This document shows, in pieces, positions 1 to 32,133 of a DNA stretch of 32,133 bases. The stretch lies in assembly GCA_902781185.1 (NCBI GenBank), contig CACZII010000004.1, positions 1-32,133 on the forward strand. Reading direction: 5' to 3'. The notes beneath the pieces are model-generated. The model ran no database searches. It saw only the letters and a program-made list of their open reading frames with translations, and had not been told where the DNA came from. The position numbers and the translations under genes are program-made. The stretch is from Fibrobacter succinogenes. Lineage in GTDB: Bacteria > Fibrobacterota > Fibrobacteria > Fibrobacterales > Fibrobacteraceae. Within the stretch, counting starts at the first letter, position 1. Each line of letters begins with the position of its first letter.

Positions 1-510
1 GCCTACCATGTGCTGACCCGCTCCAAAGAAGACGTAGCGCAGTTCGCCCAGGCCTTGACTGCGGCGGCAGAAAATGTACACCCCTGCCCCAAGTGCTTTT
101 GCTTTACAGACCAAAGTGTTTGCCCTATCTGTACTGAACGCTCAGATGCCAAGGCTATATGCGTGGTGGAAAAGAGCTCCGACATTTTGCCCTTCGAACG
201 CTCCGGGATTTTCAAGGGACTTTACTTTGTTCTGGGCGGGGTCATCTCGCCGCTGGATGGTATCGGTCCCGAGCAGCTTCACCTGTCCCAGCTGGTGGAA
301 CGCATCAAGACCGAACAGATCGAAGAACTGGTACTGGCCCTAGGGTCTAGCCCCGAGGCCGACAGTACCGCCCTGATGATTGACCGTATGCTCTCTGGCG
401 TGAACGTGAAACGCACCCGTCTGGCCCGTGGAATCCCCATGGGATCTGACCTGGAATTTGTAGACGAAGTCACCATGCTCCGTGCCTTCGAAGGGAGGGT
501 CAGCCTGTGA
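1..510 (+). CDS. recR: Recombination mediator RecR (5' end missing)
   Basis: RecR acts in the cytoplasm with RecF/RecO to load RecA at gaps during recombinational repair. The frame is open from base 1, so the N-terminal helix-hairpin-helix part lies outside the window. Visible are a zinc-finger region (paired CPKC and CPIC cysteines near residues 27-44 of the fragment), then a Toprim domain beginning KAICVVEKSSD with a downstream acidic stretch, and the usual C-terminal tail with ARGIPMGSDLEFVD. This order is diagnostic for RecR. The stop overlaps the GTG start of engB (GTGA), suggesting translational coupling. No frameshift is seen in the part present. Confidence 0.95.
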   Translation, partial: AYHVLTRSKEDVAQFAQALTAAAENVHPCPKCFCFTDQSVCPICTERSDAKAICVVEKSSDILPFERSGIFKGLYFVLGGVISPLDGIGPEQLHLSQLVERIKTEQIEELVLALGSSPEADSTALMIDRMLSGVNVKRTRLARGIPMGSDLEFVDEVTMLRAFEGRVSL

Positions 511-1130
511 ACCCGGTAAAGTTCGACTCCATCGAGATTACAAGCGCCGAATTCGTGAAAAGCGCCGTGTCCCTGAAGGGCCTCCCCGAAGAGCGACTCC
601 CCCAGGTAGGGTTCCTGGGCCGCTCCAACGTGGGCAAATCCTCCCTGATGAACGCCCTCATGGGCCAAAAAAGCCTGGTAAAAGTCAGTTCTACCCCCGG
701 AAAGACCCGCGAATTGAACTTCTTCAAGGTCAACGGCAAGTTTTTTCTTGTAGATTTACCAGGAGTGGGCTTCGCCAAAGTCAGCATCCAGAAACGCGAC
801 GAGATGGGCGACTTTATCCGCGAGTACGTGGAAAAGTGCAAGGACCTGCGTGGGATTATCTACCTGGTAGATATCCGCCACGGCGGGACCGCCATCGACA
901 TCGAGACGGTGGAAAGCATCCGTGCCACGGGCTGCCCCGTGCTGGTGGTGGCAAGCAAACGCGACAAGGTGAACCAGTCGGAGTTTGCTAAGAACACGAA
1001 GCTCATCCAGGAACGCATGGGGCTGGATTCGAAACCTCTGGCCGTAAGCGCCCTGAAAAAGACAGGCCTTGACCATCTCTGGCAAGAGATTCTCAAGGCG
1101 GTCAACGGGAACGAACTGGTCGAGAAGTAG
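507..1130 (+). CDS. engB: Ribosome biogenesis GTP-binding protein EngB/YsxC
   Basis: EngB is a small GTPase needed for assembly of the large ribosomal subunit. The 207-residue protein has a P-loop GRSNVGKSSL, switch/G3 motif DLPGVGFAK and a G4-type SKRDK in place of the more usual TKxD, all at the expected spacing. Length matches the family. The GTG start overlaps the recR stop and is preceded by a GGGAGGG ribosome-binding site about 8 bases upstream; no in-frame ATG fits better. The next gene starts on the base after its stop codon, so recR, engB and the Mla genes appear to be one transcription unit. Confidence 0.95.
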   Translation: MNPVKFDSIEITSAEFVKSAVSLKGLPEERLPQVGFLGRSNVGKSSLMNALMGQKSLVKVSSTPGKTRELNFFKVNGKFFLVDLPGVGFAKVSIQKRDEMGDFIREYVEKCKDLRGIIYLVDIRHGGTAIDIETVESIRATGCPVLVVASKRDKVNQSEFAKNTKLIQERMGLDSKPLAVSALKKTGLDHLWQEILKAVNGNELVEK

Positions 1131-2012
1131 ATGGAGAACGTAGAAGAGAGAATCGGCGCCACAAAACTGACCCTGGTTGGAAAACTTTTCCACCACCTGG
1201 GAATGTTTTTTATGACCCGCACCCTGGGCCAGCAGGTCTGCCTTTTCTTCCGCGCCATCGCCTCCATATTCTCGCAAACCCGAAGTTTCAAAACCGACTC
1301 CCGCAACATCATTTTGCAGACCTTCTTCACCGGCGTGGAGATTTTCCCAATCCTGTTTATCGTGGCCACCCTTTTCGGTGCGGTGGTCATTGTAGAAGTC
1401 ATGACCCTCATGGGCAAGATGGGCTTTGACGACGTGGTGGGTAACCTTGTTGTGGTGGTGATCATCCGTGAGCTGGGTCCTATCTTAACGGCATTCCTAA
1501 TTGCAGGCCGAAGCGGATCTTCACTTACAACTTATGTAGGTAGCATGGTGATCAACTCCGAGGTAGACGCCCTGGCCACCATGGGCGTGGACCCCATCCG
1601 TTACCTGGTGATGCCCGGCCTAATCGGCGGTTCCATCGCCACCCTCATCATGACCATCTTCTTTAGCGGTAGCGCCATCGGGGCAGGATTCCTCATCACC
1701 AAGGCCGCCATTTTCCTTACCGGAAACGCACTGAACCTGCAGCTCACCTGGGACTACCTGAGCAACGAAATCTTGAAGGCCCTTACCACCATGGACTTTG
1801 TGCTGATCGTGGTCAAGCCGTTGGTGTTCGGCTGTATCATTACCACCAACGCCTGCTATCAGGCCCTGAACATCGCCCACGACGTGCGTCAGGTTCCCAA
1901 GGCCACCTCCCGCTCCGTCATCAAGTCTTTCCTCTATATCGTTTGTGCCGACGTGGTTCTTTCGCTGTTCTATTTCTTCGATTACTTCAACGAACTTTCG
2001 AGAATTATCTAG
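1131..2012 (+). CDS. mlaE: MlaE-family ABC transporter permease
   Basis: This is an inner-membrane permease of the MlaE/YrbE (DUF140) family, which moves phospholipids between inner and outer membranes and helps keep the outer leaflet asymmetric. The 293-residue protein has several hydrophobic segments and the family-typical central region around VVIIRELGPILTAFLIAGRSGS, followed by the VDALATMGVDPIRYLVMPG block. Compared with short MlaE proteins it has an N-terminal extension of a few dozen residues with a hydrophobic stretch. It starts directly after the engB stop and is followed 9 bases later by its ATPase partner, which supports the assignment. No MCE-domain (MlaD) partner lies in the window. 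Confidence 0.9.
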   Translation: MENVEERIGATKLTLVGKLFHHLGMFFMTRTLGQQVCLFFRAIASIFSQTRSFKTDSRNIILQTFFTGVEIFPILFIVATLFGAVVIVEVMTLMGKMGFDDVVGNLVVVVIIRELGPILTAFLIAGRSGSSLTTYVGSMVINSEVDALATMGVDPIRYLVMPGLIGGSIATLIMTIFFSGSAIGAGFLITKAAIFLTGNALNLQLTWDYLSNEILKALTTMDFVLIVVKPLVFGCIITTNACYQALNIAHDVRQVPKATSRSVIKSFLYIVCADVVLSLFYFFDYFNELSRII

Positions 2013-2021
2013 AGGTGGAAA

Positions 2022-2840
2022 ATGCAAGACGAAGCGTTGCGCATAGAAGATTTGCACCTCACATACCGCGGGCTCAGCGGCACGGCTTTCTCGAAGCCCG
2101 GCGCCTACGGTTTTTTCAGTACGATACAGCAACGCGATGACGACGCCGAACTGATTTCGGGAGCGGGCCTTTCTCTAAAGCGGGGCGAGACCCTCTGCAT
2201 CGGAGGCCCTTCTGGCCAGGGCAAGAGTGCCCTACTCCGCGTAATCGCTGGGCTTGCACGGCCTAGTTCCGGCAGGGTGTTCTACTTTGGCGAATACATT
2301 CCGCCGGAGCGCCTGACCGCACTAGAGGTGGCCAAGCGCCAGGTGGGTCTGGTGTTCCAGAACGGGGCCCTGATTTCGAACCTGCGGGTGCGGGACAATA
2401 TCGCCCTGCCGCTCCGTTACCACAAGAAGGGTACCGCCGCAGAAATCGAAGAAAAGATCAACATGGCCATGGACCTGATGCGCGTCCGGGACTGTGCGGG
2501 CATGTTCCCCCACCAGCTGAGCGTGGGCATGCAGAAGCGCGTGGCTATCGCCCGTAGCTGGGCCATGGACCCCATGCTCCTATTGATGGACGAACCTACG
2601 GCAGGTTTGGACAACTACAACCGTCGTAATCTTTTGCCCCTGATCGACAACATGCGGACCCTGTTCAAGACTTCTATCATCATCATCACCCACGACCTGA
2701 TGATAGCCAAGGAACTGGGCTGCAACCTGTGTTTCTTGTACCACAAGAAGCTTACCGAGCCCCACAGCTTTGACTACTGGCTCAACGCCGACAACGACAT
2801 TTCAAAAGTCCTGTTCCGCGATTTGCGGACAAGCGGGTAG
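2022..2840 (+). CDS. mlaF: MlaF-family ABC transporter ATP-binding protein
   Basis: This ATPase should energise the adjacent MlaE-type permease on the cytoplasmic face. Visible motifs are Walker A GGPSGQGKS (about residues 63-71), Q-loop LVFQNGAL, Walker B LLLMDEPTAGLD and the switch histidine in IIITHD. The ABC signature reads LSVGMQKR instead of the common LSGGQ/LSGGM, a deviation noted separately. The 272-residue length includes a family-atypical insert near residues 20-45 between the first strand and Walker A. ATG is preceded by AGAGG (about 7 bases). It is the last gene before a repeat-rich intergenic stretch, so the operon may end here. Confidence 0.9.
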   Translation: MQDEALRIEDLHLTYRGLSGTAFSKPGAYGFFSTIQQRDDDAELISGAGLSLKRGETLCIGGPSGQGKSALLRVIAGLARPSSGRVFYFGEYIPPERLTALEVAKRQVGLVFQNGALISNLRVRDNIALPLRYHKKGTAAEIEEKINMAMDLMRVRDCAGMFPHQLSVGMQKRVAIARSWAMDPMLLLMDEPTAGLDNYNRRNLLPLIDNMRTLFKTSIIIITHDLMIAKELGCNLCFLYHKKLTEPHSFDYWLNADNDISKVLFRDLRTSG

Positions 2841-2844
2841 CAGA

Positions 2845-2905
2845 TAATGTGAAATGTGAAGTGACAAATGTGAAATTTGTCATTACACATCACACATCAC
2901 ACATT
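2845..2905. repeat. Imperfect inverted repeat with 7-bp tandem units
   Basis: The mlaF-pyrC gap contains TGACAAAT (2862-2869) facing ATTTGTCA (2875-2882), with outer AATGTG-type arms partly pairing with three tandem ACACAT(C/T) units at 2885-2905. A transcript could fold into a long imperfect hairpin. There is no clean T-run directly after it, so it is not a standard terminator, though it may slow or end transcription of the upstream operon. Confidence 0.6.
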
Positions 2906-2934
2906 TTGAGTTCTAATTTCTAGACTCTATTTGT

Positions 2935-2940
2935 TATATT
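2935..2940 (+). promoter_or_regulatory. Candidate -10 element for pyrC
   Basis: TATATT, within TTTGTTATATT, ends 7 bases before the pyrC ATG. The same 11-base string lies upstream of divIVA (12324-12334). At standard -10 spacing, transcription would begin at or next to the ATG, and no purine-rich ribosome-binding site precedes the ATG, so a leaderless or very short-leader mRNA is possible. No convincing -35 hexamer is visible. Confidence 0.4.
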
Positions 2941-2947
2941 CCTTAAT

Positions 2948-3949
2948 ATGCTACTGCCTTTACCAGACGATTTTCATGCACACCTGCGGCAGGGCGACCT
3001 GATGCCCGGATACGTCCGTGACCTGGCCGCACAATTTGGCCGTGCCATTATCATGCCGAACACCGTTCCCGCCATGACCAGCGCCAAGGCCATCGCCGAA
3101 TACAAGAAGGAAATTCTTGCAGCGGCAAAGGATGTGCGTCCGGATTTCGAGCCCCTCATGACCTTCAAGCTGAACCCGAACTACACGGAGCAAAACCTGA
3201 AAGACATGATGGCCGTAGGCGTAGTGGCCGGAAAGTATTACCCCGCAGGAGTCACGACGAACAGCGCCGACGGCATCAGCGACTTCGAAGGGATTTTCCC
3301 TGTGGTGGCCCTGATGGAAAAGTTAGGTCTGGTGCTGTGCGTCCACGGCGAAGAACCCGGCGAGTTCTGCCTAGACCGCGAGCCCGCTTTTATCAAGCGT
3401 GTAGAAACTCTGGCCGCAAAGTTCCCGAAGCTAAGGATTGTGTTTGAGCATGTGAGTTCCGCAAGGTCGGTGGAGGCCGTCAAGAGGCTCCCGGCCAACG
3501 TGGCGGCCACCATTACGGTGCACCACCTGATGATGACTCTCGACGACATCGTAGGAGACGCCCTCCGGCCGCACCATTTTTGCAAGCCCCTGCCCAAGCG
3601 GCCGGAAGACCGTGCCGCCATACGTGCAGCCGCCTTCAGCGGCAACCCTAAGTTTTTCCTCGGCACGGACTCCGCCCCGCACCAGCAGGGCAAAAAGGAA
3701 TGCCCCTGCGGGGCGGCGGGCGTCTACAGCGCCCCGGTGGCCCTCCCCCTTCTGGTCCAGGAGTTCGGCCGGGACGGCCACCTGGACAAGCTCCCGGACT
3801 TTATCGCCGGCTTCGGTGCCGACTTCTACGGAATTGGACGGACCACTAAGCAGGTGGAACTGGTTCAGGAAAAGTGGACCGTCCCCACGCTGGTGAACGG
3901 AGTGGTTCCCCTGGCCGCCGGCGAAACCCTAGACTGGAAAATCAGGTAG
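2948..3949 (+). CDS. pyrC: Dihydroorotase
   Basis: Dihydroorotase catalyses ring closure of carbamoyl aspartate to dihydroorotate in pyrimidine synthesis. The 333-residue protein has the class II (E. coli-type) metal-binding pattern: DFHAHLR near residue 10, the carboxylysine region KYYPAGVTTNS near residue 98, LCVHGE, FEHVS, the TVHHLMMTLDD block and the final aspartate in FLGTDSAPH. Length agrees with the family. The ATG was chosen because it begins just before the first conserved block. It is followed 7 bases later by plsC. No other pyrimidine genes lie in the window. Confidence 0.95.
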   Translation: MLLPLPDDFHAHLRQGDLMPGYVRDLAAQFGRAIIMPNTVPAMTSAKAIAEYKKEILAAAKDVRPDFEPLMTFKLNPNYTEQNLKDMMAVGVVAGKYYPAGVTTNSADGISDFEGIFPVVALMEKLGLVLCVHGEEPGEFCLDREPAFIKRVETLAAKFPKLRIVFEHVSSARSVEAVKRLPANVAATITVHHLMMTLDDIVGDALRPHHFCKPLPKRPEDRAAIRAAAFSGNPKFFLGTDSAPHQQGKKECPCGAAGVYSAPVALPLLVQEFGRDGHLDKLPDFIAGFGADFYGIGRTTKQVELVQEKWTVPTLVNGVVPLAAGETLDWKIR

Positions 3950-3956
3950 GAATCCT

Positions 3957-4694
3957 ATGGCTTTTATACGCGCAGTTCTTTACTACTTGCTTGTGGCCCT
4001 GGCACTCTGCCTTACGGGCATCCCCTTCATGTTCATCGTCGGGGGCCTCTTTGGCAAGTGGCAGTACAGCACCAAGATCTGCGTCGTGTTTTTCAGGTAC
4101 ATGTTCAAGATTTTCGGCATCAAGGTGGTGGTCGAAGGCAAGGAGAATATTCCCGACCACAAGCAGTTCGTAATCGTAGCGAACCACCAGAGCTTTTTGG
4201 ACATCAACGTTATCTGGCCCTCTATCGCCATCACCGCCTTTGTCGCCAAGGCCGACCTGTGGAAAATTCCCGTGTTCAGCTGGGTGCTGAACCACATCGG
4301 CTGCATTCCCGTACACAAGAACCCCCGCAAGAACGTGGGCATGGGCGAACTGCTCAAGGACCGTCTGGCCCACGACTTTACCATTTCCGTTTTCCCCGAA
4401 GGACACCGCAGTGCCGATGGCCGCCTGCTGCCCTTCCAGAACGGCATCTTCAAGATGGCCAAGGAAAACGCCCTGCCATTATTGCCCGTGACCCTGGTAG
4501 ATACAGGCAAGCGCCTGTCCAAGACCAAGTGGGCACTGACCCCGGGCGTAACGAAGGTCATTATCCACCCGCTGCAGACACCGGAAAGCTTTGCCAACAA
4601 GACGGCCATGCAGCTGCGGGACGAAATCCACGGTATGATAGAATCCGCACTCCCTTACAAGCAGGCGGAAGCAAGCGTTTCAAAGGAGGCCTAG
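3957..4694 (+). CDS. plsC: 1-acyl-sn-glycerol-3-phosphate acyltransferase family protein
   Basis: This membrane-associated acyltransferase most likely adds the second acyl chain to lysophosphatidic acid in phospholipid synthesis. The 245-residue protein begins with hydrophobic segments (roughly residues 1-32), then shows the catalytic NHQSFLD (NHxxxxD type) and the substrate-binding FPEGHRS, both diagnostic for the PlsC/LPLAT family. AGGA before the ATG provides a binding site and overlaps the end of pyrC. An AAAGGAGG sequence at its 3' end serves the next gene, rnr. Family members can acylate other lysolipids, so the exact substrate is inferred. Confidence 0.88.
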   Translation: MAFIRAVLYYLLVALALCLTGIPFMFIVGGLFGKWQYSTKICVVFFRYMFKIFGIKVVVEGKENIPDHKQFVIVANHQSFLDINVIWPSIAITAFVAKADLWKIPVFSWVLNHIGCIPVHKNPRKNVGMGELLKDRLAHDFTISVFPEGHRSADGRLLPFQNGIFKMAKENALPLLPVTLVDTGKRLSKTKWALTPGVTKVIIHPLQTPESFANKTAMQLRDEIHGMIESALPYKQAEASVSKEA

Positions 4695-4695
4695 C

Positions 4696-7002
4696 ATGGC
4701 ACACCAGTTACCTAGCGAAGAACAGATTATCGCCATACTCCGAGACGAACCCATGGTGGGGAGTCAATTGCGGGGCGCCCTGGGGCTGCCCAAAAAGCAG
4801 AAGATGGCATTCAAGCAGTTGCTAGCCGACATGGTGGAGCGGGGCCTTTTAAAGCGCACCAGCCACAAGGAGTACCAGCTGGGCGACGGCGAACCGCTGG
4901 AAGAAAAGCGTGAGAAGCGTTTCAAGAAAATTGCGGAACAGGGCGGCGAAGACAACCGCAGGCCCGCAGCCCGCAGCCGCCGGCAGAACGACAAGGAAAA
5001 CGAGACCCGAATCAAGCGGGGTATTCTGCACCAGGTTGGCGACGAAGACTGGGAAGTTCACGAACTTCAGACCGGCAAGGTCTACGAGATGTGCCACCGC
5101 AGGCAAGCCCCTGGCAAAGAGGGCGAGACCATCAGCTTCACGCTGTACCCCCACCCCAAGCGCAAACACAGCTACCTGGCCAAGGTGGACCATAGCGCCG
5201 ACATTCTGAATGTCACCTGGGCCGAAGTAAAGCAGAAGTTCATGGACGAGAACAACCTGCCCAAGGACTTCTCCCCCGCCATCAAGAAGTTTGTTGAAGG
5301 CATCAAGGAGCCGGGCCCCAAGGATTTCAAGGGACGTATCGACTACCGCAAGCTGGACGTGCTGTGCATTGACCCCGAAGGCGCCATGGACCACGACGAC
5401 GCCATCAGCGTAGAACGTACCGCAACCGGCTACAAGCTGGGCGTGCACATCGCCGACGTGAGCTACTACGTACCCGAAGGCTCTGACCTAGACGAAGAAG
5501 CCCTGGAAAGAAGCTACACGCAATACCTGCCCTGGACTGCCGTGCCCATGCTACCCGAAAAGCTTTCTAGCGGGGTGTGCAGCCTGCACCAGGGCGTAGA
5601 CCGCTGCGCCTTCACCTGCATGATGGAACTGGACAAGAACGCCAATGTGCTCAGCTGGGATTTCCACCGGAGCGTGGTGAACATTTCGAAGGGCATCACC
5701 TACCAGGAAGCGGTGAAGATGATGGAAGCCGGCGACGACTCTATCAAGGCTCTGGCCGAAGTCACCGCCCTGCTCAAGAAAAACCGCACCAAAGAAGGTT
5801 TGCTAGAATTCAAGAGCACCGAATATGGCTGCAAGTTCAACGAAGCCGGAGAACCCGTGCAGATTGTGCCTCGCGAAACCGATGAAAGCAATTCCTGGGT
5901 GGAAGAGTGCATGCTCATTGCCAACAACTGCTGCGCCAAGGAACTCAAACGCCGCAAGCTCCAGGGCATCTACCGTATTCACGAGGCTCCCGACACCAAG
6001 GACATCATGGAGTTGTACTACATGTACCCCGACCTGTTCAAGGACGCTCCGGTAATGCTTCGCGATCTTGGCAAGCCCCGCAGTGGCGACACCAACCTGA
6101 ACCCCACCGCCTTCAAACTGTACCAGCATTTAGTCAAGCGCGCCGGCGACGACGAAACCCTGATGAACCGCATTTTGCGCAGTATGCAAAAAGCCCATTA
6201 CGATAGCAACAGCTTCGGGCATTTCGCGCTGAACTGGCAAGACTACAGCCACTTTACCAGCCCCATCCGCCGTTACGCCGACCTTTGGTGCCATAGGGAA
6301 CTGGCCCGCAAAGGGGACGAAATTAACGCCGAACGCGCCGAGAACATCATTGAAGTTTGCGATTTGATTTCGGCCAACGAAATCAAGAACATGAAGGTGG
6401 AACGCATCTCCATCAAGGTGTGCAGCTGCTGGATTCTAAAAGATCGCATCGGCGACGACTTCGAGGCGGGCGTCACCGGCATCGAGGAATGGGGCATCTA
6501 CGTTTCTATCCCGGACCCCATTGCTGAAGGCCTGGTGCGTTTCCGCGATATTGCCGGAGACGACTTCTACGTATTCAACCCCGACCAGGGTCTCGCTTTC
6601 GGAAAGAAGAGTGGGCGTACCTTCCGCAGGGGCGACAAGGTAAAGGTCCGGCTGCTTCGTGTAGACCCGCTTCGCGGCCAGGCGGACTTCAGCATTCTGG
6701 AAAAGCTCAGCGGCGACCCCAAGAAGCGTCGCCGTCAGGGAGAATCCCGCGATGGCTATCGCGATGTTCACGAGCGTGCCGACCGAGCCGCTGCCGCAGA
6801 GGCCCTAGGCTATGTAAGCCAGCCCGACGATTTTGACTTTGACGAAGACGCACCAAGCTTTATCCGGAGCGGACGTGGGGCCCGTAAGGAACGGCCCCGC
6901 AAGACCATGGGCGCCAAGAGTTCCAAGGCAAAGGGCCCCAAGGCCTACGGCGAAAAGCTGGCCCGTGGACGCGGAGGCCGCGGCAAAAGCGGAAGAAGGT
7001 AA
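4696..7002 (+). CDS. rnr: Ribonuclease R
   Basis: RNase R is a processive 3'-5' exoribonuclease that degrades structured RNA. The 768-residue protein has an N-terminal winged-helix-like part (about residues 1-65), a cold-shock-like region, the RNB catalytic domain with metal-binding DPEGAMDHDDAIS (about residues 229-240) and the NPTAF/FGHFALNWQDYSHFTSPIRRYADL block, then an S1 domain (around residues 590-670). It ends in a lysine/arginine/glycine-rich tail, as is common in RNase R. ATG has a very strong AAAGGAGG binding site 6 bases upstream, inside the end of plsC. Length and domain order match the family. Confidence 0.95.
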   Translation: MAHQLPSEEQIIAILRDEPMVGSQLRGALGLPKKQKMAFKQLLADMVERGLLKRTSHKEYQLGDGEPLEEKREKRFKKIAEQGGEDNRRPAARSRRQNDKENETRIKRGILHQVGDEDWEVHELQTGKVYEMCHRRQAPGKEGETISFTLYPHPKRKHSYLAKVDHSADILNVTWAEVKQKFMDENNLPKDFSPAIKKFVEGIKEPGPKDFKGRIDYRKLDVLCIDPEGAMDHDDAISVERTATGYKLGVHIADVSYYVPEGSDLDEEALERSYTQYLPWTAVPMLPEKLSSGVCSLHQGVDRCAFTCMMELDKNANVLSWDFHRSVVNISKGITYQEAVKMMEAGDDSIKALAEVTALLKKNRTKEGLLEFKSTEYGCKFNEAGEPVQIVPRETDESNSWVEECMLIANNCCAKELKRRKLQGIYRIHEAPDTKDIMELYYMYPDLFKDAPVMLRDLGKPRSGDTNLNPTAFKLYQHLVKRAGDDETLMNRILRSMQKAHYDSNSFGHFALNWQDYSHFTSPIRRYADLWCHRELARKGDEINAERAENIIEVCDLISANEIKNMKVERISIKVCSCWILKDRIGDDFEAGVTGIEEWGIYVSIPDPIAEGLVRFRDIAGDDFYVFNPDQGLAFGKKSGRTFRRGDKVKVRLLRVDPLRGQADFSILEKLSGDPKKRRRQGESRDGYRDVHERADRAAAAEALGYVSQPDDFDFDEDAPSFIRSGRGARKERPRKTMGAKSSKAKGPKAYGEKLARGRGGRGKSGRR

Positions 7003-7006
7003 GAAT

Positions 7007-7051
7007 GTGTCATCCTGAGCGAAGAACCGAAGGTTCGAAGTCGAAGGATCT
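7007..7051. repeat. Interspersed palindromic repeat, left copy beside GIY-YIG gene
   Basis: GTGTCATCCTGAGCGAAG at one end and TCGAAGGATCT at the other enclose a short internal inverted repeat (GAACC...GGTTC). The same terminal sequences recur inverted at 7341-7383 and again at 29795-29840, each with a different central stem. It starts 4 bases after the rnr stop codon. Confidence 0.8.
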
Positions 7052-7056
7052 AGAAA

Positions 7057-7341
7057 ATGCCGAATAGTTACTACACATACATAATGTCTAGTCCGAATAA
7101 CACCGCAATTTATGTCGGCGTTACAAACAGCATTGAACGTCGTGCTTTGGAGCATATGGATGGCACAGGCGCAAAATTTACATCAAAATACAATATCAAG
7201 AAGCTCGTTTATTTTGAGCGATATACAGAAGTAAAGGACGCTATTCAGCGGGAAAAACAACTTAAAGGGTGGAGAAGAGAGAAGAAGAACGATCTCATAC
7301 GCACGATGAATCCAGAATGGAAAAACCTAATGCTTGATTAA
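7057..7341 (+). CDS. Small GIY-YIG domain protein (UPF0213/YhbQ-like)
   Basis: This is a 94-residue stand-alone GIY-YIG nuclease-fold protein. YTYIMSS near residue 7 and IYVGVTN near residue 20 form the two-strand GIY-YIG core, followed by the conserved arginine in ERRALEH and a C-terminal LKGWRREKK segment typical of the YhbQ/UPF0213 group. The cellular role of this group is poorly known, with structure-specific DNA cleavage proposed. It is lower in GC than rnr and sits exactly between two inverted copies of an interspersed repeat, which suggests a small mobile or repeat-associated unit. There is no strong ribosome-binding site; the ATG follows the repeat by 5 bases. Confidence 0.85.
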   Translation: MPNSYYTYIMSSPNNTAIYVGVTNSIERRALEHMDGTGAKFTSKYNIKKLVYFERYTEVKDAIQREKQLKGWRREKKNDLIRTMNPEWKNLMLD

Positions 7342-7383
7342 GATCCTTCGACTACGGGCTACGCCCTTCGCTCAGGATGACAC
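7341..7383. repeat. Interspersed palindromic repeat, right (inverted) copy
   Basis: AGATCCTTCGA...TTCGCTCAGGATGACAC is the reverse complement of the 7007-7051 copy at both ends, with a different central stem (GGGCTACGCCC). It overlaps the last base of the GIY-YIG stop codon, so the gene and its two repeats form a compact 377-bp unit. Confidence 0.8.
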
Positions 7384-7399
7384 TTATAACGGAGCAACA

Positions 7400-8272
7400 A
7401 TGCAAAACAGCAGAATCGTACTGTACGCAAGTTACCAGACGGGGCCGGAGCTTCCCGGCTATATCCGCTATGCGCTGCAGCACCTGTCCAAGACGCCCTT
7501 CCGCGTGGTGCTCCTGACCAACAAGCGGGAAATTTCCCCTGAAACGCATCAGTTCCTAGAAGACAACAACATTTTCCTTTACCTTACCGAAAATCACGGC
7601 TTCGATTTCGGAATGTGGCGAAGGTTCCTCAAGGACCTAGCGGCAGGCAAGGGCAACTTCACCACCCTCAGCAGGATTTCTAGGCTGGTGCTGATGAACG
7701 ATTCTGTCGTCTATTATCGGGACCGTTTCCAGGAATTCTTTGACCGTGCAGAACGGAGCGACGCCGACGCCATCTCCTTGACAAAAAGCGAAGAAGTACG
7801 CCCCCACCTGCAAAGCTATTTCCTCTACCTCAAGCAAGAGGCCCTGGGAGCTTTCTACATGCATCTGCTGGAGACTCCGGAACAGGAAACCTTCTACGAC
7901 GTAGTGCACCGTCTTGAAATCGGCATGGCCAGCGCCTTCGAAGATGCCGAAGTCCGCACCGAGGCGCTGTACCCCACACGGCAGGAACGGCCTATCTTTG
8001 CCTACCCGGAACTTATAGCCGCAGGGGCCGGATTTATCAAGCGTAAACTGCTACAGCACCGTTTTTCCATGAAGGAGAAACTCTCCTTCGTCAAGCACGG
8101 CGCAGCAGATATCTTGAATACGAACTATCACGAGCTGATAATCAAGAGCGGGTTCTCTCCCGATTTCAAGGAAGAATGGCTACCCGCCCCTGTACACGGA
8201 GCCATCCACAGGGCCGCAGACCAACTGTGGGAAAAGCCCCTGTCGCTTATTTTACGATCTCGGCGTCCTTGA
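7400..8272 (+). CDS. Rhamnan synthesis protein F (RgpF)-like protein
   Basis: This 290-residue protein matches the pattern of the rhamnan synthesis F family, which takes part in building rhamnose-containing surface polysaccharide. Shared features are the opening strand RIVLYASYQ, PGYIRYALQHL, NHGFDFGMWRRF, LVLMNDSV and the HLQSYFLYLKQEAL block. ATG at 7400 is chosen because GGAG lies 6 bases upstream; a longer in-frame start would read through the repeat at 7341-7383. No other polysaccharide genes are adjacent, so the pathway is uncertain. Its 3' end overlaps the convergent yidC by 26 bases. Confidence 0.75.
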   Translation: MQNSRIVLYASYQTGPELPGYIRYALQHLSKTPFRVVLLTNKREISPETHQFLEDNNIFLYLTENHGFDFGMWRRFLKDLAAGKGNFTTLSRISRLVLMNDSVVYYRDRFQEFFDRAERSDADAISLTKSEEVRPHLQSYFLYLKQEALGAFYMHLLETPEQETFYDVVHRLEIGMASAFEDAEVRTEALYPTRQERPIFAYPELIAAGAGFIKRKLLQHRFSMKEKLSFVKHGAADILNTNYHELIIKSGFSPDFKEEWLPAPVHGAIHRAADQLWEKPLSLILRSRRP

Positions 8273-10160
8273 CGTCCTTGCCCTTCAACTTAGATGACGT
8301 ATCGCCACCCGAGGCAAGGCCGCGGTTGATAATCTTATACTGGGCAATGCTCCAGAAATTGGAGATAATCCAGTAGAGCACCAGACCCGAAGGCATCACC
8401 GCGCTAAAGAAGAACATCATGGCAGGCATCATCCAAACCATCATCTTCTGCTGGGCCGGATCCATGCCGGCGCTGCCGCTCATGGTGACCTTGGTCTGGA
8501 AGTAGGTAGTGACCACCATAATCCAGGGGAGCACTGCCAGGCCATCGGGCATCAAGAAAGGAATGCTGAAGCCGTGGAAAATCACGTCGCTACGGCTCAG
8601 GTCAGAAATCCACAAGAAGGCGGGCATACCGCGAAGTTCAATAGCACGGCCAAGCACAAAGAACAGGCCCATGAAAATAGGCATCTGGATAAGCATGGGC
8701 AAGCATCCACCACTGCAGCTGGCCAGCGGGTTCACGCCGTTTTTGGCGTAGAGTTCCATGACGGCAGCCTGCTTCTTCTGCGGATCGCTACGGTACTTCA
8801 CGTTGATTTCATCCAGCTGGGGCTTGAGCTTGCTCATGGCCCGTGTAGACTTGAGTTGCTTCACCGTAAAGGGCGTGGTAAAGGCACGCACGATAATAGT
8901 CACCAAGATGATAGCCACACCGTAATTCGGGATAATGGAGTAGAAATACTTCAAGAGCTTCAGGAGCCACTTGCAGATCCATACGAACCACACGCTGGAA
9001 CCGGGGAACCACTTGGAGCCCGTCACAATAATCTTTTCGTAGCCCTGGCCCAGGGATTCCACTTCGTCCCACTGGAGCGGGAGTACCATGAAGCCGAAAG
9101 CCACGGAGTCGCTACGGACAGCGTCGGCAATGGTGAGGCTGTAGGTACCCGGATCAGGATTGCCTTCGGTGGCCACGTCGATATGCTTAGCGTTCACCTT
9201 CACGGGAACGGGCTTGTCAAACTGAACCGACAGGGCCACGTACTTGCGGCGCATGCCTACCCAGTAGTAGTTGGCATCGTCCAGAGTCATGGCGTTAGAG
9301 ACAGTCTCGCGTTCGGTAATCTCGCTGTTCTTGAAAATCACTTCGCTAAAGAAATAGCTGGCACCGCCAAAGCTCTTGCCCTTGGGAATGGATTCCGTCT
9401 CCTTCATGCCGCCCATCCAAGACAGCTGATAGTCCGCTGGCTGGAAACCAACGAAGCGGTTCACCTGACGCACAGCCACGCCATCCTTGGTAAACCCATA
9501 GCTACGGACAACCTGCTTACCGCTCTTGTCGCTGAACACAAACTTCACCGTAGTATCGCCAGCCACCTGGATCTTTTCAGGAGTGTCGCCTAGGTCGAAC
9601 AGGGCCTCGCTCAGGTCGGCCTTGCCAAGCTTCAGGTCCAGGGCGCCAAGAGTGGTATCCTGGATGATTTCGGGGAACTTGCCGGCGCTGTCGGGCAGGG
9701 CCTTCACAATCACACTCTGGATTCGGCCACCCTTGTTGGTGAGGGTCATGATAAACTTGTCAGTCTCCACCGCAACCGTGCGGGGTGTAATTACCTTCGG
9801 GGCTTCGGCGGTAGAATCTGCTGCGGCGACACTGTCCTTGCCAGATTCCGGCACCCCGGATCGCTGTCCGGGGCTGGCTACAACCTTCGCGCTGTCAGTA
9901 GCCTTCACGCTATCAGTCACAACGGCAGCACTGTCCACCGCGACCTCGTCACCAAGCACCGGGGCAGCCTTCAGCTCCGGAGCCTTGTCGTCTAGAACCA
10001 GCTGGTCAGCCGAGTCGGCAGCTGCAGCCTGCACAGCGGCCGCCTCTTTCTCTTTCGCCTGGGCCTCGGCCTGCTGCTTTGCGTTGTTCGACGACATGGT
10101 CATCCACCAGATGACAATGACGCCGATAAGGATAGAACCTATGAGGGTATTCTTGTTCAT
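8247..10160 (-). CDS. yidC: Membrane protein insertase YidC
   Basis: YidC inserts and folds inner-membrane proteins, alone or with SecYEG. The 637-residue protein has the Gram-negative layout: an N-terminal transmembrane anchor (about residues 6-22), an alanine/serine/aspartate-rich linker, a large periplasmic domain, and the conserved C-terminal insertase core starting near [20 protein letters not shown] with further hydrophobic segments and a lysine-rich tail. The periplasmic domain agrees with a Gram-negative host. The ATG overlaps the yidD stop (ATGA), and the gene sits at the end of the classic rpmH-rnpA-yidD-yidC cluster. Confidence 0.96.
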
Positions 10161-10408
10161 GTCTTTTCCTTTCTGGGAGGCACCGGATCGTAGCCGCCCT
10201 TGCAGAAGGGGTTACATCTTAAAATTCTAAAAACCGCAAGATAGAAACCTTTGAAGGGTCCGTGTACCCTAAAAGCCTCGATTGCATAGCTGGAGCAGGT
10301 GGGCTGGAACCGACAGACGCCGTGAAAAAAGTAGGGGTGCACCAGCTGGTACAAGCGGATGGGGGCTATCAGCACCGTCACGACGGCCTTTTCAAGCTTC
10401 GCAAGCAT
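10157..10408 (-). CDS. yidD: Membrane protein insertion efficiency factor YidD
   Basis: YidD is a small membrane-associated protein that assists YidC-dependent insertion. The 83-residue product has the hallmark [15 protein letters not shown] followed by [24 protein letters not shown]. The ATG at 10408 gives the usual length; an in-frame GTG at 10423 is possible. Either start overlaps the end of rnpA, and the stop overlaps the yidC start, consistent with coupled translation across the cluster. Confidence 0.93.
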
Positions 10409-10715
10409 TGTCGCACCCGACACCCTGGCCCACCCATTCCATCTTGCGGAAAATCTTGAGGGCGGATTCCCGCAACTTCTCGGAGGTCAGCTCCTGCTGG
10501 CCCACAGTCACCACCACCATGGCCCAGACGGGCTTCTCGATGTTGGGGACCATTCCAAAAAACAAAGGCCGCAGAATCCTCCGGCACTTGTTGCGGTAAA
10601 CGGCGTTACCATTCTTCTTTTTTGCTAAAAAGCAGAAACGACAAAAACCGTCCGGGCTCTCTATCCAACGCATGGTCAATGACGATGCTCGGACAAACTT
10701 GCCTTGGACGGCCAC
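10392..10715 (-). CDS. rnpA: Ribonuclease P protein component (start uncertain)
   Basis: RnpA is the protein subunit of RNase P, which trims tRNA 5' ends. The signature [13 protein letters not shown] matches the family's RNR motif region, preceded by the FxxxxKKxGNAV-type segment. The coordinates use the only in-frame ATG/GTG/TTG codon upstream of the core, a GTG at 10715, giving 107 residues. However, upstream codons back to 10742 or 10757 ([13 protein letters not shown]) resemble the usual RnpA N-terminus and have only CTG as a possible start. The frame is open right back to the rpmH stop. The true protein may therefore be 9-14 residues longer, with a rare start codon. Confidence 0.85.
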
Positions 10716-10781
10716 TGTTCGATAAGCGGGCTGGTTCGGCAGCCTATAAGAACGCAGAGCGGCGATAAGCCACCCCCCGGC

Positions 10782-10937
10782 TTACTTCTTATAGATGGTG
10801 TCGCTAACAGTCAGGCGCTTGCGGCCCTTGGCGCGGCGACGGCTAAGAACGGCGCGACCCCAACGGTCTTCCATGCGGGCGCGGAAACCCTGCTTGTTGG
10901 CACGCTTGCGGTTATGAGGCTGGAATGTTCTTTTCAT
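10782..10937 (-). CDS. rpmH: Large ribosomal subunit protein bL34
   Basis: Reading the minus strand gives a 51-residue basic protein beginning [18 protein letters not shown] and continuing [17 protein letters not shown]. This is the nearly invariant bL34 sequence, with a slightly long C-terminal tail ([11 protein letters not shown]). AAAGG lies about 8 bases upstream of the ATG. It leads the rpmH-rnpA-yidD-yidC cluster, with rnpA immediately downstream. The upstream 200 bases are AT-rich and likely hold the promoter. Confidence 0.97.
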
Positions 10938-11136
10938 GATAAAACCTTTCTAGTCGAAATTCAAATTTTTGAGTTCCAAATCTAGCAAAAATACCGCATA
11001 AATCAAGGCCCAAGGCCCCGAAGTATGGGAAATTTAATCAAAAAAGGGCAAAACAACGCGTTTTACCCAATCTATCAACAATTTATCAACACTTGCAATT
11101 TCCGTGACACCTCTCAGCGCACTTTTTAAAAGCGGC

Positions 11137-12213
11137 CTACGCCATCTTCCGAATCTTGTTACGGCCCTCGGTCTTGGCCAGGTAGAGCACCTCTTCGGCC
11201 CTCACCAGGAACTGTGAGAAGTGGGAATATTCCCTGTCGCCACACACGATAAAGCAACCGGACATCGTAACGGAGGCATCGGGGAACCTTTCCCAGCGAA
11301 GGGCGGCAATGCCCTCACGGATCCGTTCGGCACGGGCAAAAGCCTCTAGCTCGGAATCCGCCCGCAATACACACATGAACAGCTCACCGTCCATGCGTCC
11401 GCAGCATTCCCCGATCCTCTCGTCCCGCTCGTGAATCAGGTACTTCGCCACATCGTTGAGCACCTGGTCACCAAAGACATGCCCATATCGGGCATTCACA
11501 TCGCGGAACTCGTCCATGTCCAAGAGCAGCAGGTAGTACTTTTCACGCTGGGGCCAGACCATGCTTTCCAAAAAGTGAGTCATGTAGCCCCTGTTGAAAA
11601 GCCCCGTCTTGGCGTCACGTTTAGACAAGAATTCCAGGCGGGCAAGCATATCCTCACGGCCCTTGCGCTCGGAATTGTAGGAATAGAGGGCGAAGGAGTT
11701 GATTACAAAGACCACCACGCCCGTAATAAAGAAGGACACCAATATGTCGACAACGGCCGCCTGGTGGTCCAGAACCACCACGTAATCAGGGTACAGTTCC
11801 GAAAGCACAAAGGCTATTTCATAAGAAAGCATGGATATGGCGAACACCACCCACTTGCTCTTGCCCGGGCAAAAGGCGCAAAGGAACACCGAGGTAAGGC
11901 AGTAGAGGGTCATGCCGCAGTTAAACCCGCCGCACAAGAAGAACAGCATGGGCAGCAAAAAGCAGCTGAGCAGCAGGCACATGACCACGTAGCAGACGCT
12001 GTACATGCTGGTCCGGACCGCCACGAAAGCGAGAATGGCACAGACAAAACTGGTCAGCAGGCACACCGCCGAGGTAATGACGCTAATTTGCTCGTATATC
12101 GTAAATATCGTGGAGGCAACGCTTGCCACCAGAACAATCACCAGGAACACCCAGAAAAGGGTCCGTTCCAGGGAATCCTGCCTTTGCAGGAATATCTTTA
12201 ACTTACCGATCAT
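11137..12213 (-). CDS. Membrane-anchored GGDEF-domain protein with degenerate active site
   Basis: The 358-residue protein begins with about six hydrophobic segments (roughly residues 18-190) and ends in a GGDEF fold. The fold is shown by DAKTGLFNRGYM, LLLLDMDEFRDVNARYGHVFGD and the final AKTEGRNKI. At the catalytic turn, where active diguanylate cyclases read GG(D/E)EF, this protein reads DGELF (about residues 275-279), so cyclic-di-GMP synthesis is unlikely. It may instead sense or bind nucleotide. No inhibitory RxxD site is evident in the usual place. The ATG at 12213 was chosen over an upstream TTG because AGGGGA precedes it. It is transcribed divergently from divIVA. Confidence 0.85.
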   Translation of the reverse strand: MIGKLKIFLQRQDSLERTLFWVFLVIVLVASVASTIFTIYEQISVITSAVCLLTSFVCAILAFVAVRTSMYSVCYVVMCLLLSCFLLPMLFFLCGGFNCGMTLYCLTSVFLCAFCPGKSKWVVFAISMLSYEIAFVLSELYPDYVVVLDHQAAVVDILVSFFITGVVVFVINSFALYSYNSERKGREDMLARLEFLSKRDAKTGLFNRGYMTHFLESMVWPQREKYYLLLLDMDEFRDVNARYGHVFGDQVLNDVAKYLIHERDERIGECCGRMDGELFMCVLRADSELEAFARAERIREGIAALRWERFPDASVTMSGCFIVCGDREYSHFSQFLVRAEEVLYLAKTEGRNKIRKMA

Positions 12214-12328
12214 CTGTCGGCCTATCCCCTTTTTTTCCCCAAATACACTCTTTTTAACCCAAGAGGAAAAGATAATAAAAAATGAATATTCCAATTTGGA
12301 GGGGCATCCGCTCTTACCGGAACTTTGT

Positions 12329-12334
12329 TATATT
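12329..12334 (+). promoter_or_regulatory. Candidate -10 element for the divIVA-yggU-HD-GYP operon
   Basis: TATATT within TTTGTTATATT, the same 11-base string that precedes pyrC, lies 36 bases before the divIVA ATG in the divergent intergenic region. Here the leader is long enough to carry the AGG binding site seen near 12361. No clear -35 hexamer is visible. Confidence 0.35.
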
Positions 12335-12370
12335 ATTGAAGGTAAAGTCATTATTTTTAGCAGGTAGTGT

Positions 12371-12889
12371 ATGGAACTGACTCCGTTAGATATCCGCAAC
12401 CAGACATTCCACAAGAAGAACTTCGGTGGCATCGACCCAGACGAGGTCAAAGCCTTCCTGGAGACGGCGGCCACCGCCTTCGAACAGATGTCCAGAAACC
12501 GCACCGACCTAACGGAACGTCTGAAAATCGCCGAAGAGCGAGTGAACTACTACCGCCAAATCGAGAAGACCATCCAAGACGCGGTGGTCACCATGCAGAA
12601 GTTGAAAGACGAAATAAAGGCCTCCGCCGAAAAAGAAGCAGAGCTGATTATCGCCGAGGCCAAGGCCAGGGCCATCAAGGAAGTGGAAAACACCAAGAAG
12701 AGCGCCGAAGACCTCCGGGCCGAAATCGAGCAACTGAAGCAGATCCGTACCAACTACTTTATCCGTTGCCGCGCGCTAATCCGTGGCCAAGAAGACCTGC
12801 TCTCCGCCATGGAAAACGACCAGCGTGAACTGAGCGAACCCGCACCCGCAAAGCGGCCCGCCACGCCTACGGGGAACGTTATCGGCTAG
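12371..12889 (+). CDS. DivIVA-domain coiled-coil protein
   Basis: This 172-residue protein opens with the DivIVA signature MELTPLDIRNQTFHKK and FGGIDPDEVKAFLE, then continues as a long coiled coil (about residues 40-130) rich in glutamate, lysine and alanine. DivIVA proteins bind curved membrane at poles or septa and recruit partners. Outside Gram-positives the function of short DivIVA-like proteins is less defined. It is followed 15 bases later by yggU and then by the HD-GYP gene. The C-terminus is proline- and alanine-rich and likely disordered. Confidence 0.88.
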   Translation: MELTPLDIRNQTFHKKNFGGIDPDEVKAFLETAATAFEQMSRNRTDLTERLKIAEERVNYYRQIEKTIQDAVVTMQKLKDEIKASAEKEAELIIAEAKARAIKEVENTKKSAEDLRAEIEQLKQIRTNYFIRCRALIRGQEDLLSAMENDQRELSEPAPAKRPATPTGNVIG

Positions 12890-12904
12890 GAACGGGGGCC
12901 TCCC

Positions 12905-13126
12905 GTGAAGATAAACATCAAGGTACACGCCAGGAGCAAGCGGGAATCCGTCACGGAAACCCCCGACGGCAGCTACAAGGTAGAAGTCAAGGCTCCCCCT
13001 GTAGACGGAGCCGCCAACGAGGCCATCTGTGAACTTCTGGCGAAGCATTTCGGAGTACACAAGCGGGATGTATCTGTCGTGGCTGGGGCCACTAGCAACA
13101 AGAAGGTCGTGGAGATAGTTCAGTAA
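12905..13126 (+). CDS. YggU/DUF167 family protein
   Basis: This 73-residue small protein has the DUF167 pattern: VHARSKRESV near the start, the central PPVDGAANEAICELLAKHF and SVVAGATSNKKVVEI at the end. The molecular function of the family is unknown; in many bacteria it lies beside divIVA/yggT genes, which fits this locus. The start is GTG, placed after a GGAACGGGGG purine stretch. Its TAA stop shares a base with the ATG of the next gene (TAATG), indicating coupled translation. Confidence 0.88.
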   Translation: MKINIKVHARSKRESVTETPDGSYKVEVKAPPVDGAANEAICELLAKHFGVHKRDVSVVAGATSNKKVVEIVQ

Positions 13127-15243
13127 TGTTTCAGAAGCAGGCAATCGTTCATGTACTAAAGGCTATTCTGGTTATCGCCATAGCCCTGTTACTGAACATT
13201 ATCCCTGCAAAACTGGTTACCCATTTCGAACTGCCCGTCTTCTTTGACTGCCTAGGCACAATCCTTACCGCCATGATGTGCGGAAACATGGCCGCCGTCA
13301 TCGTCGGTTTCATCTCCAACGCCATCAACGGCCTGTCCGATGCCGTCACCCTCTACTACGGCGTCATCAGCGTCCTTATCGCCGGAGTAGCCTACCTTTT
13401 CTACCAGAAAAAATTCTTCTTGAGCATACCCAAGATTCTGGTGGTGATTTTCACCTTCGCCCTCATCGGCGGCGGTCTCGGGTCCATACTCACCTATTTC
13501 CTGTACGGTTACAGCATCGGCGAAGGCATTTCTGCGCCTTTCGCGATTGCCCTCCGAGACACCTGCGGGCTCCCCGATTTCTGGTCCCAGCTTCTGGCCG
13601 ACATCATCATCGACGTTTTCGACAAGGGCATCGTGGTCATTTCGGCAGTGCTTGTCTACCGGTGGATTCCCCGTAAGATTCGGCAGTTCTGCAACGCCAC
13701 ATTCCACATGGACCCCAATGTAGACGAACTGGCCGCCACAACCAAGCGTTCCCTGCTCCGCAGGGTGATGCTCATGGTCGTCACGGCGGAACTGTTCCTT
13801 GGGGCCCTAGCCTGCGCCATTGGTTTTTTCCTTTACCAAAAAGTCTCCATCGACAAGTTTACCGAATTGGCCTACGGCGTCACCCAGGCCGCCAGCACCT
13901 TTGTCGACGGAAACCGTGTTGACGAATTCATCGCCCACGGCCGAGAAACTGACGGGTACGTTGCAGAAGAAACAAAGCTCAACAGGCTCAAGAAAAGCTT
14001 CCCGCAGACAAAGTACCTCTATGTCTACAAGATTATGGAGGACGGGTGCCACGTGGTGTTCGACATGCCCTCAGAAGACGGCGAGGAACCAGGACAGCCG
14101 GGAGACATTGTCCCCTTTGACCCCAGCTTCGAGCCCTACCTGCCTGCCCTTTTCAAGGGCGACACCATCGAGCCCATCATCTCCAACGACACCTACGGCT
14201 GGCTCCTGACCATCTACAAGCCTGTCAAAGACTCTCACGGCAAGACAACCGCCTACATAGCCGCCGACATTTCCATGGAAGAAATCACCAAGGATGACGC
14301 CTCCTTCTTTATCAAGTTCTTCTCCCTGTTCTTCGGGCTTTCCATCATCATCATGAGCATTATCATCGAGCTGGTGAAACGGGGTATTGTGCGGCCCATC
14401 AACCGCATGGCCTATGCTTCTTCCCAGTTCGCCTACAACCTGGGCACCGACAAAGACAAGGGTCTGCACGCCCTAAACGACCTGAAGATATACGCAAACG
14501 ACGAAATCAAGCACCTGCACGGAGCCCTGCTCAAGATGGGTGTCGAATCCCTGGATTACATCCGTCACCTGCAAGAACAGACCGAGCGAATCACCCGCAT
14601 GCAGGACGAGATTATCGTGAACTTCGCCGAGATGGTGGAAGCCCGCGACACCAGCACCGGAAACCACATCAAGAAGACCGCTTACTACGTAGACGCCATC
14701 GCACGGGAACTCCAGATTGAAGGGGCGTTCAAGGACATTCTCACCGACGAATACATCGAGAAACTGAAACGTTCCGCCCCTCTCCACGATATCGGCAAGA
14801 TTGCGGTATCCGACCTGATTCTGAACAAGCCCGGCAAGCTCACCGACGAAGAGTTCACCATCATGAAGAGCCACACCACCGAAGGCAAGAACATCCTTGA
14901 AAAGATTGAGGAGAACGCGGGCGATACCATGGACGAAGGCTACCTGAAGGAATCCATCGAGATGGCCCACTTCCATCACGAAAAGTGGGATGGTTCGGGT
15001 TATCCCAACCACATCAAGGGCGAAGACATTCCCCTGTCTGCACGCATTATGGCGGTGGCCGACGTGTTTGACGCCCTGGTGGCCGAACGCATCTACAAGA
15101 AACCCTTCACCTACGAGAAGGCCATGGAAATCATTACCGAAGGTGCCGGCAAGCACTTTGACCCTGTCGTGGTCCAGGCCTTCACCAAGATTTCTAAAAA
15201 GCTCTACGAAGATCGCACCAAGTTGGAAGACCACCAAGCTTAA
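13126..15243 (+). CDS. Membrane-bound HD-GYP domain protein
   Basis: This is a probable cyclic-di-GMP phosphodiesterase of 705 residues. The N-terminal 180 residues form about six membrane segments resembling small-molecule-binding membrane modules (a GxxxAAxxVGFxSN-type stretch at residues 50-65). Another transmembrane helix near residue 215, an extracytoplasmic sensor region (about 240-395) and a second helix (about 400-420) follow. Then comes a HAMP-like/coiled-coil linker and the HD-GYP domain. The domain keeps the TGNHIKK histidine, HDIGK (about residue 554), HFHHEKWDGSGYP (about 613-625) and DVFDAL, so it looks catalytically intact. It lies in an operon with divIVA and yggU. Its stop overlaps the convergent CotH-like gene by 4 bases. 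Confidence 0.92.
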   Translation: MFQKQAIVHVLKAILVIAIALLLNIIPAKLVTHFELPVFFDCLGTILTAMMCGNMAAVIVGFISNAINGLSDAVTLYYGVISVLIAGVAYLFYQKKFFLSIPKILVVIFTFALIGGGLGSILTYFLYGYSIGEGISAPFAIALRDTCGLPDFWSQLLADIIIDVFDKGIVVISAVLVYRWIPRKIRQFCNATFHMDPNVDELAATTKRSLLRRVMLMVVTAELFLGALACAIGFFLYQKVSIDKFTELAYGVTQAASTFVDGNRVDEFIAHGRETDGYVAEETKLNRLKKSFPQTKYLYVYKIMEDGCHVVFDMPSEDGEEPGQPGDIVPFDPSFEPYLPALFKGDTIEPIISNDTYGWLLTIYKPVKDSHGKTTAYIAADISMEEITKDDASFFIKFFSLFFGLSIIIMSIIIELVKRGIVRPINRMAYASSQFAYNLGTDKDKGLHALNDLKIYANDEIKHLHGALLKMGVESLDYIRHLQEQTERITRMQDEIIVNFAEMVEARDTSTGNHIKKTAYYVDAIARELQIEGAFKDILTDEYIEKLKRSAPLHDIGKIAVSDLILNKPGKLTDEEFTIMKSHTTEGKNILEKIEENAGDTMDEGYLKESIEMAHFHHEKWDGSGYPNHIKGEDIPLSARIMAVADVFDALVAERIYKKPFTYEKAMEIITEGAGKHFDPVVVQAFTKISKKLYEDRTKLEDHQA

Positions 15244-16466
15244 AGGTTCTTGTCAATCCAGTCGAAGCGTTCCCGCATCCACTTGACCATCACCGCCACG
15301 CCCTCTTCGTAAGAGTCGTAGGGGTCTTTCAGCGCCCAGTTTTCCGTGTTCGAAATGATAGGCCAGCGCCGGTATTCGTTCTCGACGGCCTTCCTAATTA
15401 TCTTCTGGTACAGGGGAACGCTGTCCGCCAGGGCGCGGAATTTTTCGCGGTGTTCAATCCAGTAGGCCTTGGCTTCGTCTTCTATCCAGTCGCACCAGAA
15501 AATGTAGTTGTACAGGCGGTAATAACGGATATACCATCCATCCGAGCCCTTGTTGCCTTCACGGGAGGCGTTACCGAAAGCCAAGTCGAAATCCCATAGC
15601 GGTCCAAAGCGAACGGGCCCTCCCTTTTCCCAGGTAAAAAAGACACTGCGGGCATAGTTGCCGTCTTCATTTTTAGAAAATTCCTGGACCCAGTAGAAGG
15701 GCAAAAAGTCCTCCATAGAAAGCCATTCCTGGATTTCCTCAGGCGGCATACCGTCAAACTTCCTGGCCATTCTCTCAAAAGAGTTCAGGTGGTCCAGCAG
15801 CAACTGCAGGGATTCTTCGCTAGGATTCTTGGGAGACTTGACATGGTAAATGTAATCCCTGTCCGTAATGACGTAGGGCGGATCGTACTTCTTGTCGTCT
15901 TCTTTCTCCACCAAAAAGGTGGTGTCGTTTTCGGCAATGTCCACGCGGTCGTGGGCCACCTTCACCGTTTCTGAAAGGAGGTAGAGTCCCATGTACTTGC
16001 GGTTCAGATAGACTTCCACGAACTGCATTTTCGGTGTCCAGCGTGAGCCCAGCCATTCCGAAAGCCTAGTCATCATGTAGTTCCGCAGGTGGGTCTTGTC
16101 GCCATAGTTGGCTATAAGGGCCCAGTCCCTGTTCTCGGGCATGCCGAAAAGGGAGACCTTGTTGTCGAATTCTAGCTTCATGCCGTACTTGGGCATCTTG
16201 AAACTGGAATTCCCGCGGCCCCGGACTGTCAAGCTATACACCTCGCTTTCGTAAGTATCCTTGCCGTAAATCTGGAGCTTTGACGGAAATTCCGTCTCCC
16301 GGTCCCGAATCTCGTGAAAATCTTCTGTCTCAATGACAACGCGCGGAAGCCCTGCGTAGGGGTAGCGGGAGTCATCCAGAGGCAGGTATTCCGGATTGTC
16401 TTCGGGGCTTTCCCAGAAACAGCCGACCAGAGGCAACGCAAGCAAAAGCACTGCGCAACGCGTCAT
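15240..16466 (-). CDS. CotH kinase-family lipoprotein
   Basis: This 408-residue exported protein starts MTRCAVLLLALPLVGC, a short lipoprotein signal with lipobox LVGC. The CotH-like kinase domain shows the glycine-rich RGRGNSSF loop, the KNEDGNYARS catalytic-type segment and WDFDLAFGN carrying the metal-binding aspartates. CotH proteins phosphorylate other secreted proteins, and in fibre-degrading anaerobes related domains occur in surface systems. The ATG at 16466 lies inside the first unit of the tandem repeat that fills the upstream region, and no ribosome-binding site is visible. The frame stays open through the repeats to 16727, but that extension is just translated repeat and would destroy the signal peptide. 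Confidence 0.83.
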   Translation of the reverse strand: MTRCAVLLLALPLVGCFWESPEDNPEYLPLDDSRYPYAGLPRVVIETEDFHEIRDRETEFPSKLQIYGKDTYESEVYSLTVRGRGNSSFKMPKYGMKLEFDNKVSLFGMPENRDWALIANYGDKTHLRNYMMTRLSEWLGSRWTPKMQFVEVYLNRKYMGLYLLSETVKVAHDRVDIAENDTTFLVEKEDDKKYDPPYVITDRDYIYHVKSPKNPSEESLQLLLDHLNSFERMARKFDGMPPEEIQEWLSMEDFLPFYWVQEFSKNEDGNYARSVFFTWEKGGPVRFGPLWDFDLAFGNASREGNKGSDGWYIRYYRLYNYIFWCDWIEDEAKAYWIEHREKFRALADSVPLYQKIIRKAVENEYRRWPIISNTENWALKDPYDSYEEGVAVMVKWMRERFDWIDKNL

Positions 16467-16637
16467 TGCGAGGAGCCGTAGGCAGAGCCTGCCACGAGCA
16501 ACGCGTGGTGGCCACAATCTCGTGGCGAAACCCCGCAGTGTCATTGCGAGGAGCCGAAGGCGACACGGCAATCTCGTGGAGAAACCCCGCAGTGTCATTG
16601 CGAGGAGCCAAAGGCGACGCGGCAATCTCGTGGAGAA
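16463..16637. repeat. Three tandem copies of a TCATTGCGAGGAGCC interspersed repeat
   Basis: Units begin TCATTGCGAGGAGCC at 16463, 16541 and 16595 and share the core CGGCAATCTCGTGG-GAAACCCCGCAGTG. Units 2 and 3 differ by only a few bases; unit 1 carries about 24 extra bases in its centre (GGCAGAGCCTGCCACGAGCA). The outer parts (CATTGCGAG / CACAATCTCG) are partly complementary. A related single copy starts at 24112. The first unit overlaps the CotH-like start codon. Confidence 0.85.
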
Positions 16638-16703
16638 ATGGTAAAACATTTGAACGTAAAAGTAATAAGATATGGAAAAAAGAACAGAACGAAATAACTT
16701 TCG

Positions 16704-16709
16704 TATATT
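16704..16709 (+). promoter_or_regulatory. Candidate -10 element upstream of the envelope protein gene
   Basis: TATATT ends 9 bases before the ATG at 16719 with no Shine-Dalgarno sequence between. This matches the arrangement before pyrC and before the minus-strand genes starting at 18518 and 19866, so a very short or absent leader is likely. Confidence 0.35.
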
Positions 16710-16718
16710 TTGAAATCG

Positions 16719-17534
16719 ATGAACCAAAGGTTTACACCGCTATTGTTGCTTTGCACAGGTCTGGCCTTCGCAACCGAGAGCCTTGCGCCGCTGCACTTCC
16801 CCACAACAGCGTTCTCGGTGGAAGAGTCCGAGGAACTGGATGACGACGTGTACAGCAACGACCTGACGGCCTCCGCCGAATACGCCATCGCCGATTGGTT
16901 CAGCCTGTACGGCAGCACCTCCTTCCGGTTCGCTAGCTACAGCTACGAGTATTCCACCAAAGGGTACGTCCACAACTACTGCAACCTGCATGTAAACGGT
17001 TTCAACGAGAGTTATTTGGGTGTACGGACCCTATTTTACCGCAGCCTCGGGCTTGATGCGGGCTGGAGGTTCCCACCTGGCGAGGGCTCCCAGAAGGAGC
17101 GTTTCCATAGGCTGAACGCGGAACCCTTCGTGCTGTTTTCGGCGACGCCTCACCTGCTGCTGGGAACGGCCCTACGGTACAACACCTTCCTAGAAGACAA
17201 AAATTACAGGCCCGGTGATGAAATCGGGTTCAAGGCCAGCCTCCTGTGGAAATTCTGGTGGCGTGACGCCGAAAAGACCGGCTGGAAATTCAGCGAGGTA
17301 ATGCTTTATCAGGCCCGCATCCAGGAATCGGAGAACCACAACCTGGCCAAGAACTGCCGCAAGATGGACGACAAGTACAAGGGTATGAAGATCGCCTTCG
17401 CCCTGGCAAGAAACTTTAGGTTGTTCGGTGCACCGCTAGAACTGGGGATAAACTACACCATCAACAAAGGGACCCTTTTCGGGTTCGAGACCGGCCACCG
17501 GATCGGCTTTATGCTGGGGCTAGGCCCGTTTTGA
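16719..17534 (+). CDS. Exported beta-rich protein, probable outer-membrane barrel
   Basis: I do not recognise a named family. The 271-residue product starts MNQRFTPLLLLCTGLAFATES, a good signal peptide. It then has alternating aromatic/hydrophobic strands (for example WFSLYGSTSFRFASYSY, LLLGTALRYNTF, LELGINYTINKGTLF) and ends with GHRIGFMLGLGPF, a C-terminal phenylalanine typical of outer-membrane barrels. A run of acidic residues follows the signal (EESEELDDDV). The start at 16719 is preferred over a TTG nine bases upstream. It is convergent with the symporter gene and overlaps it by 15 bases. Confidence 0.65.
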   Translation: MNQRFTPLLLLCTGLAFATESLAPLHFPTTAFSVEESEELDDDVYSNDLTASAEYAIADWFSLYGSTSFRFASYSYEYSTKGYVHNYCNLHVNGFNESYLGVRTLFYRSLGLDAGWRFPPGEGSQKERFHRLNAEPFVLFSATPHLLLGTALRYNTFLEDKNYRPGDEIGFKASLLWKFWWRDAEKTGWKFSEVMLYQARIQESENHNLAKNCRKMDDKYKGMKIAFALARNFRLFGAPLELGINYTINKGTLFGFETGHRIGFMLGLGPF

Positions 17535-18518
17535 CCGGTTATCCCACCAGGCGAAAATGTTGGCCAGCACCGTTCCGCTGATGGAATGGTAGGCGCAGCT
17601 TAAAGCACAAGGCACCATGCAAAGCACCGCCTTGGGGTTGGCCGCAACATTCTCAGGATTGGCAAAGAAGGCCATGGCAAGCACGGTGGCCATGCCGGCG
17701 TTCTGCACGCCCACCTCGATGGCGATAGTGCGCTTTTTCGCAGTATTGAACTTGAAAAGCCTACCCACACTGTATCCCAGCACATAGCCCAGCGCATTGT
17801 GGCAGAACACCACCGCCAGCACCAAGAAAATCAGCGAAAAGCCGTTGGTCAACAACTGCGGGCGCACCGTCACCACAACCCCGCCCACAATGAGCATCAG
17901 GCCAATCACGCTTACCGCAGGCATGTTCGCCTGGACTTCCTTGAACACGGGGCGTTTGCCCAAGAAATGGTTGCAGAGGAACCCGATGGTAATGGGCGCC
18001 ACGGTCACGTACAAGATGTTCAGGAACATGCCCACCGCATTCACGTTGATGCTGGTATCGGCAAGCCAAAGCACCAGAAGCGGAGTCATGATCGGCGCAA
18101 GGAGGGTGCTCACCATGGTCATGCTCACGGAATAGGTCACGTCGCCGCGGGCCAAGAAACTCATCACATTGCTAGAGACTCCGCCCGGGCAGCACCCCAC
18201 CAGAATGATACCCACCGCCAAGTAGGGGTCCAGCCCGAACACCTTCGTAAGGCCAAAGGCCACAAAGGGCATAATGGTGTACTGCGCCACGGCGCCCAGC
18301 AGAATGTGGAAGGGTTGCTTCAGCAGATTCCGAATGTCTTCCATAGAAATGGTAAGACCCATGCTCAGCATAATCACGCCGAGAATGATGGAGGATACAT
18401 TCCCGTGAACCCAGCCAAAGGCGATGGGAACGAAGAATGCGACGATGGCGCTTGCGATGACAAAGGGGGAAGCGTAGTTGGAAAGCAGACGGCTAATAGC
18501 CTTGATTACCTTAAGCAT
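17520..18518 (-). CDS. Bile acid:sodium symporter (BASS) family protein
   Basis: This 332-residue integral membrane protein has about nine or ten hydrophobic segments and the family-typical MLSMGLTISMEDI, GCCPGGVSSNVMSFLARGD (crossing-helix sodium-binding region) and FFANPENVAANPKAV blocks. Bacterial BASS proteins take up organic anions with sodium; the substrate here cannot be told. The ATG at 18518 is preferred over a TTG two codons upstream. TATATT lies only 6 bases before the ATG (18525-18530), suggesting a leaderless transcript. No metabolic partner gene is adjacent. Confidence 0.85.
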   Translation of the reverse strand: MLKVIKAISRLLSNYASPFVIASAIVAFFVPIAFGWVHGNVSSIILGVIMLSMGLTISMEDIRNLLKQPFHILLGAVAQYTIMPFVAFGLTKVFGLDPYLAVGIILVGCCPGGVSSNVMSFLARGDVTYSVSMTMVSTLLAPIMTPLLVLWLADTSINVNAVGMFLNILYVTVAPITIGFLCNHFLGKRPVFKEVQANMPAVSVIGLMLIVGGVVVTVRPQLLTNGFSLIFLVLAVVFCHNALGYVLGYSVGRLFKFNTAKKRTIAIEVGVQNAGMATVLAMAFFANPENVAANPKAVLCMVPCALSCAYHSISGTVLANIFAWWDNRSKRA

Positions 18519-18556
18519 ATGCAAAATATAGAACTCGGCGACAGGGCAAGCAAGCC

Positions 18557-19330
18557 CTACTTGCGCACGACGGTCACAGCGGCACCCAACTGCAGGGTGT
18601 TCACCTCGTCAACGGGGTCCCGCTTGGAGTTCTTATCCACCTGGAACTCGTCGTCTCCGTATTCCTTGTTGGAGCCCACACCGCTCCAGTAAATGGCCGT
18701 ATTCAGGGTTATACCCACAAAATAGTGCTCCGAAACCTTCCAGACGTTTCCCAACTCGAATTTATAGCCCACTTCGTCAGTGGCATATTCCATGTCGTAC
18801 TTATCCCAAGAATTATCCGGGACCAAAAAAGATACCGCCGTTCCCACAAAGAATCCATCCAGAAGCGACACCACGTTCACGAAGGGATAAACCTTGACTC
18901 CAAAGCCATAAAAGGGGCAGAGTTGACCACCACTCTCCTTGAATTTTTCCTTGTCCCGGGAGTAGTACTTGTAATAGGAATCCCCGAAAGACCAGGCCAG
19001 GCCCAAATCAAGAAACAGAATGCCTCGCTGGAACAAAAGCACACCAACCTTCGATTCGAATCGCGGGCCACTACCTTCAAAGGAATAAATGTTGTAATAG
19101 AGGTCTTTATCGTAAACCATTTCATCCCGGTCGGTATCGTGGTACCAATGGGAGATAGATTCCGTCTTGTAATCGGACTTTGAATACTGCCCCCCTACGG
19201 AGATTTCAAAATAGGGGTAGACAAAATCCGATGCACGGTGACGCCGCCTCTTGCAGGGCTGTGTCGGTTCGTCCGTGTCGGCCAGGGTCACGCACACCAG
19301 GCAGGCAATCAAAAAAAGAACTCGAATCAC
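18557..19330 (-). CDS. Exported protein of unknown function
   Basis: No family is recognised. The 257-residue product starts MIRVLFLIACLVCVTLADTD, a clear signal peptide, and the mature part is beta-rich with many aromatic residues (YFEISVGGQYSKSDYKT, GFGVKVYPFVNVVSLLDG, GITLNTAIYWSG) ending LQLGAAVTVVRK. This suggests a small outer-membrane or surface protein. The GTG start overlaps the stop of the upstream gene (GTGA) and GAGG lies upstream, so the two are translated together. Confidence 0.6.
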   Translation of the reverse strand: MIRVLFLIACLVCVTLADTDEPTQPCKRRRHRASDFVYPYFEISVGGQYSKSDYKTESISHWYHDTDRDEMVYDKDLYYNIYSFEGSGPRFESKVGVLLFQRGILFLDLGLAWSFGDSYYKYYSRDKEKFKESGGQLCPFYGFGVKVYPFVNVVSLLDGFFVGTAVSFLVPDNSWDKYDMEYATDEVGYKFELGNVWKVSEHYFVGITLNTAIYWSGVGSNKEYGDDEFQVDKNSKRDPVDEVNTLQLGAAVTVVRK

Positions 19331-19866
19331 GGCAACCTCAACACGGCGTAATTCACGAACTTTCCACAGGAGGTATCGTCAGGAGGCAAGAACGTCTCTA
19401 CTATATATTCCCCGTTGATTTTCCGTTCGTCAAATTCCACAAAGCGGTATTCGATATAGTCTTCGCCCCAGCGGTGCGAACGGCTATCGATAACATAGGT
19501 AGGTAACGGAATTTTCTTGTCGGCACAGTAAAAAGAGATGCCCACCGAAATTTTGTTCGTACGGCCTTGCGTGAACAGGCTGTCGCAATACGAGCCACAG
19601 TAAAGGCATGCCATGTTTCGCTGGTCAAAAAATCCGTATTTTGACACCGTAGAAGTGGAGCCTTCCCAAACGGAGTCCCCCGCCTGGTAGGTAACCCGCA
19701 TTTCTATGGAATCTACACCGGCTGGTTGCTGTGCGCAAACATCAACAGAATATTTTGTGGGTTTCCCAAAATCATCCATCGGGGCACCGCAATCCGCGCA
19801 ACAAAACGCCAGCCACGAAGACACCAGCACACAGTACACCGCAAATTTAGACCTAGGGAATTTCAT
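19327..19866 (-). CDS. Exported cysteine-rich protein of unknown function
   Basis: No family is recognised. From the ATG at 19866 the 179-residue product begins MKFPRSKFAVYCVLVSSWLAF, a signal peptide followed by CCADCGAP. Further cysteines occur in pairs (ACLYCGSYC, and single ones later), which suggests disulphides or a lipidated N-terminus. An upstream GTG at 19923 would place 19 non-signal residues in front and runs into the preceding terminator, so it is rejected. The stop overlaps the start of the 18557-19330 gene; together they form a two-gene exported-protein operon. Confidence 0.6.
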   Translation of the reverse strand: MKFPRSKFAVYCVLVSSWLAFCCADCGAPMDDFGKPTKYSVDVCAQQPAGVDSIEMRVTYQAGDSVWEGSTSTVSKYGFFDQRNMACLYCGSYCDSLFTQGRTNKISVGISFYCADKKIPLPTYVIDSRSHRWGEDYIEYRFVEFDERKINGEYIVETFLPPDDTSCGKFVNYAVLRLP

Positions 19867-19874
19867 TTGATGAA

Positions 19875-19908
19875 AATATAAAAAGACCGCAGCGGTTAGG
19901 CTACGGTC
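19875..19908 (-). terminator. Rho-independent terminator abutting a -10-like element
   Basis: On the minus strand GACCGTAGC (19908-19900) pairs with GCTGCGGTC (19893-19885) around a 6-base loop, followed directly by five T. It follows the stop at 19936 and should end the SLOG operon. The T-run merges into TATATT (19880-19875), which sits 8 bases before the next ATG at 19866, so terminator and downstream promoter elements are fused. Confidence 0.75.
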
Positions 19909-19935
19909 GTCTTGCGTTGCCATTTATTTGCAATG

Positions 19936-20454
19936 CTATTCAAAAGAATTTATCGCTAAAATGGAACGATATAGCTCATTAAAAAAGGAACTCAATTTGT
20001 ACGAAGACTGAATTATAGTACGCTCCTTTTCATTCATATAGAGGTTTCGATTCAATGCCATTGTAAACGAGGGACAACTTATCGTCCCAGCGACATTCTC
20101 TATAAATGACGGATTGGTTCCAACATTAAAAGACGGGCATACCTTTTTCGCAAAGACCTTTTTAACTTGAGATAATACTTCATCATTCGGTCGGCCCTCA
20201 TCCTCATTGTAAGCAATGAAAGCATCATAGGGATTTCCTTCACTATCAAAAGCTTCTGGAATATCGGACGCAAAACTTGTTACGTTGATAAGAAGAGTAT
20301 CCGTCTGCGATGTCAATTCAAGCAACTGGTCCTGGTCTCCGCAAATCATTTTAAAAAGACCGCTAGATGACATCTCAACGCTGGGCTGCAAGACCGCATC
20401 CAAAAAGTGGTTTTCCGCATCGTGATTCGGGATGTTCAGGACCAGTTTTTTCAT
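19936..20454 (-). CDS. Hypothetical protein in SLOG operon
   Basis: No family is recognised. The 172-residue protein has no signal peptide or membrane segment and starts MKKLVLNIPNHDAENHFLDA; it looks cytoplasmic with a mixed alpha/beta composition. AAGGAG precedes the ATG at good spacing, inside the end of the SLOG gene, with only two bases between stop and start. The tight coupling suggests a shared function with the SLOG protein. A terminator follows about 30 bases after the stop. Confidence 0.7.
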   Translation of the reverse strand: MKKLVLNIPNHDAENHFLDAVLQPSVEMSSSGLFKMICGDQDQLLELTSQTDTLLINVTSFASDIPEAFDSEGNPYDAFIAYNEDEGRPNDEVLSQVKKVFAKKVCPSFNVGTNPSFIENVAGTISCPSFTMALNRNLYMNEKERTIIQSSYKLSSFFNELYRSILAINSFE

Positions 20455-20456
20455 AT

Positions 20457-21176
20457 CTATCTCCTTGCGGCTTTCAGCAGTGACTTAATCTGCTTTGCGT
20501 TCATTGCGGGCTTAGGTTTATTCTCTTGTTTGGGCTGCGGATTGAACGCATAAGCTGATGCAGGTACCTTAGGGAAGTCCCCTTTCTTCGGAAATTCAAA
20601 ATCCATATTACCAGATTCAATCCCCGACCCCATAATTAGTTGTTTTAGGCGTAAGAACCAATCTGGGTTTTTCATATTGAAAATGGGAACGCCCTTGCGG
20701 CTCGCCATTTCAATAGCCTGCCCCGTTCCACCCGAATCCCGCGTACGGGTGGTATGACTTTCGCAGCCATCCTTGGTGTAGCAAAGGACAAAATCGACAA
20801 TCTGGTCCAGGTTCCTTCCGAAAATCTGATTGGTGTTGCGGGCAAAAAGATCCAGAGCGTGCCCCTGCAATCTTTCATGTGCAGGATGCAGTTCCTGCGC
20901 AATAGAACGGGTTTCTTCAGAGGCGTCTGTCGAACGGAAGATTGTCTTGTTTTTATTGTCTTTCACGCCAAATTCGAACGCCGCATCGGCACCTTTTGCA
21001 CCGCCGCTGTTTAGGCCATAGCCCATTTTTTCAAGCACACCTGCAACCCACGCCATCACATTCTGGACAGGTTCGCCAGTGTTCGGCTCCGTGAACCCAT
21101 CTAAATCACGGTGGCCAATTCCTGCATAGGTCTTGTTTTTCCCCGGCGCATGGGGCAAGTCTTTAAATTTTCTCAT
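20457..21176 (-). CDS. SLOG-superfamily (DprA/lysine-decarboxylase-like Rossmann) protein
   Basis: The 239-residue protein opens with KNKTYAGIGHRD and then NSGGAKGADAAFEFG, the two glycine-rich loops typical of SLOG-type nucleotide-binding folds. Near residues 145-165 a GGTGQAIEMASRKGVPIFN segment follows, as in phage and element-borne members. The C-terminal 60 residues are proline/lysine-rich and end in a basic helix (AKQIKSLLKAARR). SLOG proteins bind nucleotides or nucleotide-derived ligands and occur in phages and defence or conflict loci. The exact ligand is unknown. An AAGGAG site precedes the ATG, and the gene is coupled to the downstream 172-residue protein. Confidence 0.7.
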   Translation of the reverse strand: MRKFKDLPHAPGKNKTYAGIGHRDLDGFTEPNTGEPVQNVMAWVAGVLEKMGYGLNSGGAKGADAAFEFGVKDNKNKTIFRSTDASEETRSIAQELHPAHERLQGHALDLFARNTNQIFGRNLDQIVDFVLCYTKDGCESHTTRTRDSGGTGQAIEMASRKGVPIFNMKNPDWFLRLKQLIMGSGIESGNMDFEFPKKGDFPKVPASAYAFNPQPKQENKPKPAMNAKQIKSLLKAARR

Positions 21177-21229
21177 TTTTCACTCCTTTTTTACTCTATT
21201 TCATTTTTAAATCTTGTTCAAATTCGTAC

Positions 21230-21736
21230 TTATTTCTCACCATCATGGCTAGCCCTAAGTAGAATCCACTTTCGGAACCACTCCGGTTCATTTTCAATGT
21301 TCTCAGCTAAAGATTTTATCTTTCGCTTTCCTAGGCGGCTATCCAGAAGCGCCAACAGTCGAATAAAGTAGTTCTCATGGGTAAGCGATTGTTCAAAAGA
21401 AAGTTCATTTAGAAATTGATGAACATAAAGCATGACGTCTCCAGAAGGCTCCATTGTGGTAGCAGGGACGAATCCGAATTGATGGATAATTCCATTTCGG
21501 GATTCCTCGCTTACACTCCAAGGTTTTGTCGATTGGTACAGCTCCTTGTAGTATTTGGGATTCGTCGCAAACCAGGTCTCGCCATCGACCAAAATGGAGA
21601 ATACCCTCATTTCGGACGCCCACCACTTTTTATCCTTTTCCTTGTTAGTCCTTAAGACATCGTAGCGAAATTGTACACGGTCTTTTAGCTCTTCACAAAG
21701 CCTTGACTCCAACATTTGTTTAGTCTTGCTCCACAT
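21230..21736 (-). CDS. Hypothetical protein
   Basis: I do not recognise a named family. The 168-residue cytoplasmic protein has a tryptophan-rich centre (KKWWASEMRVFSILVDGETWF) and a C-terminal block with RLLALLDSRLGKRKIKSL. The gene is low in GC like its neighbours and lies on the same strand, 53 bases upstream of the SLOG gene start. The ATG has no strong ribosome-binding site. Confidence 0.6.
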   Translation of the reverse strand: MWSKTKQMLESRLCEELKDRVQFRYDVLRTNKEKDKKWWASEMRVFSILVDGETWFATNPKYYKELYQSTKPWSVSEESRNGIIHQFGFVPATTMEPSGDVMLYVHQFLNELSFEQSLTHENYFIRLLALLDSRLGKRKIKSLAENIENEPEWFRKWILLRASHDGEK

Positions 21737-21819
21737 TTAATCTTATTTTCCTATCAAATGAGTTTCTCTATGCAAAATATGGTGCAGATATTTTTCCCAT
21801 AACGTTATTACCTCGTTAA

Positions 21820-22938
21820 TTATCCTGCAAAAGCCCGGATTTTGCCCTTGGATAGATATTTTGGAACAATTTCTAGAAATTCAGGATATTCTATATCCAA
21901 AAGATCTTTTGAATCTGTAATTAGCCCTTTACGAATCAGGTCTAGGCAACCTGCAAAACGCATCGTGTTCCTTTCCTTGAGCATAAAGCCAAAATGTCTC
22001 TTGCAGCAGTCAAAATGTTCTCTGGTAAGAAGCTTTACCGGATTTTCCAAAATATTTCTAGCTATGCCTATAACTTTATCCACATTCTCTGAGGCAGTGC
22101 TTGTGTAAAACAAGGTGATTCCCACCGTTCGGAAGCTTTCGGTGGTGTAATCGCAGGAATAAACAAGTCCATTCTTGACCCGCAATTCGTTATAAAGTAC
22201 ACTTTCAGAATCCCCGCCAAGCATTTGCGTGGCCATAGTCATGGCGGCAAAATCACGATTTCCGATGATGGGTTCGGCACCTATAAGAACAACGGTCCTT
22301 GCATCGGCGGATTTTTTTACAACTATATCTTTTTCGTCAGGTTCTGAATGAATGATCTCCATAATGGAGTCAAAAATCGGTTTCTCGGAAAAAACAATGT
22401 CAGGGAAATCGACGTTTCTGGGGCCCACGTAAATAATTCGACTTGGATGTGCAGCGTACCGCACAAAATCCTTCTTGAATTCATCAAAAGTATAGGCGGT
22501 CACATCCTCCATTTTGCCGTCCGCATCATCAATTCCGTATGTTTCCTTCAAGGCTCGATAGATTGTCGCTCCGAATGTATCGGATTTCCTATCCCTATTC
22601 TCATTTATTACCGCAGTTCGTTCGCTTTCAAATTCGTCTTCTGTAAATTGATTAACGTCAAAAAAGACTATTTGCCTGACAATAGCCACAGCCATCTTTT
22701 CCATGGCTTCTGCTGTTCCAGAAAAAGAGGCCTTTACATATTCGTGAGAAGTGCTAAAATCATCATGAATCCCATTAAGGTAGAGCTCGTGTTCAATGGG
22801 CTTAATCGCTTGCCCCATCATGTGTTCAAGGAAGTGAAAAATCCCACGGTGTCCCTCTTTTTCGTCAAGGGGGGACATGTTGTCATACACCAGGTGTAGG
22901 CTTGACATTTCCAATGGGCTAATTTCCTGAATAATCAT
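21820..22938 (-). CDS. M16-family zinc metallopeptidase-like protein
   Basis: This 372-residue protein carries the inverted zinc motif HFLEH (His35, Glu38, His39) of pitrilysin-type peptidases. A glutamate about 74 residues later, in the ESERTAVINEN segment (Glu113), fits the usual third-ligand spacing. The second half has the M16 arrangement (FRTVGITLFYTSTASENVDKV). It has no signal peptide, so a cytoplasmic location is likely. Length corresponds to one M16 unit of about 400 residues, which would normally need a partner half or a dimer. The ATG at 22938 follows AAAGG; a GTG three codons earlier is possible. It lies downstream of a radical SAM peptide cluster on the same strand, making peptide processing a plausible role. 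Confidence 0.75.
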   Translation of the reverse strand: MIIQEISPLEMSSLHLVYDNMSPLDEKEGHRGIFHFLEHMMGQAIKPIEHELYLNGIHDDFSTSHEYVKASFSGTAEAMEKMAVAIVRQIVFFDVNQFTEDEFESERTAVINENRDRKSDTFGATIYRALKETYGIDDADGKMEDVTAYTFDEFKKDFVRYAAHPSRIIYVGPRNVDFPDIVFSEKPIFDSIMEIIHSEPDEKDIVVKKSADARTVVLIGAEPIIGNRDFAAMTMATQMLGGDSESVLYNELRVKNGLVYSCDYTTESFRTVGITLFYTSTASENVDKVIGIARNILENPVKLLTREHFDCCKRHFGFMLKERNTMRFAGCLDLIRKGLITDSKDLLDIEYPEFLEIVPKYLSKGKIRAFAG

Positions 22939-22955
22939 GAAAAACACCTTTCACA

Positions 22956-23393
22956 TCATTTCATTATTGCAAAGCATCCTGCACCCGTAAAGGCTACATA
23001 CACCTTGCCGCCATACATCAGCGTATCGCCGAGGGATGAGTAGTAGATTTCCCATACCTCGTTCCCCTCGAAGCGATCGTCGCTACAGTGCGTAAATGGC
23101 GGTTTTGAATAGCGGCATTCCGTATGCGGAGCAGTGGCGTCATAGCACACCTCACCATCGGCATTTTTGTAACAGATCTGGGAGCGGTTGGCGTATTTGA
23201 TGATGTCTACACGAAATTGGTAGTCAACCGTATCTCTTGTAAGGGATTCGCGAGTCAAGCAGTTGAGTCGAGTTATGGCGTTGTAGTCTGCCGAAATACG
23301 CCCTACAATGCTATTTGCCGGGTCTTGTTCAGGAAGGGTTGCGCATGCGGTGATGAGCAGAAGCAACAGGGCGAAACTTATGAAGAGCCTCAT
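22956..23393 (-). CDS. Putative lipoprotein of unknown function
   Basis: From the ATG at 23393 the 145-residue product begins MRLFISFALLLLLITAC, a lipoprotein signal with lipobox LITAC. The mature part has six further cysteines (for example CYKNADGEVC, ECRYSKPPFTHC), suggesting disulphides. A longer in-frame start at 23486 would overlap the upstream gene and hide the signal. GGAAGTGAGG before the ATG lies within the 3' end of the upstream exported-protein gene, with 7 bases between stop and start. Confidence 0.68.
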   Translation of the reverse strand: MRLFISFALLLLLITACATLPEQDPANSIVGRISADYNAITRLNCLTRESLTRDTVDYQFRVDIIKYANRSQICYKNADGEVCYDATAPHTECRYSKPPFTHCSDDRFEGNEVWEIYYSSLGDTLMYGGKVYVAFTGAGCFAIMK

Positions 23394-23400
23394 TGTGGCC

Positions 23401-24057
23401 TCACTTCCAGGTTCTTTCCATTTTTTCGGCCTTTTTCCCCGGCCCATATTGACTTCCCGGTCGAATCCACTGGTCCCAGCCTGCACCTGGTTTGAGCATG
23501 ACCCAGTCGTAGGTATCCCTATAACGAATCTGGTTTTCGTATTTTTTGCCGAACCGGTCTAGGATCTCACGGGAACTGGGCAAAATTTGCCGGATCGGTT
23601 TTCCATCCTGGTAATATTTGGCCTGATTTTCCATTGGCTGGAAATAGTATTCGCCCACTACGACAGGAACCATGTCAATAACCACGGTAAGGATGATATC
23701 AGGGCAGCTTTCCCTGATATTGTCCGTCGAGAAAAAATACTCCCCATTGGGTAATGTGTAATCGTAGGCACACCGCATTCCGACAATCTTGTCGTTTTCA
23801 GTTATGATGGATATTTTTGCCAGGTGCCGGATTACTCCGTAAGGGCAATTGCCCTCCTTGTCGGGGGCGATAGTCACCTGGCCGGCATAGTGACAGATCC
23901 TTTTCCCCTCGAACTCAATCACGGAGGCGTCAAGGCCCCAGGCGGAAGTGGATTGCGGCAGTAATGGCAACGCAGCAAGAAAATTCCATTTACCCGTTGG
24001 CTTGTCGGCAAGAGTCATGGTAGAGAGTACGAGAGCCAGCAAAAGAATTCTTTTCAT
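23401..24057 (-). CDS. Exported protein of unknown function
   Basis: The 218-residue product starts MKRILLLALVLSTMTLADKP, a standard signal peptide. The mature part contains three or four cysteines and aromatic-rich stretches (WFLAALP-type start, DTYDWVMLKPGAGWDQW near the end). No family is recognised. GGAGGAA precedes the ATG at ideal spacing, so expression is likely good. It is followed 7 bases later by the lipoprotein gene, and the pair probably function together in the envelope. Confidence 0.68.
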   Translation of the reverse strand: MKRILLLALVLSTMTLADKPTGKWNFLAALPLLPQSTSAWGLDASVIEFEGKRICHYAGQVTIAPDKEGNCPYGVIRHLAKISIITENDKIVGMRCAYDYTLPNGEYFFSTDNIRESCPDIILTVVIDMVPVVVGEYYFQPMENQAKYYQDGKPIRQILPSSREILDRFGKKYENQIRYRDTYDWVMLKPGAGWDQWIRPGSQYGPGKKAEKMERTWK

Positions 24058-24111
24058 GGGGTTCCTCCGTTCATATATCGCTTTAGACTACGGAATTGTC
24101 AAATTTCATTG

Positions 24112-24144
24112 TCATTGCGAGGGGCGAATGCCCCGAAGCAATCT
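24112..24144. repeat. Single TCATTGCGAGG-type interspersed repeat
   Basis: TCATTGCGAGGGGCGAATGCCCCGAAGCAATCT shares its ends with the tandem units at 16463-16637 but has a different central stem (GGGGC...GCCCC). CATTGCGAG and GAAGCAATC-type ends are partly complementary. It forms the 3' end of the amidohydrolase gene, including its stop codon. Confidence 0.75.
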
Positions 24145-24894
24145 ACTTGCATTCTCCCACGAAATTTTCTTCCAGTCCTTACCGGCGATTTGCTTACTTG
24201 TAGCAATTCGTGCCCGCAAGTACCGCGGGAGAGAGCTTTTCAGGTAACGGCCAGGGATGGGAGTGTCCGTCCCGAACAAAATTCGATCAATAAAGCCCTG
24301 CTCACGAGCAACATGAATGAGATTCCGTAACTGATTATGCGGCATAAAGGAAGTATCTACATAGGCATTAGGATTATTCAACAGGACCTGAATGGCAGGA
24401 GATAACGGACGTCCATGTGCAAGAATTACAGGAACATCGCCATAGATTTTACAAATGCGTCCGAAATTACCCGCATTACACCATTCGTTCTTTTCGCCCG
24501 TATGGACTTTCACAAACAGACCCAAATCCCTCGCAATATCAAAAACACGCCTAAAGCATTTGTCCGAGGCCACAGGCACCCATTTTTCAGACTCCCCATG
24601 AATTTTCAGCCCACAAATCTTTCCACCCTTTTCACTCATATACAAAGACAAGTCTCTAGAAAGTTTCAGCATATCGTGGGTCACCCACAAAATGGGTTTG
24701 GCGCAACCTTCCGAAAGTTCATGCATAGCAACACGCTCTTCTAGCAGAAAAACAGGATCATCTGTGACGACCGTACTCGTGCTGGAATAGGCAAAATGTG
24801 TGGTACCCGCCGACCTTAATGTGCGCAATATTCGTGGCGGCGTGTAATAGTCGTCAAAATATTGCCCTATATGCACATGAAAATCGAAAAGCAT
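24112..24894 (-). CDS. Amidohydrolase-family protein in radical SAM cluster
   Basis: The 260-residue protein has the amidohydrolase (PF04909-like) metal-site order: FHVH (His6, His8), VKVHTGE (His131), ILAHGRP (His160) and FGTDTP (Asp210), on a TIM-barrel-sized chain. Members hydrolyse or decarboxylate diverse small molecules; the substrate here is unknown. Its ATG shares a base with the stop of the radical SAM gene (TAATG), so the two are translationally coupled and probably act on the same peptide. The last nine or so codons and the TGA lie within an interspersed TCATTGCGAGG repeat, so the C-terminus (LLRGIRPSQ) is repeat-derived. Confidence 0.8.
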   Translation of the reverse strand: MLFDFHVHIGQYFDDYYTPPRILRTLRSAGTTHFAYSSTSTVVTDDPVFLLEERVAMHELSEGCAKPILWVTHDMLKLSRDLSLYMSEKGGKICGLKIHGESEKWVPVASDKCFRRVFDIARDLGLFVKVHTGEKNEWCNAGNFGRICKIYGDVPVILAHGRPLSPAIQVLLNNPNAYVDTSFMPHNQLRNLIHVAREQGFIDRILFGTDTPIPGRYLKSSLPRYLRARIATSKQIAGKDWKKISWENASRLLRGIRPSQ

Positions 24895-26342
24895 TACCCC
24901 TTTCTCATTTTCGCCTTAGCCTCTTCAACCAATTTTCTATTCAGGTGTGCGGCCTTGCAGAAGTGCGGTGCCACTTTCAAATAATCTCCACCACTTTCGT
25001 TAAAATTGCGGACAAGGCAAGGAGCACAATACTGTCTATCTTCACAATCATAGCATTGTGGAATTGCTGATTTGGTGAGATTACGTAGTTTGTTCAGTTG
25101 CGGAGACTTTTCCCAAATATCCTTAATGGGCTGTTCTCGCACATTGCCACAAGCCATTCCTTGCCATCCACTACATGGATACACAATACCATCACTTGCA
25201 ATGCAGAGATTATCCATGCCCACACCGCAGAAAGGTTGTTTACCCCATTCTTCCCGTGAAATAGGAGGCACAGGCGTATCAGTAAAGTCAAGATAATCTT
25301 TATCAAATTGGATAATATCCTTGAGTAGTTCCTCCGTTTGTTCCATCGTCAAACGTTCTGCAAGGTTATCCGTCGTAAAGTCATAGCGAGCCATCATCAC
25401 ATAGTCCGTTTGAGCTTTGCAATTACGTTCATAAGCGTATTTCAATACGTCCTTATAGGTGCGATAATTCGTCTTCATCACAGGGCAGCTAATTTGCACA
25501 GGAATGTTTGCGGCAATCAACGCATCGATAGCGGCCTTTGTTTTTTCGCAACTGCCATTGAGTTGCGTAATGTGGTCATGTTCCTCTGGAATAACGCTGT
25601 AAAGCGATGTTTGAACATAACTTGGATTAACTTCCTTGAGAACCTCTATCATATGCGGAGTAATCAAGGTAATGTTCGATAGCACATAAAAGCTGAAATC
25701 AAGCTCACGAGCTTTGCGCAAAATCTTCTCTGCATCAGGATGCGTGAAAAATTCGCCACCCGAAAGTGTTAACCCCATAACACCTAAATCATGCAACTGA
25801 GTTAGAACATTTTCAATCACTTCGTATGGCAACACCACATTTTTCAATTCATGCGGAATGTAACAGTGGATGCATCGTTCGTTACAGCGATTTGTTGTTT
25901 CAATTTGGCAACTATGAATTTGAGGATGCTCACGGTAATACGAACCTAATACCTCCTGAGTATCTGCAAAAAGTTTTTCGTCATTTAAATTCTGCTGTGC
26001 GTTATAGGTGAATAGAGTCTTTGGATTTTCAGCATAGCTGAAGAAGGTGTCTTTAGCAGCACATTCTTCAGCAGTACTTCCAGACACCAAGTAACGGTCA
26101 GCGACAAGGGAATCCAAAAATTCCTGCAAGTCTGTCTGAATATCTGATGGAGTAATCCCTTCAAAATATTCGCACGCCTTTGCAGCTAGAATTTCTAGAC
26201 TCTGGGGCTCGCGAGAAAGAACATCGAGAAACGCCCGACCCTCCTGCGTATAGGTGCGGTCATGTTTGGTGAGCTGACTTTTGATATAACCATACTCACC
26301 AATAGAACGAATAAATGTATCACGAGATTGACGATAAAACAT
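24894..26342 (-). CDS. Radical SAM/SPASM peptide maturase with N-terminal PqqD-like domain
   Basis: The 482-residue protein has three parts. Residues 1-90 look like a PqqD-type RiPP recognition element (EGRAFLDVL, LQEFLDSLVADRYLV). A radical SAM core follows, with the 4Fe-4S motif CNERCIHC (Cys153, 157, 160) and SGGEFF (about 194-199). The C-terminus is a SPASM domain with Cys372, Cys390 (GIVYPC), Cys430/433/439/442 (CYDCEDRQYCAPC) and Cys462, enough for two auxiliary clusters. This is the architecture of sactipeptide, ranthipeptide and related thioether or carbon-carbon bond-forming maturases. I recall an NCBIfam family called FibroRumin system radical SAM peptide maturase that it might match, but this is unchecked. 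AAAGG precedes the ATG. Confidence 0.88.
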   Translation of the reverse strand: MFYRQSRDTFIRSIGEYGYIKSQLTKHDRTYTQEGRAFLDVLSREPQSLEILAAKACEYFEGITPSDIQTDLQEFLDSLVADRYLVSGSTAEECAAKDTFFSYAENPKTLFTYNAQQNLNDEKLFADTQEVLGSYYREHPQIHSCQIETTNRCNERCIHCYIPHELKNVVLPYEVIENVLTQLHDLGVMGLTLSGGEFFTHPDAEKILRKARELDFSFYVLSNITLITPHMIEVLKEVNPSYVQTSLYSVIPEEHDHITQLNGSCEKTKAAIDALIAANIPVQISCPVMKTNYRTYKDVLKYAYERNCKAQTDYVMMARYDFTTDNLAERLTMEQTEELLKDIIQFDKDYLDFTDTPVPPISREEWGKQPFCGVGMDNLCIASDGIVYPCSGWQGMACGNVREQPIKDIWEKSPQLNKLRNLTKSAIPQCYDCEDRQYCAPCLVRNFNESGGDYLKVAPHFCKAAHLNRKLVEEAKAKMRKG

Positions 26343-26399
26343 ATTTACCTTTTGAACAACATCCTTATGATTAAGAAGATTTCCACTTTGACAAACACC

Positions 26400-26660
26400 T
26401 TATTTTTGTGACAAAAGCACAATTGCTCGTTGCATATCTTCTTTTTGCTCCAAACCTCCTACTTCCTCTTGAAGAATAAGTACATTATTGGACTCTGCAC
26501 CTCCTGAAACACCTATATTGTCACAAAATTTTTGAACAGCATTTTCGATTTCTAAAAAACGCAGCAATTCCTCTTTTGATGGTGCATCCGGCAATCCAAA
26601 ACGTTTTGACCTTAATGCAATTGCTTGGCTTCTATAATATTCAAACATTGATTGATTCAT
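26400..26660 (-). CDS. Small protein of the radical SAM cluster
   Basis: The 86-residue product begins MNQSMFEYYRSQAIALRSKRFG and continues with a charged helical stretch (SKEELLRFLEIENAVQKF) and a glycine/acid-rich second half with GVSGGAESN. It has a single cysteine and no signal. AAGGAG lies 9 bases before the ATG and inside the upstream gene, with two bases between stop and start. It could be an accessory protein, a second substrate peptide with a helical leader, or a chaperone for the maturase; nothing in the sequence decides between these. Confidence 0.65.
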   Translation of the reverse strand: MNQSMFEYYRSQAIALRSKRFGLPDAPSKEELLRFLEIENAVQKFCDNIGVSGGAESNNVLILQEEVGGLEQKEDMQRAIVLLSQK

Positions 26661-26662
26661 AA

Positions 26663-27015
26663 TCAAATCTCCTTTGGGTCTTTTTTCCCTATGCAATATT
26701 GTCTTAACGGAATTACAGGTTTATAGGTCGTCTTTTCCAAATCAACTTTAACACTGCTATTGAGCGCTTTGGGATTATGCAACTCATTTACTAAAGCATC
26801 CAACAGCCGGGTCAGATTTTCGTCCGACGATTTATTTCTAAACTTTTTCAAATTGTTGTAGTGATCAACATATTTTTGACAACAGTCCACCGAATCAAGA
26901 ATTTCTGCATAAATGTTTTTTATTTTCGCTTTTTTGCATTCATCCAGTTTTTTTCTATCCCTTTTATATTTTTTTCAATTGTATCAAGCTTTTCTTTTAG
27001 TTCCTTACCAATCAT
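26663..27015 (-). CDS. Small coiled-coil protein split between two frames (frameshifted or recoded)
   Basis: An ATG at 27015 with AAAGGA 8 bases upstream opens a frame (MIGKELKEKLDTIEKNIKG) that stops at 26920 after 31 codons. The -1 frame, open from about 26975 to the TGA at 26663, encodes KKLDECKKAKIKNIYAEILD and then DCCQKYVDHYNNLKKF onward. Two runs of seven A on the coding strand lie in the overlap (plus-strand T runs at 26969-26975 and 26948-26954), reading A AAA AAT and A AAA AAC in the zero frame. A -1 shift at the second gives a continuous heptad pattern and a 117-residue product. A GTG at 26890 could also start a 75-residue version but lacks a binding site. Confidence 0.6.
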
Positions 27016-27052
27016 CGAAAAATCCTTTACTTAAGATCAACAAACACCCCCT

Positions 27053-27078
27053 AAAGCAGGGCTGTTACACCCTGCTTT
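27053..27078 (-). promoter_or_regulatory. Stem-loop after precursor-peptide gene
   Basis: AAAGCAGGG and CCCTGCTTT form a perfect 9-bp stem with an 8-base loop, 20 bases after the stop of the 49-codon peptide gene. It is not followed by a clear T-run, so it is more likely a leaky terminator or mRNA-stabilising hairpin. Such a structure would give more peptide mRNA than maturase mRNA. Confidence 0.7.
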
Positions 27079-27097
27079 GGAGATGGTTGATTGCATT

Positions 27098-27247
27098 TTA
27101 TTCAGCACGATCGCAAGCTTTGCAGCCCCGCACATAACCATCTGGTCCACGACCCTCACTCGGGCAACCAGCAGCAAAGCTACCGGTCGGATTATTCTTC
27201 GCAATCAGACGCGGCTTCTTGTAAGCCATCTTCTTTATTGTCTTCAT
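27098..27247 (-). CDS. Candidate Cys-containing RiPP precursor peptide (49 residues)
   Basis: Reading the minus strand from an ATG at 27247 with AGAGG about 7 bases upstream gives 49 residues: a basic leader-like half starting MKTIKKMAYKKPRLIAKNN, then PTGSFAAGCPSEGRGPDG and YVRGCKACDRAE before TAA. The three cysteines (28, 42, 45) and glycine-rich spacing lie in the C-terminal half. That is the expected layout for a substrate of the downstream radical SAM/SPASM enzyme. It is the first gene of the cluster and is followed by a strong stem-loop, typical of precursor genes. It has no signal peptide. That it is the substrate is an inference from position and composition. Confidence 0.7.
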   Translation of the reverse strand: MKTIKKMAYKKPRLIAKNNPTGSFAAGCPSEGRGPDGYVRGCKACDRAE

Positions 27248-27371
27248 AATATACCTCTAGAGTATGTTATCCCGCATTCTGTTGCGCACCATGTTGCGCG
27301 GGTTTCAATACGGTGCGTTTTGCGTTTGCAAATGTTTTATGGATTGCATCCTTTTGACTGGTTCAAGGGCA

Positions 27372-27989
27372 TCATTCATTGCCTGATCCGGTATTCCCCT
27401 GCTTATCGCCTCTGGGCCAAAAGTTCCATAGCAAGAAAAACAATCCCATAATCACCGACAGTACAATTAATGGGGTGGATTGCGATTCAAAGTGAATGCC
27501 GGTCATGCCAAATGCAATAAACTGTATAATGGAAAGGATAACTAAGATAAACAAGCTCGTAAACAAGCGCACAATCATCATTGAAGAAACTTTCCAAAGT
27601 TTCACAATTAGGATTGTAAGAACGGTCCATCCAATTATACACGCTATATCGATTTGTTGTCTCAAATTTTCCTCAACATCTTTCCAGGACGGGAATTTTT
27701 GATGAAGAAAAATCAGCGTTATCAAAATTAGAGTCAATGCGACAAAACAATACCGTGCAGCGCGTCTCTTGGAAGGAGAAGCGCTGGAATGTATAGATGT
27801 CATAAACGGAAACAAGAAAACGTACAATATGTAATCCATTATACCGTTCTGTTTTTTTGAATCTATTTTCATCCTCCAGGCTTCCATTTTTTGAACAATA
27901 CTTCTCTGGGCGCCTACAACTTTTGTATCGAGTGCGGTAAAGACTTTGCTAATTTTCTTTGCAAAGCTCTCTTTATCCTTATTTTCCAT
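27372..27989 (-). CDS. Hypothetical membrane protein upstream of peptide cluster
   Basis: The 205-residue product from the ATG at 27989 (AGGAG 8 bases upstream) has a charged N-terminal half (MENKDKESFAKKISKVF) and four or five hydrophobic segments (starting near residues 50, 78, 115, 140 and 175). It ends in a polar tail. No transporter motif or peptidase residue is evident. It lies 124 bases upstream of the precursor gene on the same strand, so a role in export, immunity or sensing is possible but unsupported by motif. The frame extends upstream to 28088, but that part lacks a binding site. Confidence 0.6.
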   Translation of the reverse strand: MENKDKESFAKKISKVFTALDTKVVGAQRSIVQKMEAWRMKIDSKKQNGIMDYILYVFLFPFMTSIHSSASPSKRRAARYCFVALTLILITLIFLHQKFPSWKDVEENLRQQIDIACIIGWTVLTILIVKLWKVSSMMIVRLFTSLFILVILSIIQFIAFGMTGIHFESQSTPLIVLSVIMGLFFLLWNFWPRGDKQGNTGSGNE

Positions 27990-28065
27990 ACCAAACTCCT
28001 CATGCGATACTTCTGGAGTTTCGCCCCTGCTCAACAAGGAACTGTGCCAAATTTTGTATGGATGC

Positions 28066-28275
28066 AAAAAAGGCGCAGGTCGCTGCATTTACCTGAACGG
28101 GGCTCTAGACAGCCACTAACCGATAAACGCAAACGACCCACGCCCCAAAAGGGCTGTTGCTTACACAGCAAACCGAGATACACCGCAAAACGGCATACCT
28201 GCGTGAGCGTTTGCCTTGTCCTCGGTTAGGGAAATTGTCTAGATTTCGTTCAGAGGGCAAGAGCAAAAAACTCTC
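28066..28275 (-). ncRNA. Candidate multi-stem structured RNA
   Basis: Paired segments (plus coordinates) are 28104-28111/28236-28243 (8 bp), 28116-28123/28222-28229 (8 bp), 28130-28135/28208-28213 (6 bp) and 28139-28143/28201-28205 (5 bp). They form a long interrupted helix capped by three hairpins at 28143-28153, 28158-28172 and 28177-28199. On the minus strand a TATATT lies upstream (28286-28291 region), and a small CAGGT/ACCTG stem followed within 4 bases by six T lies downstream (28066-28095). That favours minus-strand transcription. It could be an independent small RNA or a structured leader of the 27372-27989 gene. I cannot assign it to a known RNA family. Confidence 0.5.
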
Positions 28276-28392
28276 TATGCTTCAAAAACTAATATAAAAT
28301 TGAGAGAGATGCTCAAAAAATCTACAAAAAAAATATTTTTCGAGGTCAAAACGCCTTTTTTACGCAAATTTCGCCATTTTGGGGTCTAAAAC

Positions 28393-28421
28393 CTCGTAAA
28401 GCGCTCGTAATGGCCTCGTAA
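28393..28421. repeat. Three CTCGTAA direct repeats at 11-bp spacing
   Basis: CTCGTAA occurs at 28393-28399, 28404-28410 and 28415-28421, exactly 11 bp apart, so the copies face the same side of the helix. Inverse-orientation TACGAG copies follow near 28433, 28510 and 28573. The pattern resembles an iteron or a cooperative operator. The surrounding DNA is AT-rich and carries no convincing gene. Confidence 0.6.
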
Positions 28422-28472
28422 AACTGTAAGATCTACGAGATTTCTCAGAAAAATAATCTCATCAAGATAAAC

Positions 28473-28505
28473 CGCTACGAAAAGCAAAAAAGTTGTTTCA
28501 TAGCG
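28473..28505. repeat. Inverted repeat with 10-bp arms
   Basis: CGCTACGAAA (28473-28482) faces TTTCATAGCG (28496-28505), with one non-identical position that still allows a wobble pair in RNA. The 13-base loop is A-rich. No T-run follows on either strand, so a protein-binding site or RNA hairpin is as likely as a terminator. Confidence 0.5.
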
Positions 28506-28639
28506 AATTATACGAGGTCTTTATGGCGATTCTTGGTCGAAAAAAGGAAATTGGTGAACTTCATCTCGCGAATTACGAGACAAAAACTAGCGTTTTTGAT
28601 TAAATTTTGACATTTTTGTAAATGACCAGTTCGACCTTG

Positions 28640-28668
28640 TTGACTTTTTCTACAAAAAAAAGTATATT
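28640..28668 (+). promoter_or_regulatory. Sigma70-type promoter
   Basis: TTGACT (28640-28645), a 17-base spacer and TATATT (28663-28668) match a strong housekeeping promoter. The predicted start near 28675 coincides with the first base of the candidate small RNA stem. It points toward the 3' end of the convergent DUF3800 gene, with no open reading frame downstream on this strand. Confidence 0.65.
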
Positions 28669-28674
28669 TACTAT

Positions 28675-28755
28675 AGAGTCCTTGGTTGGTGAATGTCGGC
28701 TCCACGCCGTGCGTTTCTTTGGAAACCTAGCCGCTGATGGGACTCCATTTTTTTT
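28675..28755 (+). ncRNA. Candidate ~80-nt small RNA ending in a U8 terminator
   Basis: From the predicted start, GAGTCC (28676-28681) pairs with GGACTC (28740-28745), followed within two bases by eight T. Inside this closing stem are GGTT/AGCC pairing and two hairpins, CGGC-tccac-GCCG and GTTTC-tttg-GAAAC. The terminal 29 bases are antisense to the last codons of the DUF3800 gene. The combination of promoter, compact nested fold and terminator supports a transcribed small RNA. No known family is recognised. Confidence 0.55.
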
Positions 28756-29521
28756 GCTCTAACGGATTCTTGTCCGTATAGAATGTCCCATAAAACTGGT
28801 TCGCCTGAACATCGAAAATGTCATGCACCAGTTTTATTTTTTCCCTGATAAAATTGAAATAGCGGAAATCGTTCTTCTCATATACCCTGAACACAGTCCA
28901 CAGCACATAGTCAATCACCTGTAGCAAGGGCAAATGGGACGGCTGTTGCAGGAATATGCGAATTTTACCGTTGTTTTCTTTTCCCCATTTCTGCCGAAAC
29001 TTAACAATGGCGTCGTTCAGGGCTTCCGTCATATTGGAAACGCTCACGATATTGCTCATCTGTGAAAAATAGATGTCTATTTCGTTATAGAGATGCAAAC
29101 GATTTTTCAGGAGTTCCGCGACCAAGAATTTATACAACTTCTTATCGCTCATGTTGAATTTGCGACGAAAAATAGCTTCATCTTTACGAGCTACAATAAC
29201 ATAGGCTTCGAAATCAGCATTCTTCAACAATTTGAAAACCTTCTCTTTTACTTCCGCACAATCCTTGTTCGCATGAAAACCGTTCTTAAGATTTTGCACT
29301 GACGGAACAGCCTTGAGATATTCGTCCTCCATCAATTCTTTGCGAAGCTTTTCCAAATCAACCAGCAACTGATGCGGATTAGACATTTCCACATAGCCTA
29401 CAGAGAAAGTCTTACTAACTAGACCTTCTTGCAGAAGGTTCTTGCCACGATGTCCAAGAATTTTCGGATCTCCCGATTCGTCAAAGTAGTAGAACATTTT
29501 CTGTGGCAAAGTCTCTTTCAT
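28727..29521 (-). CDS. DUF3800 domain protein
   Basis: The 264-residue protein has the DUF3800 hallmark YYFDESGDP near residue 12 and the C-terminal LLQVIDYVLWTVFRVY helix with a conserved aspartate. Between them lie a KNGFHANKD segment and an IDIYFSQM strand. The family is thought to have an RNase H-like fold and is frequent in mobile and defence regions, but its activity is not established. ATG at 29521 follows GGAG at 8 bases; a TTG four codons upstream is less likely. No partner protein is adjacent; structured RNA candidates lie directly downstream. Confidence 0.8.
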   Translation of the reverse strand: MKETLPQKMFYYFDESGDPKILGHRGKNLLQEGLVSKTFSVGYVEMSNPHQLLVDLEKLRKELMEDEYLKAVPSVQNLKNGFHANKDCAEVKEKVFKLLKNADFEAYVIVARKDEAIFRRKFNMSDKKLYKFLVAELLKNRLHLYNEIDIYFSQMSNIVSVSNMTEALNDAIVKFRQKWGKENNGKIRIFLQQPSHLPLLQVIDYVLWTVFRVYEKNDFRYFNFIREKIKLVHDIFDVQANQFYGTFYTDKNPLEQKKWSPISG

Positions 29522-29651
29522 TACAAACTCCAAAATACATCAAATAATTTCACCTTTGCAATATAAATTATTTCAATTAAACAAACAAGCGTTTGAAATT
29601 GCGAGAAATCAATTCTTGTTTTTTCAGGGTGAACGAGGTAAGCCAGGCGTT

Positions 29652-29790
29652 ACGGGCGCGGCGACTGAGCGCCCGTTAGAAGGGGTAGCGGAAGACCCGA
29701 CCGGGGCGGGTTATAACAAAAGATCCCCGACCAAGTCGGGGATGACATTTGGGGTGGGGTCGGGGCTGTAGTTAGGGGAAGGCCTTCCCC
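29652..29790. repeat. Cluster of palindromic repeats in a gene-free stretch
   Basis: The 29522-29853 interval holds no convincing gene. It contains an ACGGGCGC/GCGCCCGT stem (29652-29676), a GATCCCCGA...TCGGGGATGACA unit (29723-29747) and a perfect 16-bp palindrome GGGGAAGGCCTTCCCC (29775-29790). GC content jumps relative to the flanking AT-rich bases before 29625. These look like different families of interspersed repeat accumulated between two genes. Confidence 0.65.
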
Positions 29791-29794
29791 TCTT

Positions 29795-29840
29795 AGATCC
29801 TTCGGCTTCGGCGCGATGCGCCTCCGCTCAGGATGACACA
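29795..29840. repeat. Third copy of the GATCCTTCG...CTCAGGATGACA repeat
   Basis: AGATCCTTCGG...CCGCTCAGGATGACACA has the same ends as the copies flanking the GIY-YIG gene (7007-7051, 7341-7383) but a different centre (CTTCGGCGCGATGCGCCTC). No GIY-YIG gene accompanies this copy. Confidence 0.8.
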
Positions 29841-29853
29841 ATCAAATATTGTG

Positions 29854-29904
29854 TCACTTCACCACAATATTCACGAGCTTGCCCGGAACGACGATGGACT
29901 TCAC
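29854..29904 (-). pseudogene. Duplicate fragment of the LeuS C-terminal tail
   Basis: On the minus strand this stretch encodes [16 protein letters not shown] followed by TGA, identical over 16 residues to the C-terminal end of the LeuS encoded just upstream (there followed by PA and TAA). Most codons differ synonymously between the copies, so it is not a recent duplication. It has no start codon or binding site of its own and is taken as a remnant of another leuS 3' end. Confidence 0.75.
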
Positions 29905-29937
29905 CCCGGAACCCCTGAACTTGATTCAGGGCCGGGG
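29904..29937. repeat. GC-rich hairpin between the two leuS tail copies
   Basis: CCCCGG-aac-CCCTGAA and TTCAGGG-CCGGGG form a 13-bp stem with a 3-base bulge and a 5-base loop. It begins exactly at the 5' edge of the duplicated tail and ends 11 bases after the live leuS stop. It may act as the leuS terminator although no T-run follows. Confidence 0.7.
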
Positions 29938-29948
29938 CAGGCTCATTT

Positions 29949-32133
<2,185 letters not shown>

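What the first reader, a model, noticed from the sequence alone, without database searches (positions are those of the whole stretch)
24112..27247. RiPP-like cluster: Cys-containing peptide, split small gene, RRE/radical SAM/SPASM maturase and coupled amidohydrolase
Seen: a 49-codon gene with cysteines 28, 42 and 45 and a good ribosome-binding site, a 9-bp stem-loop after it, two small genes, a PqqD-like/radical SAM/SPASM protein with complete cluster motifs, and an amidohydrolase joined by a TAATG overlap, all on one strand. Known: this maturase architecture installs thioether or carbon-carbon links in ribosomal peptides. Inferred: the 49-mer is the substrate and the amidohydrolase acts on it or its product. 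Radical SAM peptide families may already be named for Fibrobacter and Ruminococcus, but the amidohydrolase and small partners look unusual.
Basis: partly seen in the sequence, partly recalled or inferred. Interest (0 to 1): 0.85.

Follow-up and report, generated by a model that had tools for sequence, protein, structure and literature searches.

The report
Fibrobacter modified-peptide cluster with swapped cores
This stretch of a rumen Fibrobacter genome encodes a small peptide, its dedicated iron-sulfur modifying enzyme and a hydrolase; relatives show one constant guide end and a constantly changing business end, and a two-gene version rides on E. coli-group plasmids and a phage, pointing to an unnamed family of enzyme-tailored peptides probably used in microbial conflict.

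Summary
The 49-codon gene is a RiPP precursor. Eighteen homologues, all Fibrobacteraceae, share YxKPxxxAKNxPxGSFxAGCP followed by a variable stretch and a fixed CxxC[E/D]xxx-stop. Leader codon changes are mostly synonymous. The precursor accompanies an RRE(PqqD)-radical SAM-SPASM maturase and, with one exception each way in 80 Fibrobacter genomes, an amidohydrolase.

The maturase passes no NCBIfam cut-off and is not FibroRumin. The leader carries YxxP, the motif lasso-peptide RREs bind. C42xxxD/E46 is the spacing the ranthipeptide maturase PapB cross-links; chemistry is untested.

(1) The core plus all DNA up to the maturase is exchanged as a block, so the "two small partners" are locus-specific, not conserved machinery.
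(2) Loci with a second radical SAM have cores ending C[LM]NCERT.
(3) A two-gene relative (38-mer plus maturase, 37% identical) sits on E. coli, Salmonella and Photobacterium conjugative plasmids (17 synonymous, 0 nonsynonymous codon changes in the 38-mer) and, as AT-rich cargo, in a Mu-like phage contig.
(4) A covarying 5'-UTR pseudoknot, absent from Rfam, precedes this gene and other Fibrobacter small genes.

Verdict: real, unnamed variant of a known kind; function unproven.

The parts
27098..27247 (-). RiPP precursor, 49 aa: leader MKTIKKMAYKKPRLIAKNNPTGSFAAG (YxxP motif Y9-P12), variable core, C28, C42, C45, D46
   Evidence: 18 homologues, invariant leader and CxxC[ED] tail, leader codon changes mostly synonymous
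24894..26342 (-). Maturase, 482 aa: N-terminal RRE (PqqD-like, ~1-90), radical SAM core (147-302), SPASM (372-462)
   Evidence: Pfam hits; cluster cysteines invariant in 18 homologues incl. plasmid ones; nearest solved relatives SkfB, PqqE, radical SAM 5v1q
24112..24894 (-). Amidohydrolase (Amidohydro_2), 260 aa, start overlaps maturase stop (TAATG)
   Evidence: Pfam 1.4e-11; H6, H8, H99, H131, H160, D210 invariant in 13 homologues; co-occurs with precursor, Fisher p 1.4e-11, uncorrected for relatedness
26920..27015 (-). 31-codon ORF, first half of the frameshifted interval gene
   Evidence: frames read; one-base shift in GAAAAAAAC
26663..26890 (-). 75-codon open frame, second half of the frameshifted interval gene (no RBS of its own)
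   Evidence: no homologue in the other loci
26400..26660 (-). 86-aa interval gene; distant relatives in the interval of L061 and beside unrelated genes in L088 and L102
   Evidence: alignment A10, 27-34% identity; no Pfam family
27053..27078 (-). Stem-loop between precursor and downstream genes (9 bp), likely partial terminator or processing site
   Evidence: hairpins at the same place in most other loci and on the plasmids
27285..27317 (-). 5'-UTR hairpin P1 (27306-27317 with 27285-27296, 11 of 12 bp)
   Evidence: covariation in 21 distinct sequences; beats 60 of 60 shuffles in this locus
27271..27302 (-). 5'-UTR pseudoknot helix P2: P1 loop 27297-27302 pairs with 27271-27276, just before the RBS
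   Evidence: compensatory changes CCCGCG/TGCGGG, CTCGC/GCGAG, CCCTC/GAGGG
23401..24057 (-). Accessory gene: secreted-type protein, 218 aa, unknown family
   Evidence: homologue beside the amidohydrolase in L076 and near non-RiPP pseudoknot loci; not in most RiPP loci
21820..22947 (-). M16-family peptidase with HFLEH motif, same strand; possible but unproven leader protease
   Evidence: Pfam M16 3.7e-14; not found in the other RiPP loci

Best explanation
It is a leader-guided RiPP pathway. The 49-mer is made in excess of its enzymes, and its translation is probably tuned by a 5'-UTR pseudoknot. Its YxxP leader docks on the RRE at the maturase's N-terminus. The radical SAM/SPASM domain then cross-links Cys side chains in the core, most plausibly C42 to D/E46 (CX3[D/E]) and C28 to a residue of the variable loop, giving a constrained, exchangeable loop. 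The dedicated amidohydrolase then hydrolyses the modified peptide, probably trimming or releasing it. The hypervariable core, swapped together with neighbouring genes, suggests a product under diversifying selection, such as a bacteriocin or a conflict/defence peptide. Shown by sequence: precursor-maturase-amidohydrolase linkage, leader constraint, block exchange. Inferred: docking, cross-link type, hydrolysis step, function.
For: Precursor upstream of the maturase where the contig allows; 18/18 YxKP and CxxC[ED]xxx-stop. PqqD/RRE in 16/18 maturases; YxxP is the lasso RRE recognition motif (PMC12710340). PapB joins Cys to Asp/Glu in CX3D/CX3E (PMC9413430). Amidohydrolase co-occurrence p=1.4e-11 and intact metal ligands; the Thiodictyon plasmid has PqqD-rSAM, rSAM, amidohydrolase, YcaO and TfuA genes in a row. 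Precedent for a RiPP amidohydrolase: PurAH/BotAH (PMC10885120). Distant plasmid relatives keep the YxKP precursor directly before the maturase, with 17 synonymous and 0 nonsynonymous changes. Core and interval swapped as one block. Second rSAM present only with C[LM]NCERT cores, 4 v 13 loci.
Against: No modification is shown experimentally. The full-length structure model is poor (pLDDT 45), and the RRE model (pLDDT 71) has no significant PDB match. Plasmid and phage relatives and some g17 loci lack the amidohydrolase. No exporter or conserved protease was seen next to these genes, unusual for a secreted bacteriocin.
Confidence: 0.7

Rival explanations
1. Intracellular anti-phage or element-exclusion peptide rather than a secreted bacteriocin: the modified peptide stays in the cell, and the variable core tracks phage or plasmid targets.
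For: No exporter seen; two-gene version is cargo of conjugative plasmids and of a Mu-like phage between the late activator and endolysin genes; interval of L069 is a PDC-S15/FRG candidate defence gene; a DUF3800 gene is beside the window locus.
Against: Association with defence genes may only reflect shared accessory islands; the plasmid/phage core is nearly constant, unlike the Fibrobacter core.
Confidence: 0.3
2. Classic bacteriocin with immunity: the swapped interval genes next to each core are the cognate immunity genes, as in colicin-type polymorphic loci.
For: Same core goes with same interval genes (L031/L062 94% DNA identity across the interval v 87% in the maturase; L076/L033 76%), different core with different genes.
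Against: Interval absent in g17 loci and on plasmids; no homology to immunity families except a sub-threshold Imm47 hit, E=0.098; the 86-aa gene has relatives away from any precursor; the window's first interval gene is frameshifted.
Confidence: 0.25
3. The maturase makes a non-thioether bond (C-C, C-N or epimerisation), and the three Cys bind a metal or form a disulfide.
For: Nearest solved relatives include PqqE and SuiB-type enzymes that make C-C bonds (SuiB assignment of 5v1q from own knowledge); no thioether family cut-off is passed.
Against: Cys and the following acid are the only invariant core residues; SkfB, a sactipeptide enzyme, is the best solved match.
Confidence: 0.25
4. The 49-mer is not the substrate, or the island is decayed: the maturase acts on another molecule.
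For: Broken neighbour gene here; frameshifted precursor in L033; orphan precursor in L067.
Against: Leader under strong purifying selection and linked to the maturase in all but the orphan locus; identical logic in distant plasmids.
Confidence: 0.07

Closest known systems
Ranthipeptides made by PapB-type maturases
   Same: Radical SAM/SPASM maturase; invariant CX3[D/E] spacing in the core; leader-guided substrate
   Different: Maturase does not pass NF047865 (44 bits for L071 against a cut-off of 340); one CX3[D/E] motif plus an upstream GCP instead of many; hypervariable loop; amidohydrolase partner
Sactipeptide systems (SkfB, AlbA)
   Same: PqqD/RRE plus radical SAM plus SPASM enzyme with adjacent Cys-containing precursor; SkfB is the closest solved structure
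   Different: AlbA 77 bits v cut-off 850, SkfB 61 v 300; no ABC exporter next to it; core has CxxC[ED] rather than spaced Cys facing hydrophobic acceptors
FibroRumin system (TIGR04136)
   Same: Radical SAM peptide maturase named for this genus
   Different: No match of the model anywhere in this genome
Lasso-peptide leader recognition (YxxP and RRE)
   Same: Tyr-x-x-Pro leader motif with an RRE
   Different: No lasso cyclase or B2 protease among the genes scanned around the locus; RRE fused to a radical SAM enzyme
Bottromycin amidohydrolase PurAH/BotAH
   Same: Amidohydrolase-superfamily enzyme dedicated to a RiPP pathway
   Different: No close sequence relation tested; here paired with a radical SAM enzyme, not YcaO (except in the Thiodictyon relative)

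Membership tests
RRE-dependent radical SAM/SPASM RiPP (general class) | Small precursor gene beside the maturase, conserved across homologues | tested here: met
   18 precursor homologues; adjacent to the maturase except the orphan L067 and contig-edge cases
RRE-dependent radical SAM/SPASM RiPP (general class) | RRE (PqqD-like) domain in the pathway | tested here: met
   PqqD in 16/18 maturases, best 6.5e-6; the fold-level test was not significant
RRE-dependent radical SAM/SPASM RiPP (general class) | Intact radical SAM CxxxCxxC and SPASM cysteines | tested here: met
   C153, C157, C160 and C372, C380, C390, C430, C433, C439, C442, C462 invariant
RRE-dependent radical SAM/SPASM RiPP (general class) | Maturase-dependent modification of the core | not testable with these tools
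   needs mass spectrometry
Ranthipeptide, PapB family (NF047865) | Maturase above the curated cut-off | tested here: not met
   44 of 340 bits for L071; not among the best 25 for the window protein
Ranthipeptide, PapB family (NF047865) | CX3[D/E] in the core | tested here: met
   18/18 precursors
Ranthipeptide, PapB family (NF047865) | Cys to non-alpha-carbon thioether | not testable with these tools
   needs MS/MS or NMR
Sactipeptide (AlbA/SkfB) | Maturase above family cut-off | tested here: not met
   AlbA 77/850, SkfB 61/300 bits
FibroRumin (TIGR04136) | Maturase matches the model | tested here: not met
   no match in the genome
Lasso peptide | YxxP leader motif | tested here: met
   18/18
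Lasso peptide | Lasso cyclase and B2 protease in the cluster | tested here: not met
   no such Pfam or NCBIfam hits among the proteins scanned around the locus
Amidohydrolase superfamily | Metal-ligand set HxH...H...H...D | tested here: met
   H6, H8, H131, H160, D210 invariant in 13 sequences

The most novel reading that the evidence does not exclude
A polymorphic RiPP: one invariant leader and maturase serve a pool of exchangeable core-plus-partner-gene cassettes, in the way toxin-immunity modules are exchanged. A minimal two-gene form has been picked up as fitness or exclusion cargo by conjugative plasmids and a Mu-like phage. In Fibrobacter, expression is controlled by a new pseudoknot RNA element.
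Probability: 0.3. Interest if true: 0.82.

Novelty: new variant of a known kind. Interest (0 to 1): 0.62.

Why it matters
If right, natural recombination has already built a library: one maturase tolerating widely different loops between fixed Cys anchors, which is what peptide engineers want. It also gives a cultured-host entry point (Fibrobacter intestinalis ATCC 43854 carries the maturase and amidohydrolase) and a two-gene relative from E. coli plasmids that can be tested directly in laboratory E. coli, making the question of what exporter-less radical SAM peptides do experimentally accessible.

Tried and rejected
FibroRumin identity: rejected. NCBIfam and Pfam names for the precursor: none up to E=10 or 1. 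Literature search for the motif SFAAGCP or FibroRumin: no papers in the open-access library. Rfam hit in the 5' region: none. Interval genes as conserved partners: rejected. 5' element as RiPP-specific: rejected, it also precedes FRG, lipoprotein and other small genes. Type-A element as a multi-copy repeat in this genome: only one copy. AlphaFold of the full maturase: too poor to use. Fold search with the RRE model: best matches not significant, although the lasso RRE TbiB1 (5v1v, E=2.1) and PqqD (5sxy, E=8) appear. E. coli RefSeq complete genomes: no copy of the plasmid cassette, so it is rare. First 5'-UTR alignment (A3) used wrong L061 coordinates and was replaced by A4.
Full report
1. Observation. 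The precursor has AGAGG seven bases before ATG. The maturase stop and the amidohydrolase start overlap as TAATG. The 'split small gene' is best read as one ~117-aa gene broken by a one-base shift in a run of seven A's. I cannot tell sequencing error from a real mutation in a draft assembly.

2. The family. The maturase has orthologues (63-93%) in the Fibrobacteraceae. A precursor profile (A1) finds 20 of 168 Fibrobacterota genomes, all in four genera of one family; two of those matches are weak and interrupted by stops. Eighteen usable sequences share YxKPxxxAKNxPxGSFxAGCP, then 8-14 variable residues, then CxxC[E/D] and exactly three more residues. From Y to GCP, codon differences between all pairs are 1344 synonymous to 330 nonsynonymous, against 24% synonymous expected for random single-base changes (pairs are not independent).

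3. Block exchange. DNA identity was compared in five segments across 12 loci. Leader 75-95% and maturase 70-90%, but the core and the whole interval from precursor stop to maturase start do not align meaningfully, except for two pairs. L031 and L062 have nearly the same core (AYNAG.../TYNAG...) and 94% identical intervals, more similar than their maturase genes (87%) or upstream DNA (80%). L076 and L033 share interval genes, and the L033 tail, read in a shifted frame, encodes the same CLNCERT end. So core and interval move together. The interval genes have no Pfam family apart from an FRG-domain gene in L069 that matches the candidate defence model PDC-S15. They are missing in genus g17 and on plasmids. 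Immunity is therefore possible but not established.

4. Enzymes. The N-terminus matches PqqD in 16 of 18 members, and the leader has YxxP, listed as the lasso RRE recognition motif in PMC12710340. Radical SAM and SPASM cysteines are invariant down to the 37%-identical plasmid enzymes. Closest solved structures by sequence are SkfB, PqqE and 5v1q. No NCBIfam model reaches its cut-off. The amidohydrolase keeps its metal ligands. In 80 Fibrobacter genomes it occurs in 11 of the 12 with an intact-type precursor and in 1 of 68 without, that one with an internal stop (p=1.4e-11, uncorrected for relatedness). In three loci it is a divergent form (27-33%). Four loci carry a second SPASM-type radical SAM enzyme. 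Those four have cores ending C[LM]NCERT (one read in a shifted frame), and none of 13 loci without it do, which suggests the second enzyme reads that tail.

5. Relatives on mobile elements. On E. coli, Salmonella and Photobacterium conjugative plasmids the 36.6%-identical maturase is directly preceded by an unannotated 38-mer, MSYSKPTVLAKSSTYMAQCRPNSKPSGRPCNPPGPSGR. Between E. coli and Photobacterium the maturases are 77% identical, while the 38-mers differ by 17 synonymous and no nonsynonymous codons, which shows the short ORF is a constrained peptide. An IMG/VR contig holds a 41%-identical maturase and MIYKRPEILAQGTVKMAECKPNSKPSGRPCNPPRPTGR. The maturase stretch is 32-38% G+C, in a contig otherwise mostly 64-72% G+C with Mu-type late activator and endolysin families and a terminase-like ORF (terminase by reading only). 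In Thiodictyon an amidohydrolase gene follows a PqqD-radical SAM gene and a second radical SAM gene, with YcaO and TfuA.

6. Regulation. All seven loci of one 5'-UTR type fold as a hairpin whose loop pairs with a stretch just before the ribosome-binding site. The model R1 finds the element in 20 of 80 Fibrobacter genomes, also upstream of unrelated small genes. Over 21 distinct sequences, 12 of 18 pairs show changes on both sides, and none of 500 shuffles reaches the observed covariation. Loci of other genera have unrelated sequences with the same arrangement, e.g. loop TTTCTATTC and GAATAGAAA in L070 and L073; some loci (L031, L035, L064, L066) do not beat shuffles on their own. Rfam has no match. 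Hairpins follow the precursor stop in most loci and in the plasmid relatives, consistent with more precursor than enzyme being made.

7. Mechanism. Shown: linkage, constraint, exchange. Inferred: RRE docking, Cys cross-linking, amidohydrolase processing, conflict role. The CX3[D/E] spacing is that of PapB substrates (PMC9413430), and PurAH is the precedent for an amidohydrolase in RiPP maturation (PMC10885120). Membership in ranthipeptides, sactipeptides or FibroRumin was tested by profile and not met, so I describe it as working like a thioether-type radical SAM RiPP without filing it in a named family.

8. Limits. Most loci are metagenome-assembled. Phyla outside Fibrobacterota were sampled only through plasmid, phage and viral collections, and only the open-access literature was searched.

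Noticed in passing
window 27245-27350 (-); L087-L091, L097-L106: A covarying hairpin/H-type pseudoknot 5'-UTR element, not in Rfam, in 20 of 80 Fibrobacter genomes, upstream of RiPP precursors and of unrelated small genes (FRG protein, lipoproteins, 46-65-aa ORFs), sometimes in tandem (L088, L097). Candidate new regulatory RNA.
   Followed up: partly
L077, L078, L079, L080: Unannotated 38-aa RiPP-like precursor plus radical SAM gene on conjugative plasmids of E. coli, Salmonella and Photobacterium, downstream of serine recombinase-type genes.
   Followed up: yes
L117 4594-6464: The same two-gene cassette as AT-rich cargo in a GC-rich Mu-like phage contig (IMGVR_UViG_3300014060_000029) between late activator and endolysin genes.
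   Followed up: partly
L082 5689-11766: Thiodictyon plasmid operon with PqqD-radical SAM, radical SAM, amidohydrolase, YcaO and TfuA genes: a possible hybrid thioamide/radical SAM RiPP pathway.
   Followed up: no
L072, L073, L070 (genome G107): One genome of genus g17 has three precursor-maturase copies with different cores; two of the contigs begin ~80 bp upstream of the precursor, suggesting repeated upstream DNA.
   Followed up: partly
L033 3603-3722: Precursor with an internal deletion and frameshift beside intact maturase, second radical SAM and amidohydrolase genes.
   Followed up: partly
L065, L066, L068: Repeated palindromes of the ACAGATGTCTGT type upstream of the precursor, possibly a transcription-factor operator.
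   Followed up: no
window 19000-30000: Low-G+C stretch (0.37-0.50 v 0.50-0.60 outside), consistent with a genomic island; holds a DUF3800_VII gene (28727-29533) of a candidate defence family and an M16 peptidase.
   Followed up: partly
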